NCBI GenBank assembly: GCA_028277585.1
Contig: JANQFY010000340.1
Location: forward strand, 1-63,395
DNA: 63,395 bases
Source: Sedimentisphaerales bacterium
GTDB lineage: Bacteria; Planctomycetota; Phycisphaerae; Sedimentisphaerales; Anaerobacaceae
Direction of reading: 5' to 3'
A model generated the notes under the pieces. That model had not been told where the DNA came from. It worked only from the letters and a program-made list of their open reading frames with translations, and did not search any database. Position numbers and translations under genes: made by a program. This document shows, in pieces, positions 1 through 63,395 of this stretch; position 1 is the first letter of the stretch, and each line of letters starts with the position of its first letter.

Positions 1-1
1 G

Positions 2-1498
2 GTCCACGTCAAGGAGAGTGACTTCCAGAAGGACACCTACATCCTCCGGGGCGACGGCGTCGAGACCTGGGAATCGCAGTTCGTCTACCATGGGTTCCAG
101 TACGTCGAGGTGACAGGACTGGCCGAGGAGCCCGACCGCGACATGCTGCAGGGCCGGGTCGTGCACACCGCCTTCGAGCGGGCCGGCTCGTTCGAGTGCT
201 CCAACGATCTGTTCAACAAGATCCAGCAAGCCACGCTCTGGGCGTATATCGGCAACTTCCATGGCTACCCCACCGACTGTCCCCATCGCGAGAAGAACGG
301 CTGGACGGGCGACGCGCACCTGGCGGCCGAGACGGGTCTGTACAACTTCGCGGCCGCGGCCGCCTATACGAAATGGATGAACGACTTCAAGGACGAGCAG
401 CGCGACAGCGGCGAACTGCCCGGCATCGTCCCGACCGCCGGCTGGGGCTACCACTGGGGCAACGGCCCGGCCTGGGACAGCGCCTACGTCCTGATCCCCT
501 GGTACCTCTATCAGTACCGCGGCGACACGCGCATCCTCGCCGAGCACTACGACCGGCTCAAACGCTACGTGGACTATCTGACCAGCAAGGCCGACAACCA
601 CATCGTCTCGATCGGGCTGGGCGACTGGGTGCCCGCCAAGTCGAAGACGCCCGAGAAGATCACCTCGACGGGCTACTACTATCGCGACGCTCTGATCGTC
701 GCGCGGATCGCGCAGTTGCTGGGCAAGACCGAAGACGCGCGGAAGTACAGCGATCTGGCGCTACAGATCCGCGAGGCGTTCAACAAGCAACTGTTCGACG
801 CCGAGACCGGGCTCTACGAGAGCGGCACGCAGACGGCGCTGAGCTGCGCTTTGACTCATGGACTCGTCCCGCCCGAAGCGCGGCAGAAGGTCCTGAACAA
901 CCTCGTGACATTAGTCCAGAAGAACGAGGGCAAGCTCGACGCGGGCATTCTGGGCACGAAGTACCTGATCGACGCGCTGACCGCGGGTGATCGAGCCGAC
1001 GTCGTCTACACGATGGCGACCCAGACGACCTATCCGAGTTGGGGGCACTGGATCGCCCAGGGCGCGACCACGCTGTGGGAGCAGTGGGACGGCGGCGCGT
1101 CGCGCAACCACATCATGTTCGGACACATCAGCGCCTGGTTCTATCAGGTGCTGGCCGGGATCAACCTCGACCCCGAAGCGGTCGGCTTCGAGCACATCAT
1201 TATCAAGCCGCAACTGCTGGGTGACATCACCTGGGTCCGCGCGTCACACGAATCGATGTACGGCACGATCGAGAGCATCTGGGAGATCCGCGACGAGACG
1301 TTCACGCTTAAGGTCGCAATCCCGGCAAACACGACGGCGACGATCTACGTCCCGAGCGACCGAGAGGAATTCGTCAACGAGGGACCCGCGTATATCCATT
1401 CGGGCGACCACGTCCGCTTCGTCCGCCTGGAGGGCGACTACGTCGTCTTCGAAGCCAACTCCGGCACGTACGAATTCACCTCGAAGCTGTCGCGTTAG
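2..1498 (+). CDS. alpha-L-rhamnosidase, GH78 (5' truncated by window)
   Basis: The reading frame is open from base 2, so the N-terminal domains lie outside the window and 498 residues are visible. The fragment begins in the linker with a WESQFVYHGFQYVEVTG stretch, the usual lead-in to the GH78 (alpha/alpha)6 barrel. The barrel carries DCPHREKNGWTGDA, the motif that holds the general-acid Glu region, and later WGHWIAQGATTLWEQWDG, which holds the general-base Glu. A C-terminal beta-sandwich of about 80 residues follows. GH78 enzymes release terminal alpha-L-rhamnose from pectic RG-I or glycosides. A further hydrolase gene follows 31 bp downstream, so the two are probably co-transcribed. Confidence 0.93.
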   Translation, partial: VHVKESDFQKDTYILRGDGVETWESQFVYHGFQYVEVTGLAEEPDRDMLQGRVVHTAFERAGSFECSNDLFNKIQQATLWAYIGNFHGYPTDCPHREKNGWTGDAHLAAETGLYNFAAAAAYTKWMNDFKDEQRDSGELPGIVPTAGWGYHWGNGPAWDSAYVLIPWYLYQYRGDTRILAEHYDRLKRYVDYLTSKADNHIVSIGLGDWVPAKSKTPEKITSTGYYYRDALIVARIAQLLGKTEDARKYSDLALQIREAFNKQLFDAETGLYESGTQTALSCALTHGLVPPEARQKVLNNLVTLVQKNEGKLDAGILGTKYLIDALTAGDRADVVYTMATQTTYPSWGHWIAQGATTLWEQWDGGASRNHIMFGHISAWFYQVLAGINLDPEAVGFEHIIIKPQLLGDITWVRASHESMYGTIESIWEIRDETFTLKVAIPANTTATIYVPSDREEFVNEGPAYIHSGDHVRFVRLEGDYVVFEANSGTYEFTSKLSR

Positions 1499-1529
1499 AG
1501 AAACACTGAGAGTACCCGAGGAAAAGATC

Positions 1530-3077
1530 ATGAGAATAATGGTTCTAGGCGCCGTCGTGCTCGCAACGTTTCACCTGGCCGGCGTCGCCGGTGGGCAAGA
1601 GGCGCCGAACGCCGAATCGGCGCTCGGCATCAATCTGGGCGGTGTCACGTACTGGTCTTCGGAGATCGTGTTCGTCGACCTGTTCAAGCACGCGCAGACC
1701 TTCAAGAGCCAGGCCCCGGGCAAAGGTTACGCTCAGGGCGGCCCACTCGATCTGACCGACGACGGCTGGGTCCAATCGCTGCGCGCCGACGGGCAGTTCG
1801 CCGACTCGATCGTCCTGAGTCGGCCCAAGCTGGGCTATCCCGAAGGCATCTACACGTGCCTCTACGAGGGGCGCGGCAAGGTTCAGTTCGCCTACGGTAC
1901 AGAGGTCGTGGACGAGCAGCCCGGGCGAATCCTGGTCAAGGTCGAATCGACCCAGAACATCCTGACGATCCGCATCAGCGAGACCGATCCGGCCGATCCG
2001 ATCCGCAACATTCGCATGATCCTGCCCGGGTTCGAAGAGACCCACGAAACGCAGCCGTTCCACCCGGACTTCCTCCGACGCTGGGAGCGTTTCGGAGTCC
2101 TGCGCTTCATGGACTTTCAGCGGACCAACAACTCCGAGCAGGTCGACTGGTCCGACCGCGCGACCCCCGCGCGACAGACCCAAGGCGGCGAAGCGGGCGT
2201 GGCGCTGGAGTACCTGATCGAACTGGCCAACACGCTGGACGCCGACCCGTGGTTCTGCATGCCGCACCGGGCGACCGACGACTACGTTCGTCAGTTCGCC
2301 GAGCAGGTCCGCGCGACACTCGAACCTGAACTGACGATCTATCTCGAGTACTCCAACGAATGCTGGAACGGCATCTTCGCCCAGGCGCGGTACTGTCGCG
2401 ACCAAGGTAAGGAACTGGGGCTCAGCGACAACGACTATCAGGCACAGTTGCGTTACTATTCCCGGCGTGCGGTGGAGATCTTCGCGATCTGGGAAGAGGT
2501 CTTCGGCGGCGCCGATCGTCTCGTCCGCGTGCTGGCCGCCCAGAGCGCCAATCCCTGGACCAGCGAGCAGGTGCTGGATTTCGAGGAAGCGCACGAGCAC
2601 GCCGACGCGCTCGGCGTCGCCCCCTACTTCGGCAACGCCCTGGGCAACCCGAAGACCCAGAACGAAGTCGCCCAGATGAGCGTCGATGAGGTGCTCGATC
2701 GGTGCGCGGAGTATATCGCTCAGGGCAACGAAACCATCGCCGAACAGGCGCAACTCGCCTCGGAGGGCGACCTGCAGCTGGTCGCCTATGAGGCGGGCCA
2801 ACACCTCGTCGGTCACGGGGGCGCCGAGAACAACGAGCAACTGATGGAGTTGTTCCATGCCGCCAATCGACACCCTAACATGGGCGCCCTGTACCTCGAC
2901 TATCTCGACGGCTGGAGGCGGAACGGCGGCGCCCTGGCCGCGATCTTCTCGTCGATGGGAACCTACTCGAAATGGGGCTCGTGGGGCCTGCTCGAATACC
3001 ACGGCCAGCCAGTCGAGGAAGCCCCCAAGTACCAGGCCGTCCTGGAGTTCCTCGACAACAATCCGGCGTGGTGGTAG
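1530..3077 (+). CDS. secreted clan GH-A-like hydrolase of unknown specificity
   Basis: The product has 515 residues with a signal peptide at about residues 1-24, ending near VAGGQ. The frame stays open further upstream, but ATG 1530 is chosen because it opens the signal peptide and is preceded by GAGGAAAAG. The body looks like a TIM-barrel hydrolase: IYLEYSNECWN ends in an Asn-Glu pair typical of a clan-A acid/base, and LVAYEAGQHL supplies a candidate nucleophile Glu. Relatives are often labelled cellulose-binding proteins, but no known substrate can be read from the sequence. It lies between GH78 and GH97 genes on the same strand, so a role in pectic or plant-glycan breakdown is likely. Confidence 0.7.
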   Translation: MRIMVLGAVVLATFHLAGVAGGQEAPNAESALGINLGGVTYWSSEIVFVDLFKHAQTFKSQAPGKGYAQGGPLDLTDDGWVQSLRADGQFADSIVLSRPKLGYPEGIYTCLYEGRGKVQFAYGTEVVDEQPGRILVKVESTQNILTIRISETDPADPIRNIRMILPGFEETHETQPFHPDFLRRWERFGVLRFMDFQRTNNSEQVDWSDRATPARQTQGGEAGVALEYLIELANTLDADPWFCMPHRATDDYVRQFAEQVRATLEPELTIYLEYSNECWNGIFAQARYCRDQGKELGLSDNDYQAQLRYYSRRAVEIFAIWEEVFGGADRLVRVLAAQSANPWTSEQVLDFEEAHEHADALGVAPYFGNALGNPKTQNEVAQMSVDEVLDRCAEYIAQGNETIAEQAQLASEGDLQLVAYEAGQHLVGHGGAENNEQLMELFHAANRHPNMGALYLDYLDGWRRNGGALAAIFSSMGTYSKWGSWGLLEYHGQPVEEAPKYQAVLEFLDNNPAWW

Positions 3078-3152
3078 CGGGCGCGGCCCGGGAGACCACG
3101 AGACAACGGCGGATATGAATCGACGCCCTGCTCGCAAGCGGAGGGAGAAAAC

Positions 3153-5141
3153 ATGCTGACACGATCTTCACTTCTATTGACGGTCCTAACCGTGTGGATC
3201 GCCCTGTCGTCGGTTGGACGAGCCGTCGAGGGCTACACCTGCGAGTCGCCGGACGGCTTGAATGTTCTCTCTGTCAAGCTCGTCGAGGGATCGCCCTGCT
3301 ATGATGTGACGTATGGCGGCCGGGCCGTGATTCGCGAGTCAGCGCTGGGTTTGAATCTGGACGAGAAGCCCTTCGGCGCGTTTGAGGCGAGCGGCACGGA
3401 GACGGGATCGGTCGACACCGCGTGGAAGCCGGTCGTGGGTGAGCGTGAGGTCGTTCCCGATCGCTACAACCATCTGACAGTCAAGCTGCGCGAGCGGGCC
3501 GCGCCGCACCGAAAGCTCCACATCGAGATCCGCGCGTACGACGAGGGCGTTGCGTTTCGCTACGTGTTGCCCAGGCAACCGGCTCTGGACGGCGCCCTGG
3601 TCTCGACCGAAGCGACCGAGTTTCGCTTTGCCCAGGACTTCGGTGTTCACCCGATCAAGTGGACCGAAGCGCAATACGAGGGGAAAGCGAAACCGATCAA
3701 CGCCTGCGATTCGGCGATGATCCCGCTGACGATCGAACTGGGTGACGGCGCCATGGCGTCGCTGTTCGAGGCCCACGTCGCGAACCAGCCGCCCTGCACG
3801 CTCAAGCAGAAGGCCGAGCACACGCTCCAGCCGCACTTTCGCAAGGGCAAGCTCACGCTGGCGACGCCCACCGCGCTGACCTGGCGCGGCCTGATCCTCG
3901 CGCCTAACGCGGCCGGGCTGATCGAGCGGCGTCACCTCATCGAGAACCTCAATCCTCCCTGCGCGCTGAAGGACACCTCCTGGATCAAGCCAGGCAAGTT
4001 CATTGACAGATCGGGCGCAATCGAAACGGAGAACATCAAGCGGAACATGGATTTTGCCGCCCAGCATAACATCGACTGGGTTCACATCGACTGGAGCTGG
4101 TACGGCACCGAGCGCCGCTGGAGCGATGAAGCCATCGCTCACTTCAAGGAACACATGCCCGCGAGCACGCGCCAGAAACTCAAGGGTCAGGACTGGATCC
4201 AGAACACGTACGGGAACCCGATGACGGTCGCCCAGGGGTACGTGCCCTACCTTCAGTTCAGGAAGCGCTTCTACGGGTCGCTGAACCACATCGACATCGA
4301 CATGCCCGAGGTCATTCGGTACGGCAAAGCCAAGGGCGTGGGGCTCTCGCTCTATGTCAACGGAGGCACCCTGAAGCCCTACGGCGAGCACGAGGTCGAG
4401 CAGGTCTTCAAGACGCTGGCCGGCTGGGGCGTCACGGCCCTGAAGCCGGGCTTCGTCGCGTGCAACAGCCAAGAGGATATCCAATGGCTGCGCCGCCTCG
4501 TTGCGATCGCGGCCAAGTACGAACTTGTCCTGAACATTCACGACGGGTACATCGCCGACGGGATGCGGCGCACCTACCCGAACCTGCTGACCCAGGAAGG
4601 CGGGGGCGGCCGCGAGACCAGGCCGACCCTCACCCATGAACTCATGTTGCCCTTCACCCGACACCTCGTCGGCGCCCATGACCACACACCCACGCTCTAC
4701 AGCGGCCAGGACGGGCGCACCAAGCTGTTCGAGATGGCGCAGCTCGTGGTCTACCACGGGGCGCGTCAGTCGATCCGCCGGGCCTACGCCAGCCGCGATC
4801 AGTACGGCCCCGAGATCGAGTTCCTCGAGGAGGCCCCCACCGTCTGGGACGATGTCCGCGTCCTTCTCGCCCAGCCGGGTGACTGCGTTGTCATCGCGCG
4901 AAGAAGCGGCTCCCGCTGGTTCCTTGGCGGCATGAACGATGAGGACGGCCGCGAGGTAGAGATCTCGCTGGCCTTCCTGGACGAGGGCGTGCCCTACAAA
5001 GCCACGCTCTTTGGCGACGTGAAGGGCTCGCGCAATGCCGAACGAACCGTACTCACAGTGACCTCGCAAACCGTTCTCCCGATCACCATGGCGGCCCGCG
5101 GCGGCATGACGGCGATCATCGAACCGACCACGGCGCCGTGA
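3153..5141 (+). CDS. glycoside hydrolase family 97
   Basis: The product has 662 residues with a signal peptide to about residue 24. It has the GH97 order: N-terminal beta-supersandwich (SPDGLNVLSVKL, then DEGVAFRYVLPR), central TIM barrel (HNIDWVHIDWSWYG), and a C-terminal beta-sandwich. At the position where retaining GH97 galactosidases carry the nucleophile Asp (KVDF), this protein has KPGF, as in inverting SusB-type members. A nearby NIHDG replaces the common NxHE, which makes the base assignment uncertain. The start has GGAGGGAGAAAAC just upstream. The family includes alpha-glucosidases and alpha-galactosidases; the substrate here is unresolved. It is the third gene of a probable secreted-hydrolase operon. 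Confidence 0.88.
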   Translation: MLTRSSLLLTVLTVWIALSSVGRAVEGYTCESPDGLNVLSVKLVEGSPCYDVTYGGRAVIRESALGLNLDEKPFGAFEASGTETGSVDTAWKPVVGEREVVPDRYNHLTVKLRERAAPHRKLHIEIRAYDEGVAFRYVLPRQPALDGALVSTEATEFRFAQDFGVHPIKWTEAQYEGKAKPINACDSAMIPLTIELGDGAMASLFEAHVANQPPCTLKQKAEHTLQPHFRKGKLTLATPTALTWRGLILAPNAAGLIERRHLIENLNPPCALKDTSWIKPGKFIDRSGAIETENIKRNMDFAAQHNIDWVHIDWSWYGTERRWSDEAIAHFKEHMPASTRQKLKGQDWIQNTYGNPMTVAQGYVPYLQFRKRFYGSLNHIDIDMPEVIRYGKAKGVGLSLYVNGGTLKPYGEHEVEQVFKTLAGWGVTALKPGFVACNSQEDIQWLRRLVAIAAKYELVLNIHDGYIADGMRRTYPNLLTQEGGGGRETRPTLTHELMLPFTRHLVGAHDHTPTLYSGQDGRTKLFEMAQLVVYHGARQSIRRAYASRDQYGPEIEFLEEAPTVWDDVRVLLAQPGDCVVIARRSGSRWFLGGMNDEDGREVEISLAFLDEGVPYKATLFGDVKGSRNAERTVLTVTSQTVLPITMAARGGMTAIIEPTTAP

Positions 5142-5313
5142 CGCGAGGAATTGAACAGCCAACAGTGACAGCCTGCCCGCTGCCCGCATTGGCCCGAGCC
5201 CCCTACAATAACTGTCGCAAGCGGCGGGATATCTCCGAAGTATTCTATAGTGCTTGAATAGCCCCCAACTCCGGCGATCGCGGGGAAAATGGTCTGCTAC
5301 CGGCCTGTTCGGT

Positions 5314-5342
5314 TTGGCAAATGGCCCGCGAGGTGCTAGAAT
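5314..5342 (+). promoter_or_regulatory. sigma70-like promoter of the alaC-like gene
   Basis: TTGGCA (5314-5319) and TAGAAT (5337-5342) are separated by 17 bp, about 80 bp upstream of the aminotransferase ATG. The rest of the 5142-5421 gap shows nothing else recognisable. Confidence 0.55.
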
Positions 5343-5421
5343 GCGTGGTTAGCGCGTGGGTCCGGGACCCACTTCACAGAAACGATCGGCGCGGGACGAA
5401 CCCGCCGTACAGGAATCAGCT

Positions 5422-6660
5422 ATGCCAAGCGACAACGACAGCCCGGAATACCGCATCGAACCGGCGACGCGAATCACGCGTCTGCCCCCCTACCTCTTTG
5501 GACGCCTCAACGCATTGAAACTGGCCAAGCGCCAGCAAGGCGCCGACATCATCGATCTGGGGATGGGCAATCCCATGGACCCGGCCCCTGAGATCGTGAT
5601 CGACAAGCTCAGCGAGGCCGCCAAAGACCCGCGCAACCACCGGTACAGCGCGTCGAAGGGAATCAAAGGCCTGCGCAACGAGATGGCCAAGAAATACGCC
5701 GCCAAGTGGAACGTCGAACTCGACTGGGAGAGCGAAGTGCTCGCCTGCATCGGCTCGAAGGAAGGGTTCAGTCACCTGTGCCTGGCGATGCTGGGCCCGG
5801 GCGACACGGCGGTCGTGCCCGACCCGGCGTTCCCGATCCACAACTACGGCGTCGTCCTGGCCGGCGGAAATGTCATTACCGTCCCGCTGGGCAACGACCA
5901 GGAGTTCCTCGACACGATCGCAATGGTCTGCGAACACCTGTTCCCCAAGCCCAAACTGCTGATCCTGAACTACCCGCACAACCCGACCGCCATGACGGTT
6001 GAGGAGGGCTTCTTCGAGACGGTCGTCGATCTAGCCAAGCGGTTCAAGTTCACCGTCATCCACGATTTCGCGTACGGCGAGACCTGTTTCGACGGGTACA
6101 AACCCCCGAGCTTCCTCTCGGCCAAGGGCGCCAAGGACGTCGGCGTCGAGTTCACGACCATGAGCAAGCCCTATAACATGGCCGGTTTCAGGGTCGGTTT
6201 CGTCGCCGGCAACCGCGAAATGATCAACTACCTGGCGACGATCAAAGGCTACTACGACTATGGCATCTTCCAGGCGGTCCAGATCGCCAGCATCATCGCG
6301 ATGCGGCACTGCGACGAGTTGGTGACCGCCCAGAACGAGAAGTACCGCATCCGCCGCGACGCCGTCTGCGACGCCCTGGAGCGGATCGGCTGGGAGGTCG
6401 AGAGGCCCCGCGCGAGCATGTTCGTCTGGGCCAAGGTCGCCGAAGAGCACCTGCGCGGCAAGGGCACGATCGACTACGCCATGGACCTGATGGAGCACGC
6501 CGAGGTCGCGATCGCTCCCGGCGCCGCGTTCGGCGAGAACGGTGAAGGCTACATGCGCATCGCCCTGGTCGAGAACGAGCAGCGGCTGCGCCAGGCGATC
6601 CGCAACATCAGCCGTTTCGTGCAGGAAAAACCCATCCGCCGGTCCCGCAGCGGCCAGTAG
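5422..6660 (+). CDS. alaC: AlaC/YfdZ-type class I/II aminotransferase
   Basis: The product is a cytosolic PLP aminotransferase of 412 residues. The start at 5422 has AGGA upstream; a longer in-frame extension exists but lacks support. It shows DLGMGNPMDPAP at residues 45-56, NYPHNPTA at 183-190 for PLP/substrate binding, and the Schiff-base lysine K249 in TTMSKPYNMAGFRVGF. The family covers glutamate-pyruvate aminotransferases such as AlaC and related LL-diaminopimelate aminotransferases, so the exact substrate is inferred. The last 141 bp (6520-6660) reappear at 7358-7498 behind a small inserted gene pair; see the findings. It was probably once directly upstream of gap. Confidence 0.85.
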   Translation: MPSDNDSPEYRIEPATRITRLPPYLFGRLNALKLAKRQQGADIIDLGMGNPMDPAPEIVIDKLSEAAKDPRNHRYSASKGIKGLRNEMAKKYAAKWNVELDWESEVLACIGSKEGFSHLCLAMLGPGDTAVVPDPAFPIHNYGVVLAGGNVITVPLGNDQEFLDTIAMVCEHLFPKPKLLILNYPHNPTAMTVEEGFFETVVDLAKRFKFTVIHDFAYGETCFDGYKPPSFLSAKGAKDVGVEFTTMSKPYNMAGFRVGFVAGNREMINYLATIKGYYDYGIFQAVQIASIIAMRHCDELVTAQNEKYRIRRDAVCDALERIGWEVERPRASMFVWAKVAEEHLRGKGTIDYAMDLMEHAEVAIAPGAAFGENGEGYMRIALVENEQRLRQAIRNISRFVQEKPIRRSRSGQ

Positions 6661-6709
6661 AGCCCAGACCAACGGGGAGGGCATGCGGGGTCCTCTGCCG
6701 TGCGCGCCT

Positions 6710-6737
6710 TTGAAATCACGGCTGGAGACGCTATAAT
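6710..6737 (+). promoter_or_regulatory. promoter of the inserted small-gene pair
   Basis: TTGAAA (6710-6715) and TATAAT (6732-6737) are 16 bp apart, about 50 bp upstream of the first small gene. The inserted module therefore appears to bring its own promoter immediately behind the alaC stop codon. Confidence 0.55.
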
Positions 6738-6788
6738 GGTCTTCATGGCTAGCCCTGGTCACTGGTGTAAGAAGAGGATGCCTCCTCA

Positions 6789-7076
6789 ATGGCAAAGCTG
6801 TATGACACGATCCGCCGACTGGTCGCAGAGGAGAGATACGTCGTGGGAGAGCATGCAGTCCAACGCCTGGAAGAGCGAGGCATCCTGGAATGGCAGGCAG
6901 TCTTCGGCCTGGAGGCCGGGCAGTTGGTTCGGGAGCGCCCCGACGACCAGCCAAACCCTGCTGTCGAGGTCCAGGAACAACTGCCCGACGGAACGGAGTT
7001 CAAGGCCGTCTGGTCCTATCTGCCTCGCAGCGAGGTAGCCAAGTTGGTCACGGTTCACTTTTTCGATGAGGTTTGA
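6789..7076 (+). CDS. DUF4258-like small protein, putative toxin of a TA-like pair
   Basis: The product has 95 residues, starting MAKLYDTIRRLVAEERYVV. A GEHAVQRLEERGI helix is followed by a compact beta core ending EVAKLVTVHFFDEV. This pattern resembles DUF4258, a RelE/BrnT-like small fold common in toxin-antitoxin pairs; toxicity itself is inferred. The stop codon lies just ahead of the ATG of a second small gene, which implies translational coupling. The pair sits between alaC and a second copy of the alaC 3' end, so it looks like inserted cargo. A GAGGA/TCCTC mini-hairpin lies over the region just before the ATG. Confidence 0.65.
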   Translation: MAKLYDTIRRLVAEERYVVGEHAVQRLEERGILEWQAVFGLEAGQLVRERPDDQPNPAVEVQEQLPDGTEFKAVWSYLPRSEVAKLVTVHFFDEV

Positions 7077-7078
7077 GG

Positions 7079-7306
7079 ATGAGGATTCCCGGCAAGCGAG
7101 TCCTGCGAACGCGGCTGGTTCGAACGCGAGATTTCGTGGTGGCGGTCGAGGTTGAAGCTGTAATCCCGCCCGACGACGAAACTGAGCCCTGCTACGAAGC
7201 CGAGACTGTCCAACTGCTGCGCGACGTCGCCGAACACGCCGAGCAAGGGGATATCCACTGGCTCAAGCAGCACGGCAGAGTCTATCAGGCTCTGGAGGCC
7301 GGGTAG
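7079..7306 (+). CDS. small partner protein, putative antitoxin
   Basis: The product has 75 residues from ATG 7079. A TTG at 7073 in the same frame would overlap the upstream stop and is a possible alternative start. The N-terminus is basic (MRIPGKRVLRTRLVRTRDFVV) and a more acidic C-terminal half ends in HGRVYQALEAG. I recognise no named domain. The position immediately behind the DUF4258-like gene suggests a cognate partner, but the antitoxin role is inferred only from gene order and size. Confidence 0.55.
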   Translation: MRIPGKRVLRTRLVRTRDFVVAVEVEAVIPPDDETEPCYEAETVQLLRDVAEHAEQGDIHWLKQHGRVYQALEAG

Positions 7307-7357
7307 GACACCCCCACAAGCCACACCCCGCAAGAGTATCCCGTAGGCAACCGCACA

Positions 7358-7498
7358 GGCGCCGCCTTCGGCGAGAATGGCGAGGGGTATATGCGCATCG
7401 CCCTGGTCGAGAACGAGCAGCGTCTGCGCCAGGCGATCCGCAACATCAGCCGTTTCGTGCAGGAAAAGCCCATCCGCCGGTCCCGAAGCGGCCAGTAG
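7358..7498 (+). pseudogene. second copy of the alaC 3' end (46 codons plus stop)
   Basis: These 141 bp align without gaps to 6520-6660. Nine bases differ and all nine are synonymous third positions, so the encoded 46-residue tail and the TAG stop are identical. Homology begins abruptly near 7358 and continues a few bases past the stop. There is no start codon with a ribosome binding site, so it is not a functional gene on its own. It ends the inserted two-gene module. Confidence 0.93.
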
Positions 7499-7520
7499 AG
7501 CCCCGGAAACCGAGCCAGCC

Positions 7521-7542
7521 GGGCGAGCGGGGCGGCTCGCCC
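7521..7542 (+). repeat. hairpin GGGCGAGC/GCTCGCCC
   Basis: This is a perfect 8-bp stem with a 6-nt loop, placed between the alaC 3' copy and the gap promoter. It resembles the GCGAGCGG hairpin of the small element at 29903-29953. It could act as a weak transcription barrier, but no T-tract follows. Confidence 0.5.
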
Positions 7543-7561
7543 CACGCGGGGGCAAAATGTC

Positions 7562-7590
7562 TTGACATCGCCGGGGGGCCTCACTACAGT
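7562..7590 (+). promoter_or_regulatory. strong sigma70-like promoter of gap
   Basis: A consensus TTGACA (7562-7567) and TACAGT (7585-7590) are separated by exactly 17 bp, about 95 bp before the gap ATG. AAGGAG lies just before the start codon. Confidence 0.7.
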
Positions 7591-7685
7591 AGCCCATTCG
7601 TATGCGCATGCTCCCGTGGAGGGAGGTGCCTAACCGCTTTGACAACAGACTGACATTGGTAAGAATCAGGTAAGGAGAATGACCG

Positions 7686-8699
7686 ATGGCAACAAAGGTA
7701 GCAATCAACGGTTTCGGCCGAATTGGTAGAGCGGTCGCACGGATTATTCTGGAACGGCAGGGCGAGCTGGAACTGGTCGCCATCAACGATCTGGCCGACG
7801 CCAAGGCGCTGGCCCACCTGTTCAAGTACGACACCGTGTTCGGTCGTTTCAACGGCACCGTCGAGGTCAGCCCTGAAGGTCTGGTCATCAACGGCAAGAC
7901 CGTCAAGGTCGTCGCCGAGCGCAACCCGGCCGATCTGCCCTGGAAGGATCTGGGCGTTACGATCGCCGTCGAGTCCACCGGCATCTTCCGCCAGAAGGAA
8001 TCGCCCAAGGGCGGTTACATGGACCACATCAAGGCCGGCGCCAAGAAGGTCATCCTGACCGTCCCGGCCAAGGACGATATCGACGCGACGGTCGTGCTGG
8101 GCGTCAATGACGATCTGATCACCGCCGATACCCAGGCGATCTCCAACGCCAGTTGCACCACAAACTGCCTCGCTCCCCTGAGCAAGGTGCTCAACGACAC
8201 CTTCGGGATCGAGAAGGGCCTGATGGTCACCGTTCATGGTTACACCAACGACCAGAACGTCTGCGATCAGATCCACAGCGACATGCGTCGCGCCCGCGCC
8301 GCGGCCCAGAACATCATCCCGACGACCACCGGCGCCGCCAAGGCGGTCGGCAAGGTCATCCCCGAGCTGAACGGCAAGCTGGACGGCTACGCCCTCCGCG
8401 TCCCGGTCATCACCGGCAGCGCCGTCGATTTGGTCGCCGACCTGAAGAAGGAAGCGACCAAGGACGAGATCAACGCCGCGATCAAAGCGGCCGCCGAGGG
8501 GCCCCTCAAGGGCATCCTGGCCTACTGCGACGAGCCGATCGTCAGCAGCGACATCGTGGGCGATCCGCATTCGAGCATCTTCGATTCGCTTTGCACCATG
8601 GTCCAGGGCAAGACCGTCAAGGTCGTCAGCTGGTACGACAACGAGTGGGGTTACTCGAACCGTACCGTCGACATCATGGAAAAAGTCGCCAAGATGTAA
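7686..8699 (+). CDS. gap: glyceraldehyde-3-phosphate dehydrogenase
   Basis: The product has 337 residues, the standard length of type I GAPDH. It has the Rossmann start INGFGRIGR (residues 7-15), the catalytic Cys157 in [13 protein letters not shown], and the C-terminal [12 protein letters not shown]. It oxidises glyceraldehyde 3-phosphate with NAD+ and phosphate in glycolysis. It has its own consensus promoter and a perfect intrinsic terminator, so it is transcribed alone. pgk, encoding the next glycolytic step, lies 4.8 kb downstream, separated by ndk and an accessory stretch. Confidence 0.98.
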
Positions 8700-8709
8700 T
8701 TGACTATGT

Positions 8710-8750
8710 GGCGTCTGCGCTCGGACCGGGCGCAGACGCCCTTTTTCTTC
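8710..8750 (+). terminator. rho-independent terminator of gap
   Basis: An 11-bp perfect stem (GGCGTCTGCGC at 8710-8720 with GCGCAGACGCC at 8730-8740) and a 9-nt loop are followed by CTTTTTCTTC. Confidence 0.93.
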
Positions 8751-8777
8751 GCTCAGAAGAGTCCGCCGAAGGCGGAA

Positions 8778-8806
8778 TAGGTCCTATGGGACCTATAGGA
8801 CCTATT
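8778..8806. repeat. GGTCCTAT(A/G)GGACCTAT short tandem palindrome repeat
   Basis: Alternating GGACCTATAGG/GGTCCTATGGG units lie between the gap terminator and ndk. The same units fill the ruvC-ruvA junction at 34195-34234. Confidence 0.75.
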
Positions 8807-8852
8807 CAAGTCGGATCCGAGACCGGATCCTCATCCGTGAGGAAGCTCGTCG

Positions 8853-9593
8853 ATGGACGAACAGAAGATGGAACAGACCCTCGTATTGATCAAGCCGGAC
8901 GCCCTCAAAAACTCCGTCACCGGGTTCATCCTTTCGCAATTATCTGAATACCATACCGGCTCCCGGTTTGCCGCGACCAAGATCGTCAATGTCAACAAGC
9001 TCCTGGCCGAGGAGCACTACATCGAGCATGTTGAGAAGCCATTCTTCCCCGCCCTGCTCGAATACATCACCGGCAAGGTTCATTACCCCGCCGACGCGTG
9101 GAAGCGGCGCGTGATCGCGATCGTCTACCAGGGCCCCAACGCGCTACACACCATTCGTCAGATGGCCGGGCCGACCAACCCGCACAAGGCCCGCGACGAA
9201 AGGCCCGGCTGCCTGCGAGCCCTGGGCACGGTGGTCCCGATCTACGACGACGAAGGGAAGATGATCAGCGACCGGCTGGACAACCTGATCCACGCCTCGG
9301 CCAACCATGAGGACGCCGAGCGGGAGATCAAACTCTGGTTCATCCCCCACGACATTCCGCCGCTCATGCGGGGCTACGACACCGAGGTTTGCCAGACCCA
9401 CTACTACTACAAGGACGGGCAGCTCTTCACCCACTATGAGCCGGGCAGTATATTTCTCCTGGCGCCGGGTGACGTCGCCTGGAAGACGGACCTGGAGATC
9501 CTCCAGAACCATACCCCCGAGACACCCGCCCAGGGCGGCCTGAACAAAGTCGTCGCCAAGTACCTCATCAACAGAACCGCCCAGGAGCAGTAA
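8853..9593 (+). CDS. ndk: nucleoside-diphosphate kinase with C-terminal extension
   Basis: Residues 6-163 match NDK: EQTLVLIKPDAL at the N-terminus, the ARDERPGCLRALG nucleotide-binding part, and the phosphohistidine H147 in NLIHASANHEDAEREI. The enzyme moves the gamma-phosphate between NTPs and NDPs. At 246 residues it is about 100 longer than usual. There is an insertion-like stretch before the Kpn-loop region and an unrecognised tail of about 80 residues after LWF (RGYDTEVCQTHYYYKDG and following). The start could also be the internal Met6. A terminator follows. Confidence 0.9.
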   Translation: MDEQKMEQTLVLIKPDALKNSVTGFILSQLSEYHTGSRFAATKIVNVNKLLAEEHYIEHVEKPFFPALLEYITGKVHYPADAWKRRVIAIVYQGPNALHTIRQMAGPTNPHKARDERPGCLRALGTVVPIYDDEGKMISDRLDNLIHASANHEDAEREIKLWFIPHDIPPLMRGYDTEVCQTHYYYKDGQLFTHYEPGSIFLLAPGDVAWKTDLEILQNHTPETPAQGGLNKVVAKYLINRTAQEQ

Positions 9594-9637
9594 GCCCTTG
9601 CTCGCGGCGCGCAACTGACTCGTTCGTCCGAATCAAC

Positions 9638-9670
9638 CTACCCTCGCCACGGAGGCGAGGGTAGTCTTAT
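9638..9670. terminator. terminator between convergent ndk and the PEP-CTERM gene
   Basis: An 11-bp perfect stem CTACCCTCGCC (9638-9648) with GGCGAGGGTAG (9654-9664) and loop ACGGA is followed by TCTTAT. It sits between two converging genes and may serve both. Confidence 0.8.
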
Positions 9671-9733
9671 CGGACAGCCCAAGGCCATCCTGCCGAGCGA
9701 CTCCTTGTTCCGAACCAGCCCCACGTGCGCCTC

Positions 9734-10435
9734 TCACCTGAGTTTTCGGTTGAGGCGCGTATACCCTACCAGGCCGGACGCCACAAGCAACAGGCTTGAG
9801 GGCAGGGGAACGGCTGGCACTGTTCGTTCTGCTGCTACAGTTAGATAGGCATCGTCAAAGACAAAATCGCCGAATACCCGGTTGATGTTGATGCGCAGGA
9901 TGCCGTCGGTTAGATACGAAGCCGGTATCGAATAGTGGCGCCACACCCCAACGACCTCGCAGACACCTTGGCCAACACCGTCCAAGCTCAATTCATACAG
10001 TTCAGGCTCTGGTACAGAACCGACTTGTTCAACGTACGAGGCCGGCACAAACCCGCGTCTTCCACTGCCGTCCAGTACGAAGAGCCACTCCCCCACGTCC
10101 CTTAATACGTATACCTTCTCGCCTTCGTGTATGGTCAGTTCCTCATCGTCTGCCCCCTCAAAATCAAACATCATAGAGCCATAGGACGCGATGGCAGGGT
10201 CGTCATCGTCATCGATCAGACGCATTGCCAACGTTGCACTGGTCAGGTTGTCGATCGCCGGGTCGTACCCGTTGTCGGTGATATCATGGCGATAATGCAA
10301 ATCCGCTGAACCGATGTACACGGGAGCAGCGAAAGGGTCGTGGTTTGTGAAGACGACAGGCCCCGCCTCGGCAACCTGGAGATGGCCGACAATCATCGCT
10401 AGAATGGCTATGCACCAATGAGCACGACAATTCAT
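9734..10435 (-). CDS. PEP-CTERM exported protein with an inserted SH3-like domain
   Basis: The product has 233 residues. A signal peptide covers residues 1-24. A beta-sandwich begins with LHYRHDITDNGYDPAIDNLTSA and DDDDDPA and resumes later with YLTDGILRININRVFGDFVF. The C-terminus is a PEP-CTERM-type signal: VPLPSS, a hydrophobic helix, then a basic YTRLNRKLR end. Between the two halves, residues about 86-138 read like a eukaryotic-type SH3 domain: MFDFEGADDEELTIHEGE (ALYDF plus EL..GE), GEWLFV (binding-face Trp) and GFVPASYVEQV (P..YV). The protein is probably surface-sorted by an exosortase, none of which is in this window. No function is known. Confidence 0.75.
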   Translation of the reverse strand: MNCRAHWCIAILAMIVGHLQVAEAGPVVFTNHDPFAAPVYIGSADLHYRHDITDNGYDPAIDNLTSATLAMRLIDDDDDPAIASYGSMMFDFEGADDEELTIHEGEKVYVLRDVGEWLFVLDGSGRRGFVPASYVEQVGSVPEPELYELSLDGVGQGVCEVVGVWRHYSIPASYLTDGILRININRVFGDFVFDDAYLTVAAERTVPAVPLPSSLLLVASGLVGYTRLNRKLR

Positions 10436-10743
10436 TCTGTTCCTCCCAAGTCACATATCGATCAATTCGGTCAGTGGCGATCGATGAGAACGGACCTGCT
10501 TATGCGCATCCTCCAGAGCACCAGACCATATTCGGAACGTCGGAACCTTCCGCACATGGGGTCTGGGGAGGAAAGTAGCCCGCCGAAGGCCGCTTCGCTA
10601 TCCGGCCCAACTCCCCGCAACCGCACGCCTCAATGCTTCTCCAAGGGCTCATTATAGCAGAATACACCGGATGAGGCAAGTGAATACTAGGTGCGAAAGG
10701 AGTGAAACCAGTTTCGTAGGATGGGCAGGTTTTGTTGTATCAA
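10436..10743. other. intergenic region between the PEP-CTERM gene and the IS
   Basis: No gene is visible. It holds the minus-strand promoter at 10651-10679 and, at 10711-10729, a GTTTCGTAGGATGGGCAG stretch whose complement recurs at 26354-26371. The IS481-like left end begins at 10744. Confidence 0.6.
10651..10679 (-). promoter_or_regulatory. promoter of the SH3/PEP-CTERM gene
   Basis: On the minus strand, TTGCCT (10679-10674) and TATAAT (10656-10651) are 17 bp apart. They lie about 215 bp upstream of the start codon, which gives a long leader. Confidence 0.5.
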
Positions 10744-10791
10744 TGTACATGGGTAGCAATCTTTGAAGAGACATAGGTGGCGCTGGGGTAC

Positions 10792-10830
10792 AATCCTCCT
10801 TTCTGGAGCGTAGCGGAAGAAAGGAGGATT
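10792..10830 (+). promoter_or_regulatory. hairpin sequestering the transposase ribosome binding site
   Basis: A perfect 13-bp stem (10792-10804 with 10818-10830) and a 13-nt loop place the AAAGGAGG ribosome binding site inside the right arm, 3 bases before ATG 10834. Transcripts reading in from outside would fold it and block translation. A promoter starting inside the stem would not. This is a known style of self-limitation in other IS families. Confidence 0.75.
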
Positions 10831-10833
10831 TCG

Positions 10834-11866
10834 ATGCCCTGGAAAGGAGTCGCCACCGTGTTCGATGTCCGATTGAGTTTCGTCAGGCACGTGCTGGGCG
10901 GAACGCCTTTGGCTGAACTCTGTCGCCAATATGGCGTCTCCCGCAAGACAGGCTACAAGTGGCTCAGCCGATACCGTCGCTTCGGTTCATCGGGACTGCG
11001 AGATCGGTCCCGACGCCCACACCACAGCCCACAGCGGACCGAGACGACCATTGAACAGGCGATTGTCGCAGTGCACGACCGCTACCATTGGGGAGCGGCC
11101 AAGATTCGTGCCCATTTGACCAGGACGACGTCTCTGGCGATCCCTTCTGTCACGACGGTGCATGCGATTCTCAAGCGAAATGCACGCGTCCACGAAGTGC
11201 CCACACCAACCCCGCCGCTCCAACGCTTCGAGGCGCCGGGCGCCAACCAACTTTGGCAAATGGATTTCAAGGCGCATCTGGAAATCCAACGTCGCCCCGT
11301 CTATCCCCTGACGATCCTCGACGATCATTCTCGCTACTTGCTGGCCGTCACGTCCTGCCCCAATACGCAATATCCGACCGCCTGGACCGTCTTGTGGAAC
11401 GTCATGGGCCAGGTGGGAATGCCCGAAGCGATCCTTTCAGACAACTACTTCGGCAACCGCGGACGGATCGGTATTTCCTGGTTTGAAAGCCGCCTGGTGC
11501 GTCTGGGAATCAGCCCACGCCACGGCCGAATCTACCACCCGCAAACCCAAGGCAAGGTCGAACGCCTCCATGGCACCCTGCAACGTGAGTTGTTTCCCTA
11601 TCTCGACACGTCCTCGCTGGAAGCCCAGTGTACGATCGCGACCGAATGCCTTGCCGTCTATTGAATACCCACCCCATAGTCTGCTTCGCAAAGTCCATCC
11701 CGCCGGCTGCATCAGTTTCCACAACTGCCGCATTCTCGTCGGGATGGGCGTCGCCGGTCAATACGTCCGGGTGGAGGAACACAACCAGACCGTGCGCCTC
11801 TTCTATGGCGACCGTCAAGTTCGCCTCGTGCCCTCGGCTAGACTGCAAGCTAACCGTCTGATATAA
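10834..11866 (+). pseudogene. IS481-type DDE transposase, frameshifted and internally deleted
   Basis: The first frame (10834-11664) holds an N-terminal helix-turn-helix (LAELCRQYGVSRKTGYKWLSR) and the DDE integrase core: WQMDFKAH (first Asp), AILSDNYFG (second Asp) and GKVERLHGTLQRE (Glu). It stops after CLAVY, where family members continue with a YN..RPHE-like region. The conserved tail (LLRKVHPAGCIS through GQYVRVEE) follows in another frame to 11866. A deletion plus frameshift near 11640-11665 therefore inactivates it. The start is set by the AAAGGAGG site; an upstream frame extension is not translated. Confidence 0.88.
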
Positions 11867-11908
11867 CAGCGCCACCTATCTCTCTTGAAAACGTGTAACC
11901 TATGTCTC

Positions 11909-12390
11909 ACGAATGCACATTGTTGCCCATGCGGTTCTTGTGACGGATGAGAACGTCTCCGGCGAGAATGCCTCCCTGAATCGACTCGACCGGCGACGCT
12001 TGCGACTATCAGCCCAGGACCGAGAACGGCCGCTATGATTTGCATAGGCTCCAGAAGGCCATCTGGGGCCGCCTCGGCTACACCCAGGGCAGGAAGCGGA
12101 GTCTGTAGCCCTGCACTTTGGACTACTAGGAACAGACCCTATTCAGCCGTAACACATTACCGAAAAAGTAGTTACAGACCGATAATTACGACCTATGGTT
12201 CTATCGGCCGAGTCTCGTGTGGCGTGCATGGCACGCCGCTCCCCCTTCGACGCACGCGATGCGACGGATGCGACCGAAGCCCCACGCCTACGCAGCCCAC
12301 AGCGGTGACCTTTCATATATCGGCATTGCGGCGCCGTTTACACCTTGTGCTATTCCGTTCTTTATCCACCAAATAAAGTACCGGACCCCT
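11909..12390. other. intergenic region with a possible gene remnant
   Basis: No intact gene is seen. A plus-strand frame ending at TAG 12106-12108 (about 11980-12108) reads GDACDYQPRTENGRYDLHR and QKAIWGRLGY. It looks protein-like and may be the 3' stump of a gene cut by the IS, but I cannot name it. The remainder to 12390 shows nothing recognisable. Confidence 0.35.
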
Positions 12391-12897
12391 TTAGTTCTCG
12401 GGGGACGAATCGACGCGGCAAGCCTTGCGGCCCTCTATCTCCCACCAGAGCACATACAAGTAGGTGAGGTTGCCCTCGAATGACACATCCAACTCTTGTT
12501 CGATATCGCGCGGTGTCAACCCGGTGATATCCTTAACGACGTGGAAGAGCCAGTTATGGCCTCCTTTCATTTCCTCTATGGCTAGCGGAAGAAGGGGTCT
12601 GCCCAGCCGCACCATCTCCAGATAGGCTTCACAGTCGAAATCAACAGTCATGTTTGAACTCACTGTGACGTGGGGACTACGGCGGTGTTCGTCCCATTGC
12701 CTGAGGAGTTGCTGAAACTCCTGCCGCAGCTCAGAATCCGTCGACGCAGCATCATTGACGTCGGTTGCAGCGACCACGGCGCAGTCCTTCGTGGCTCCCG
12801 AGCGCTCCGCTCGTTCCCCACTCGACCGGCATTGGCAACATGCCAGCGCCAGGAACACAAAAACAATCGAGGTGAACAGCGTCTTCATCTTCGTCAT
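12391..12897 (-). CDS. hypothetical lipoprotein
   Basis: The product has 168 residues. An N-terminal hydrophobic stretch ends FLALACCQC, a plausible lipobox with the acylated Cys near residue 20. The mature part has an acidic/Gln-rich linker (ELRQEFQQLLRQWDEH) and a helical region RPLLPLAIEEMKGGHNWLFHVVKDITG. I recognise no domain. Met4 is an alternative start. The base composition is less GC-rich than the neighbouring metabolic genes, and the gene lies in the accessory stretch beside the IS. Confidence 0.6.
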   Translation of the reverse strand: MTKMKTLFTSIVFVFLALACCQCRSSGERAERSGATKDCAVVAATDVNDAASTDSELRQEFQQLLRQWDEHRRSPHVTVSSNMTVDFDCEAYLEMVRLGRPLLPLAIEEMKGGHNWLFHVVKDITGLTPRDIEQELDVSFEGNLTYLYVLWWEIEGRKACRVDSSPEN

Positions 12898-13131
12898 CTC
12901 CCATGACCGTCAGTGACGGACCTATTTCCCACGAGATCGAATGTCGGGTGGTCTCCCTCGCAAGGCTTCCCGTTGCCCTATCTTAGACTGGTGCACGTGT
13001 CACGTCAACGCGAGAAGATGAACCGCACTCCTTTAGTTCTACTCCTTCAGTTCTGTGGCAATGGGTAGGAACGAACGGGGCGGACGATTCGGTGCGCGAT
13101 GCATACCCGCCGGGAACAAACATTGAACGGC

Positions 13132-13256
13132 CCCGTAGGGGCAGGTCCCCGTGCCTGCCCTCCCGCCGAAGACCAGCGTCGTTGGGGATTCGGATTAGGC
13201 GCCACAGGGAGCGACCGGTCTGGTGAAGGGCAACCACAGGGGGTTGCCCCTACGGG
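13132..13256. mobile_element. 125-bp MITE-like element with GTAGG...CCTAC ends
   Basis: Perfect 12-bp terminal inverted repeats CCCGTAGGGGCA (13132-13143) and TGCCCCTACGGG (13245-13256) flank a non-coding core. Hairpins sit next to each end (GGGGCAGG...CCTGCCC, and GGGCAACC...GGTTGCCC). The GTAGG/CCTAC edges are shared with the element at 29903-29953. Confidence 0.75.
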
Positions 13257-13401
13257 AACCAGAGGACGGCGGTACATTGTCCATCCGGCTCCGGAGCACC
13301 TCTCGGAGATATCCGGGGCGACCCACCTCCCGAGATATCGCGACATGCCCTTTGGCATACGCCCTTATGCGTAGGCCACGCCCCCTGGTTGGGGAATTGG
13401 C

Positions 13402-13430
13402 TTGACGGCGGGGGCTCGAAGCAATAGCCT
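13402..13430 (+). promoter_or_regulatory. candidate pgk promoter
   Basis: TTGACG (13402-13407) and TAGCCT (13425-13430) are 17 bp apart, about 65 bp before the pgk ATG. The -10 is weak. Confidence 0.4.
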
Positions 13431-13496
13431 AGCCCACCGACTGGGCAGTTGAATCGCTGCCAAGAGACTTCGAACGGATAGGATTTGGATTGGATT

Positions 13497-14735
13497 ATGG
13501 CTAAGAAGACAGTAGCTGACATCGACGTAAAGGGCAAGAAGGTCATCATGCGGTGCGATTTCAACGTGCCGCTGGACGCCGACTGCAACATCACCAGCGA
13601 CGATCGCATCGTCAAGGCGCTGCCCACGATCAAGACCATCCTGGACGGCGGCGGCTCGCTGATCCTGATGAGCCACCTGGGCCGTCCCAAGGGCCAGCGG
13701 AACGAGAAGATGTCCCTGGCGCCGGTCGCCAAGCGGCTCTCGGAACTGCTGGGCATCGACGTGGCGCTGGCGCCGGACTGCGTGGGCGACGAGACCAAGG
13801 CGATGGCTGCGGCCCTGCAGGATGGGCAGGTCCTGCTCCTGGAGAACCTGCGGTTCAACCCGCAGGAGACGATCAAGGACAAGGCCGCCAAGGAAGACGC
13901 CCAACTGCGTCAGGCCAAGGACGAGTTCGCCAAGCAACTGGCGGATATGGCGGACATCTACGTCGACGACGCCTTCGGGACTGCCCACCGCGATAACGCC
14001 TCGATGTACACCGTCGCCCAGATGATGGGGGACAAGCCCAAGGTCGCCGGCTTCCTGATCGAGAAGGAGCTGAAGTTCCTGGGCGAGACGCTGAAGGCCC
14101 CGGAGCGGCCCTTCGTCGCCATCCTCGGCGGCGCCAAGGTTTCCGACAAGATCGGCGTCATCGAGAACCTGCTCGACAAGGTCGACGCCATCGTCATCGG
14201 CGGCGCCATGGCCTACACCTTCTTCAAGGCCCAGGGCAAGCAGATCGGTAAGAGCCTGTGCGAGGACGACTTCGTCGACAAGGCGACGCAACTGCTCGGC
14301 CAGGCCAAAGAGGCCGGCTGCGAGGTCGTCCTGCCCGTCGATTCCGTGGTCGCCCAGGAAGTCAAGGCGGGCGCCGCGAACGAAGTCGCCGGCGAGAACA
14401 TCGCCGACGGTTGGCTGGGCCTGGACATCGGGCCGGAAAGCTCCAAGCTGTTCGCCGACAAACTCGCGGGCGCCAAGACCGTCGTCTGGAACGGGCCGAT
14501 GGGCGTCTTCGAGATGGCCCCCTTCGATGAGGGCACCAAGGCGGTCGCCCTGTCGGTCGCCGAGGCCACCAAGGGCGGCGCCAAGAGCATCGTCGGCGGC
14601 GGCGACAGCGCCAGCGCCGTCAAGAAGCTCGGACTGGTCGAGAAGATCAGCCATATCTCCACCGGCGGCGGCGCCTCGCTCGAATTCCTCGAGGGCAAGC
14701 AGTTCGTCTGCCTCGAGATCCTCGACGAGAAGTAG
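13497..14735 (+). CDS. pgk: phosphoglycerate kinase
   Basis: The product has 412 residues and is full length for PGK. It shows RCDFNVPLD and SHLGRPKG of the N-terminal substrate domain and the C-terminal nucleotide region with the GGGDSASA phosphate loop. It converts 1,3-bisphosphoglycerate and ADP to 3-phosphoglycerate and ATP. ATG 13497 is preferred to the upstream in-frame TTG at 13485 because [10 protein letters not shown] is the normal family start. rpe follows on the same strand after 123 bp. Confidence 0.97.
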
Positions 14736-14759
14736 GATCGCCAGTTAGAGTGAAATCAC

Positions 14760-14818
14760 CCGGGCGGGCGGGACGGCGCCGGGACCTTCAATCGGGTCCA
14801 GGAGGCCGGCCCGCCCGG
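14760..14818. repeat. long inverted repeat CCGGGCGGGC...GCCCGCCCGG
   Basis: Perfect 10-bp arms (14760-14769 and 14809-14818) flank a 39-nt GC-rich loop between pgk and rpe. There is no T-tract, so it is more likely an RNA processing or stability element than a terminator. Confidence 0.45.
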
Positions 14819-14858
14819 ATCATATTGACAGCAACCAAGCGAGGGACAGGGCCGAGAT

Positions 14859-15524
14859 ATGCAATTGCCGAAACCGGGAACCGTCGAGATTGCGCCGTCG
14901 ATCCTGAGCGCCGATTTTGCCAAACTGGGCGACGAGATCGCCGAGGTCGAGGCCGCGGGCGTCAATATGGTGCACCTGGACGTCATGGACGGGCATTTCG
15001 TCCCGAATCTGACGATCGGGCCGGCCATCATCGGTAAGATCCGCCCCCACAGCAAACTGTTCTTCGACAGCCACCTGATGATCAGCGAGCCGGGCAAGTA
15101 CATCGAAGCCTTCGCCGACGCCGGCGTCGACAACATCACCTTCCACATCGAGGTGGTCGACGAGCCGGAGAAGATGGTCGAGAGAATACGCGATCTGGGC
15201 TGCTGCGTCGGGATCACCCTGAACCCCGAAACCCCCGTTTCCGCTATCGAGAAGGTCGCTCCCCTGTGCGATATGGTCCTGGTCATGACCATCCACCCCG
15301 GCTTCGGGGGCCAGAAGCTCATGCCGGAAATCGCCAGGAAGATCATCGAAATCCGCCGAATCGTGGGCCCGGACATCCGGATCGAGGTCGACGGGGGCAT
15401 CGACCCGAAAACCACGCCCATCGTCGTCTCCTACGGCGCCGACACCCTGGTGGCCGGCACCGCCGTTTTCGGGCGGCCCGACCGGGCGGCCGCCATCGAG
15501 GCCCTCAGAGAAGCGGCCCGGTAA
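14859..15524 (+). CDS. rpe: ribulose-phosphate 3-epimerase
   Basis: The product has 221 residues and is a typical single-domain TIM barrel. Motifs are APSILSADFA, the metal/catalytic HLDVMDGHFVPN, the MTIHPGFGGQK phosphate loop, and EVDGGID with the second catalytic Asp. It interconverts ribulose 5-phosphate and xylulose 5-phosphate in the pentose phosphate pathway. It lies between pgk and accD on the same strand. Confidence 0.97.
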   Translation: MQLPKPGTVEIAPSILSADFAKLGDEIAEVEAAGVNMVHLDVMDGHFVPNLTIGPAIIGKIRPHSKLFFDSHLMISEPGKYIEAFADAGVDNITFHIEVVDEPEKMVERIRDLGCCVGITLNPETPVSAIEKVAPLCDMVLVMTIHPGFGGQKLMPEIARKIIEIRRIVGPDIRIEVDGGIDPKTTPIVVSYGADTLVAGTAVFGRPDRAAAIEALREAAR

Positions 15525-15649
15525 GTTCTCGTAGCCATTTCCACGCGTTTCTGGTATAGTGTGCGTACCTGCGCGGGCTGATTCCCCAGGATCGCCCGGC
15601 GGCTGATGGACAAAACAACAGGTCACCATTGGGACATGACGGCATAAGC

Positions 15650-16495
15650 ATGGCAAAGAAAGCAAAGGCAACCTGGAACGGCTTCTCCCTGAAGCCCCGT
15701 AAAGAAATGCCCGAAGGGCTCTGGGTCAAGTGCCCCGGCTGCGAGCACATGCTCTACAAAAGCGCCGTCGAGAAGAACCGCGAGGTGTGCCCCTCCTGCA
15801 ACCACCACTTCCGGATCGGGGCCGGCACGCGCATCCAGTACCTCGTCGACGAGGACTCCTTCCAGCCGATCAGCGAGAACATGGTCTCGGGCGATCCGCT
15901 CGATTTCAAGTTCCGCGGCACGACCTACAAGGCCCGGATGAAAGCCGACGAGAAGAAGTCCGGCGTCCTGGAAGGCATGCAGATCGGCAAGGCCTTCATC
16001 AAGGGCCGCGGCGTCGTCCTGGGCGTGATGGAGCCGAACTTCCTGATGGGCTCGATGGGCGCCGTTGTGGGCGAGAAGTTCTGCCTGGCCGTCGAGAAGG
16101 CGACCGATGAGTCACTGCCGCTCGTGGTCGTCGCCTGCTCCGGCGGGGCCCGCATGCACGAGGGCGTCGTTTCGCTGGGCCAGATGGCCAAGACCTCGAC
16201 CGCCCTGGCCCGCTTCAACGAGAACAAGGGACTCTTCATCTCCGTCCTGGCCGACCCCACCACCGGCGGCGTCACCGCCAGCTTCGCCATGCTGGGCGAC
16301 GTCATCATCGCCGAGCCCAAGGCCCAGATCGGTTTCGCCGGGCCGCGGACCATCGCCGAGACGATCAAGGTCGAGTTGCCCGAAGGCTTCCAGACCGCCG
16401 AGTTCATGCTCGAGCATGGCTTCGTGGACATGATCGTCGACCGCGCAGACCTGCGCAGCGAGATCGCCCGCCTGATCGACTACACGCAGAAGTAA
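15650..16495 (+). CDS. accD: acetyl-CoA carboxylase carboxyltransferase beta subunit
   Basis: The product has 281 residues. An N-terminal zinc ribbon (CPGC...CPSC) is followed by a crotonase-like carboxyltransferase core with ACSGGARMHEG and ADPTTGGVTASFAMLGD. It pairs with AccA, not present here, to transfer carboxyl from biotin to acetyl-CoA and form malonyl-CoA. ATG 15650 (MAKKAKATW) is preferred to an upstream TTG because family proteins start close to the ribbon. A TATAGT at 15555-15560 may be the -10 of its promoter. Confidence 0.95.
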   Translation: MAKKAKATWNGFSLKPRKEMPEGLWVKCPGCEHMLYKSAVEKNREVCPSCNHHFRIGAGTRIQYLVDEDSFQPISENMVSGDPLDFKFRGTTYKARMKADEKKSGVLEGMQIGKAFIKGRGVVLGVMEPNFLMGSMGAVVGEKFCLAVEKATDESLPLVVVACSGGARMHEGVVSLGQMAKTSTALARFNENKGLFISVLADPTTGGVTASFAMLGDVIIAEPKAQIGFAGPRTIAETIKVELPEGFQTAEFMLEHGFVDMIVDRADLRSEIARLIDYTQK

Positions 16496-16532
16496 ATCCC
16501 AGGCGCCATCGGAGCCGGGAAGGAGACCGCTC

Positions 16533-17582
16533 ATGATCGGTAGACGTCTGCTCGGATTGATCGTCCTGACCCTCGCCTGGACAGCGCACGAGGTTCCCGC
16601 CATTGGGAAGTCACTGGCCGACCGTTGGGAACTGGTGGGACAGATTCTGACCGAGCCGGGATGGCATCTCTGGGGCGCTTCTCCGATCCAGGACGATAAA
16701 GGGCGCGTGCATCTGTTCGTCGCTCGCTGGCCCGTCTCCGTCGGCTGGCAACTCGGCTGGCGCCAGCACTCGGAGATTGCCCATTACGTCGCCGATAAGC
16801 CTGAGGGCCCCTTCCGTTTCGTCGAGACCGTCCTCAAGGGCGACGGCGCCGGCTGGGACGCCGTAGGCATGCACAACCCATGCATCCGCCGGGCGCGGGG
16901 CCGCTACGTGCTCTTCCACATCGCCAATTCGTGGGAGGGAGGGCGCCCCAAGCATGGACCCAACCAGCGGATCGGGCTGCGCGTCGCCGAATCGCTCGCA
17001 GGCCCCTGGCGCAAGGTCGCCAACGATGGTCTGGCCCTGGCGCCGGGCAACTGGTGCGCCGGGTCAGGCTGCGGCGTGAACAATCCCGCTTTCATTGAGG
17101 CGCCCGATGGACGCCTGTTGCTCTACTTCAAATCCAAGCCGGGCCCGACCGGCCATGTCCGCATGGGCGTGGCGGTCGCTGAGGAACTCGAAGGCCCCTG
17201 GGTCATCCAGGACGAGCCGATCACGTCGAACGACCGGGCTATCGAGGATGGGACCGCTTTCCTTTGGAACGAGAAGATCTGCCTGCTGACCACCGACAAC
17301 CACGGCATCATCGAACGAGGCGGAGGACTGCTCTGGACCTCCACCGACGGACGCCACTTCGATGGCAAGCCGCTGCACGGCTTCCACCCGCTCCGCGTCC
17401 ACCTTCAGGGCAAGGTCCCCCCCCAGGCGAAGTTCCACTATGGACGCGAGACCAAATTCGAACGACCCCAGATCCTGATGCAGAAGGGCAAACCCGCCTG
17501 GCTCTACGCCCCGTCCGGCACCGCCCTGAACGGCGAAGACGGTACCGGCGTCTTCCTGCTCCGCATGAAGACCTCAGACTGA
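16533..17582 (+). CDS. secreted five-bladed beta-propeller glycosidase (GH43/GH117-like)
   Basis: The product has 349 residues with a signal peptide to about residue 24. Propeller signatures are SPIQDDKGRVHLFVARW, GMHNPCIRRARGRYVLFH, NNPAFIEAPDGRLLLYFK and IEDGTAFLWNEKICLLTT. Acidic residues at the starts of blades fit a clan GH-F/J-type active site. The ribosome binding site GGAAGGAG precedes ATG 16533. The substrate cannot be read from the sequence. It is 37 bp behind accD but functionally unrelated. Confidence 0.7.
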   Translation: MIGRRLLGLIVLTLAWTAHEVPAIGKSLADRWELVGQILTEPGWHLWGASPIQDDKGRVHLFVARWPVSVGWQLGWRQHSEIAHYVADKPEGPFRFVETVLKGDGAGWDAVGMHNPCIRRARGRYVLFHIANSWEGGRPKHGPNQRIGLRVAESLAGPWRKVANDGLALAPGNWCAGSGCGVNNPAFIEAPDGRLLLYFKSKPGPTGHVRMGVAVAEELEGPWVIQDEPITSNDRAIEDGTAFLWNEKICLLTTDNHGIIERGGGLLWTSTDGRHFDGKPLHGFHPLRVHLQGKVPPQAKFHYGRETKFERPQILMQKGKPAWLYAPSGTALNGEDGTGVFLLRMKTSD

Positions 17583-17614
17583 AACGGTCGCCCTGCCCCT
17601 CGCGCGGGAGCAGG

Positions 17615-17893
17615 CTACTCCACCACCTCCGTTCCGTGATCAGTCTTGATCGCGTGGAAGTTCGGATCAGGCGAAAGGATGAGCGTGCTTTCACCTGATG
17701 CGACCACGAACCCTGACGACCAAACCTGCCCGGTCGCCGAGTCCAGAACAAAGGCGTGCGTGTCGTTTGTCTTGAGTTCGAACCGCCCGTACTCCTCCGG
17801 GAGCGCATACGGCACGGCTGCGATCAGGCAAAGGACTAGCGCCGCGGACAACGCTCCGATCAGAACACTCTTGATGTCAATGGAATGATGCAT
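17615..17893 (-). CDS. small membrane-anchored protein, tandem paralogue A
   Basis: The product has 92 residues. Residues 1-30 form a short N-terminal tail (MHHSIDIKSVLIG) and one transmembrane helix; the remaining 60 residues would be extracytoplasmic. The C-terminal part has AFVLDSATGQVWSSGFV and ends FHAIKTDHGTEVVE. The protein is about 65% identical by eye to the one at 18121-18390, most strongly in the first 30 residues and in the LDSATGQVW block. The function is unknown. GGGAG precedes the start in the shared 5' leader. Confidence 0.75.
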   Translation of the reverse strand: MHHSIDIKSVLIGALSAALVLCLIAAVPYALPEEYGRFELKTNDTHAFVLDSATGQVWSSGFVVASGESTLILSPDPNFHAIKTDHGTEVVE

Positions 17894-17932
17894 GAGTGGT
17901 CTCCCTTCTGTGATTCCCGCACATGTCGTCAG

Positions 17933-17953
17933 GGCCCTCCGAACGTCGGAGGG
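17933..17953. repeat. 9-bp hairpin between the tandem paralogues
   Basis: GCCCTCCGA and TCGGAGGGC flank a 3-nt loop just upstream of paralogue A on the minus strand. It could end or attenuate read-through from paralogue B; no T-tract follows on either strand. Confidence 0.5.
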
Positions 17954-18120
17954 CGCCGTGTCAGCAGCCTCATAGTATTAAGGCACGACGACAAGCTCGG
18001 GTTTCACAGTTCGCTCATTCCATTGCCACAAAGACGAAAAGACACGTTCCGGCACGAGGAGGATTCGAACCACACCAACCCCTGATCCAGGCGGGCCGCG
18101 TCACCGCGTGTCGGAACGGA

Positions 18121-18390
18121 CTACTCCGTCTCGTGCGCGGTCTTGATCGCGTGGAAGTCCGGATCGAATGGGAAGACGACCGAATTGAACTGCGGGTTGT
18201 ACACGAACCCGGCCGACCAGACCTGCCCGGTCGCCGAATCGAGAATGAAGGCGTAGCTGTCGTTCGCCTCCATCTTGAAGCGGCCCTGCTCCTCCGGCAG
18301 CACGTGAGGCACCGCCCCGATCAGGCAAAACACCAACGCCGCCAACAGGACTCCGATCAAAACGCTCTTAATGTCGATGGAATGATGCAT
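18121..18390 (-). CDS. small membrane-anchored protein, tandem paralogue B
   Basis: The product has 89 residues: the same MHHSIDIKSVLIG start and transmembrane helix as the gene at 17615-17893, then AFILDSATGQVWSAGFV and FHAIKTAHETE. The ten or so bases before the ATG (GGGAGACCACTC) match the other copy. The pair therefore arose by tandem duplication and both reading frames have been kept. The function is unknown; single-span anchoring with an outside domain is predicted. Confidence 0.75.
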   Translation of the reverse strand: MHHSIDIKSVLIGVLLAALVFCLIGAVPHVLPEEQGRFKMEANDSYAFILDSATGQVWSAGFVYNPQFNSVVFPFDPDFHAIKTAHETE

Positions 18391-18515
18391 GAGTGGTCTC
18401 CCTTCTATCTATGAATGCCGGATGATCCGACGGCCAACACAACGCAGTCAACGCCAAGACGGCGCACCGCATGGCGAACCTTCCTCACACATGAAACGAC
18501 GGGGGCGCCGCGTCG

Positions 18516-19379
18516 TCAACAGAGCGACGCGACATTCTTGCCCGATGGAATCTCCTGCACACGTCCTGGGAGACCCTTCGCGAACGCCTCCCCTTCCGCT
18601 TCGGACAAATGCCGGACGTTCGTCGCCTCTGGGAACCGCCCCTTCTGTACGTCCTGAACATAGGCCCGCATGGCCTCGGCCCCACGCGAGCGAAACTCCT
18701 CGTACTTGCGGCTATGCCGTAGCTCGAGGGCGCTGGCCCCCAGCGCGTCGAGCACGACGAGCACTTGTCCATCCGTATAGCGGCCCGCCCCAATGCCGAC
18801 CGTCGGGATGGCCAGTCGCTTCGTTGCCTCGCGGGCCACTTCCTCCGGAATCAGCTCGTAGACGATCATGAACGCCCCGGCCTCCGCCAGCGCCCGCGAC
18901 TCGTCGACAAGCTGCAATGCCGCCCCGGCGGTCTTCGCCTGCAACGCGTGCTTCTCGTGAAGCTGCGGATTCAACCCCAGGTGGGCGCACACGTCCACGT
19001 CATGATCCGCCAGATGGGAAATCACCTCCGGCCGATACCCCTCGAGCTTGACCCCATCGGCGCCGGCGGCCAAGAGCGTCCGCGCATGCCGCAACGCGGT
19101 CCCACGATTCTCGTATGTGCCGTAGGGCAGATCCGCCAGCAGATAGGCGCTGCTCGCACCGCGCGCGGTCGCCTTGACATGGTGGACAATGTCCTGCAGC
19201 GTCACCTGTCGGACGCTCTCATACCCCAGCACGTTGGTCCCCACGCTGTCCCCGACGAGCATGACGTCCACGCCCGCCTCCTCCTCCCACAGCGCGGTCG
19301 GATAGTCGTAGCATGTCAGCATCGTGATACGGTGGCCCTGGGCCTTCTTCTGTGCCAGATACCGCGCCGTCTTCTTCAT
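18516..19379 (-). CDS. panB: 3-methyl-2-oxobutanoate hydroxymethyltransferase
   Basis: The product has 287 residues from ATG 19379 (MKKTARYLAQKK), chosen because AGGGA lies at good spacing; an ATG at 19403 in the same frame is possible. Family motifs are MLTCYDYPTA, VGDSVGTNVLGY, DLPYGTY, VKLEGY, AHLGLNPQ and IPTVGIGAG. PanB adds a hydroxymethyl group from 5,10-methylene-THF to 2-oxoisovalerate, the first step of pantothenate synthesis. panC is not in this window. Confidence 0.96.
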   Translation of the reverse strand: MKKTARYLAQKKAQGHRITMLTCYDYPTALWEEEAGVDVMLVGDSVGTNVLGYESVRQVTLQDIVHHVKATARGASSAYLLADLPYGTYENRGTALRHARTLLAAGADGVKLEGYRPEVISHLADHDVDVCAHLGLNPQLHEKHALQAKTAGAALQLVDESRALAEAGAFMIVYELIPEEVAREATKRLAIPTVGIGAGRYTDGQVLVVLDALGASALELRHSRKYEEFRSRGAEAMRAYVQDVQKGRFPEATNVRHLSEAEGEAFAKGLPGRVQEIPSGKNVASLC

Positions 19380-19449
19380 CGTTCCCTGCCAAACATTGAC
19401 CATGCTCCTCAGGAGCAAACCGATCGGTTGCCTTCTGACGAGAGATCCC

Positions 19450-20856
19450 TCAACCCTTCTTCGTCTGCTTGCCGGCCGACAAGACCGAATCCATCCATTC
19501 GTGAACGATCACCCCCTGGGCCTCACAGGTCTGAAGGAGATCCGTATGACTGGGTGCAGAAGATCCTATCAGTCCACCTTGCTGGTTGTGAACCAGATTG
19601 TACCATAGACAGGCCGCTAACCATCGTTTGATGTCTGTCACCTCTTCGCCCAAACAGGCGTAGACGCGTAGAATCTCGTTCTTGGGATCAAAACCCAGGT
19701 CGAGGTGTCCGAGATCCAGGAGGAGGAATTGCAGGGGGACGCCTAGCAGCCACTTATCCAGGCCCAGGGCATAGCCGAACAGCATGTGGCCCAGACGTTG
19801 CTTCTCGCTCTGGGCCTTGCGGGTGGGAATGCCTAACCGGCCGGTGCCGATGCCGTGAATCCAGCTTTCGATGTAGCGAAACGTGCTATGGTGACAGTCT
19901 GAAAGCGTATGGATTCCCGAAGCGATAGCGCAACAGGTTCTATACAGTTCCTGCTGCTGCTTCTCCTTGAGCGTCGCGAGCGTTTCTAGATACTCAGACT
20001 GTTCCCACTCGGGATGAATCTTGGGAAGTCCCGCAAGTTCTGCGATCTCTGCATCGAGAAGGGGTCCGCGTCCGCTTGGCTCGGCAGGTCCGCCGATTAT
20101 GTTTTCATTAGAAACTTCATAAGAAAACAGATCCTTCCCCAGATCCATTATCTCCTGCAGATCAACCATATCCTGCACAGGTGTGACAGCTTCCTGAACA
20201 CTGCACTTGGCGAAATAATCCAATATCATCAGCACCCGGTCCAGCATCTTCTTCTGGACCTTGCTTAGATCCGAAACCGCACCCAGCCATTCGTAAGACC
20301 GGTTAGCAAATCCCTTCGCCTCCGGGTGCGCCTTAACGGCATCTTCTCTTGGTTTGCCGGCTAGATATCCAGTCAATACACTGTGAATGACCTGCATGCT
20401 TTCTCCGTGCCCCGGCTGGCTGGTCTTCAACCGGCACCCCAGCCCCCCGCACAGGCATCCATTCTTGAAAGATGACTCTTCCAGCTTCCCCCGAGCGATG
20501 GCAAACAGTAACTCATCCACGGTAACCGGCAGGCCGCTGTCACAGGGAATAAGACCGGTGATGTGGCAGCGCAGCAGACGAATGCTATCGGTCAGCGGGC
20601 CCAGCTTGGCTTGCATGTCACACAGGTGCTTGACCGTATCGTCCCATGCATCTTCCTTCCAGTCACCCTTCTCATCCGCAAAGAGCCAGGGAATGGTACA
20701 CCCCTGGCTGATGAGGTTGCCGTCCTCATCGGAATAGAGCATACTGACCATTTGGCTTTCCCGGACCGGCGTCGCGGAAGTCTCTCCCGTGTACACCGCT
20801 TCAAATCCGGGGGATACCTGCTCGTACGGCACCAGTGTGTCTTTCTTCTTGGCCAT
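19450..20856 (-). CDS. unknown 468-residue cytosolic protein
   Basis: No family is recognised. There is no signal peptide or membrane helix. The middle holds CHITGLIPC and GCLCGGLGCRLK, a possible Cys/His metal site, and the C-terminal half is helical with GHMLFGYALGLDKWLLGVP. ATG 20856 has GGGGAG five bases upstream and is preferred to the GTG six bases earlier. It lies 11 bp behind a GNAT gene and is the third gene of an HTH-GNAT-unknown operon. The base composition is less GC-rich than the housekeeping genes nearby. Confidence 0.7.
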   Translation of the reverse strand: MAKKKDTLVPYEQVSPGFEAVYTGETSATPVRESQMVSMLYSDEDGNLISQGCTIPWLFADEKGDWKEDAWDDTVKHLCDMQAKLGPLTDSIRLLRCHITGLIPCDSGLPVTVDELLFAIARGKLEESSFKNGCLCGGLGCRLKTSQPGHGESMQVIHSVLTGYLAGKPREDAVKAHPEAKGFANRSYEWLGAVSDLSKVQKKMLDRVLMILDYFAKCSVQEAVTPVQDMVDLQEIMDLGKDLFSYEVSNENIIGGPAEPSGRGPLLDAEIAELAGLPKIHPEWEQSEYLETLATLKEKQQQELYRTCCAIASGIHTLSDCHHSTFRYIESWIHGIGTGRLGIPTRKAQSEKQRLGHMLFGYALGLDKWLLGVPLQFLLLDLGHLDLGFDPKNEILRVYACLGEEVTDIKRWLAACLWYNLVHNQQGGLIGSSAPSHTDLLQTCEAQGVIVHEWMDSVLSAGKQTKKG

Positions 20857-20867
20857 GATCACTCCCC

Positions 20868-21305
20868 TTATAAGTCGTAACCATAGAAGACAGCCGTTGC
20901 GTTCTTCTGATCGGCAAACCAGCGGTCATTCATACCACAGACGCGAAAACCGTTATGGACGAGCAACTCACACAGAGAACAGTCATGAGGGTTCGGCGGG
21001 CCGAAGTGCATCATGACCCTTGCCCCGCCCTGTTTGGCTGCTCCGAGCATCCCCTTCAGCAAGGCGCTGCCGTACCCTTTACCTCGTTCGCGGTTGTCCA
21101 CCCACAAATCCCATACCCACGCCATCTGGTTCCAGGCCCAGAAATTGATGATCCCAAGACCCACCACGGCCCCGCCGTCATCCTCAATGACCAACCACTG
21201 GGTGTCGTCCTGTTTGAGCAGTCGTTTCAGCTCCTCTGCGGTGCGAACGCAACTGAATTCTGCACAACGGGCCGCATCACTGGCTCTTGCCGGGCGAATC
21301 TTCAC
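20868..21305 (-). CDS. GNAT-family N-acetyltransferase
   Basis: The product has 145 residues from GTG 21305, which overlaps the upstream stop as GTGA. The sequence VKIRPARASDAARC opens a GNAT fold; RGKGYGSALLKGML is the acetyl-CoA pyrophosphate loop, preceded by VWDLWVDNRERG. The C-terminal half carries FGPPNPHDCSLCELLVHNGFRV. The acceptor is unknown. Coupling to an upstream HTH gene is reminiscent of HTH-GNAT toxin-antitoxin pairs, though ordinary regulation of a metabolic acetyltransferase is equally possible. Confidence 0.8.
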   Translation of the reverse strand: MKIRPARASDAARCAEFSCVRTAEELKRLLKQDDTQWLVIEDDGGAVVGLGIINFWAWNQMAWVWDLWVDNRERGKGYGSALLKGMLGAAKQGGARVMMHFGPPNPHDCSLCELLVHNGFRVCGMNDRWFADQKNATAVFYGYDL

Positions 21306-21592
21306 ATTCCCACTCCCGGTCCCGGAACATATCCTCTCGCGAAACTCCCCATGCTCTGGGCCACCGCCCGGGCGAACTCGGTCCTGGGCAATGGGCTTCG
21401 CCTGGTTCGCCGAATCGGCTTGCTGTGATACGCCTCCCGGAAGTCCTTGACGCGCTCGACATCGTCGCTGCACCAAACGCGCCAGCCACGCCAATCACGC
21501 TCGACATCCTCGACCAGCCCCTCATCCAACCACCTTAGAAGAGTGCTCTTGGATACGCCAATACGCTTCGCGGCTTCAACGGTACTCAGCAT
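21302..21592 (-). CDS. helix-turn-helix DNA-binding protein (MerR/excisionase-like N-terminus)
   Basis: The product has 96 residues. MLSTVEAAKRIGVSKSTLLR followed by WLDEGLVEDVERDWRGWRVW is a winged HTH of the MerR/excisionase type. The tail is basic and Arg/Pro rich (RRTRRSPLPRTEFARAV). ATG 21592 has GAGGA at 7-bp spacing and sits at the family start. It leads the operon with the GNAT and 468-residue genes, and the promoter region just upstream carries repeated AAGTATA boxes, so autoregulation is plausible. Confidence 0.75.
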   Translation of the reverse strand: MLSTVEAAKRIGVSKSTLLRWLDEGLVEDVERDWRGWRVWCSDDVERVKDFREAYHSKPIRRTRRSPLPRTEFARAVAQSMGSFARGYVPGPGVGM

Positions 21593-21609
21593 CAATGTGT
21601 CCTCAATTA

Positions 21610-21656
21610 GTATAAATATACTTGGTATACTTACAAAAAGCCTCGTCTTTGTCAAG
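21610..21656 (-). promoter_or_regulatory. promoter and operator-like repeats of the HTH-GNAT operon
   Basis: On the minus strand a consensus TTGACA (21656-21651) is followed after about 17-18 bp by an AT-rich block. The block contains the direct repeat AAGTATA-CC-AAGTATA and the inverted repeat AGTATA-TT-TATACT (21610-21623). The boxes overlap the expected -10, a typical repressor arrangement. Confidence 0.55.
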
Positions 21657-21750
21657 ACTTTTCCTTGGAACTCTTGAGAAATCGGTTATCAGGAAGGAAG
21701 CCTCGTGGTGCGCCACTTCACAGCGACCGCAACACGCCCATGCTGGATCC

Positions 21751-22869
21751 TCAATCGACTCGCAAGCCCGGCGCGGCGTCCTTGTGCACGAGATACGCCA
21801 GGACCTTGAGCTTGACGAAATCGTCCCGGTAGAGGAAATAGCCCTTCTGATCGCCCTTCCAGGCGTCGCGCCAGGAGTCCTTGACCAGGAACCAGTCATG
21901 CCCGCCGGACCGGGTCATGCCGACGATGTGCATCAGATGGTCGTCGGTCGTAATCTTGCGATCGAAGCGGTATTCCCGCGCCTCCTGCGTGATGGCCGCG
22001 CTGGGAATGTCATAGGCCGGGACCACCGCGATGTCTCGCTCGCCCAGCCGGCCCGGCTCGCTGATATCCCCATCGATGGCAACCGAATACCCGCTCTGCA
22101 CGGCATCCTTCAAGCCCTGATAGAACGCCTCCAACGGCACGTTGTAGTACCGGCTGTTCGGCGGCCAGTAGTCCGGCACGCGCAGGTCGGTATACGAGTG
22201 GAACGGCGCGTAGCTGAAGGAGGTTACGAGCCGGTAGTCCTCCCAGGGCAGCGCCATGAACGTCTCCTGGAAGGACCGCGGCGTGTACAACCTGCCCTCG
22301 GATACGAACTTCTCGGGCGGAGCGCCCAGGTGCTTGTCCAGGATAGACCTGACCTTGGCGACGACTTGTTCCTCGTCCCAGAGCGCCTCCTTCTTGACCT
22401 GCGCAATATAGGCGAGTAATTCCTTGTACAGTTGCTTGTGGTTGGGCTTCTCCGCCCCGCCGGCCCGGGCGGGGTAGACCATCTCCGGCACAATGCCATG
22501 CTTCTGGACCACTTGCAGCACCGTGTGGAACAAATCGCCCGGCGTGAACCGCGACTGGCCCTTCTGCTGGACGAAGTACCGCGCCTCTTCCACATAGGCG
22601 TGGTACACGACGTACATCACCGCCATCTTGACTTGGGCGAAGCCCAATCGATGCGCCTCGGATTCCAGATACGAGACAGTCGCGTAGCTCCAGCAGACCT
22701 GGGTGTCGCCCTGATCGGTCGGCGGGAAATGGAACACGGAGTCACAGGAATCGACCGAGGGCGCCGCGATGTCGGGATCGATCCCGTCAGCCTGCTGAGC
22801 CGGACCCTGCACGGCGCATCCGAATCCGCCAATCGCCAACATGAGAAGCACCAGAACCATTCGCCGCAT
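21751..22869 (-). CDS. papain-like cysteine peptidase (C1 family), lipoprotein or secreted
   Basis: The product has 372 residues. The N-terminus MRRMVLVLLMLAIGGFGC looks like a lipoprotein signal, with an imperfect lipobox. The C1 active site is visible as Gln53 and Cys59 in TDQGDTQVCWSYATVSYLES, His311 in TDDHLMHIVGM, and VKDSWRDAW. In VKDSW, Asp331 stands where papain-family enzymes have the orienting Asn of NSW. The middle (residues 90-290) is a large, mostly helical insertion with HKQLYKELLAYIAQVKKEAL, similar in style to aminopeptidase C. It would act outside the cytoplasmic membrane. The substrate is unknown. Confidence 0.8.
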   Translation of the reverse strand: MRRMVLVLLMLAIGGFGCAVQGPAQQADGIDPDIAAPSVDSCDSVFHFPPTDQGDTQVCWSYATVSYLESEAHRLGFAQVKMAVMYVVYHAYVEEARYFVQQKGQSRFTPGDLFHTVLQVVQKHGIVPEMVYPARAGGAEKPNHKQLYKELLAYIAQVKKEALWDEEQVVAKVRSILDKHLGAPPEKFVSEGRLYTPRSFQETFMALPWEDYRLVTSFSYAPFHSYTDLRVPDYWPPNSRYYNVPLEAFYQGLKDAVQSGYSVAIDGDISEPGRLGERDIAVVPAYDIPSAAITQEAREYRFDRKITTDDHLMHIVGMTRSGGHDWFLVKDSWRDAWKGDQKGYFLYRDDFVKLKVLAYLVHKDAAPGLRVD

Positions 22870-23005
22870 AGAGAAGCCCTTTCACAGTTGCCGCCGGCCC
22901 CCGAAACGCCCCCATTATGGACCCGATCCGCTCCGGGAGCAAGACCGCTCTTGCCAAGCGTGCGACACGACGCACTCCAGGGCGGGCAGCGCCCCGCCGA
23001 CCGCC

Positions 23006-24040
23006 CTACTGCGCGACAATCATATTGGGAACGAGCGGGACCTCGACGATCTTCTCCTGCCCATCGCGTACGACGGTCACCCGGACCTTCTCACCAACGC
23101 TCCAGCTCTTCCACTGCTCGAGCTGGCCGGCGACATACAGCACATCCAGGCCGTTGATCGCCAGGACCTTGTCGCCGAGACGCATGCCGGCTTCGGCGCA
23201 TCGACTGCCCGCCCGGAACCGGCGCACGACGTACTTGTCCAGCGCCATCTCGCCCGGCTCCCACTCGATCCCCAGGGCCGCCTCAGGGGCGACATAGAGT
23301 TCGGCCACGAAACCAAGGAGGTCCTGTTCGGGCTCGGCGAAACGGGGATCGCTCTGGATGCGCGCCGCGTTGCTCTCCACCACCAGGGCATTGGCCCCGA
23401 ACTGGGCCGCGATCGGACGGGCCGCCTTGACAAAGTCCTCGAGCGTGGCGGTGGGATTCTCAAAATCGACGTACCAGCCCACCATGAAGCCGTCCACGCA
23501 AGCCTGGTCGAAGCCCAGAAAGACATAATCAACCTCTTCCGGGTCGATCGCGGCGGCCTCGTACCAGGGCGCCAGTTCGAACGCGATCGCCTCCGGCGCC
23601 GGCTGGAAGTCGCCGCGTTCGGGCTCCATCGGTTGGCCGTCCCGCTTCAGTTCGTACTTATCGACGATGTCTCGGAACAGAACCGCCGCACCGTGGACCG
23701 CATAAGCCTGAACGCCCTTCGGCTCGTCCCGAAAGCACCCAATCGCCACCTGAGCCAGCGGCTTACCGAACGAGTCTGTTGTGGTCTCGGTCGCCAGCAC
23801 GGCCAGGAAGGGAAAGCCGTGTTCCAGTGACAGCTCGGCCGCCCGCAGGTGAGCCATGGCGATGGCCTTGTCCTTCGTAACGAACCCGTTGCCGGTGTAC
23901 CAGACGTGAAAGACGTTGTAATCCTTGCGATCGCTGTTGTAGCCCCCGACGACGGAGGATCGGGCATTCTGATAGCCGGTCTCGCAGCCGGCGACCGCAA
24001 GAGCCAGCATGGCCGCGGCCAGAAACATCTTCGATTTCAC
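23006..24040 (-). CDS. lipoprotein with C-terminal PDZ domain
   Basis: The product has 344 residues from GTG 24040, which has GGGGAG upstream; the lipobox LAVAGC gives a lipidated Cys. Residues about 20-240 form an unrecognised domain with ALVVESNAARIQSDPRF near its end. The last 90 residues form a PDZ domain (AGMRLGDKVLAINGLDV, then VRVTVVRDGQEKIVEVPLV). No protease catalytic triad is present, so it is probably a scaffold or a regulator of envelope proteolysis. It lies between a cysteine peptidase and a PepX-like peptidase on the same strand. Confidence 0.75.
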   Translation of the reverse strand: MKSKMFLAAAMLALAVAGCETGYQNARSSVVGGYNSDRKDYNVFHVWYTGNGFVTKDKAIAMAHLRAAELSLEHGFPFLAVLATETTTDSFGKPLAQVAIGCFRDEPKGVQAYAVHGAAVLFRDIVDKYELKRDGQPMEPERGDFQPAPEAIAFELAPWYEAAAIDPEEVDYVFLGFDQACVDGFMVGWYVDFENPTATLEDFVKAARPIAAQFGANALVVESNAARIQSDPRFAEPEQDLLGFVAELYVAPEAALGIEWEPGEMALDKYVVRRFRAGSRCAEAGMRLGDKVLAINGLDVLYVAGQLEQWKSWSVGEKVRVTVVRDGQEKIVEVPLVPNMIVAQ

Positions 24041-24272
24041 GCTTCGACTCCCCTGACTATTCCTGATCGGTTCCACGGAGAATGGAGGAAGACCCCGAAA
24101 GCTTCCAACCGCCTGGAAACTGAGGATCGGCCCGACGAGACCCGCCGTGCGCAGCGCTCCGCATCTGCGCCTCCAAACCCAGCTCCCATTATAGACTCTG
24201 GAGCCAGGGCGAGCAAGGGGACAGGTCGCACCGGCGCTGTGCGCGACGAGGCAATGGCGTGCAGTGCACGCC

Positions 24273-26210
24273 CTACGAATCGCTTTCCTCTTCTTCTGAA
24301 TCTGAATCGGATTCGTCGTCCTCTTCCGGTTCCGGCTCTTCGAAGGCTTCCGCGTAGGCGTCGGCGCCGCCGACGACGGGCAAGGTCAGACGCGTCGCGC
24401 CCAGCTTCACCGTGAGCTTGGTGCCCGGATCGGGGCGCAACGTGTAGTCGCGATCGCTCGAGAAGATCATCAAACCAATCTGCTGACCGGCCGGGATGAT
24501 CTGGTCGTCGGGCTGCAGGTCGAACGCCAGTTTGCGGAACTTGCCCGGCTCCAGCGGCTCGCTCTTGCGAATCGATCGTGCGTTCTGGGGGTCGGCCCAG
24601 CCACGCGTGATGATGTTGTCGGTGATCTTCGCCTTGCGGCTCGTGTTCCAGGGCAGCGAAACGAGCCAGACCGAAAGATTCGCCGCCGGCTTGTTGCTGG
24701 CCAGCCTAATCGAAAGCCGCGGCGTTCCCGAGATGTGGACGGGCCGCTTGAATTCCGGCGTGACATAGATCAACCGATGACGCGTCCACACGGCCTGCGC
24801 GAGGGCCTCACCACTGAACGAGAAGTTATCGATCAGCGTCTCTCTGCCCTGCTTGCGAGCCTTCTCGGCCGACAGCGTCCCGCGCTCCGGGGCGCCCTTG
24901 CCCAGATACAATGTCACCGGCTCGGCGTCGGGGTGCGGATAGTCCGGGTAGGCGGTCGGCTTGCCGCGCTCGTCGTTCTCCCGCACGATCCATGCCCGGT
25001 CCTCCTCGTCCACGCCGTTCTCGACATCGTGCAGGTACCGCGTGAACCAGCGGTTCATCATCTTCAGCGGAGGTGGGCCGCCGTGCCCGCCCTGGTGGTA
25101 GTAGATCCGCGCCGGGACGCCCTGGGCCCGGATCGCCTCATAGATTCGGAAGCTGTGCTCGGGCATCACGTTCCAGTCGTTGAACCCGTGCGACATCAGG
25201 ACCGCCGCCTTAAGGTCGTCCAGATGGTTCAGGTAGTCGCGACCGGCCCAGAACTTGTTGTAGTCACCGGTGACGCGATCGAAACCCTGCCGCATCTCCT
25301 TGTCCCGGACCTCGCAGTTGCAGTAGTCGCGCCGCGATTCGTCGCCGCTGTTGATGAAATCGTACAGGACGTCGATGTCCTCGCCGATGAACCCGCCCGG
25401 GGACCGGATCAGGCCATTCGAGCGGTAGTAATGGTAGTACGACGTGTTGGGCGCGACCGGAATGATCGCCTCGAGCCCTTCGACGCCCGTCGTCGCGGCC
25501 GCCAGTGCGAGCGTGCCGTTGAACGAGGTCCCCGTCATGCCCACCTTGCCCGTCGACCAGTACGCGAGCACCTCTTCGTCCCCGTCGGGAGTCGAGTAGC
25601 CTTTCGCCCGCCCATTGAGCCAATCGACGACGGCCTTTGGCGCCAGCGATTCGTTCTCGCCCCCCACCGTCGGACAGCCCTGCGAGAGCCCCGTCCCGGG
25701 CGACGACGAGTGCACGACCGCGAACCCGCGCGGGACCCAGTCCTTGACGAACGACTTGGAGATGATGGGCCGCTCCCCCTTCCGCTTGACGGGCGACGCC
25801 TCCCCCCGCTCAGGCGGCTCGGCCCCGAGTTCCTGACGCGTGTCCCACATATAGGTATGCACGGGGCTGCTCGTGCCCGCGTAGTAGGGACTCGTCCCGT
25901 AGATCACCGGGACCTTGAGTCCCTCGGTGTCCGTCTGGCGCTGGCGCGTCACGTCCACGTGCACGCGGTCGAGCTTGTCGTCCCCGTCCGTGTCGAACTC
26001 GGTCTCGACCCACAGATCGTGACGGATCCACATGTCGGGGTCCTTGAACCGCTTGACGATCTGCGCCTCGCCGTCCTTGATTTTGGGAACCGCCGCGTCC
26101 TCGTCCTCCTTGGCGTCCTTCTCCGCCGCAACCCCCGGCACCGCCAATACGCTCAGACAAACAACGATCAACAACAACGTTTCCAGCAATCGGGACCTTC
26201 GCATTCTCAT
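24273..26210 (-). CDS. Xaa-Pro dipeptidyl-peptidase/CocE-like S15 hydrolase, secreted
   Basis: The product has 645 residues with a signal peptide to about residue 29. The alpha/beta-hydrolase catalytic residues are Ser229 in GMTGTSFNGT, Asp345 in HGFNDWN and His376 in YHQGGHGGP. The C-terminal third is the jelly-roll domain of the PepX/CocE family (SIRLASNKPAANLSVWLVS and so on). The protein ends in an unusual acidic tail of about 30 residues that is nearly all Glu, Asp and Ser. It probably cleaves X-Pro dipeptides from exported or environmental peptides; ester or acyl substrates, as in CocE, cannot be excluded. Confidence 0.85.
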   Translation of the reverse strand: MRMRRSRLLETLLLIVVCLSVLAVPGVAAEKDAKEDEDAAVPKIKDGEAQIVKRFKDPDMWIRHDLWVETEFDTDGDDKLDRVHVDVTRQRQTDTEGLKVPVIYGTSPYYAGTSSPVHTYMWDTRQELGAEPPERGEASPVKRKGERPIISKSFVKDWVPRGFAVVHSSSPGTGLSQGCPTVGGENESLAPKAVVDWLNGRAKGYSTPDGDEEVLAYWSTGKVGMTGTSFNGTLALAAATTGVEGLEAIIPVAPNTSYYHYYRSNGLIRSPGGFIGEDIDVLYDFINSGDESRRDYCNCEVRDKEMRQGFDRVTGDYNKFWAGRDYLNHLDDLKAAVLMSHGFNDWNVMPEHSFRIYEAIRAQGVPARIYYHQGGHGGPPPLKMMNRWFTRYLHDVENGVDEEDRAWIVRENDERGKPTAYPDYPHPDAEPVTLYLGKGAPERGTLSAEKARKQGRETLIDNFSFSGEALAQAVWTRHRLIYVTPEFKRPVHISGTPRLSIRLASNKPAANLSVWLVSLPWNTSRKAKITDNIITRGWADPQNARSIRKSEPLEPGKFRKLAFDLQPDDQIIPAGQQIGLMIFSSDRDYTLRPDPGTKLTVKLGATRLTLPVVGGADAYAEAFEEPEPEEDDESDSDSEEEESDS

Positions 26211-26342
26211 AGCACTCCATCTCTTCTCTCGTGCGGTTCGGAACCTATCCCCCTACGCGACCACCCGGCGCAACGGGAGCGCCCAGAATAGCACACGAAG
26301 CCCCTCCCACTCAAGCGGTTTGACCCCAAACGAAGGAACCGC

Positions 26343-26371
26343 ATGGGCAGAATCTGCCCATCCTACGAAAC
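26343..26371. repeat. dispersed hairpin repeat with CCTACGAAAC tail
   Basis: ATGGGCAGA-A-TCTGCCCAT is a 9-1-9 palindrome followed by CCTACGAAAC. The stretch CTGCCCATCCTACGAAAC matches the complement of 10711-10729 exactly. It lies in the gap between the PepX-like gene and the nuclease-like gene. Confidence 0.6.
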
Positions 26372-26400
26372 TAATGACCGTGCGGGCCCAGACCATGATC

Positions 26401-28014
26401 TCACAGGGCAGATGTGCACGCATCCCAGTTATCTGACACGACGACCACCTGAGCGACACCATTTGCGTTCATCTCACATTCGATACTCGCACCCAAATCG
26501 GTCATCTCAAGTTCATCAATTTCCATATCACCGGCAACCACTCCCCGTTTGTGAAACCGTTTGTCACGAGACACAAGTTGGTATCGCTTGTCATCCATTC
26601 TCTCGAAGGAGCCTATGATACCGAAGACACAATAGAGTACATGCTCTCCCAGACGAAGGAACATCCTAAGCACCACACCACCTGTCTCTCCGACGAGAAG
26701 GGGTTCATCACGAAAGAAAGCCACCGTCAACCCTTCTTCCGGGCCCTCGACCATACGGTAGAAGGTTCTGATTCCCTTCCCCAAGCGCCTGAGAGCATCT
26801 AGAGACAAGGAGATCTCGCGGTCGATATCGTACACTGTCGCCAATTGCAGCGCTTCCTGTACCATCTCCAACTCTGTCTTCGGAACGCGGAGGTCGCCAC
26901 AAGCTAGGCTTGCCTCCGGAAGAAAAGGTTGCCCGCCAACAGTGACGTCCATCAGGACACGCTTGGACAACTGACCGCCGAGAAGACATCGGAGTTTGAG
27001 GAAGTCCTTCAGCGCAACCAAGCTCACACGTTTCTGATCGACTCCAGGCAGGAACTTGAACTTGGCCATGCCTTTGAATGGTTCGAGCAAGATCTCAAAG
27101 AACTCTGTCTCAAGCCGGAATCTGATCCGCTCGCATGGTACGACTCGATTCATGGATGGATTGTGTATCTTGGCGGAGAACTCGGTCCAAGGCAATGACT
27201 TCCTCGCTCGGAAACGAACTGACCCTGCAAGTGTCGCAGGACCAAGGGACAACGTCGCTCCTTCTCCACACTGGCGAATCAGACAGTCGATTCCGAAACG
27301 GCTATCATATTCCGCAACAGACTCGACTTGCATGCTTTCTCTAAGGCCCAGAGACAGGTCACTCAGATCACCTAGAGGGTCATTCCCAGCGATCTGCACC
27401 GTGATGTACCCCGGCCCGTCTTCGTATCCCAGTGTTGCGAGGAGATTCCTCTTCCACTGCTGATACCTCTCAGATCCGTCTGGAACATGAGCTCTGATCG
27501 CTTCCTTCAAGGACTCACCGGTCGCAGTCCTCAGTCTTTGGGAATCCCCGTAGCTCAGCGAGAGACTCGGGTACCGGACATGGGTCCTCGGGGTAGCACC
27601 CAACGCTCGAAGTCTCTTCAAGGTCCGCCGAATGAGTTCTTCCCCTATGTGGATGAGGTAGGCGCGCTGCGGACTCTCCATGCCATCGAATTCGAGAGCG
27701 CAGATAAACGTGGGCATTGATGTCTTCGCGAGACGTTCGGCATTCCTGAGACTAATGCTCACCCTCTTCCGAGTTCTGTCAGAGGACTTCACCTGAACTC
27801 TGCATTCCAACGGAGATGGTGTTAAGTCGACCGGACGCTCCGAGGTATGCTCAACCGGGAATTCGACGAGATAGTCCCACCCAGTCATATCGGTCTTGCT
27901 CTTGTTGGCGACAATACCAACGGCGCCGCACCACAGTTCGAACTGATGCTCCCCCATTCGCCCTACATCGCGCAATGTCGGTCTCTCCGGTTTCATGTTC
28001 GTGCTCGCTTTCAT
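26401..28014 (-). CDS. large protein with N-terminal PD-(D/E)XK-like (DUF4365-type) domain
   Basis: The product has about 537 residues from ATG 28014; the frame stays open to 28128 but the added residues look non-coding. Residues about 15-120 fit a DUF4365/restriction-like nuclease core: RMGEHQFELWCGAVG (Glu), KTDMTGWDYLVEF (Asp) and ECRVQVKSSDRTRKRVSIS (QVK in place of ExK). The following 400 residues are unrecognised. Base composition is clearly lower in GC than the flanking genes, and the gene neighbours an HNH protein and a TA-like pair, so it is probably acquired. Defence or genome maintenance is a possible role, not shown. Confidence 0.6.
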   Translation of the reverse strand: MKASTNMKPERPTLRDVGRMGEHQFELWCGAVGIVANKSKTDMTGWDYLVEFPVEHTSERPVDLTPSPLECRVQVKSSDRTRKRVSISLRNAERLAKTSMPTFICALEFDGMESPQRAYLIHIGEELIRRTLKRLRALGATPRTHVRYPSLSLSYGDSQRLRTATGESLKEAIRAHVPDGSERYQQWKRNLLATLGYEDGPGYITVQIAGNDPLGDLSDLSLGLRESMQVESVAEYDSRFGIDCLIRQCGEGATLSLGPATLAGSVRFRARKSLPWTEFSAKIHNPSMNRVVPCERIRFRLETEFFEILLEPFKGMAKFKFLPGVDQKRVSLVALKDFLKLRCLLGGQLSKRVLMDVTVGGQPFLPEASLACGDLRVPKTELEMVQEALQLATVYDIDREISLSLDALRRLGKGIRTFYRMVEGPEEGLTVAFFRDEPLLVGETGGVVLRMFLRLGEHVLYCVFGIIGSFERMDDKRYQLVSRDKRFHKRGVVAGDMEIDELEMTDLGASIECEMNANGVAQVVVVSDNWDACTSAL

Positions 28015-28240
28015 ACTAAGCAGCCGAATTCCCCGCGTGTCCGCCGGCAGGCTATTCTTCCAGGGCGTGTCTCGGCCTCCTGATCGTCTCTCAAGCCTGA
28101 ACAGCAATTGTATACGCGATTCCCCCATCTAACAAGGGGAATGCGACGGGAAATGTGGGGCCCAGGGATGCCGAACAGGGCAAAGCCCGGACGGAGGAAT
28201 CTTGCCGAGGCTTGGGGGCGCCTTTCGTTCGGGGAGTAGA

Positions 28241-28270
28241 TCCCTCCGCTTCGGTCGGGATGACAGAGGG
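28241..28270. repeat. CTCCGCTTCGGTCGGGATGACA dispersed repeat
   Basis: This motif matches a type of intergenic repeat (..CCTCCGCTTCGGTCGG.. followed by GATGACA) that recurs in many bacterial genomes. Only one copy is in this window. Confidence 0.4.
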
Positions 28271-28456
28271 GAGTGGGCTCCAGAGAGGTTCGTGAGGTGT
28301 GCAGTGCGCGTCCTGGGGTGGGCCGGTGGATTTGGATTTTTTTTGGGAATCTCATATTTTTGATTGACACCTAACAGATTTTTGTTCATTATGTATTTAA
28401 CGTGTGGGCTTGGGGCCCATATGACGCGTGGGTTGAGAACCCACCCTACGGCGAGA

Positions 28457-28533
28457 CACAATACGCAATACGAAACGAGGCCGGAGGGTTTTGACACAAT
28501 ACGCACGACGCAATACGCAATACGAGATACGAG
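28457..28533. repeat. CAATACG short direct repeats
   Basis: Clusters of CAATACGCAATACGA occur twice (28459-28474 and 28511-28525), with ACACAATACG and AGATACGAGA variants between them. They lie directly before the ribosome binding site of the HNH gene. Confidence 0.6.
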
Positions 28534-28549
28534 ACTGGAGGAACGAGAC

Positions 28550-29314
28550 ATGGATTTTCGGATCGCGGCGATGACGAAGCGGTGTTGTCGGAACTGTGTT
28601 TATGCGACGCGGGTGGAGGGTCGGTGGCACCGGGTGATGATGCGGAAGTTCCCCGCTTTGGGGATGTGTTTCAACAGCGTCGAGGCGCCGGGTACGATGC
28701 GGGAGGTGTATATCGAGCGGGTCTGTGCGAACTTCCGGCGGCGGACCTGGCCCGTAGGCAAGCGGGAGGCGACGCCCGAGCCGCCCAACGACGCGATCCG
28801 CTACATCCCGCTAACGCATGGGCTGTACGCCATCGTGGACGCGGAGGACTACGAGGAGTTGAGCCAATACAAATGGGCCGCCCATTTCAATCAGCGTAGC
28901 AATATCATCTACGCGGCCCGGAGCGACTACGTCGTCGAGAACGGCAAACGGCGGCGCCGGACGGTGCTGATGCACCGCCAGATCATGAATCCGCCGGACG
29001 GGATGGTGGTCGATCACATCAACCACTTCGGCCTAAACAATCGCCGGTGCAACCTGCGGATCTGCACGCAAGCCCAGAACGTGCAGAACTGCCGGCCCCG
29101 CAAAGATGGCAAATCCCGCTTCATCGGCGTCTTCCCCAACCGGGGCAAATGGCAGGCGGCCATCACATGCAAGGGAGAGAGGTTCCACGTCGGTCTCTTC
29201 AAAGACGAGGTCGAAGCGGCCCGGGCCCGGGACGAGAAGGCGATCGAGCTGTTCGGTGCGTTCGCGCGGCTGAATTTCCCGCCGGAGGCGACGTCGGACG
29301 GGCCAACGGGCTAG
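28550..29314 (+). CDS. HNH endonuclease with AP2-type DNA-binding domain
   Basis: The product has 254 residues from ATG 28550, with CTGGAGG upstream; the upstream frame extension covers repeats and is rejected. Residues about 10-65 carry a Cys cluster (CCRNCVYA, GMCFNS, VCANF) that may bind zinc. The HNH part is LMHRQIMNPPDGMVVDHINHFGLNNRRCNLRICT. The C-terminus is an AP2 domain (SRFIGVFPNRGKWQAAITC, GLFKDEVEAARARDEKAIE). Proteins of this type are usually selfish homing-style genes. The stop shares bases with the stop of the opposing DUF2283 gene (CTAG). Confidence 0.85.
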   Translation: MDFRIAAMTKRCCRNCVYATRVEGRWHRVMMRKFPALGMCFNSVEAPGTMREVYIERVCANFRRRTWPVGKREATPEPPNDAIRYIPLTHGLYAIVDAEDYEELSQYKWAAHFNQRSNIIYAARSDYVVENGKRRRRTVLMHRQIMNPPDGMVVDHINHFGLNNRRCNLRICTQAQNVQNCRPRKDGKSRFIGVFPNRGKWQAAITCKGERFHVGLFKDEVEAARARDEKAIELFGAFARLNFPPEATSDGPTG

Positions 29315-29508
29315 CCGGCGGCGAGTTGGTAGGAGAACTCGGTGACGTTCATCTGCTGCTTGGCGTGCTCGACCGTCATGCTTACGAGGCGTCCCTCTTC
29401 GTCCATCTCGATCAGGACATTCTCACCCAGATCCTGCGTCCGGGCGATCTTGCGATCGCTGAAATTGACCAGCAGCGTATCGGTATCAGGAAAATATCTA
29501 ACGTTCAT
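29311..29508 (-). CDS. DUF2283 family protein, putative antitoxin
   Basis: The product has 65 residues, MNVRYFPDTDTLLVNFSDRK, then ENVLIEMDEEGRLVSMTVEHA, a compact beta-rich DUF2283 fold. It overlaps the upstream DUF4258-like gene by 11 bp, a common pairing thought to be a toxin-antitoxin module. It converges on the HNH gene with interlocked stop codons. Confidence 0.75.
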   Translation of the reverse strand: MNVRYFPDTDTLLVNFSDRKIARTQDLGENVLIEMDEEGRLVSMTVEHAKQQMNVTEFSYQLAAG

Positions 29509-29749
29509 CAGTCACCTCGCGAAACGAGCGGTCGAAAAACGCGTTATGGACAGTCTGCCTATCCTCGAGGAGAACGACACGAAGGTAACGGTCTCCGGCT
29601 TCGGCAATCTTCGCCCAGCACCTGACCCGCCCGTCGGTCTGTACGTGCTCCTCGACAGGGTGGGATACCGCATATTCAATCCACTCCAGGCGGATTGCCT
29701 TGCGATCGTCCCGATTTCGCATATGCAAGAAGTACTGTGTGAATTTCAC
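29498..29749 (-). CDS. DUF4258-like protein, putative toxin
   Basis: The product has 83 residues from GTG 29749 (VKFTQYFLHMRNRDDRKAI), chosen because family members start at this point; GGTGAAG lies just before it. The core is WIEYAVSHPVEEHVQTDGRVR, CWAKIAEAGDRYLRVVLLED and TVHNAFFDRSF. It is the first gene of a two-gene unit with DUF2283. The longer upstream frame runs through repeats and is rejected. Confidence 0.7.
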   Translation of the reverse strand: MKFTQYFLHMRNRDDRKAIRLEWIEYAVSHPVEEHVQTDGRVRCWAKIAEAGDRYLRVVLLEDRQTVHNAFFDRSFREVTDER

Positions 29750-29902
29750 ATCTTCACCAATGCCAGTATGCGCCAGAATGTCCCACGATGTCAAGGGCGG
29801 GCGGCATCGCGATGATGCGTTCGCGCTCTCGCAGCTCGTCGGGGCAGGTCCCCGGGGCCTGTTGCCCGTACGGTGGGCCGAATCGGCATTGGGATGCGGT
29901 GC

Positions 29903-29953
29903 GTAGGTCGTGCGTCCCCGCACGACACAGGCGAGCGGGGCCGCTCGCCCTAC
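29903..29953. mobile_element. 51-bp double-hairpin element with GTAGG...CCTAC ends
   Basis: GTAGG (29903-29907) is followed by hairpin TCGTGCG-TCCC-CGCACGA (29908-29925), a short spacer, hairpin GCGAGCGG-GG-CCGCTCGC (29931-29948) and CCTAC (29949-29953). The layout and edges match the longer element at 13132-13256. Confidence 0.65.
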
Positions 29954-29965
29954 CGGAATCGGGGG

Positions 29966-29994
29966 TTTCAATTTGGGGGGTTAGCGCGTATAAT
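29966..29994 (+). promoter_or_regulatory. promoter of the hisC-ruvA operon
   Basis: A perfect TATAAT (29989-29994) lies 17 bp behind TTTCAA (29966-29971), about 60 bp upstream of the hisC start. Confidence 0.55.
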
Positions 29995-30054
29995 TCGGGG
30001 TTTGGTGCGGCCGGGGGCCGATTTTGGGTGGCGTTTTGGGTTCAGGAACGAACG

Positions 30055-31095
30055 ATGGGTTACTTTCGTGACAACGTGGAACGGATGGCGGGTTATACGC
30101 CGGGCTTTCAGCCGAAGGCGACCGAGGTGGTCAAGCTCAATACCAACGAGAACCCGTATCCGCCCTCGCCGGCAGTGATGAAGACGCTGGCGAGCGTGGC
30201 GCCCGAGCAATTGCGGCGCTATCCGGACCCGGTGGGCCAGTCGTTCCGCCAAGCGGCCGCGCAGGTCAGCGGCGTCGCGCCCGAGAACATCATGTGCTGC
30301 AACGGGGGCGACGACCTGCTCTCGATCGCGATCCGCGCCTGTTGCGACAAGCAGCGGGCGTTGGCGTATCCGGTGCCCACCTATACGCTCTATCCGGTCC
30401 TGTCGAGCCTGGAGGACTGCAAGACGCTGGAGATCCCGTTCGCCGATGGGTACAGCCTGCCGACCGAGCTGGGCAAGACGGGTGCGGCACTGACGATCGT
30501 CTGCAATCCGAACGCGCCGACAGCGACGTGGATCGATATCGACGACCTGGCCGCTTTGGCTAACGAGCTTACCGGCGTACTGCTGATCGACGAGGCTTAT
30601 GTCGATTTCGCGGCCGACAGCGCGGTCCGCCTGGTCAAGGAACACGACAACGTCGTGTTGCTGCGCTCGATGAGCAAGGGCTATTCGCTGGCGGGGCTTC
30701 GGTTCGGCTACGCAATCGGCAGTGAGAACCTGATCGAAGGGTTTCTGAAGGTCAAGGACTCGTACAACGTCGATGCGTTGGCGATCGCACTGGCGACGGC
30801 CGCGATCGAGGACCAGGCGTACTTCCAGGCGAATGTCGCGCAGGTCATAGCCGACCGGGCGACCCTGACCGAGCAACTGAGGGCGCTGGGGTTGGAGGTC
30901 GCGGATAGCTGCACGAACTTCGTACTGGCCGGCGTTCCGAACGGCTCGGCCGAACTGGCGTACGAACAACTGGCGCAGCGTGACATCTACGTGCGTTACT
31001 TCAACGTCGACGGGCTCAGCGACAAGCTGCGCATCAGCGTGGGGACGGCCGAGCAGAATGGGAAGCTGCTGGCCGCGCTGCGCGAGATACTCTGA
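30055..31095 (+). CDS. hisC: histidinol-phosphate aminotransferase
   Basis: The product has 346 residues from ATG 30055, with AGGA upstream. Motifs are KLNTNENPYPPSP, NPNAPTATW, LIDEAYVDFA and the PLP lysine in LRSMSKGYSLAGLRFGYAIG. It transaminates imidazole-acetol phosphate to histidinol phosphate, using glutamate. It is the first gene of a six-gene unit with hisB 17 bp downstream. Confidence 0.96.
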   Translation: MGYFRDNVERMAGYTPGFQPKATEVVKLNTNENPYPPSPAVMKTLASVAPEQLRRYPDPVGQSFRQAAAQVSGVAPENIMCCNGGDDLLSIAIRACCDKQRALAYPVPTYTLYPVLSSLEDCKTLEIPFADGYSLPTELGKTGAALTIVCNPNAPTATWIDIDDLAALANELTGVLLIDEAYVDFAADSAVRLVKEHDNVVLLRSMSKGYSLAGLRFGYAIGSENLIEGFLKVKDSYNVDALAIALATAAIEDQAYFQANVAQVIADRATLTEQLRALGLEVADSCTNFVLAGVPNGSAELAYEQLAQRDIYVRYFNVDGLSDKLRISVGTAEQNGKLLAALREIL

Positions 31096-31112
31096 AAGAG
31101 GATATTGCCATC

Positions 31113-31697
31113 ATGGAACCGCGAACGACAGAACTGCATCGCAAGACCAACGAGACCGATATCACCTGCCGAATGAACCTCGACGGGACGGGCGGGTACG
31201 AGATCGATACGGGCGTCGGGTTTCTGGACCACATGCTGACGCACGTGAGCAAGCACAGCAAGATCGATCTGACGGTCAAGGCGACGGGCGATCTGCATAT
31301 CGACGCGCACCACACGGTCGAGGACGTGGGGCTGTGTCTGGGCGAGTGCCTGCTCAAGGCGCTGGGCGACAAGCGTGGGATCGCACGGTATGGGCACAGC
31401 TCGGTGCCGATGGAGGATGCACTGGCGAACGTGTCACTGGATCTGTCGGGTCGGCCGTTCTGCGTTTATAACGCGGCATACCGGACGGACAAGATCGGCG
31501 ATTTCGATGTCGAGTGTATCGAGGAGATGCTGCGGGCGCTGTCCAACGCGGGCAAGTTCAACCTGCATGTGAACGTTCCGTACGGCACGAACAGTCACCA
31601 TATCGCCGAGGGGATCTTCAAGGGGCTGGGCCAGGCGCTGGCGGCGGCGGTCAAGGTCGTCGGGTCGGACATTCCCAGCACGAAAGGGCAACTGTGA
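31113..31697 (+). CDS. hisB: imidazoleglycerol-phosphate dehydratase
   Basis: The product has 194 residues and is a monofunctional dehydratase (no phosphatase domain). Metal-binding and fold motifs are TGVGFLDHMLTH, DAHHTVEDVG, and the repeat-unit equivalent GTNSHHIAEGIFK near the end. It dehydrates imidazoleglycerol phosphate to imidazole-acetol phosphate, the substrate of HisC. The stop overlaps the ispF start (GTGA). Confidence 0.97.
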   Translation: MEPRTTELHRKTNETDITCRMNLDGTGGYEIDTGVGFLDHMLTHVSKHSKIDLTVKATGDLHIDAHHTVEDVGLCLGECLLKALGDKRGIARYGHSSVPMEDALANVSLDLSGRPFCVYNAAYRTDKIGDFDVECIEEMLRALSNAGKFNLHVNVPYGTNSHHIAEGIFKGLGQALAAAVKVVGSDIPSTKGQL

Positions 31698-32209
31698 TTG
31701 AGGAACCGAAACCGCCGGAGTACCGCGTCGGGATCGGCACGGATATTCATCGGCTCGTGGCGGACCGCCGGCTGATGCTGGGCGGGGTGTATATCCCCTT
31801 CCCGGCCGGGCTGCTGGGCCATAGCGATGGCGACGTCGCGCTGCACGCGGTGACCGACGCGCTGCTGGGAGCGGCCGGACTGGGTGACATCGGGACGCTG
31901 TTTCCCGATAACGACCCGCAGTGGAAGGACGCCGACAGCAAGGAGTTTCTGTACGCCGTCAAGGAACTGCTCGATAAGAAGGGCTGGGAGATCGTGAACG
32001 TTGATCTGACGATCCACACCGAGCAGCCCAAGCTCGGGCCGATCAAGGGGCAGATCCAGCGGTGTATCGCCGGGCTGCTCGCGATCGACTTCACGGCGGC
32101 CAACGTCAAGGCGAAAACGAACGAAGGAATGGGCGAGGTCGGGGCCGGCGAGGCGATGGCCGCGACCGCGATCGCCCTGCTGCGGAAGAAGTACAAGCGA
32201 ACCCTGTGA
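31694..32209 (+). CDS. ispF: 2-C-methyl-D-erythritol 2,4-cyclodiphosphate synthase
   Basis: The product has 171 residues from GTG 31694, overlapping the hisB stop by 4 bp. Motifs are RVGIGTDIHRL with the zinc-binding Asp and His, GLLGHSDGDVALHAVTDALLGA, and a C-terminal KTNEGMGEVG loop. It forms the cyclic diphosphate of the MEP isoprenoid pathway. The first ten residues (MIEEPKPPEY) are a short extension before the conserved core. Confidence 0.97.
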   Translation: MIEEPKPPEYRVGIGTDIHRLVADRRLMLGGVYIPFPAGLLGHSDGDVALHAVTDALLGAAGLGDIGTLFPDNDPQWKDADSKEFLYAVKELLDKKGWEIVNVDLTIHTEQPKLGPIKGQIQRCIAGLLAIDFTAANVKAKTNEGMGEVGAGEAMAATAIALLRKKYKRTL

Positions 32210-32237
32210 CGATAAGACAAGAGGCAAAGGCAGAGAT

Positions 32238-33716
32238 ATGGGATTGCATCTACACAACAGTCTGAGCCGAAGGAAAGAAGAGTTCAAGCCGCTGGAGGAG
32301 GGCCGCGTCGGCATCTACGTCTGCGGCCCGACTGTCTACGGACATTGCCACCTCGGACATGCCAAAAGCTACGTCAGCTTTGATGTGCTGGTGCGCTATC
32401 TGCGTTATCTGGGTTACACGGTCAGCTATGTCCAGAATATCACCGACGTCGGACATCTGACGGACGATGCAGACGAGGGCGAGGACAAGATCGCCAAGGC
32501 GGCGGTGAAGGCGCACAAGCATCCGATGGCGCTGGCGGAGATCTACACGCGCAGTTTCTTCGAAGACATGGACCAACTCAACTGCGTGCGGCCCGACATC
32601 AGCCCGCGGGCGAGCGGCCACATCATCGAGCAGATCGAACTGGTCAAGACGCTGGTCGAGAAGGGCTACGCCTACGAGGTCAACGGCTCGGTCTACTACG
32701 ACGTCGCCAAGTTCGCCGAGTACGGCAAGCTCTCCGGCCGCAACGTCGAGGAGATGGTCGCCGGCGCCCGCATCGAGCCGTCGCCCGACAAGCGGAACCC
32801 CGTCGACTTCGCGATCTGGAAGAAGGCCGAGCCCAACCACATCATGCAGTGGCCCAGCCCCTGGGGCATGGGCTACCCCGGCTGGCACCTCGAGTGCTCG
32901 GCCATGGCGACGAAGTACCTCGGCCAGACGATCGACATCCACGGCGGCGGACTCGAAAACCAGTTCCCCCACCACGAATGCGAGATCGCCCAGTCCGAAG
33001 CCGCCAACGGCGTCCCCTTCGTCCGCTTCTGGATCCACCATAACATGGTCACGGTCGACGGGCAAAAGATGGGCAAGAGTCTAAACAACTTCATCACGCT
33101 CAAGCAGGCCTTCGTCGGCGCCCACGAGCGACTGACCCGCCGCTACGAACCGCTGGCGGTCCGGCAGTTGATCCTCAATTCGCACTACCGCAGCCCGCTC
33201 GACTTCTCCGACGCCGCCCTGTTCGCGGCCAACAGTGGGTACCAGCGGATCACCGAGACGGTCAAGGCGCTCCGCAAGCATCTCAAGACCGCCCCGGAAG
33301 GCGCGGTTGATTCATCGGTCGCCGAGCAACTCGCGACCTTCAAGACGCGTTTCGAGGAGGCGATGAACGACGACCTCAACACGTCGGTCGCCCTGTCGGT
33401 CCTCTTCGATCTCGTCCGGGTCTCGAACACATTGATCGGCGAAGCGTCCACAACGCGTGAGACACTGGCCGCGGTGGACGAGCAGTTCACGCGGCTGGGT
33501 GGGGATGTGCTCGGTATCGTCCAGACCGAATACGCCGAGGAAGCCGGTGCTAACGACGAAGCCGTCGGCGCCCTGGTCGGCCTGCTGATCGAGCAGCGGG
33601 CCAACGCCCGCAAGGCCAAGGACTTCGCCACGGCCGATGCGGTCCGCGATAAGCTCGACGCGGCGGGCATCGTGCTGGAAGACAAGCCGGACGGCACCGA
33701 CTGGAGATGGAAATGA
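32238..33716 (+). CDS. cysS: cysteinyl-tRNA synthetase
   Basis: The product has 492 residues and is a class I synthetase. It has the zinc-site CGPTVY, the HIGH equivalent HLGH (residues 38-41), GWHLECSAM, DIHGGGLENQFPHHECEIAQ, and the KMSKS equivalent KMGKS. The C-terminal DALR-type helical domain ends with ARKAKDFATADAVRDKLDAAGI. It charges tRNA-Cys. ruvC overlaps its stop (ATGA). Confidence 0.98.
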   Translation: MGLHLHNSLSRRKEEFKPLEEGRVGIYVCGPTVYGHCHLGHAKSYVSFDVLVRYLRYLGYTVSYVQNITDVGHLTDDADEGEDKIAKAAVKAHKHPMALAEIYTRSFFEDMDQLNCVRPDISPRASGHIIEQIELVKTLVEKGYAYEVNGSVYYDVAKFAEYGKLSGRNVEEMVAGARIEPSPDKRNPVDFAIWKKAEPNHIMQWPSPWGMGYPGWHLECSAMATKYLGQTIDIHGGGLENQFPHHECEIAQSEAANGVPFVRFWIHHNMVTVDGQKMGKSLNNFITLKQAFVGAHERLTRRYEPLAVRQLILNSHYRSPLDFSDAALFAANSGYQRITETVKALRKHLKTAPEGAVDSSVAEQLATFKTRFEEAMNDDLNTSVALSVLFDLVRVSNTLIGEASTTRETLAAVDEQFTRLGGDVLGIVQTEYAEEAGANDEAVGALVGLLIEQRANARKAKDFATADAVRDKLDAAGIVLEDKPDGTDWRWK

Positions 33717-34198
33717 GAGTCCTGGGGATCGATCCCGGCCTGCAGGTCTGCGGCTACGCCTGCCTGGACAGCGAAGGCGACCTGGGCACGATCGTCGAGG
33801 CGGGTGTGCTCCGCACTGACGGCGAACTGCCCCTGGAGCGCCGTCTCAACCAGATCGCCGAGGACATCGAGACCCTGTTGACCCGCTTCGAGCCGGACGT
33901 GGTCGCCGTCGAGCAGTTGTACTCGCACTACGCCCACCCGCGCACCGCGATCCTGATGGGCCACGCGCGGGGCGTGATCCTGCAGAAGAGCGCCGCGGCC
34001 GGGGTCGCGGTCGAGAGCTTCAGCGCCACGCGCATCAAGAAGTCACTGACCGGCAGCGGCCGGGCCTCGAAGGAACAGATGCAACGAACGATGCAGACGA
34101 TCCTCGGCCTGCCCGAGCCGCCGCAACCGAACGACGTCGCCGACGCCATGGCCGCCGCCCTGTGCGGGGCTAATGCATTGTCGCGACAAGAGATATAG
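33713..34198 (+). CDS. ruvC: Holliday junction endonuclease RuvC
   Basis: The product has 161 residues from ATG 33713, overlapping the cysS stop by 4 bp; an ATG at 33707 is a close alternative. Catalytic acids are in VLGIDPGL (Asp), AVEQLYSH (Glu) and PNDVADAMAAAL (C-terminal Asp pair). It cuts Holliday junctions in partnership with RuvA, the next gene, and RuvB, which is not in this window. The stop codon lies at the edge of the palindromic repeat block. Confidence 0.96.
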   Translation: MRVLGIDPGLQVCGYACLDSEGDLGTIVEAGVLRTDGELPLERRLNQIAEDIETLLTRFEPDVVAVEQLYSHYAHPRTAILMGHARGVILQKSAAAGVAVESFSATRIKKSLTGSGRASKEQMQRTMQTILGLPEPPQPNDVADAMAAALCGANALSRQEI

Positions 34199-34234
34199 GT
34201 CCTATAGGACCTATGGGACCTATGGGACCTATAG
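34195..34234. repeat. GTCCTATAGGAC/GGACCTAT palindromic tandem repeat in the ruvC-ruvA gap
   Basis: GTCCTATAGGAC (34199-34210) is a perfect 12-bp palindrome followed by two CTATGGGAC units and CTATAG. It fills the whole gap between the ruvC stop and the ruvA start. The same units occur at 8778-8806. Confidence 0.8.
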
Positions 34235-34238
34235 CATT

Positions 34239-34868
34239 ATGATTGCCAAGATCGAAGGAATCCTCGTCACGCTCGACACCGAGACCGCGCTGGTGCAGGT
34301 CGGGCCGATCGCTTACGAACTCATGCTGCCCGGCTACTGCATCAGCGCCCTGGCCGGCAAGATCGGCGCCGAGGTCGCGCTGTGTACGATGGAGTACTAC
34401 GAGGGCACCCTGGGCGGCGGCAATCTGATCCCGCGCATGGTCGGCTTCCTCGACGCGGCCGAGCGGGCCTTCTTCGGCAAGTTCATCAGCGTCAAAGGCA
34501 TGGGCATCAAGAAAGGGCTCCGCGCCCTGAGCATGCCGATCGGCAATATCGCCGACGCGATCGAAGCCGGCGACGAGAAGATGCTCATGTCCATGCCCGG
34601 CGTGGGCCGCCGCATGGCCCAGCAGATCGTCGCCGAACTCAAGGGCAAACTCGAAGCCTTCGCCCTCGGCGTCGAGACGGGCGGCAAGGTCCAACCCGAG
34701 TTCCAGCCCTTCCAGGGCGAGGCCCTGGAGATCCTCGTCGCCTGGGGCGAGAAACGCCACGAAGCCATGGAACTGATCGAACTGGCCTGCCAAAAACACC
34801 CCGACATCACCACCGCCGAAGCCCTCGTCCCCCTCGTCTACCGCCTCAAACAAGGCGTCGAGGTTTAG
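34239..34868 (+). CDS. ruvA: Holliday junction branch migration protein RuvA
   Basis: The product has 209 residues from ATG 34239; an upstream extension would translate the repeat block. An OB-fold N-terminal domain (MIAKIEGILVTLDTETALVQV) is followed by two HhH motifs (GMGIKKGLRALS and MPGVGRRMAQQIV) and a flexible, acidic-linked domain III (residues about 145-209) that contacts RuvB. The last 65 codons (34674-34868) recur almost exactly at 35578-35772, and degenerate pieces lie at 39382-39462 and 41969-42049. It is the last gene of the hisC operon. Confidence 0.95.
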   Translation: MIAKIEGILVTLDTETALVQVGPIAYELMLPGYCISALAGKIGAEVALCTMEYYEGTLGGGNLIPRMVGFLDAAERAFFGKFISVKGMGIKKGLRALSMPIGNIADAIEAGDEKMLMSMPGVGRRMAQQIVAELKGKLEAFALGVETGGKVQPEFQPFQGEALEILVAWGEKRHEAMELIELACQKHPDITTAEALVPLVYRLKQGVEV

Positions 34869-34926
34869 AAGCCGTACCCTCGGAACGCCCGCGCCTCGTC
34901 GAAATAGCGGTGCTTTCCCCACGATT

Positions 34927-34943
34927 CAGTGAGAATCTCACTG
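34927..34943. promoter_or_regulatory. operator-like palindrome of the ParDE-type module
   Basis: CAGTGAGA-A-TCTCACTG is a perfect 8-1-8 inverted repeat that ends on the -35 region of the module promoter. Autoregulation by the antitoxin or the complex is the usual reason for such sites in TA modules. Confidence 0.55.
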
Positions 34944-34971
34944 ACACCAGCCGACCCCGATTTGGTATAAT
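34941..34971 (+). promoter_or_regulatory. promoter of the ParDE-type module
   Basis: CTGACA (34941-34946) and a perfect TATAAT (34966-34971) are 19 bp apart, somewhat long. They lie 40 bp before the antitoxin GTG. The promoter lies inside the inserted unit, just behind the ruvA stop. Confidence 0.5.
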
Positions 34972-35010
34972 ACGAGCTGATCGAAACGTGGTCCGTCAGC
35001 GGAGACAACT

Positions 35011-35199
35011 GTGAGTACGGCAAAAGAAGAAATCCAATCCTTGCTCGGCAAACTGCCAGATGATTGTACACTGGAAGACGTACAGTACCATCTGTACGTG
35101 CTCGGGAAGATACGCCGAGGGATCGAAAGAGCCGAGAGCGAGGGGACCGTTCCACAGGAGGAAGTCGAGAGGCGGCTGGCGAAATGGACCGCCGAGTAG
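35011..35199 (+). CDS. ParD-like antitoxin
   Basis: The product has 62 residues from GTG 35011, with GGAGAC upstream. MSTAKEEIQSLLGKLPDDCT, then LEDVQYHLYVLGKIRRGIER and a PQEEVERRLAKWTAE tail match a family of short antitoxins found directly before RelE/ParE-type toxins. The tail would wrap the toxin. It overlaps the toxin gene by 16 bp. The pair is the innermost cargo behind ruvA. Confidence 0.75.
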   Translation: MSTAKEEIQSLLGKLPDDCTLEDVQYHLYVLGKIRRGIERAESEGTVPQEEVERRLAKWTAE

Positions 35200-35513
35200 T
35201 CTGGTCGCCGGAGGCTCTTGAGGACGCTGAAGCGATAGCGGCATACATCGGTCGAGATTCAGCCGCCTATGCCTCGGCGGTGGTGACGAAGATTGTCGAG
35301 ACGGCGCGAGGCATTGCGAGCTTCCCGTGGATGGGGAGGGTCGTGCCGGAACTGGGCGACAACGAGATCCGGGAGCGATTCGTCTACAGCTACCGCGTCA
35401 TCTACCAGGTCCAAGAGAAGCGAATTCTGATCTTGGCCGCCCTGCACGGGAAGCGGCTGATCGAGAACATCTCGAACCGCTTCGACGAACCCGGCCAAGA
35501 AGGAACGAATTAG
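35184..35513 (+). CDS. RelE/ParE-family toxin
   Basis: The product has 109 residues from ATG 35184. VVWSPEALEDAEAIAAYI, then FPWMGRVVPELGDNEIRERF, VYSYRVIYQVQEKRILILAA and LHGKRLIENI form the complete ParE/RelE fold, with the basic and Arg-rich surface at GRVVPEL..REREF-like positions. ParE members poison gyrase and RelE members cleave mRNA; which applies here is unknown. It is translationally coupled to the antitoxin. Confidence 0.85.
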   Translation: MDRRVVWSPEALEDAEAIAAYIGRDSAAYASAVVTKIVETARGIASFPWMGRVVPELGDNEIRERFVYSYRVIYQVQEKRILILAALHGKRLIENISNRFDEPGQEGTN

Positions 35514-35577
35514 ACGGAGGCGGCGTGGGGATCAAGAAGGGGCATCTCTAATCTCAGTCCTGACTACGCCGAATGCT

Positions 35578-35772
35578 GAGACGGGCGGCAAGGTCCAACC
35601 CGAGTTCCAGCCCTTCCAGGGCGAGGCCCTCGAGATCCTCGTCGCCTGGGGCGAGAAACGCCACGAAGCCATGGAACTGATCGAACTGGCCTGCCAGAAG
35701 CACCCCGACATCACCACCGCCGAAGCCCTCGTCCCGGTCGTCTACCGACTCAAACAAGGCGTCGAGGTCTAA
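35578..35772 (+). pseudogene. second copy of the ruvA 3' end (64 codons plus stop)
   Basis: The 195 bp align without gaps to 34674-34868 with 8 differences. Seven are silent, including a TAG to TAA stop swap, and one changes Leu to Val. Just upstream, 35522-35543 encodes GVGIKKG, which matches RuvA GMGIKKG (bases near 34490-34510), so the copy was once longer and has lost its middle. It has no start codon. It ends the ParDE-like unit. Confidence 0.93.
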
Positions 35773-35875
35773 GGCCCGCCTCCGCAGGGAGGCCACACTC
35801 CTTGACTTCCCTCACCCTTTATGACTCTGATGTCACTCTCTGGGAATGTACCGGCCCCTACCGGTTCTCCAGGAG

Positions 35876-38800
35876 TCACGGTGTCTCTGAGCCGATTGTC
35901 CAGATCTGATGGGGAAACGTGATGTCGTCAATCCACGCTGCATCATCGCCTTCAGAGACGGACCCATCCTTCACATACTGCCACTCGAAGATGCGCGAAC
36001 CGGCCGTAACCGGATAGGACACGGTGAACCAGTCCTTTTCACCGGACCATTCGCCTTTTACGATTCCGTTGATGCTGAAGAAGAGTTTATCACAGGCAGA
36101 CTCGGAGGAGATTTTCGCCGAGAAGCTTATCTCACCGTCGACGCAATCCAACATCACCGTCAAGGTCGTGTCGTCGTCATCGTCGACGTTCGCCGCCTTG
36201 ACGCTGTAGTGGCCCGTGTGGGCGGCGTCGGAAACCACATGCCAACCCGGCCCACCGTAAGAGATCCACCCCAAAGTGGACAGGTCGCCGCTTTCGAAAT
36301 CATCGGTGGCAAGGCGGGCCGTCAACTCACCCTGGCTGACCAGCATCGGATACCCGTTGATTGGGGACATGCGCCAATGGTCATCGCCGCCATTGGTGGT
36401 TTCTTCCGTAAAATCCCAGCCGGCGTCCAGGTAGGTCTGCCGATCGCGCATCTCAGCCATGGTCAGCCCGGTGCCCGTAGCCGAGGACGACTGCCCGGAT
36501 GCTTCGAGATCCCAGAAGCTCTCCTGGGCATACCCCAGGTAGTGTCTCCCCACCAGCCCGCCAACGTAACTGGAGCGTCCGCTGACGGCGCCGGCGCTGT
36601 AGCAGCGGCGGGTCGTGCTTTCACGGCTGTATCCGATCAGTCCACCGACATAGTCCACCGCGTCGTCGATATTCGACGTGCTGTAGCAATCAAGCGTTTC
36701 ACTGCGACGATGGTCGCCAATGAGACCGCCGACATATTTGGTGCCCGAGATTTGCCCAGTACTGCAACACAGGGTCATCACCGTTTCATCAACCGCCCCC
36801 GCCAGTCCCCCGACCTCGAAACGCCCGGAGACGTCACTATTGCTCTGTGACGCGGTGATCGTAGTGTCACTGGTGTTGCCCACCAGCCCGCCGACACAAT
36901 TCCTCCCGGTCAAACTCCCCGCGCTGGAGCATCCGACGATCCGGGCGCCGCGAGCCTCGGCCGTTAGGCCACCGGCCTGGTCCAGTTGGCATTCGATGGA
37001 GATGCCCTTGATGGACAGATCGACGACTTCAGCTCCATCACTCAACACGCCGAAGAATCCCAGATGTCTTGTCCCCACGATGTGCAAGTTCCGAATAGCG
37101 TGACCACGACCGTCGAAGCGGCCTGAGAAACAGGGAATCACCGGCTGCGACGCCGTTTGGTTACCGGGTAGCATTGGGTCGAGCTCGAGGTCCGCCAGCA
37201 GGACGAAGTCTCTATTCCACAACGCACTGGATTTGGCGACCTTGGTCAACTGGTCCACATTCTCGATTTCGAAGGGCTCGTCCGGTGTGCCGGCGCCACC
37301 GATCCAATCGATCATCGGCTCGGGCACAATCTGCCCAGCGGTCCCTTCCCAGGCAAGACGGGGGTAGTCTCCGCCCGGTTCCAAACGCCAGCTCGGATCG
37401 TTCGCAAAGCCGTTCAGCCCCAGCATCTCAGCGTCCATCATTTCTGTGTGACTCAGGCCGGCGCCACCATCGCTACCCTCGATCCCGGACGCGTCGGTAT
37501 CCCAAACACTGTCCTCGATGCAACCTGCGATATTGGCTCCCACCAGCCCACCGGTGATGGCACCTGCTACGGCGCCGGCGCTGTAGCAGTCTCTCACCGA
37601 ACCACTTGAGACCTCTCCGATCAGCCCGCCCACATAGTAGTTGCCGCTGACGGCACCAAGACTGTAGCAGTTGAGGGTAGTCCCGCTGTAGCTCGAGCCG
37701 ATCAACCCGCCGACCATGTTGATTCCTTTGACAACGTTGACGCTGTAGCAATTGGCCGTACGCCCTGCACTGCGCCCCGCCAGAGAACCAACGTGGTCTT
37801 CACTTCCTTGGATCGAGCCGTCTTCCAGAGCAAGATCCGTAACGGAGGCCCGCCCCCCAAGGTAACCAAACAAGCCCAGATATCCCGCCCCCTGGATCTT
37901 GAGGTTCCGAAGCACATGCCCGTCGCCATCAAAACACCCATGGAACGAGGGGATGACCGCAACGGTCCAGGTTGTCCCGGAAAGCGAGATGTCCGAATCG
38001 AGGCGGTAGTGGGCAGTCGGTCGGTATGCGACGGCGGCCAGTTCTTCCGGAGTGGCGATCAGATAGGGATCTGTCGCTGTGCCCTGACCTCGCAGTTCGA
38101 GGGGTTCATATCCGCTGAAAACAGCGAGTATCGGATATCCACCTCCATCCGCCATTCGCCAAACTCCCGCGCAACCGTTGCCGGTCTCATGCGCGAAATC
38201 CCAGCCTGAGCCCGAGAACGTACTGGCATTCTGCATTTGGGCGGTCGTCAGGCCCGTGCCTCTCGCGCTGCTGCCTTGTCCGGACGTTTCCGTGTCCCAG
38301 AAGCAGTTGATCACGCCGCGACTGAACAAACTGGACCCGACCAAGCCGCCGGTCAAGGCCCCTGTCCCGGAGACGACACCGGTACTGTAGCTGTTCGATA
38401 CGCTGCCGTAGTTGTATCCGAGCAAACCTCCGACATAATTGCTGCCGGTGACGGAGCCGAGGCTATAGCTGTTGGAGATGCTGGCCTCCGAGTTGCCCCC
38501 GGCCAGCCCGCCAATAGCGTTGCCGCTTCCAGTGACACGTGCGGTGCTGCAGCAGTTCGACACACTGCCCGCGTAGTTGCCTCCGACCATACCGCCGACA
38601 TAGCCTCCCCCCGTGACGGCGCCGGTGCAGCAGCAGTTCCATATGCTCCCGTGATGATTGTATCCAAGCAGCCCGCCGACCCAGTTTCCGGAACCTTGGA
38701 TAGAGACATCCTCCATCTCAACGTCACGAACAACCGCTCTGCTGGTCAGGTAGCCGAAGAGTCCCAGGAACTCCTGCCCCACGATGTGGAGATTCCGAAT

Positions 38801-39100
38801 GACATGATGGTTGCCGACAAAAACACCGGTAAAAGGGACGCCCTCGAAGGTGCCTTCTGACGCACCGTTCTCGCCGGCAATGACGGCCCGGTCAAACGTG
38901 TGGCCTGACAGATCGATATCGGCCACCTGGAGGAAATACTTGTCGTAGTCGGCCGGCGTATCGCCCAGTTCGATGAGATCCTGAGCCGAAGCGATCAGAT
39001 AGGGATCGCCGGCGACCCCCTGCCCCCCCGAGTAACCATACAGCGAACCGGTCAGAAGCCCCGTACAAATGATGACTGCGATTGTCAGCGATCTCGCCAT
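35876..39100 (-). CDS. secreted GLUG-repeat protein, 1074 residues
   Basis: A signal peptide (residues 1-22) is followed by three similar blocks. Each opens with a GDPYLIAS/TDPYLIAT/DEPFEIEN entry, then LSGxxxxxAVI and FxGxFDGxGHxIRNLxIxG, then many YVGGLLGYNxGSxxxCYSTG-type GLUG motifs. The C-terminus (about residues 955-1074) is a jelly-roll-like domain beginning DDFESGDLSTLGW. GLUG repeats form beta-helices in surface adhesins and associated proteins. GGAGG precedes the ATG. It is the second cargo behind ruvA, flanked by ruvA copies at 35578 and 39382. Confidence 0.85.
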   Translation of the reverse strand: MARSLTIAVIICTGLLTGSLYGYSGGQGVAGDPYLIASAQDLIELGDTPADYDKYFLQVADIDLSGHTFDRAVIAGENGASEGTFEGVPFTGVFVGNHHVIRNLHIVGQEFLGLFGYLTSRAVVRDVEMEDVSIQGSGNWVGGLLGYNHHGSIWNCCCTGAVTGGGYVGGMVGGNYAGSVSNCCSTARVTGSGNAIGGLAGGNSEASISNSYSLGSVTGSNYVGGLLGYNYGSVSNSYSTGVVSGTGALTGGLVGSSLFSRGVINCFWDTETSGQGSSARGTGLTTAQMQNASTFSGSGWDFAHETGNGCAGVWRMADGGGYPILAVFSGYEPLELRGQGTATDPYLIATPEELAAVAYRPTAHYRLDSDISLSGTTWTVAVIPSFHGCFDGDGHVLRNLKIQGAGYLGLFGYLGGRASVTDLALEDGSIQGSEDHVGSLAGRSAGRTANCYSVNVVKGINMVGGLIGSSYSGTTLNCYSLGAVSGNYYVGGLIGEVSSGSVRDCYSAGAVAGAITGGLVGANIAGCIEDSVWDTDASGIEGSDGGAGLSHTEMMDAEMLGLNGFANDPSWRLEPGGDYPRLAWEGTAGQIVPEPMIDWIGGAGTPDEPFEIENVDQLTKVAKSSALWNRDFVLLADLELDPMLPGNQTASQPVIPCFSGRFDGRGHAIRNLHIVGTRHLGFFGVLSDGAEVVDLSIKGISIECQLDQAGGLTAEARGARIVGCSSAGSLTGRNCVGGLVGNTSDTTITASQSNSDVSGRFEVGGLAGAVDETVMTLCCSTGQISGTKYVGGLIGDHRRSETLDCYSTSNIDDAVDYVGGLIGYSRESTTRRCYSAGAVSGRSSYVGGLVGRHYLGYAQESFWDLEASGQSSSATGTGLTMAEMRDRQTYLDAGWDFTEETTNGGDDHWRMSPINGYPMLVSQGELTARLATDDFESGDLSTLGWISYGGPGWHVVSDAAHTGHYSVKAANVDDDDDTTLTVMLDCVDGEISFSAKISSESACDKLFFSINGIVKGEWSGEKDWFTVSYPVTAGSRIFEWQYVKDGSVSEGDDAAWIDDITFPHQIWTIGSETP

Positions 39101-39650
39101 CCTCCACCTCCTCTGTCACCTCTCATCTCTCAGAGACTCTTCTTGACTCGACGACGCCTCGGCGCGCCCTGAACGAATCGAAGAAACGGCCTCACGATTG
39201 GCTCCGCCCGCCTCGCGAACAGCCCCACCGACACTTCATCCACTACTTGATTATAGCCATTCGCGAACAAAACTCAAGACATCCCCTCAAGAAAAGCGGT
39301 GATTGCTCTTCAATGAGGGAACGCCATACTCGATTTGATAGCGAAACAGTCAACCCAATCCGAAGAAGGTCGAACTTCCTCTGTCGGAAACACTCCGAGG
39401 TCACCACCCTTGAGACGCTGGTCTCTCCCGTCTAACGACTCAAACAAGGCGTCGAGGTCTAAGGCTCACCCCCTCCCAGAGTCAACGCGACCGGTCACAA
39501 TGGGTATGGCATCCCCCCGGGCAGCTTGCCTTGGGTCTTCGAGTCGTGTATGATGAGGGGCAGAGACAGCAGGAGGAACAGGAAAACCGGGATGGTGGTG
39601 TGTCGCGGAAGACGCCGCGGACACCTCAGTACAAACGTGCGGAGGAATTT
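39101..39650. other. intergenic region with a ruvA remnant
   Basis: No intact gene is visible between the divergent GLUG and BNR genes. It contains the third ruvA 3' copy at 39382-39462. The rest appears non-coding; an open frame before 39651 lacks a start with a ribosome binding site. Confidence 0.6.
39382..39462 (+). pseudogene. third, degenerate copy of the ruvA 3' end (27 codons)
   Basis: The frame reads CRKHSEVTTLETLV...RLKQGVEV and aligns codon for codon with RuvA CQKHPDITTAEALV...RLKQGVEV. It has about 75% base identity to ruvA, 78% to the copy at 35578, and an internal TAA. The last 30 bp (39436-39465) match the second copy exactly, stop codon and the following GGC included. Confidence 0.85.
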
Positions 39651-41867
39651 ATGATTACGCTCATGGCGATTCTTGCTTGCGGGTTCATGCCCACGGTCTC
39701 TGGGGATGAGTTACTCTCCGAGGAAACGATACCGGTTTGGCGCAACCTGGGTCCAGGGGGAGGCGGATGGATTCAAGCCATCTGCGCCAGCGGCCAGCGG
39801 GAAGAGGAATTGCTCGTCGGCTGTGACGTGGGCGGCTTCTATCGCTCGACCGACGGCGGGGCCAGCTACACGATCAGCAACAGCGGATTGCGGGACGATT
39901 TCGTCGAGTGCATCGTGCCCGATCCGCTAGACGGCGAGGTGATCTATCTGGGCTGCCAGAGCGGCGTGCACCGGTCCACCGACCGGGGCGAAACATGGCA
40001 GTGGCTGCGCGAGGGGTTCCCGCCCAGGAATCGATGGGACTGGTCGGCCCCGATCGGCGCATTGGCCATCGATCCGCAGGACCCGGCGGTGCTCTACGCC
40101 GGCATCGGCAGACCCCGGTGGGAGCACTTCGGCAAGGGCGCCATCTACAAGACGGTGGACCGTGGAGAGCACTGGCAGCAGATCAACGCGTCCGGCAGCC
40201 TTCCCGCCGACGCCCTTGTGACGGACCTGGCAGTCGACCCGCAAGACAGCCGCCGGCTCCTGATGGCGTGTCAATACGGCGTGTATTGCAGCGAGAACGG
40301 CGGAGTCACCTGGGACCCCGTGGTCGCCGGGCTGCCACACCCACACGTGCGCCGGGTCGCCTTCTGCCTTGGGCAGCCCGACGTTGTGTATCTGACCCTA
40401 TGGGCGAAGCCGGGCCAGTGGCCCTGGCAAGGCGGCGTCTACAAGTCCGTCGATCGCGGGGTGAACTGGTCGCCGTGCCTGCAGGGCCTGCCCCGGTACG
40501 TGGGCCAACCCGGCCAGGCGAGCGAGAGGACCGCCAATTACGATCGCCTCGCCGTGCATCCCGACAACCCCGATGTGGTCTACGTCGGCGGTTGCTCCTG
40601 GGGGAATGCGGATATCTACAAGACCACCAACGGCGGTCGGACCTGGGCCGGCACCATGCATCGCGGGATGGGGGGCAACACCGAGGACGGATGGATCACC
40701 TTCTGGGGGCCGGACGTTCAATGCCTGAGCATGTCACCCTTCAATCCCGAGACACTGTACTTCGGGACTTCGGGGAAGGTCTACAAGACCACCGACGGCG
40801 GCGAGCACTGGCGCCAAGTCTACACACACATGCTCCCCGACGGGCGGTTTCAGGGAACCGGGCTGGAGGTAACCTGTGCCGTCGACGTCGTCGTTCACCC
40901 GGCCGATCCGCAACGACTGTATTTCTGCTACCTGGACATCGGTCTGCTGATCTCGGAGGATGGAGGACAGTCGTTCCGCCGAGGCGTCCAGGGCGTGACT
41001 CCCTCGGCGATGCAGGGCAACTGCTACGCGCTCGTCTTCGACCCGGCCAACGACGCGCATTGCTGGGCAAGCTTCGGGGGCGGCTCGCGCGCCATCGTGG
41101 CCGAGTCCTACAACGGCGGCAGCACCTGGACCACGGTGGGCACGACCGCCGGGGGCCTGCCCGATGTGCCCCACCGCGTGTTACGCGTGGACGCCGCCGG
41201 CCACCTGATCGCGGTGGCGGACAATCTGGGCGTCTATCTCAGCGAAGACAGCGGACGGACCTGGCAGCCGCGCGGCGGCGGTCTGCCCCATGGGGACGTG
41301 CGCGGTCTGGTGGTGGATCCAACAGAGCCGGGCCGGTGGTGGTGCGCGCTGGGCGACGACGGGACGAATCCGGGCGCCGTATTCCGCACAATCGACGCGG
41401 GACGCGCCTGGCAACGGATCAGTCACGACCTGCCGGTAGCGGACGTTCAGCGGTTCCTGCTGGCCCCGAGCGATCCCCGGCGTTTCTATCTGGCGGCCCG
41501 CGACCGCTACGTGGGCGGGCGGACCTACCACGGAGGCGTCTATCGCAGTGACGACCGCGGGGTCACCTGGGACCACATCCTTCCGGACGACTTCGTTATG
41601 GGATTGGCTGTGGACCCGAGCTCGGCCAACATCGTATACGCGGGGCTCACCGACCATCCCTTTCACGACGAGTCAAGAGGTGACGGGATCCGCGTGACAT
41701 ACAATGGCGGGCAAACGTGGTACACGCCGGAGCAGCCGACATGCCTGCACATCAGTAGCATCACCGTGGACACACACGATCCTAGCCAGCTCTATCTCAG
41801 CACCGGCGGCAACGGCGTCTTCGTCGGCAGCCCGCCACACCTCGGACCGACACGCCGGAAGAGGTAA
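39651..41867 (+). CDS. secreted BNR-repeat/GH74-like beta-propeller protein
   Basis: The product has 738 residues from ATG 39651, with a strong GGAGGAATTT site. A signal peptide (to about residue 19) is followed by repeated YRSTDGGASYT, HRSTDRGETWQW, YKTTNGGRTWAG and YLSEDSGRTWQPRG Asp-box blades, as in xyloglucanases of GH74 and in VPS10-like sortilins. Two seven-bladed propellers would fit the length. Catalytic Asp residues cannot be assigned with certainty, so enzymatic function is open. It is the third cargo behind ruvA and ends shortly before the fourth ruvA fragment. Confidence 0.8.
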   Translation: MITLMAILACGFMPTVSGDELLSEETIPVWRNLGPGGGGWIQAICASGQREEELLVGCDVGGFYRSTDGGASYTISNSGLRDDFVECIVPDPLDGEVIYLGCQSGVHRSTDRGETWQWLREGFPPRNRWDWSAPIGALAIDPQDPAVLYAGIGRPRWEHFGKGAIYKTVDRGEHWQQINASGSLPADALVTDLAVDPQDSRRLLMACQYGVYCSENGGVTWDPVVAGLPHPHVRRVAFCLGQPDVVYLTLWAKPGQWPWQGGVYKSVDRGVNWSPCLQGLPRYVGQPGQASERTANYDRLAVHPDNPDVVYVGGCSWGNADIYKTTNGGRTWAGTMHRGMGGNTEDGWITFWGPDVQCLSMSPFNPETLYFGTSGKVYKTTDGGEHWRQVYTHMLPDGRFQGTGLEVTCAVDVVVHPADPQRLYFCYLDIGLLISEDGGQSFRRGVQGVTPSAMQGNCYALVFDPANDAHCWASFGGGSRAIVAESYNGGSTWTTVGTTAGGLPDVPHRVLRVDAAGHLIAVADNLGVYLSEDSGRTWQPRGGGLPHGDVRGLVVDPTEPGRWWCALGDDGTNPGAVFRTIDAGRAWQRISHDLPVADVQRFLLAPSDPRRFYLAARDRYVGGRTYHGGVYRSDDRGVTWDHILPDDFVMGLAVDPSSANIVYAGLTDHPFHDESRGDGIRVTYNGGQTWYTPEQPTCLHISSITVDTHDPSQLYLSTGGNGVFVGSPPHLGPTRRKR

Positions 41868-41968
41868 GCGGTAGGGGCTAGCGGAGATCGCCTTCGTTTC
41901 AAGCCCTCGTGGGTTTTGGCGGCTATCCGGAGAAACTAGAGGATTGCGGTCGCAATCCCGTTCAGTTG

Positions 41969-42049
41969 GCATGGGACGAGAAACGCCACGAAGCGATGGA
42001 ACTGAGCGAACTGGGCGTGCCCCAAAACCCCGACATCACCACCGCCGAA
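41969..42049 (+). pseudogene. fourth, partial copy of ruvA (27 internal codons)
   Basis: The frame AWDEKRHEAMELSELG..PDITTAE aligns without gaps with RuvA AWGEKRHEAMELIELA..PDITTAE (bases about 34741-34821), with about 85% base identity. The true gene end is missing. It lies between the BNR gene and the converging PEP-CTERM gene, in the outermost position of the ruvA array. Confidence 0.88.
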
Positions 42050-42085
42050 CGAGCGACCGCAGACCCTCAGTTGCCGCGGCTTCGA

Positions 42086-43855
42086 TCAAGAAGCGGAACC
42101 GTCGTTCTTTGACTCGGCCAGTGGCCGGCGTCGGTGAGTGGCGAGACCGACCAGGCCCGTGACCACGAGGACTACGCTTCCCGGCGTCGGAGCGGGAACC
42201 GGGATCGGTTCGCTCGCCACGACAGAGAGGCGCAGGACATCTGTGGCGCCGATTTGATCGTAAAGGTAGTCGTACTCCCAGTGCAGGCCGCTGCCCAACG
42301 CTCCTAGTGTCACTTGATCGAAACCGCCCAGCAAGGTCTCGGCGAAGAACACATCGAATACATCCCCGGCCTGCGGAGCGAAGGGATCGTCGATGCCGTT
42401 GTCGGTCCAATCCCAAAACGAGACACTCAGTTCGCCCCCTAAGGTGGCGGTCCCGGAGACATTGACGTAGTCGTACTCCGTTCCGGGGATCAGGCCGCCC
42501 AGTTCGATCTCGGTCATACTGTCAGCGTCCAGCAGCAGATCACCGACGATATCCAAATGGCCCGGGGAATCGCCCGGCATCAGCGTCGCTCCGGCGCCCA
42601 GGGTCGTTGGGCCGGTGATGGCGCCACTGCCGGTCAATACGCCGCCCTGGATATCGACCATGCCCTGGGAGATGGATCCGCGAAGGAAGGTCCGCCCGGC
42701 AGTTTGGCGATACGTGCCCGTTCCCGCGATCTCGTTGAGGTTGTTCAACACGCCGGTATTGGTCAATGTGCCGTCGTTGGACAGGAGTCCGGAGTTGGTC
42801 ACGTCACCGCCATTGATGAGGCTGCCCTCGTTGTGGAGTACGTAGTTGTTGACCAGCGTCGCGCCGGGGATGCTCTGCAACCGGCTTCCTTCGAAGATGA
42901 CCACCCGGCTGTGATTGATGAACTCGGCGCCGTTCCAAAGCAGCACGTTGCCTTGTCCGCCGTCACCGCCGGCGCCCCCGTCACCGCCGTCACCGCCGGC
43001 CCCGCCGGCGAATCCTGTTTCTCCTAATGCGGCTATACCCAAACTGCCGGTTCCGCCGCGGCCGCCACCGCCCTGGCCGCCCTGACCACCCGGGCCGCCT
43101 CGGCCGCCGCTGCCACCCACTTGGATCACACCGGCGGAGGAATTCACAAAATCGAGCAACGTCGTATGGCTCTTGGTCGCCCCCGTCGTGCCGGCCGCCC
43201 CACTGCCGCCAGCTCCCTGCGCCCCGGCTCCACCCAAGCCGCCCCCGCCCTCGTCAAGATCGTAGAGCAGGTATTCAGCGAAGCCGGCGCCGCCACCACC
43301 GCCGGCGCCACTGCCGTCAACACCGCTTCCCCCTGTGCCGGCACGAGGGTTGGAGCCATCGATGGGGGGAAATCCGACAACGCCACCCACCCCTCCGGTG
43401 GCGACCCAGAAGGTCGAGACGCCTGTCTTGGGGTCTATGACGTTGGTCAGGACCGGCCCCGCGCCGGGCAATCCCGGCAGGTAGGCGTAGCCGCCGTCGC
43501 CACCCTTATAGCCGGAATAACCGGTAGCCCCTGTTGCTCCCTCGGGGCCCTGGCTTCCACCGATCTGCACAGCGCCGTTGTTGACGAAGACACTGCCAAG
43601 ATTCCAGGTGGCAGCGCCACCTGTACCGCCTGTGCCACCTTTGCCGCCTTTGTGGCCCTGATCTCCTGTGTGCCTGGAATAGTCACCACCGCGACCGCCT
43701 TGGCCTCCCGGGCCCATGGCCCCCTCGCTTCCGTTTCCTCCCAGTTGCTGGTAGCCGGTGTTGGCCGTCGTGTCGATGAAATCGGCGCGGATCATACCCG
43801 GCATGCCCAAGACCAGAAGCAACGTTGCAGACGTCAAAAAAAGCGTCTTTGCCAT
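42086..43855 (-). CDS. Gly-rich PEP-CTERM surface protein with autotransporter-like repeats
   Basis: The product has 589 residues from ATG 43855, with a TTGAGGAGG site. A signal peptide (to about residue 24) is followed by about 250 residues rich in GGxGGxGG and GPxG runs that resemble collagen-like or PE-PGRS-like stretches. Then come LVNNYVLHNEGSLINGGDVT and TNTGVLNNLNEIAGTGTYRQ repeats (a beta-helix as in autotransporter passengers), and a C-terminal PEP-CTERM signal (PVPAPTPGSVVLVVTG, hydrophobic helix, RRRP). It is likely exosortase-sorted to the cell surface or matrix. Confidence 0.8.
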   Translation of the reverse strand: MAKTLFLTSATLLLVLGMPGMIRADFIDTTANTGYQQLGGNGSEGAMGPGGQGGRGGDYSRHTGDQGHKGGKGGTGGTGGAATWNLGSVFVNNGAVQIGGSQGPEGATGATGYSGYKGGDGGYAYLPGLPGAGPVLTNVIDPKTGVSTFWVATGGVGGVVGFPPIDGSNPRAGTGGSGVDGSGAGGGGGAGFAEYLLYDLDEGGGGLGGAGAQGAGGSGAAGTTGATKSHTTLLDFVNSSAGVIQVGGSGGRGGPGGQGGQGGGGRGGTGSLGIAALGETGFAGGAGGDGGDGGAGGDGGQGNVLLWNGAEFINHSRVVIFEGSRLQSIPGATLVNNYVLHNEGSLINGGDVTNSGLLSNDGTLTNTGVLNNLNEIAGTGTYRQTAGRTFLRGSISQGMVDIQGGVLTGSGAITGPTTLGAGATLMPGDSPGHLDIVGDLLLDADSMTEIELGGLIPGTEYDYVNVSGTATLGGELSVSFWDWTDNGIDDPFAPQAGDVFDVFFAETLLGGFDQVTLGALGSGLHWEYDYLYDQIGATDVLRLSVVASEPIPVPAPTPGSVVLVVTGLVGLATHRRRPLAESKNDGSAS

Positions 43856-44174
43856 TTCTCTCCTCCTCAAGAGAGTCACCGTGGTGCCCGTAAGCCAGGC
43901 GCTTTGCGCCCGGACGTGACATGTTGGATGTCCAAAGGGACATTCAACACATTAGTGTACCATAAATAGGTCAGAAGTGGAACCTCAATCCGATACTTGC
44001 AGCTGGGGACACCTGCGAGACTGAGGCATGTCCGCCCCGAAGTCACCACGTCCATCCGAGACAGGGGCGGCGAGATCATGGGAGTCGTGACAAGGCCTCC
44101 AGTCGTGGACTCAAGTTATCGATTGACGCTTGATATCGCTGTCCATTCTCGCAAACACCGTATATGATGCCCGG
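43856..44174. other. intergenic region, nothing recognised
   Basis: It lies between the divergent PEP-CTERM and DUF554 genes. It has mixed composition with some AT-rich stretches that may hold promoters, but no convincing -35/-10 pair or repeat. Confidence 0.5.
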
Positions 44175-44879
44175 ATGATTGCCACGATTGTTAATGCGAT
44201 TGCGGTCCTGATCGGCTCGTCACTCGGGCTGGCTCTCAGGGGGAGAATCCACGACGAGTATGAGCAGACCGTTTTCACCGCCCTGGGGATCTTCACATTT
44301 CTCCTGGGCATTTCCATGGCTCAAGAGCCCTGCAACGCGCTGTACATGGTGTTCGCTCTCGTCCTGGGCGGCCTGCTGGGGACCTGGGTGCGGGTCGAAG
44401 AGAGAATCCTGAGCTTCGGCCAGTGGCTGAAGGACCGGCTGCCCCGCTCGATGGGCCAGGGCCAATTCGCGATGGGATTCCTGGACGCAACCGTTCTGTT
44501 CTGTGTGGGCGCCATGACCATCGTCGGCTCGTTCAAGGCGGGCATCGAGAAGGACTACCAACTCCTGCTCTTGAAATCCGTAATGGATGGCTCGATCTCC
44601 GTGCTGCTCGCGGCCGTGATGGGTTGGGGCGTGGCGTTCTCGGCCGTCTCGATCCTGTTCATTCAGGGCACCTTGACACTCATGTCCCGCGTGGTCGGCC
44701 CCTACGCCGACCAGGTCATGATCGACGCCGTCTCGGCCGTGGGCGGCATGCTGATCATTATGATCGGGATCAATCTGCTCAAGCTCAAGAAGATCAAGAC
44801 CGCCAACTTCACGCCGGCGATTGTCATGATCGTCCTCTTCCAACTGGCCGACCCCTGGCTGTCCCGCTTCACCTGCTGA
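44175..44879 (+). CDS. DUF554 family integral membrane protein
   Basis: The product has 234 residues from ATG 44175 (MIATIVNAIAVLIGSSLGL), the family start. About seven transmembrane helices are visible, with the conserved FTALGIFTFLLGISMA, GGLLGTWVRVEERI and DGSISVLLAAVMGWGVAFSA segments. This is the YdfK-like family of unknown function; a transport role is often assumed. It is convergent with the M24 peptidase gene. Confidence 0.9.
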   Translation: MIATIVNAIAVLIGSSLGLALRGRIHDEYEQTVFTALGIFTFLLGISMAQEPCNALYMVFALVLGGLLGTWVRVEERILSFGQWLKDRLPRSMGQGQFAMGFLDATVLFCVGAMTIVGSFKAGIEKDYQLLLLKSVMDGSISVLLAAVMGWGVAFSAVSILFIQGTLTLMSRVVGPYADQVMIDAVSAVGGMLIIMIGINLLKLKKIKTANFTPAIVMIVLFQLADPWLSRFTC

Positions 44880-44914
44880 ACGATTCCGGGCGCCACTCAG
44901 GAACGCGCGTGCTT

Positions 44915-46156
44915 CTATACGGTGATGATGTCGTAGGTGTCGCCCGTCAGTGCTTTGCCGCCGCGTGGGGTGACCTCGAACGTGTTCTCGGTTCCGACCA
45001 TGCCGACACCGGGGATTCCGATCTTCGGTTCGATGGCGAGTGTCATCCCCTCTTCCAGCGGCAGGTCGAAGCCCTCGGCAATGACGGGGTACTCGTCGAT
45101 GGCCAGTCCGATCCCGTGACCGAGAAAACTCACCTTGTTCGCGCCCAGCCCCATGAACCCATCATTCCAGGGCGATTTGGCAACAAGCTCTGCGGATTGG
45201 CTCCACAATTCGCTGGGTACGGCGCCGGGGCGCAATTGCTCGGCGACCCTGCTCTGGATTTCAACGCAGAAATCGTAGGCGCGGCGCAGAGATTCCGGAA
45301 TGCTCTTTCTTCGACCCAGCCAATAGGTTTGCGTCTTGTCGGTCTGGTAGCCTGCGATGGAAAAACCATTGTCGACGAACATCGGAGCACCGGGCTTCCA
45401 TTGGACCTGCTCGGAACCCATGTAGGGCACGGCCGGATGAGCGCCTCGGCAACCGTTGGGGCCGTTGAAGCCGCTCGGATAGTTGCCGCTCTCGCCTATC
45501 GCGATGTGACCGAAGAAGATCTCCTCCCCGAATGTCCCCATCCTCAATATCCCGTGGTGCCCCTCGGCGAAGAACAGGTCGGAGACTCGATGCGCGATTT
45601 GCAGTTCGCTGATCCCCTCGTGGAGGAGAGGCGGTAGCAACTGAGTCAAGCATCTGTTGTGCCTCCTCCCCGCCTCGCGCAGGATTCGCAGTTCCCACTC
45701 AGACTTCCTGGCGCGCGTCATGGCGATCAGCTTGTCGCAAGGCACGAACTCAAGGGTGGGCAAGTACTTGATGAGACTCTGCGAAAGCCCCCAGGGCAGA
45801 CCATTCATCTCGGCCGCGATCTGGCCCGACAAAGGAACACCGAAATCGCCGAGCGTGCTCGCGATGTCTCCATACGAGCGGAACGGTACGATGTGCTCTA
45901 ATGGCGTCTCAATCTCCGCCCGCTCGGCCCCCCGCCGGCAGAACAGGATGGGCTCACCGTCCATGGGGAGCCAGAGGACACCATTGGCGAGTGTGCCAGT
46001 GTAATAGAAGATGTTCAGTCGAGAGAAGATGAATGCCCCCCCGGCTTGCGGGACGTGTTCCTGAAGAAGCTGTCTGTGTCCTTGCCAGCGGGAATGTATC
46101 TCTTCGGCAGGCGTGGTACTCAGCATAGCAGGTCGATCCTCTTGAGTCTGATCCAT
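44915..46156 (-). CDS. M24 family metallopeptidase (Xaa-Pro aminopeptidase-like)
   Basis: The product has 413 residues. An N-terminal creatinase-like domain (about 1-150) is followed by the pita-bread catalytic domain. The metal ligands fit: VDNGFSIAGYQTDKTQTY (two Asp), LGHGIGLAIDE (His), AIEPKIG (Glu) and GTENTFEV (Glu). ATG 46156 follows GGAGG, though the spacing is short; Met at 46126 is the alternative. It is cytosolic with no signal peptide and probably cleaves X-Pro peptides. Confidence 0.88.
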   Translation of the reverse strand: MDQTQEDRPAMLSTTPAEEIHSRWQGHRQLLQEHVPQAGGAFIFSRLNIFYYTGTLANGVLWLPMDGEPILFCRRGAERAEIETPLEHIVPFRSYGDIASTLGDFGVPLSGQIAAEMNGLPWGLSQSLIKYLPTLEFVPCDKLIAMTRARKSEWELRILREAGRRHNRCLTQLLPPLLHEGISELQIAHRVSDLFFAEGHHGILRMGTFGEEIFFGHIAIGESGNYPSGFNGPNGCRGAHPAVPYMGSEQVQWKPGAPMFVDNGFSIAGYQTDKTQTYWLGRRKSIPESLRRAYDFCVEIQSRVAEQLRPGAVPSELWSQSAELVAKSPWNDGFMGLGANKVSFLGHGIGLAIDEYPVIAEGFDLPLEEGMTLAIEPKIGIPGVGMVGTENTFEVTPRGGKALTGDTYDIITV

Positions 46157-46213
46157 AGTCCTCCATCCAACCGGGCGCCGCGCGGGTTGATCGCCGAAGG
46201 TCAACGCCCCGCC

Positions 46214-46831
46214 CTACGCATGGATTGTCAGCAACTCGTCGGGGCGATCGAGAACGAGGTCCGGCTCTTCTCTCGCCAGAAGTCGGCGATCCTGATACCC
46301 CCACGTCACGGCGACGGTCTTAACACCGGCTGTCTTGCCCTGTCGAATGTCACTGATGGCGTCGCCCACCATGAACGTGTCCTGAGCCGCGAAGGAAAAC
46401 TCGCGACAAGCCTGGCCGATCCGCTCGGCTTTCGAAGATCCCAGTTCGCCCCCCAGCACGCGCGAAACCGCCGAGCCCAGGTCAAGGTCTTCAAGCGTGG
46501 CGGTAACGACGTCGCTTTGGTTCTGGGTGATCACCACGAGAGTGTGAGAACGAGCAAGCTCTTTGAAGACGGGTACGATTCTCGGGAAGACCTCCACCTC
46601 CCACTGCTCCTTTTGCAGCGCGAATACCTCACGCTCGAGATGGGCGAGTTGATTCTCTGAAAGGCCCAGTCGCTCACCCAGACCCGGGAACGTCAGGCTC
46701 TCCATCTCTCGAAAGTCCTTGGCAGTTGGTGGTCGACCTTGCCCCAGACTCTGCTGCGCTCGTGTGATAAGGCTAAGGAATTGGTCGAAGGAGTCCACGA
46801 TGACCCCGTCATAATCGAAATTCAGCAGCAT
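46214..46831 (-). CDS. HAD-superfamily phosphatase
   Basis: The product has 205 residues from ATG 46831. MLLNFDYDGVIVDSF is HAD motif I (DxD), VVITQNQSD is motif II, GSSKAERI supplies the motif III Lys, and FMVGDAISDIRQGKTAGVK is motif IV. The cap is small and helical, like phosphoglycolate phosphatases (Gph). The substrate is unknown. The upstream frame extension is Arg-rich and rejected. Confidence 0.88.
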   Translation of the reverse strand: MLLNFDYDGVIVDSFDQFLSLITRAQQSLGQGRPPTAKDFREMESLTFPGLGERLGLSENQLAHLEREVFALQKEQWEVEVFPRIVPVFKELARSHTLVVITQNQSDVVTATLEDLDLGSAVSRVLGGELGSSKAERIGQACREFSFAAQDTFMVGDAISDIRQGKTAGVKTVAVTWGYQDRRLLAREEPDLVLDRPDELLTIHA

Positions 46832-47156
46832 TGCTGATCGTCCCCTGCGACGCGCACCGCGTCCTGTGAGCCGCCCCCGAAGCCGCACACACGCGGGTTG
46901 CAAGGTTCGTACTCCGTCCGGTTATTGGCCAGCGATTCTACTCTGCCTGCAGTGCCTCGGCAACAGTCTTGCCCTCTGCCGATCACATGACACACTTGGA
47001 CCCCGGCCACACAAGAAATCCAGTCACCATTGACACGCCGCCTATGATGTAGTAGGGACAAATATGTAAGCGGCAGTCGTTTGTACGTGCATTGGAAGGA
47101 ACGAGACGTGCAAATCCGAACGAAAGTCTGCTGGTAAATCAGTGAGGGAGGCTATC
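46832..47156. other. intergenic region upstream of the LRR-thioredoxin gene
   Basis: It contains an isolated TTGACA at 47030-47035 but no well-spaced -10. Nothing else is recognised. Confidence 0.45.
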
Positions 47157-48935
47157 ATGGCGAGGTTATCAGATAGTGAACGGCGCCCGGGATGTGTATT
47201 GTTCCTCCTGACAGCGAGTACGTTGTTCGCGACGACGTGTGCCCGCGGCGCAGGCCCGGCCGACGCGACAAGAGTGCAAAGATCGGAAGCCCCGCGCGAG
47301 GGGCGAGTCATCGCTTTCCCTGCAGATCATTCCCTGGGCGAACTCTTCATCCGGAATGCCGGCGCCGAGGGCTCGGCAGGCTGGACGAAATTGGGTGAGG
47401 CTCAAGGAATCGTCGAGATTCCACCACGCAAGGAGACGCAGCTCAATATTAGCGACGACACATATCCCCATTTCCCCTGTCTGGCGCAGTTGGAACCGAA
47501 CGATCTTCAGGAAATCGGCGTGTACTCGCAAGACCTGAGTGACGCTGATCTGGGGCGCCTGGCGGGACTGACAGGTCTGCAGCGATTGGGATTGATGGGC
47601 CCGGTGAGCAGCGCCGGCCTGGGCCATTTGAGACCGCTGAAGTCGCTGACCGAGTTGTGGCTGGCAAGGACCGAGATTGATGATGAAGGCCTGGCTCATC
47701 TGGCGGGGCTTGCCGGACTTGAGACGATACGCTCGTGGGAGAATCGTCGCGTGAGCGGTGCCGGGTTCAGACACTTAACGGGGGCCCAGTGCCTCCGGAC
47801 ACTGGATTTCTATCAGACACCGGTGAACGACGAAGGGGCCGCCTGGATCTCCCAAATCCCATCGCTCAAGGAGCTGTCCTTGCAGTATACCGAGGTCACC
47901 GATATCGGCCTGGCACGCCTGACGGGATTGCCTCAGCTGCGTGACCTGGTGTTGCCCCCGAAGGCCAGCGATGAAGGTCTAGCCCATCTGAAACAACTTC
48001 AATCGCTCGAGAGTCTGAACATCATGCACACGCGGATCACCGATAGCGGACTGAGGCACCTTCAGGATATGAAGCAGTTGAAGTCCCTGGTGATTCACTC
48101 CACCTTGATGACGGGAGAGGGCCTGATACACCTAAGAGGAATGGCGTCGCTGGAGGATGCGACGTTAACCCTCAAAATGATAACGCGCACCGGCCTGGCC
48201 CGGATGGAAGGCCTGCCGGTAACCAACTTGAATCTCAGTGGGAGCGCGATGGGCGACGAGGAATTGAAGCTTCTGCGCGACCTGCCCCGCCTCCAGAGCC
48301 TGAGTCTTCAAGGCACGCGCATTACCGGTACGGGCCTGTCACACCTGAAGGGACTCCGTTCTCTGCGAGAACTGAGACTTCGCAATACCGAGGTCAGCGC
48401 TGCGGCCGTGCAAACGATTAGAGAGGCCCTTCCAGAATGCCAGGTGACGGGTCCGGGACGCCGTCGACAAAAGCCCAATGACGCGAATCTGAACCCAGCG
48501 AGGTCCATGATCGGCAGGCCGGCGCCGGAACTGGCATTCGCAGGGCTGCTCCAGGGTCCAGCCAACATAGAGATCACATGGGAGCGACTGGAAGGCAATG
48601 TGGTCGTGCTTGAATTCTGGGCCACATCGTGCGGTCCATGCGTCCGAGCTTTTCCGCATATCAACGCCCTGGTTGAGCGATTCAAAGACCGCCCCGTGCA
48701 GTTCATTTCGATTACCCGTGACCAGGAGCCGATCGTCGCGGATTTCCTGAAGCGGTATCTTCTGAGAGGATGGATAGCCCTTGACAAGGACAAGGCGATG
48801 TTCGAGTCCTATCAGGTCGGGGGCATACCGCACACCGTGGTCGTGGACCGCAGCGGGACCGTCGTTCAGGTGACTCGGCCCATGAGCCTGACGGAGGAGT
48901 CGCTGGAGGAGTTGTTGGAGGAGGAGGGCAAATGA
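47157..48935 (+). CDS. exported leucine-rich-repeat protein fused to a TlpA-like thioredoxin domain
   Basis: The product has 592 residues from ATG 47157, with GGGAGG upstream. A signal peptide runs to about residue 31. Residues about 115-430 are ribonuclease-inhibitor-type LRRs (LSDADLGRLAGLTGLQRLGL and so on), around a dozen units of 24 residues. After a linker, residues about 455-592 form a thioredoxin-fold domain with VVLEFWATSCGPCVRAFPHI (the CGPC redox site) and GGIPHTVVVD (cis-Pro). It would act in the periplasm or the planctomycete paryphoplasm, with the LRRs presenting a partner to the redox domain. Confidence 0.85.
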   Translation: MARLSDSERRPGCVLFLLTASTLFATTCARGAGPADATRVQRSEAPREGRVIAFPADHSLGELFIRNAGAEGSAGWTKLGEAQGIVEIPPRKETQLNISDDTYPHFPCLAQLEPNDLQEIGVYSQDLSDADLGRLAGLTGLQRLGLMGPVSSAGLGHLRPLKSLTELWLARTEIDDEGLAHLAGLAGLETIRSWENRRVSGAGFRHLTGAQCLRTLDFYQTPVNDEGAAWISQIPSLKELSLQYTEVTDIGLARLTGLPQLRDLVLPPKASDEGLAHLKQLQSLESLNIMHTRITDSGLRHLQDMKQLKSLVIHSTLMTGEGLIHLRGMASLEDATLTLKMITRTGLARMEGLPVTNLNLSGSAMGDEELKLLRDLPRLQSLSLQGTRITGTGLSHLKGLRSLRELRLRNTEVSAAAVQTIREALPECQVTGPGRRRQKPNDANLNPARSMIGRPAPELAFAGLLQGPANIEITWERLEGNVVVLEFWATSCGPCVRAFPHINALVERFKDRPVQFISITRDQEPIVADFLKRYLLRGWIALDKDKAMFESYQVGGIPHTVVVDRSGTVVQVTRPMSLTEESLEELLEEEGK

Positions 48936-49072
48936 CACAGAAGCCGGAAAGAGAGCATGCCGGTTACTCCGCCGTGTCACGGGACTTCCGGGACAATTCG
49001 GGGCACAGGCTGTTTGCTTGAGTGGACTCTCGCCCAGAACGCGTTCGGGCGTTGAGGGCTTCTCAGCGGCGA

Positions 49073-49897
49073 CTAGAAGTAGAAGACCACGTCCAGGCCG
49101 ATCTGGGTGCTGTTGTTTTCCGGCTCGTAGAATCCGTGATCGAGGTCGGAGTCGTCCACCCACCAGTATTGGATGAACGGGGCCAGGGACATGTCCAGGG
49201 TCTTGCCCTGGTGTCGAATCTCCAGCGTACCCCGCAGGCCGTAGCCGGAACCGAAATCCTGATCGTTCCGGATCGGCTCGTAGCCGCCCCCGAACAGTTC
49301 GCTGCGCTGCAGACCGTAGAGCAGCAAGTCGAACTCAGCCCCCAGGCCAAGGTACCAACCTTCGCTCAGCTTGCAGCCGCGCTCGTAACCGATCGGCAGA
49401 TAGAAGTAGTTGGAGTGACGTTTGTAGCCGGCCGGGTCGTGCGAGGAATCGTCACCGAGATACCGATAGCCCAGGCCTGCAAACACGTGGTTCGAATGCG
49501 TCTCATCGTGCCAGACGCATCCCCAAAGCAGACGCGCGTTGGCAAGGACATCGTCGTTGCCGTCAACCTTGTAGGGCGTGCCATTCATTAGCGCGCCGTC
49601 ATAGTCCACCTGCCCGGCCGCGATGCCCCCTTCGAATCTCCACAGCGTGTCCCTCGATTCCGAGGCCCGCAGGAAGCGCGTCGCCGAAACCGTCACGCCG
49701 TAGAAGACGCCATCCTCTTCCATGACGCCGGGTTCCTCGTATTCGAACCAGGAGATCTGGGGACCAATCGTCCAACTGGACAGGAAGAACACATCGATCG
49801 GGCGTTCGGCCGCCTCGGCTTCCGGCATGACAACGCCATGGACATTGCCGGTCGCGAACGTCAGAACGATAAGAACAGCCAATAACTGTGATTTCAT
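49073..49897 (-). CDS. outer-membrane beta-barrel-like protein
   Basis: The product has 274 residues from ATG 49897, with GGGAGAAGG upstream. A signal peptide (about 1-28) is followed by alternating amphipathic strands rich in Tyr, Trp and Gly (FEGGIAAGQVDYDGALMNG, YLPIGYERGCKLSEGWYLGL), and the protein ends DVVFYF with the terminal Phe of barrel proteins. Loss of a named family match makes any transport role uncertain. Confidence 0.7.
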   Translation of the reverse strand: MKSQLLAVLIVLTFATGNVHGVVMPEAEAAERPIDVFFLSSWTIGPQISWFEYEEPGVMEEDGVFYGVTVSATRFLRASESRDTLWRFEGGIAAGQVDYDGALMNGTPYKVDGNDDVLANARLLWGCVWHDETHSNHVFAGLGYRYLGDDSSHDPAGYKRHSNYFYLPIGYERGCKLSEGWYLGLGAEFDLLLYGLQRSELFGGGYEPIRNDQDFGSGYGLRGTLEIRHQGKTLDMSLAPFIQYWWVDDSDLDHGFYEPENNSTQIGLDVVFYF

Positions 49898-50230
49898 TTT
49901 CCTTCTCCCAGTCAATCCATTTGATACCCCATTCACGGGGCCCCGCCGCATCACAGGATTCTATCTCGTCACATTACGCCCTTAGGGTTAGAAGAACGGT
50001 ATAAGATAGGCCATATCGAGCCCAACACGCCCCATTATGGGACTACATAATGGGCCATAGAGCTCTGATTTCCCGCAGTTTCTCGCGTTTCCGCGCAAGA
50101 TGGAGATGACAAGCGCGTTGTTATCTATAGAGGCGCTGTGGCCTGGTTCTGCGCCCAGGGTGTGAGGGGCGTTGGGTCGCGGCCGCGGTGGTTTGCCCGT
50201 TGAGTATCGTTCGCTTGCAGGGAGAACGCC
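49898..50230. other. intergenic region with one hairpin
   Basis: No gene is visible. At 50031-50054, CCCATTATG and CATAATGGG form a 9-bp hairpin with a 6-nt loop. GGGAG lies directly before the amidohydrolase start. Confidence 0.5.
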
Positions 50231-51976
50231 ATGAACAAGAAGGATGTCCACGGTCGGAGCAGCGGCGCTGGTGGTTCGGTATCAGGCACAAGCCGCGAAC
50301 ACCCCCATAGAGGCCCTCGCGTCAGGAGCACGTATCGATATGGGGTCTGGCTGGCTCTCGTCCTTGCCATCGCTCTTCTGTTCTCCGTGAAACCCCTCAG
50401 AGCCGGTGACCGGAAACTCGTCGTCGAGAATGCCCGTATCATCGTCGGCGACGGGACTGTCCTGAAGAAAGCGACGGTCCTGGTAGAAGGTGAACGGATC
50501 AAGACGATTCACCAACAACCCATAACCGTCGAGGCGACCCGGACAATCAATGGCGCGGGCAAGACCTTGATGCCGGGGATTATCGATACCCATCTCCATT
50601 TCTTCGGCGTTACCGCGACCGGGGAAAGGGAATTCCGCGACCAGATAGAACACGCGGCCCCCGAGTATCTCAAGCAGTTTCATCAACACGGCGTGACAAC
50701 CGTTCGGTCCATGACCGATCCTCTGGACTTGGTACTGGAGCTCAGGGAGCGAGTCAACAGGGGCCAACTCCAGGGGCCGCGGATCGTCGCGGTGGGCCCT
50801 TCGTTCACCGCGCCCGGAGGCCATCCCGCCGTCACCCTGGGCAAACAGGATCCCTATTTCCGCTCCACGGCTGCGATCGAGGTCACCGACCCGAACAAAG
50901 CCCGGCAGAAGGTCGCCGAACTGGCGGCGCGCGGTGTCGACGCAATCAAAGCCGTGCTCGATTCAGGTGACAAGGAACCCTACGTCAGGCTATCCAGTGA
51001 TGTCCTGCGCGCCGTGGTCGACGAGGCTCACACCCACGGCCTGAAGGCCCTCGTCCACACCGTCACGGAAGCCGACGCGCTCGACGCGGCCGACGCGGGC
51101 GCCGACGGCATCGAGCATGGCGTGGTGCACGAACTCCTGGAGACTGACCATCTTGCCGATCGACTCAAGGCGGCGGGCGTGGTCTACACCCCGACGCTGT
51201 GGATCATGAAGCAGGATTGGCAGTCGAGTTCCAGTTTCGAGAATGCCAAACGGAATCTGAAGCGGCTCTCCGACTCGGGCGTGCGGATCGTGTTCGGCAC
51301 CGACACGATGGCGCCGCTCAAGGCAGGAACAAGCGAGATCCAGGAATTGGAGTACATGGTCGAAGCCGGACTGAGTCCGGGTGACGCCATCCGAGCCGCC
51401 ACCAAAGACGCCGCCGAACACCTGGGACTCCTGGACACCATCGGGACCATCGAGGCCGGCAAGGTGGCGGACCTGATCCTGGTCGATGGCGATCCCCTGG
51501 CCGACATCAAAGCCATGAGCAACATTCAACTGGTGCTTCAGACCGGCGAGGTGGTCTACGATCGCGACAGCGAGGAGACGGCGAGCGCCGCAGAAGAGTC
51601 AGCCGCTTTCAATCCGGTCAGCTGGTTCCTCATACCGGTGCTGGACATGACGCGGGCCATTGACTTCTATGAGGGCATCCTGGGGGTGAATCTGACCCGG
51701 ATGGCGCTCGGCCCCATAGAGATCGCCCGCTTCCCCTCGTTCCGCGGCGCCCCCGGCGTTTCCGGCATCCTCATGAAGAGCGAGTACAACAAACCGATGA
51801 CCGAAGGCGGCGTCTCCGTCTACTTCTCGACCCCGGATATCGACGCGGCGATCCAGCGCATCAAGGAAAAGGACTGCAAGATTCACTCCCCGAAATTCAC
51901 GTTCGACGGCAAGACCTACGTCTGCATCGTGTCCGATTCGGAAGGCAACATCATCGGCCTGCGGACACTGGAATAG
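50231..51976 (+). CDS. exported amidohydrolase fused to a C-terminal VOC (glyoxalase-like) domain
   Basis: The product has 581 residues. A basic N-terminus and a membrane/signal segment (about 37-56) are followed by a metal-dependent amidohydrolase barrel with H121/H123 in DTHLHFFG, a Lys in DAIKAVLDSG, His in ALVHTVTEAD and GIEHGVVHE, and Asp in FGTDTMAPL. The composite beta-sandwich closes near LADIKAMSNIQLVLQTGEVVY. Residues about 458-581 form a VOC domain (VSWFLIPVLDMTRAIDFYEG, GGVSVYFSTPDIDAAIQRI). The barrel resembles imidazolonepropionase/prolidase-type enzymes. The fusion is unusual. Confidence 0.88.
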   Translation: MNKKDVHGRSSGAGGSVSGTSREHPHRGPRVRSTYRYGVWLALVLAIALLFSVKPLRAGDRKLVVENARIIVGDGTVLKKATVLVEGERIKTIHQQPITVEATRTINGAGKTLMPGIIDTHLHFFGVTATGEREFRDQIEHAAPEYLKQFHQHGVTTVRSMTDPLDLVLELRERVNRGQLQGPRIVAVGPSFTAPGGHPAVTLGKQDPYFRSTAAIEVTDPNKARQKVAELAARGVDAIKAVLDSGDKEPYVRLSSDVLRAVVDEAHTHGLKALVHTVTEADALDAADAGADGIEHGVVHELLETDHLADRLKAAGVVYTPTLWIMKQDWQSSSSFENAKRNLKRLSDSGVRIVFGTDTMAPLKAGTSEIQELEYMVEAGLSPGDAIRAATKDAAEHLGLLDTIGTIEAGKVADLILVDGDPLADIKAMSNIQLVLQTGEVVYDRDSEETASAAEESAAFNPVSWFLIPVLDMTRAIDFYEGILGVNLTRMALGPIEIARFPSFRGAPGVSGILMKSEYNKPMTEGGVSVYFSTPDIDAAIQRIKEKDCKIHSPKFTFDGKTYVCIVSDSEGNIIGLRTLE

Positions 51977-52383
51977 ACCGCTCCTGCCTCGAGGAAAAGC
52001 CCTGCGTGGGCAATTGATACGGCCGCGGCACTCGGTGTCCGGAAGACGGGCGATGCGTGGATTCGTTGTTCGTTGCAGCATCTGACCCACTCCTCGATTG
52101 CCTTACGGGCCCCACCGCCCGGTTGATGGGTGTTCTTTCGCCGACGGTCATGAACCCTGAGTGACGCCGGGGTGGAAGCCATGACCGGGGGAGGCCTTAA
52201 CGCAAAATGGTTAAAGGTAGACGCAAAACCACCTGGTAAAGGCACCCCAGACACGGCATACTGAATGGGTTGGTGGGTGGGGATAACGATGTCACTGTCG
52301 GGCGCAGTAGGAACCGCTGGACAGTTGTTGCCGAAGCAAGGCCTCACAGCAAAGATCGTGGAGATACCTGAGGAGATCCGCAC
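51977..52383. other. intergenic region, nothing recognised
   Basis: No coding sequence is supported in this 407-bp gap before the arabinan-type hydrolase cluster. There is no clear promoter or hairpin; GAGGAGAT near 52371 is the ribosome binding site of the next gene. Confidence 0.5.
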
Positions 52384-53442
52384 ATGCGTATGCAACGGCT
52401 CAAGAACGAGGCAAGAATCCAGCAGGGCAGAGGGGATGCGCGTCGCGCGATGGCGCCCATCAAACTGCTGATGGCAACCGTTGTCATGACCCTGTTGATG
52501 GGCCTTCTTGTGTCACCGGCCGCTTTGGGTCAGGGCGAGCAGAAGAACAAGACGGGGGATACCGACTGGTTTCTGATGACCTCCCACGTCGACGAAAAGG
52601 CCGGGCTCCTGCTGGCGGTGAGTCCGGACGGCTTGACCTGGCAGGCCGTCAATGGTGACAAGTCCGTGCTCAAGCCGACGATAGGTGAAGTGTTCCGCGA
52701 TCCCTCTCTCGCCCGGGACCAGCACGGCACATACCATCTGGTGTGGACCATCGCCTGGGGATGCGCGAACCACAAGGGATTCGGCTACGCCAGCTCGAAG
52801 GATCTCATCCACTGGAGCGAACAGCGGATCGTTCCCGTCATGCAGAATGAGCCCAAGACGGAGATGGTGTGGGCCCCCGAACTATTCTGGGATGAAGAGA
52901 AAGCCCAGTGGCTGATTCACTGGTCGTCTACCGTCACCGGCAGGTTCCCGGAAACGCTCCACCTGTTCGACGGGCGCGCGAACGGACGCATCTACTACAC
53001 CGTGACCAAGGACTTCAAGACCTTCGCGCCGTCCAAGCTGCTGTTCAATCCCAATTGCCTGGCCATTGACTCGCATCTCTATCGCGGGTCGGACAACCAG
53101 TACTACGTCTTCTTCAAGGCCGACCGGGCGGCCAAGCCCAAGCGGGGCATCATGATGGCGAAGGCGCCCGCGCCGGAGGGCCCGTACGTGCTGGATCCCG
53201 ACATGATCACGCCAGCCGATGAAGGGTGGGCGGAAGGCCCCTGCGCCATCAGGGTCGGCGACACCGCGCGACTTTATTACGCGCCGCCCGGCGATTTCGG
53301 CGCCTTCGAGAGCAAGGACATGCAGCATTGGACGAACATCCGTTCCCAAATCACACCGCCCGGCGGGTATCGGCACGGAACGGTGATCCGAATCACGCCG
53401 GCCGAAGCCAAGCGGCTGCTGAACCATGAATACCTGCCGTAG
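52384..53442 (+). CDS. secreted GH43-like beta-propeller hydrolase
   Basis: The product has 352 residues from ATG 52384, with GAGGAGAT upstream; Met23 (MAPIKLLMATVVM) may be the real start of the signal peptide, which ends near residue 49. Propeller blades show GEVFRDPSLARDQHGTYHLVW (blade-start Asp), MVWAPELFWDEEKAQWLIHW and CLAIDSHLYRGSDNQYYVFFKA, and WAEGPCAIRVG gives a candidate general-acid Glu. This is typical of the clan GH-F fold of arabinosidases and xylosidases. It is the first gene of a four-gene hydrolase cluster. Confidence 0.8.
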   Translation: MRMQRLKNEARIQQGRGDARRAMAPIKLLMATVVMTLLMGLLVSPAALGQGEQKNKTGDTDWFLMTSHVDEKAGLLLAVSPDGLTWQAVNGDKSVLKPTIGEVFRDPSLARDQHGTYHLVWTIAWGCANHKGFGYASSKDLIHWSEQRIVPVMQNEPKTEMVWAPELFWDEEKAQWLIHWSSTVTGRFPETLHLFDGRANGRIYYTVTKDFKTFAPSKLLFNPNCLAIDSHLYRGSDNQYYVFFKADRAAKPKRGIMMAKAPAPEGPYVLDPDMITPADEGWAEGPCAIRVGDTARLYYAPPGDFGAFESKDMQHWTNIRSQITPPGGYRHGTVIRITPAEAKRLLNHEYLP

Positions 53443-53512
53443 GACGAACCACTTGCAGTCCACGTGAACGACATTGACACAATTGAAGGTGACACGCGGG
53501 AGAATGAACACG

Positions 53513-55462
53513 ATGAGATGTCATGGTCTGGGGTGGGTCTTGGTGGTTCTCGTTTCCTCTCAGGTTTGGGGGCAGACGTATCAATGGCAATGCCAGGACA
53601 ATGGCTGGGTGCTCTCGGCGAACGAGAAAGAAATCGGCCGGTGGCTCCCAGAGACCAGCGCGGCTCTGACTACGGAGGACTCCGTTGACACGATCAGGAC
53701 CGGCGTCTTCCGGCTGCGGCGCGTCGTCCGCAATGCCGGCCAGGCGACACTCGAGTCGTTGCGACTGACTCTCGATTTCGTCCATGCCGATAGCGCGACG
53801 TTTCTGATGATCCCGGCGGTGACCTACAACGGCAATACTTGGGGTCGCGGGAAGGAGCCCAAGGGGTTCAAACACGACGGCCAGTGGTGGTCCTTCTCCA
53901 GCTATCGCACGCCCATCCCGGGCGCGACCTACTCGGAAGGCAGCCGCTGGGCGGTCGCTCTGTGGGCCCAGACGACGGAGGACCTGCCGGTCTTGTCCTG
54001 TTCGCTGATGCCCGATGGCGATCGGACCACCCATCGCCTGATCTGGCCGCAGGAGGAGCAACCTCTTCTCTACAGCGGGCGCGATCGATACGCTCCGGGG
54101 ACGCGAGGCGAACTGAAACTGAAGCCCGGGGAGAGCCTGACTCTCACCGGCATCCTGGTCGTGGACCGGGTGCAGGCTGGCCACCGCGCCATCGAGACGT
54201 TCCTCGCTGAAGCATGGAAGCAAGGATGGGAACAGCACGGGCGCGGCAAGGAAATGGCGGCCCAGCCGGAGGAGCTGTGGAACCTGGGCGTGCAATACGC
54301 CAGGAGCAGTCTGTGGGCCGAGGAATCGATGTTCCGGGGGTTCAGCATCGGCTTGCTGCCGCACGACGACGGGTGGGCCCAACGCGACGGCTGGAAGTAC
54401 GAGATCGGCTGGTGCGGGCAGAACGCGTCCCTCGCCAACTCCCTACTGCTCGATTATCTAGAGACCAGGAATGACGAGTCTCTGCAGAAAGGGCTGGCGT
54501 GCCTGGACTGCTGGGCCGCCCACTGCGTCTTGCCAAACGGATTGTTCCGCACGCATTTCGACAGCGTTCTGACAGAGCGCACCAGCGGCGAGCTGCTCGA
54601 CGCCTGCAATCTGGGCACCGCCGCCCTGAACTACTTCGAGGCCTTCGAACTGGCCAAGAAGTGCGGCGAGCAGCGACCTCAGTACCGCGCATTGGCCCTG
54701 GGGATCTGCCGCTTCATGGCGAGCAATCAGGAGCCCAGCGGCCGCTATGGAAAGGCCTGGTCTCCGGACGGCGCCTGCCCCTACCGGGACGGCACCGTCG
54801 GCGCGTTCCTGATCGCCCCGATGCTGGAGGCTCATCGCGCCTTGCCGGGTGAGCGATTCCTGGACTCCGCCCGTCGTGCGTTCGCGTTCTACTACGAGGA
54901 GTTCGAGCGTCTGGGCTGCACCAGCGGCGGCGCGCTGGACACCTGGTGTATCGACAAGGAATCCGCGATTCCTCTGCTCCGCGCGGCCCTTGAGCTGCAT
55001 GAGGTAACGGGGCAAGCGGAGTACCTGAAAGCCGCCGAGCACGTTTCGTGGTATCTCTCGACCTGGCTCTGGCATTATTCCGCCCGCTATCCGGAAGCCA
55101 GCGACTTCGCACGCTACGGGTTCGACACTTTCGGCGGCACCAGCGTCTCAACACAACACCATCATCTCGATCCCTATGCCCTGATGTGGGTCGCCGACTG
55201 GCTGGACCTCGCCGAGAGGACGGGAGACCCGATCTGGAAACAGAAAGCCATCGCGATCTGGTACAACGCTATTCAACTCGTCTCCGACGGCTCGTTGGAG
55301 ATCCACGGCAGGACACGTCCGGCCGGCTCGCAAAACGAAGGGTATCTGCACGCTGCATGGAGCGGCCGGCCCGGGACGGTCAATGACTGGCTTGTCGCCT
55401 GGCCCGGCGCCCTGCGTCTGGAGACCCTTCGCAGGCTGGAAGATTGGGATGCACTGCGTTAG
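53513..55462 (+). CDS. secreted (alpha/alpha)6-barrel-like protein, probable glycoside hydrolase
   Basis: The product has 649 residues from ATG 53513, placed 10 bases behind GGGAG; ATG 53504 is equally open. A signal peptide precedes a beta-rich N-terminal domain (about 20-240) and a helical barrel with paired-helix repeats. Barrel motifs include DGWKYEIGWCGQNASLANSL, CLDCWAAHCVLPNGLFRTHF, FDTFGGTSVSTQHHHLDPYA and the end AAWSGRPGTVNDWLVAWPGA. I cannot assign a CAZy family. Its place between GH43-like and GH51 genes suggests a pectin- or arabinan-related hydrolase. Confidence 0.6.
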   Translation: MRCHGLGWVLVVLVSSQVWGQTYQWQCQDNGWVLSANEKEIGRWLPETSAALTTEDSVDTIRTGVFRLRRVVRNAGQATLESLRLTLDFVHADSATFLMIPAVTYNGNTWGRGKEPKGFKHDGQWWSFSSYRTPIPGATYSEGSRWAVALWAQTTEDLPVLSCSLMPDGDRTTHRLIWPQEEQPLLYSGRDRYAPGTRGELKLKPGESLTLTGILVVDRVQAGHRAIETFLAEAWKQGWEQHGRGKEMAAQPEELWNLGVQYARSSLWAEESMFRGFSIGLLPHDDGWAQRDGWKYEIGWCGQNASLANSLLLDYLETRNDESLQKGLACLDCWAAHCVLPNGLFRTHFDSVLTERTSGELLDACNLGTAALNYFEAFELAKKCGEQRPQYRALALGICRFMASNQEPSGRYGKAWSPDGACPYRDGTVGAFLIAPMLEAHRALPGERFLDSARRAFAFYYEEFERLGCTSGGALDTWCIDKESAIPLLRAALELHEVTGQAEYLKAAEHVSWYLSTWLWHYSARYPEASDFARYGFDTFGGTSVSTQHHHLDPYALMWVADWLDLAERTGDPIWKQKAIAIWYNAIQLVSDGSLEIHGRTRPAGSQNEGYLHAAWSGRPGTVNDWLVAWPGALRLETLRRLEDWDALR

Positions 55463-55535
55463 AAATGTTAATCGCGGCGCCGCCGGCGCGGCGCATTCTT
55501 GAGAGCAACCTTTAACAACTGCAAGGAGTCCGTAC

Positions 55536-58004
55536 ATGAAATTGTGTCGCAACCGACAGAACCTGATCCTGATGTTGCTGCTTCTGATAAGTTCCTCTCT
55601 CTGGGCCGCTCGCCAGGCGGAGATTCGCGTGCACGTGGATCAACCCACCGTCGCACTGAGCCCCCGACTCTACGGCCTGTTCTACGAGGACATCAACTAC
55701 GCGGCCGACGGCGGGCTGTACGCGGAACTGGTGCAGAACCGCTCGTTCGAGTACTTCGCCCTGGACGGAAGAGAACCGTTGAGCGACAAGACCAGCGGTG
55801 GGCACCACGCGTTCTACGCCTGGCGGAAGGTGGAACGGGGAGGCGGGAAATGTGACGTCAGGATCGAACGCGTTGTCCCTCTGAATCGCAACAATCCGCA
55901 CTATGTAGCGCTCCATGTGAACGAGCCGGGCGCCGGCGTGGGGATCCAGAACACCGGGTACGACGGGATTCGGGTGGACAAGGGAGAATCCTACGATGTC
56001 TCCTTGTACGCGACTCGTCTGAGCGGCCCGAAGGACGCGCCGCTGGTCGTGGCGCTGGAGAGCAAGGACGGGAAGGTCTACGGTTCCTTCACGATCGAGT
56101 CCTTGGAGAATGACTGGCAACGCCATGAGGGCGTCATCAAGGCGACCCAGAGCGACGACGAGGCTCGCCTGACCATCACCACGACGGGCAAGGGCAAGCT
56201 CTACCTGGACGTGATCTCCCTGTTCCCGCGCAAGACCTTCAAGGGACGCAAGAACGGCCTGCGTCCCGACCTGGCTCAGGCGCTGGCGGACCTGAACCCC
56301 AGCTTCTTCCGGTTCCCCGGCGGATGCGTCGCTCACGGCTGCAGCCTGCAGAACGCCTATCGCTGGAAAGACTCCGTGGGCGACATCGCCCAACGCCGCC
56401 CCAATTGGAACCGCTGGGGCTACCACCAGACCTATGGGCTGGGCTACTACGAGTACTTCCTGCTGTGCGAGGACATCGGCGCGACCGCGCTGCCCGTACT
56501 GCCGGTGGGTGTCTCCTGTGGTTTCAACCGCCCGTTCCAGGCGGTCCCGCTCGATGAGCTTCAGGAGTGGATTGACGACGCGCTGGACCTGATCGAGTTC
56601 GCCAACGGACCGGTCACCAGCGAATGGGGCGCGCTCCGCGCCGAGATGGGCCACCCGAAACCGTTCGATCTGGAGTACATCTGTCTGGGCAATGAGGAGC
56701 ACGACACGCCGGAGTGCCGCGAGCGCTTTCCCTTTTTCGTCAAGGCGATACGAAAGGCCTATCCCGACATCAAGATCATCGGCACCTCAGGGCTGGGCGA
56801 AAGCATTCCCCTGTACGATCTCATGGAGGAACTGGACGTCTACAGTTCGGATGAGCATTACTACAACAGCCCGCAATGGTATCTTCAGAACCAGCATCGC
56901 TTCGACGACTTCGACCGCAGCGCGCCCAAGATCTTCGTGGGCGAATACGCCTCCCGCGGCAATGCCCTGTACAACGCCATCGCCGAGGCGGCCTATCTGA
57001 CGGGTATCGAACGCAACGCCGACATCGTGGATATGACCTGCTACGCCCCGCTGTTCGCCCATGTCCATCACACGCAGTGGCGGGCCGCCAACCTGATCTG
57101 GTTCGACAAGCGATCCGTAGTGAAGACGCCCAACTACTACGTGCAGCAACTGTTTAGCTGCAACCGAGGGGACGTGTACCTGAAGAACAGCGTCGTTGAG
57201 AAGACCGCCAGGAGGCAAGGCCCCACCATTCAGGGCGCCGTTGGCATCGGGACCTGGAACACCACGATCGCCCTGGAGCAAGCCGCAGTGAACGGATCCT
57301 CGTTGGCGACGAAGCGTTGGAACGCCCTGGGAGGAGACTTCCGCCGGAAAGATGGTCTCTATCAGCAATTGGATGTCACACAGACCCCGGCTCTGAGCGT
57401 TTCGCCAACCTCGTTTGAGGATGACGTGGTCACCTACCAGGTGCGTGCCAAGAAGACCGGCGGTGACGAAGGCTTCCTCGTGGTCTTTGGCTATCAGAAC
57501 GCTGACAACTACTACTGGTGGAACGTGGGCGGCTGGGACAACACGCAACACGGCATCGAGAGAGTCAAGAACGGCGGCAAGGGCGCGCTGGTTTCCAAGC
57601 CAGGCCGCATTCAGTCCAATACCTGGTACGACCTTAAAGTCGAATTGCATCCCGACCAGCGCATCCGCTGCTATCTGGACGACGAATTGGTGTTCGACTA
57701 TCATGAAGAGGAAATCGGGATCAGCGTCTCGGCGACGTGGGACAAGAGCAAGGATGAAGTGATTCTCAAACTGGTCAATCCTGCTGAACAAGATGTCGAG
57801 GCCGCGATCACACTCGATGGCGTCTCCGGCGTGGCGCCGTCCGCTCGCGTAACGGTGCTGACCGGCGACAAGCAGACGAAGAACTCGATCGGTGAACCGA
57901 ATCGCGTCGTCCCTGTGACCCGAACACTCAATGTTGCGAAGCAGTTTGAGTATAGCTTGCCGGCGATGTCGGTACAGGTGATCCGGGTTGGGATCGAACA
58001 GTAG
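55536..58004 (+). CDS. alpha-L-arabinofuranosidase GH51, multidomain
   Basis: The product has 822 residues with a signal peptide to about residue 24. The GH51 core has LYGLFYEDINYAADGGLYAE, FRFPGGCVAHG, the acid/base Glu387 in YICLGNEEHD and the nucleophile Glu470 in IFVGEYASRG. An inserted carbohydrate-binding-like domain lies at residues 100-230, and the C-terminal part contains a LamG-like segment (VVFGYQNADNYYWWNVGGWD). It removes arabinofuranose side chains from arabinan or arabinoxylan. AAGGAG precedes the ATG. Confidence 0.92.
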   Translation: MKLCRNRQNLILMLLLLISSSLWAARQAEIRVHVDQPTVALSPRLYGLFYEDINYAADGGLYAELVQNRSFEYFALDGREPLSDKTSGGHHAFYAWRKVERGGGKCDVRIERVVPLNRNNPHYVALHVNEPGAGVGIQNTGYDGIRVDKGESYDVSLYATRLSGPKDAPLVVALESKDGKVYGSFTIESLENDWQRHEGVIKATQSDDEARLTITTTGKGKLYLDVISLFPRKTFKGRKNGLRPDLAQALADLNPSFFRFPGGCVAHGCSLQNAYRWKDSVGDIAQRRPNWNRWGYHQTYGLGYYEYFLLCEDIGATALPVLPVGVSCGFNRPFQAVPLDELQEWIDDALDLIEFANGPVTSEWGALRAEMGHPKPFDLEYICLGNEEHDTPECRERFPFFVKAIRKAYPDIKIIGTSGLGESIPLYDLMEELDVYSSDEHYYNSPQWYLQNQHRFDDFDRSAPKIFVGEYASRGNALYNAIAEAAYLTGIERNADIVDMTCYAPLFAHVHHTQWRAANLIWFDKRSVVKTPNYYVQQLFSCNRGDVYLKNSVVEKTARRQGPTIQGAVGIGTWNTTIALEQAAVNGSSLATKRWNALGGDFRRKDGLYQQLDVTQTPALSVSPTSFEDDVVTYQVRAKKTGGDEGFLVVFGYQNADNYYWWNVGGWDNTQHGIERVKNGGKGALVSKPGRIQSNTWYDLKVELHPDQRIRCYLDDELVFDYHEEEIGISVSATWDKSKDEVILKLVNPAEQDVEAAITLDGVSGVAPSARVTVLTGDKQTKNSIGEPNRVVPVTRTLNVAKQFEYSLPAMSVQVIRVGIEQ

Positions 58005-58100
58005 TGTGATATGGCGAGGGCGCGGCAGCCTCAAAGCACAGTGGAACGGGGCTTTGAGGTTACCGCCCTTGCCCTCACGCTTGGAAGGAGAGCTGGACAG

Positions 58101-59057
58101 ATGCGAAGACATGCGAAGCTGACGATTCTGGCGACCTGCCTGACAGTGTGCGTTGGATACGCTCGGGAAACCGCCATCACGCCGTCATTGCCAGGCGCCC
58201 ATGCGGACCCGCACATCGCGTGTTTCGACGGGACCTACTACATCTACCCCACGACCGACGGTATCGCCGGTTGGGGATCGTCCAGCTTTTCCTGTTTCTC
58301 GTCGGCCGATCTGATGCACTGGAAGAACGAAGGGGTGATTCTCGATTTCCAGAAGGATCTGTCCTGGGCCGATGAGCGGGCCTGGGCGCCCTGCATCGCG
58401 CGCAACAACGGGAACTACTACTTCTACTACTCGGCGGCCCAGCAGATCGGCGTGGCGATGTCCGACTCTCCGACGGGCCCGTTCGAGGACCCGCTCGGCA
58501 AACCTCTGGTTGCGAGAGGCGCCTATCAGTGCCAGGTCATCGATCCGATGGTGTTTGTCGACGAGGATGGATCGGCCTATCTGTACTTCGGGCAAGGCAA
58601 CTGCAACGTCGTCAAGCTCAATGACGACATGATTTCGTTCGATCCGGATCAGGTCAAGCGGATCACGCCCAAGGGATACAATGAAGGCGCGTTCGTGCTC
58701 AAGCGTCGGGGCCGGTACTATCTGATGTGGTCATCCTACGACACCCGCGATCCCCGCTACTGTGTGAACTATGCGGTGGGACCCTCCCCCACGGGACCGT
58801 TCACGCCGGCCGCGAACAACCCCATCCTGAAACAGCGGGGCATCGTCAAGGCCGCCGGTCATCACTCCGTAGTGCAGGTCCCGGGCGAGGATCAGTGGTT
58901 CATCGCGTACCACCGTTTCCAGATCCCTGACGGCAATGGGTACAACCGCGAGGTCTGCATTTCCCCCCTGCGATTCGACAGCACCGGATCGATTGCCCCT
59001 GTTGACGTGTTCGAACCGGTCCACGCTCCGCTGCAAGCACAGCAAACAGTCGATTGA
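58101..59057 (+). CDS. secreted GH43 glycosidase
   Basis: The product has 318 residues from ATG 58101, with AAGGAGAG upstream; the frame upstream lacks a site. After the signal peptide the five-bladed propeller shows the three catalytic acids: general-base Asp in PGAHADPHIACFDGTYYI, pKa-modulating Asp in QVIDPMVFVDEDGSAYLYFG, and general-acid Glu in GYNEGAFVLKRRGRYYLMW. GH43 enzymes act as arabinanases, arabinofuranosidases or xylosidases. It completes the hydrolase cluster with GH51. Confidence 0.92.
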   Translation: MRRHAKLTILATCLTVCVGYARETAITPSLPGAHADPHIACFDGTYYIYPTTDGIAGWGSSSFSCFSSADLMHWKNEGVILDFQKDLSWADERAWAPCIARNNGNYYFYYSAAQQIGVAMSDSPTGPFEDPLGKPLVARGAYQCQVIDPMVFVDEDGSAYLYFGQGNCNVVKLNDDMISFDPDQVKRITPKGYNEGAFVLKRRGRYYLMWSSYDTRDPRYCVNYAVGPSPTGPFTPAANNPILKQRGIVKAAGHHSVVQVPGEDQWFIAYHRFQIPDGNGYNREVCISPLRFDSTGSIAPVDVFEPVHAPLQAQQTVD

Positions 59058-59130
59058 GGAAGCTTGAGGTCACCACACCCAGGTGCTAAGCACTAAACGT
59101 GATCCCAGTCTCCAATCGGCAAATCCCAGG

Positions 59131-59688
59131 TCACTTGGGTTTGGCTTGCATAGTGACGAAATTCGGTTTGTTGAACACGTGAATGGTACCGTCCCCCATG
59201 GTCCGAACCTGCGGGCGGATGCCTTTGATCCACAGGCGCAGCGCATTGCCGTGCGCTTCCGGCTGATCGCCAATGACCACGGCGTTCGGGTCGCCGAAGT
59301 TCTCGAGGTGGATATCGTAGGGGCCATTCGAGGGGCAGCCAAAGATGGCGACGGTCATTGGGTGGAATTCCTGCAGCGCATCCAGGTCGGGTGGAACGCG
59401 TCCGTGTTTCTGCACGTAGGCATCGATATACAGATAGAGGTCCTTCTGCCTGTCAGCGCAGTCGAAAGCCGCGCGGCAGAGACGGCCTTCCGGCGTGTTG
59501 GCATCGAACACCAGACCGCCCGGGCCGGTGGGCCCCATGACAACCAACGGCGCCCGCAAAACCCACCACCCCACCGCCGCGGCAGCGACCAGACCGGCGG
59601 CTAGAATTGCCAGAGCGATCATCCCCACCGCCGACTTCGAATCCGTCCCCTTCGATTCCGTCTGGGCTCTTTCGTCCGGCGTTATCAT
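59131..59688 (-). CDS. hypothetical single-span membrane protein
   Basis: The product has 185 residues: a short cytosolic N-terminus (MITPDERAQTESKGTDSKS), one transmembrane helix (about 22-45), and an outside domain with LCRAAFDCADRQKDLYLYID, GRVPPDLDALQEFHPM and GCPSNGPYDIHLENFG. The pattern of a helix followed by a short Pro-rich loop and a CPSNG stretch is reminiscent of pseudopilin-like planctomycete proteins, but no prepilin cleavage motif is seen. The function is unknown. Confidence 0.65.
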   Translation of the reverse strand: MITPDERAQTESKGTDSKSAVGMIALAILAAGLVAAAAVGWWVLRAPLVVMGPTGPGGLVFDANTPEGRLCRAAFDCADRQKDLYLYIDAYVQKHGRVPPDLDALQEFHPMTVAIFGCPSNGPYDIHLENFGDPNAVVIGDQPEAHGNALRLWIKGIRPQVRTMGDGTIHVFNKPNFVTMQAKPK

Positions 59689-59754
59689 CGGCGCTCCTGA
59701 ATACCCGAGCCTCCTACGGAAAGACTGCGGGTCCGCCGGCCCTTAGCCAATCCC

Positions 59755-62700
59755 TCATTTTGCCTGACAGGCTTCCAGAGCCTCCAGCAGAGCGTAACGT
59801 GTGGAGATCTCCGGATACCCTTCGGCAAGTCCGTGCATTCGTCCGGCGCTGGCCGAATCGGCTATTCGGCCCAACGCCACAGCGGCGGCATGACGGGTAT
59901 CGGTCGCGTTGTCCAGGTCCGCAACGATATCCAGCAGCACGTCAGCCGCGCGGCGATCGCCGATTCGCCCCAAAGCCCACGCCACAGCCGCCCGCCAGCA
60001 GGGAGTCAAGTCGTTGTGCAGGAACAGCACGCCCGGTCCCAGAGGGTCTGGACGGCCGCTCGCCGCTTCGGACCGCTCCGTGCGGAGGGCCGTGACAAGC
60101 GCCTCGGCGGATCGCGAATCGGCCAGGTTGCCCAGGGCGCGGGCCAGATAGAAACACACCCAGTGCTTGGCCGGCAGGGTCAGTACGACGGGAATGCCCG
60201 TGTCGAACACGCGCGGGATCGTGGTTGGCTTGGCGCGGTAGCGATCGAACGCGGCGCGGACGCGCGGCTCATAGTCTCGATCGCGACAGACCAACGAGAG
60301 GATCTGGGCGGCCCGGTTCTCGGGGTCCGGGTCGCCGCCCCACGCCCGTTCGGTCGTGCCGATGGCCTGGGCGATGTCGTCCACTGGCGTAGCCTCCGGA
60401 TCGCCCAGGATCGCCAGACAGGTCTCGACCACCGCCGCCTCAGCTCCGTTGCAGCGGATGACCCGGCCGACGAGCGTTTCGCAGTCGTCGTTCGGCAATA
60501 GCAGCGCCCGATCCGGATCGGTCGGTACGGAGCGAATCAGGTGCGGCACGATGCTCTCGGCACGCGTGGACTCGACCGCGTCGAGCGCCTCAGTAATGAA
60601 GTAGTGGACGGGCGAGGCATGGCAGGCCATCAGGGCTTCATGATCGCCGTACCAATAGGTGTAGGCGGGATACTTCTTGAGCCCGGCAAAGGCGCGAACC
60701 AGTATGGTCTGCGCCTCGGGCGTTCCTATCCGGCCGAGTGCTTCCACCGCCGCTTCGGCGAGAAACAGATTCCCCGTCGCTGGATCGCTATGACGACGCA
60801 GCGTCTCGGCAAGGAGCGGCACCGAATCGCCGTCCTGCAAATACCCCAGCGCGCGGGTCGCCGCCTGGAGCGTGCGCGGGTTGACCGCGGCAAGCGAATT
60901 GAAACGGGCGCCGTCCCCTCGATGGGTCTTCCGCCACTCGGGCAGAGGATTGTTCCGACGTTCGCGCGCGACGTACCGACGCAGCGCGGCGCGGGCCGCA
61001 TCGCCTCCGGTGTGCCCCAGCGCCACGGCGGCACGGCGGACGACGTCACGATCGGAACTCTCCAGGCGTTCGACAAGATCATTCTCGATGCGATCCCAGG
61101 ACGTATCGGCAAACCACTGTTTCCACCTCTTCGCCTGGAGAGCGGATTGCCCCAGGCCGGCAAAGCCATTGAACGGTTCGGCGTGCCCCGTGAGGTTCTC
61201 CAGCGCCAGCGCCGCAGCCTGGGCGACGAGCGGATCCGGATCGGTAAGCGTGCTGAGCAGAGACTCCACCGACTCCCGATCGCCGCAGGTGGACAGCGCG
61301 ACCATCGCGGCCACGCGCACCTCGCGAACGGGATCGATACGCAGTTCGCAAAGTGCCGAAGCCGCCCGCTGGTCGCGGAAGATCGACAGCCGCTGGGCTG
61401 CGGAGATCCTCAAGCCGGCATCATCGCTGCGCAACTGACTTATGAGGGCAGTCGCCTCCCGGGCGCCCGCGGCCAGCAACTCGGTTGTGTCACCGTACCG
61501 ATTGATGCCGGCCACTTCCCGGTAACGGTCGAACTGCAGTTCCATCAGACCGGTCACGGCCGCGTTGTTACCCCGGAAACGGTGCGGCCTGCCTTGCCCA
61601 AGCAGTTTCAGGGGAGACGCATTCAGCGCCAGCGCGCGGGGACGCTCGCCCAAGGGAGCGGATTGCCGCTGGTGATGACAGCCAACGCAGCCCCGGCGTT
61701 CGCCGGGTCGGACGTAGATCCAGGACATTTCGTTCAGTTCCGCACGCCCCTCGGCATCCACCGCCTGCAACGCCAGGGGAACGTTCGCCGGCACCTCGAT
61801 AGAAAACGAGCCGTCAGGCGCCAGCGGCACTGTGCCAAGCTCGATGGTCTCATTGCCCGCATGAACGATGTACGAGTGGGATGAGCGTGTGGTGAGCCCC
61901 TTCCCCGCCAGCACGCGGATGGCCCGCACGTGCGACCAGCCGGCCGTGGTGTTCTTGGTCAGCCGTGCGTCCTGGCAATACAGGAATCCCGTGGCGTTGG
62001 CCTTTTGCGACTCCTTTTTGTCCACCCTCTCAGCCAGCACGGGAGGGCGCCGCCGCGGGCCAAGGTATACGGGAGAATGGAGCGGACCGGTAGCCGAGTC
62101 GTGGATGATCGTAATCGTCGGAGGGCGACTCTCCGGATCGAGCACGCCGATCTTCTGGTACCGGAGATCCTGAATCGTCCGTTTCTTGTCTCCCTCAGTG
62201 ACTTCGACTGAAACGGTCTGGCCCACGGTACAGATCAGCCGTCCATCGGGCAGCGCTGCGACGTCGCCGGCCGCCAGACGGAAATGCTGCAGACCTTGAC
62301 TGGCCGAGCCAAGACGGCCCACGGTGATCCCCGGCCCTGACAAAAAGGCCAGCCGACCGTCCGGCATCGGCGCCGGACTGCCGCAGAGAAACGCCCGCAG
62401 CCTGTTCCCGTACTCGGGGCCGTTGTCCAGGCCAAACTCGGTGTACCCCCCGCTGCCATCAGGGTGGACGGCGTGGAGGAGCGTCTCAACCTTGCCGCGA
62501 TCGAAGAAGTTGTCCGATCGGATGAAGACGATTCTCCCGTCGGCCAGCACCTCGGGCTCGTTGTCGAAGATGATGGTGTGCGTCAGAGGGCGAATACCCC
62601 CGCCGTCGGGATCCATCACGAACAGCGACCGTGAGGGCGGGCTGTGATATTCCTCGAAAGTCCCGATCCGCGTCGACGTGAAGACGATGCGTCCATCGGG

Positions 62701-63395
62701 CAGTTCCACCGGGTCGATGTCGTGGAACGGGCCGTTCGTCAACTGCTCCACACGGGCCCCGTCGGCCGAAAGTCGGTAGAGATGGAAGAAGGGTTCGTCG
62801 TTGGGCGCCATGGAGACGAAGATCGACTTGCCATCGAAGGACACGCTGGGCGAACCGATGCCGCCTTGCCCGGCGTCAAGCAGCAGCTCGGGTTCTGCTC
62901 CCAGGCGCGCCGGCTTGAGCGCGAACAATTTGTGACCGACCTTCATCGGCGCCGGCAGATCGTGTTCGGGAAAGGTTCGGGACTTGCGGGGATTGAAGAT
63001 CGTCACGGTCAAGCTGTCGATGGAGGTGCCCGTCGGACCCGAGGGCAGATACATACTGCAGTCATCCCCCACGAACACGATCGCTTCGGGCCAGGAGAAA
63101 TCCGCCCCGGCCGACGCTTCGGTCACCGTTCCGGTCCACCCCTGTCGCGCCTGGGCGGCCAGAACCTGCTTGCCCAATTCGTGGACTCGGCCCGCCAGCG
63201 CCCCGCTGGGCTCAGCATCGGGTTGAGCCGCAACTTTGCCCCAGGGCCCCGCCCCGAACGCGCCAACGACCGTGACGGAACTCCAGCGCGAGTCGCCGAA
63301 ATCGGGCTGCTGCCAGCTCAGCCTCTGCTGATCGCTACACTTCCACGTCGCATCGCTGGCGAGTACGACCTGCCGGCCGTTGGAAAGCGACACGG
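59755..63395 (-). CDS. large exported PD40/CxxCH/HEAT-repeat protein (5' end outside window)
   Basis: At least 1213 residues are visible; the frame is open to the edge. The segment starts in a galactose-binding-like domain (DFGDSRWSSVTVVGAFGAGP). Then come PD40/TolB-type propeller motifs (IFVSMAPNDEPFFHLYRLSA, PDGRIVFTSTRIGTFEEYHS). Next is a single heme-type motif CVGCHHQ (about residue 590), preceded by a carboxypeptidase-regulatory-like strand set. The C-terminal half is HEAT repeats (VRVAAMVALSTCGDRESVES, AVALGHTGGDAARAALRRYV). This mix is common in planctomycete exported proteins linked to glycan breakdown. Function is unknown. Confidence 0.8.
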   Translation of the reverse strand, partial: VSLSNGRQVVLASDATWKCSDQQRLSWQQPDFGDSRWSSVTVVGAFGAGPWGKVAAQPDAEPSGALAGRVHELGKQVLAAQARQGWTGTVTEASAGADFSWPEAIVFVGDDCSMYLPSGPTGTSIDSLTVTIFNPRKSRTFPEHDLPAPMKVGHKLFALKPARLGAEPELLLDAGQGGIGSPSVSFDGKSIFVSMAPNDEPFFHLYRLSADGARVEQLTNGPFHDIDPVELPDGRIVFTSTRIGTFEEYHSPPSRSLFVMDPDGGGIRPLTHTIIFDNEPEVLADGRIVFIRSDNFFDRGKVETLLHAVHPDGSGGYTEFGLDNGPEYGNRLRAFLCGSPAPMPDGRLAFLSGPGITVGRLGSASQGLQHFRLAAGDVAALPDGRLICTVGQTVSVEVTEGDKKRTIQDLRYQKIGVLDPESRPPTITIIHDSATGPLHSPVYLGPRRRPPVLAERVDKKESQKANATGFLYCQDARLTKNTTAGWSHVRAIRVLAGKGLTTRSSHSYIVHAGNETIELGTVPLAPDGSFSIEVPANVPLALQAVDAEGRAELNEMSWIYVRPGERRGCVGCHHQRQSAPLGERPRALALNASPLKLLGQGRPHRFRGNNAAVTGLMELQFDRYREVAGINRYGDTTELLAAGAREATALISQLRSDDAGLRISAAQRLSIFRDQRAASALCELRIDPVREVRVAAMVALSTCGDRESVESLLSTLTDPDPLVAQAAALALENLTGHAEPFNGFAGLGQSALQAKRWKQWFADTSWDRIENDLVERLESSDRDVVRRAAVALGHTGGDAARAALRRYVARERRNNPLPEWRKTHRGDGARFNSLAAVNPRTLQAATRALGYLQDGDSVPLLAETLRRHSDPATGNLFLAEAAVEALGRIGTPEAQTILVRAFAGLKKYPAYTYWYGDHEALMACHASPVHYFITEALDAVESTRAESIVPHLIRSVPTDPDRALLLPNDDCETLVGRVIRCNGAEAAVVETCLAILGDPEATPVDDIAQAIGTTERAWGGDPDPENRAAQILSLVCRDRDYEPRVRAAFDRYRAKPTTIPRVFDTGIPVVLTLPAKHWVCFYLARALGNLADSRSAEALVTALRTERSEAASGRPDPLGPGVLFLHNDLTPCWRAAVAWALGRIGDRRAADVLLDIVADLDNATDTRHAAAVALGRIADSASAGRMHGLAEGYPEISTRYALLEALEACQAK

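Follow-up and report, generated by a model that had tools for sequence, protein, structure and literature searches.

Displaced housekeeping-gene ends beside toxin-antitoxin pairs suggest cargo capture by homologous recombination in a planctomycete family

In the planctomycete genome studied herein and in its relatives, toxin-antitoxin (TA) pairs and other cargo lie between an intact gene and extra copies of that gene's own end (tails). We consider it probable that these tails are displaced resident gene ends, one for each past capture of cargo by homologous recombination, and that no dedicated integrase took part. Capture is supported by the gene-end repeats themselves, by empty sites at asnS, by a cargo unit that is more alike between genomes than its surroundings, by an untailed linkage in genome G005, and by homology boundaries at stop codons. 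The window referred to below is the whole 63,395-nucleotide stretch of DNA that was analyzed.

Serial ruvA gene ends in the window

Beyond the ruvA gene, the window holds three extra copies of its 3' end, all on the plus strand and each behind a cargo unit:

34239-34868, plus strand: ruvA, intact gene (NCBIfam TIGR00084, above cut-off)
34674-34868, plus strand: ruvA tail copy 1, the gene's own last 195 bp
35011-35513, plus strand: cargo unit 1, whole (62-aa ORF and ParE)
35011-35199, plus strand: 62-aa ORF of cargo unit 1, putative antitoxin, no family match
35187-35513, plus strand: ParE toxin of cargo unit 1 (PF05016, E 2e-15)
35578-35771, plus strand: ruvA tail copy 2, 96.4% identity without a gap, its own stop TAA against the gene's TAG
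35876-39100, minus strand: cargo unit 2, GLUG-motif protein of 1074 aa (PF07581)
39370-39461, plus strand: ruvA tail copy 3, 76% identity, with a TAAGGC ending and CGACTC in common with copy 2
39531-41867, plus strand: cargo unit 3, BNR/Sortilin-type protein, 778-aa ORF (PF15902, PF02012)
41969-42049, plus strand: ruvA tail copy 4, 89% identity with one gap, 85% ungapped, without the gene's last 48 bp

A preliminary description of the window had reported these serial copies and the cargo order (a small ORF with ParE, then GLUG, then BNR/Sortilin), and both are borne out, the latter by domain matches. When the whole assembly was searched with the ruvA 3' end, copies 2, 3, and 4 gave E-values of 1e-87, 6e-11, and 6e-22, with the next match at 0.03; the array copies were the sole significant matches, and none was found beyond the window array. 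Further, aligned locally, the two weak copies score 96 and 122, compared with shuffled maxima of 30 and 39. The source genome is a metagenome assembly in 532 contigs and 80% complete, a state that could favor chance matches or assembly error, to which one might add that ruvA was simply duplicated in tandem and later suffered losses. We find these explanations scarcely credible: divergence between the copies amounts to 4-25%, the matches are highly significant genome-wide, and other assemblies show this arrangement around different genes, with empty sites; a tandem duplication, moreover, brings in no foreign cargo.

The nearest copy had been described as 96% identical and gap-free, as measured here, and the farther ones as damaged and about 75-85% identical, which holds for copy 3, while copy 4, its end missing, falls in that range only when aligned without a gap. 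The further claim, that decay at ruvA grows with distance, does not hold, since identities run 96, 76, and 89% and the farthest copy is better kept than the middle one. Copies 2 and 3 have bases in common, plus the TAAGGC ending, that are absent from the present ruvA end, which fits an import of the present end together with the ParE unit. As stated previously for integrases, domain assignment of the ORFs between the ruvA tail copies revealed no recombinase. Separately, an 8-bp inverted repeat (GCGGTCGC/GCGACCGC) brackets tail copy 4 (window 41946-42060).

Empty sites and serial insertion at asnS

At asnS, filled and empty states can be compared directly. Specifically, G001 and G002 align up to the asnS stop codon, where G001 carries 734 bp (parDE); after this insert, homology resumes 63 bp before the stop and proceeds into the native downstream DNA of G002. 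The order in G005 is asnS, parDE, tail, GNAT, tail, with G004 providing the empty site, and the outermost asnS tail of G005 continues for 1.5 kb at 92% into the native downstream DNA of G004. These single-copy empty sites in sister species demonstrate insertion at asnS and show the G005 locus to be a serial insertion, with the older ends outside. Repeated insertion with older ends moving outward was the reading originally given to the ruvA array; it is upheld by the asnS empty sites, and at ruvA itself we infer it.

Between G001 and G005, the parDE unit is 98.3% identical, compared with 94.2% for asnS, 91.9% for ruvA, 93.8% for ruvB, and 86% for the displaced tail. Because the unit is more alike than its surroundings, it seems that the parDE unit itself was exchanged more recently, in an exchange that ended in or near the flanking tails.

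The ruvA-ruvB junction in relatives

Among relatives of the window's genome (named Phycisphaerae, Phycisphaerales, or Sedimentisphaerales), ruvB lies directly 3' of ruvA at 65 of 80 ruvA loci, and an insert of 2.7-4.3 kb parts the two genes at 6 of the 80. An extra same-strand ruvA tail was found at none of these 80 loci, with a short inverted match at one. Comparison of the downstream regions in relatives thus revealed the empty and alternative states anticipated in the preliminary description, and the same array in no relative; among sister genomes there was no matching filled and empty pair at ruvA, and no donor was found with ruvA followed by the window's parDE pair.

Within the genus of the window's genome, ruvA lies apart from ruvB or on a different contig. 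In G003 (CP070782), contig coordinates place ruvB 4.4 Mb away from ruvA, and immediately 5' of ruvB (locus L040, 7409-8800) there is a 128-bp ruvA tail. This tail marks the ancestral ruvA-ruvB junction and is a scar left when the junction was broken with its tail duplicated. That it stems from the same event as copy 4 of the window was considered and rejected, as copy 4 carries bases specific to the window's genome; the unusually similar ruvA tails of the window's genome and G003 were likewise set aside as evidence of transfer, since the gene is a mosaic throughout and the likeness hence uninformative. In another relative, G029 (L049, 241-3995), 3.75 kb lie between ruvA and ruvB, and the DNA 5' of ruvB resembles, by eye, a Vsr-type endonuclease gene; on this reading, R-M cargo may also use the ruvA-ruvB junction.

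Gene-end repeats around TA loci

A second, independent gene-end duplication occupies window 6520-7503, with a GAPDH gene just after it:

5416-6660, plus strand: class I/II aminotransferase gene (PF00155), whose end (6520-6665) recurs downstream
6789-7306, plus strand: putative TA pair, whole (DUF4258 protein and 77-aa partner)
6789-7076, plus strand: DUF4258 protein (PF14076, E 1.5e-9)
7073-7306, plus strand: 77-aa partner of the DUF4258 protein
7358-7503, plus strand: copy of the aminotransferase gene end, 94% identity over 146 bp

In G005, a related DUF4258 pair comes next after the same aminotransferase gene and no second tail could be detected, which is the layout expected of a donor; alternatively, the untailed locus may be an old insertion that has lost its second tail to decay. 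A possible third case in the window (17705-17909 and 18202-18406) was rejected as tandem paralogous ORFs. The two ORFs in question (window 17615-18390, minus strand, about 90 aa, DNA 76-80% identical) represent an ordinary gene duplication.

Across the family, direct repeats of at least 50 bp flank 14 of 76 ParE and DUF4258 loci, compared with 4 of 400 random points, where the TA loci sampled were the best-scoring ones, one unit is common to G001 and G005, and the control points came from the genus only, with three stretches containing known cases left out; the counts indicate enrichment, rather than an exact rate. All four random-point repeats fall inside large genes. The repeats around TA pairs are 68-194 bp long. 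Gene-end cases involve ruvA, the aminotransferase, and a 319-aa ORF in the window's genome (G000), asnS in G001 and G005, accD in G009, a gene without assigned identity in G003 (L138), and a probable metal-hydrolase end, named from sequence alone, in G092. A further scan of 0.78 Mb, in stretches not picked for TA loci, yielded one case: in G002, a DUF2283 protein with a partner of 98 aa lies between two copies of the guaA end. Most anchors recognized to date are conserved housekeeping genes; in the relatives, three genes beside asnS, guaA, and accD are less certain anchors, and the cargo at all six is a TA pair. At alaS in G029 (L202, 1117-1950), an orphan upstream stretch and gene start precede a ParE pair, with the intact alaS behind, a layout that we read as the 5'-end version of a gene-end repeat. 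A process aimed at ruvA or at 3' ends alone, as first envisaged, is not supported: the anchors include many housekeeping genes, and at alaS a 5' end is involved.

Over some 2.0 Mb of sequence drawn from four genomes of the genus, a sample in which some stretches were picked for TA loci and the rate is accordingly not free of bias, orphan gene 3' ends occurred solely beside TA pairs, units of the same array apart, and no clear orphan gene start was found. The cargo seen (ParE, DUF4258, GLUG, BNR, and GNAT) includes no R-M system. At three other TA loci (L204, L219, and L135), the flanking direct repeats, of 95-182 bp, are not gene ends.

A site-specific integrase acting in trans could insert circles bearing a replacement gene end, like islands at guaA or tRNA genes, and would account for gene ends that are restored, for displaced ends that are left, and for the presence of guaA among the targets. 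We regard such an integrase as highly improbable, given that none is present among the intervening genes, that the targets are unrelated genes with no common core seen by eye, and that divergence runs along the whole repeat, with no core spared.

Where homology stops

The similarity of intact and orphan copies gives out near the stop codon, no more than 9 bp away from it, in all gene-end cases; both copies keep an in-frame stop, except for ruvA copy 4, whose end is missing. Homology that runs to the stop codon supplies the one homologous side of the incoming DNA that is expected of homology-facilitated illegitimate recombination or a single crossover. Further, the stop codons themselves differ in four genes: ruvA (TAG/TAA), guaA (TGA/TAG), accD (TAA/TAG), and the 319-aa ORF (TGA/TAG). 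As trailers are not conserved, alleles from different lineages would part at the stop codon; the boundaries and the differing stops fit a pair of alleles of a single gene end and not a blunt duplication of the target.

The main alternative, put forward for type II R-M systems, is a true insertion that duplicates a long stretch of target: a staggered or re-copied site leaves 70-200 bp of target duplicated, and gene ends are enriched since only gene-sparing insertions survive. It would explain the 68-194-bp direct repeats around TA pairs with their single-copy empty sites, the 5'-end case at alaS, and the noncoding cases, and for R-M systems duplications in the order of 100 bp have been described (PMC3874152). 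We nevertheless consider it unlikely. A blind target duplication has no reason to end at a stop codon, such that the halt of repeat homology there in every gene-end case argues against it, as do the differing stops in four genes and the states that ruvA copies 2 and 3 share and the intact end lacks, even if part of the differences between copies may reflect later divergence.

A model of capture by homologous recombination

In the capture that we propose, foreign DNA consisting of a related species' gene end and what lies 3' of it, typically a TA pair, would recombine with the resident gene within conserved coding sequence, and the other side of the incoming piece would be joined inside the tail of the same gene, either through end-joining into a circle or at an illegitimate junction. 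The gene would stay intact, now with an imported stop codon followed by the cargo, while the resident tail would be pushed outward together with its stop codon and the native downstream DNA. Repeated captures would build arrays with older tails outside, and a finished tail-cargo-tail unit could pass between species via ordinary recombination in the flanking tails. TA pairs are retained through addiction; we infer both the molecular route (RecA, with a circle or a one-sided event) and addiction as the reason for persistence. Against capture stand ruvA copy 4, which is without the gene end, and the noncoding repeats at L204, L219, and L135, which are unexplained by a gene-anchored model alone.

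More tentatively, it is possible that tail-cargo-tail is a general integrase-free mobile format, in which conserved housekeeping genes lend their ends as homology arms for moving TA pairs and other small cargo between species, in ordered stacks that TA addiction prevents from being lost. The means by which small chromosomal TA pairs move about without a transposase or integrase has long been a puzzle; displaced gene ends preserve a trace of such moves, showing where they took place, in which order units arrived, and which allele the recipient had of its own. With conserved anchors, such units could be sought in any genome via orphan gene ends, and the mechanism is directly testable in the laboratory.

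Comparison with known systems

Integrative islands at gene 3' ends restore the gene end and leave the displaced end behind. The units described herein share the restored gene end and the displaced old end, and differ from such islands in having no integrase, no shared core apparent by eye, and units of less than 1 kb around TA pairs.

On insertion, R-M systems can leave long duplications of variable length, about 100 bp, according to PMC3874152, which cites Nobusato et al. 2000 and Furuta et al. 2010. Common to both are a small addictive gene pair, the lack of its own recombinase, a long, variable direct duplication, and single-copy empty sites; unlike R-M insertion, the present cases involve TA pairs and other cargo, copies that meet at stop codons, stops that can differ, and serial arrays. 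In Escherichia coli, molecules with one homologous end were mostly integrated by a single crossover, leaving duplications of 109-950 bp (PMC3240628). The resemblance to such homology-facilitated illegitimate recombination, or integration of circularized fragments, lies in one homologous end, one non-homologous joint, and a duplicated locus (PMC3240628), whereas those events were marker-selected in the laboratory, and classical one-sided events delete resident DNA that is kept here. In Vibrio cholerae, T6SS effector-immunity arrays have been explained through successive homology-facilitated events that left displaced 3' ends (PMC5361080). There, too, successive insertions at one anchor shifted older ends outward (PMC5361080), but the anchor is the effector gene, which is replaced, in contrast to the intact housekeeping genes and TA cargo here.

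A literature search covering a minority of subscription journals turned up no account of housekeeping-gene ends flanking TA pairs. The suggestion that the process might be undescribed goes too far in its full sense, as R-M insertion with duplications of about 100 bp and homology-facilitated arrays have already been described. What sets the present units apart from these is the cargo, the intact housekeeping anchors, and the stop-codon boundary.
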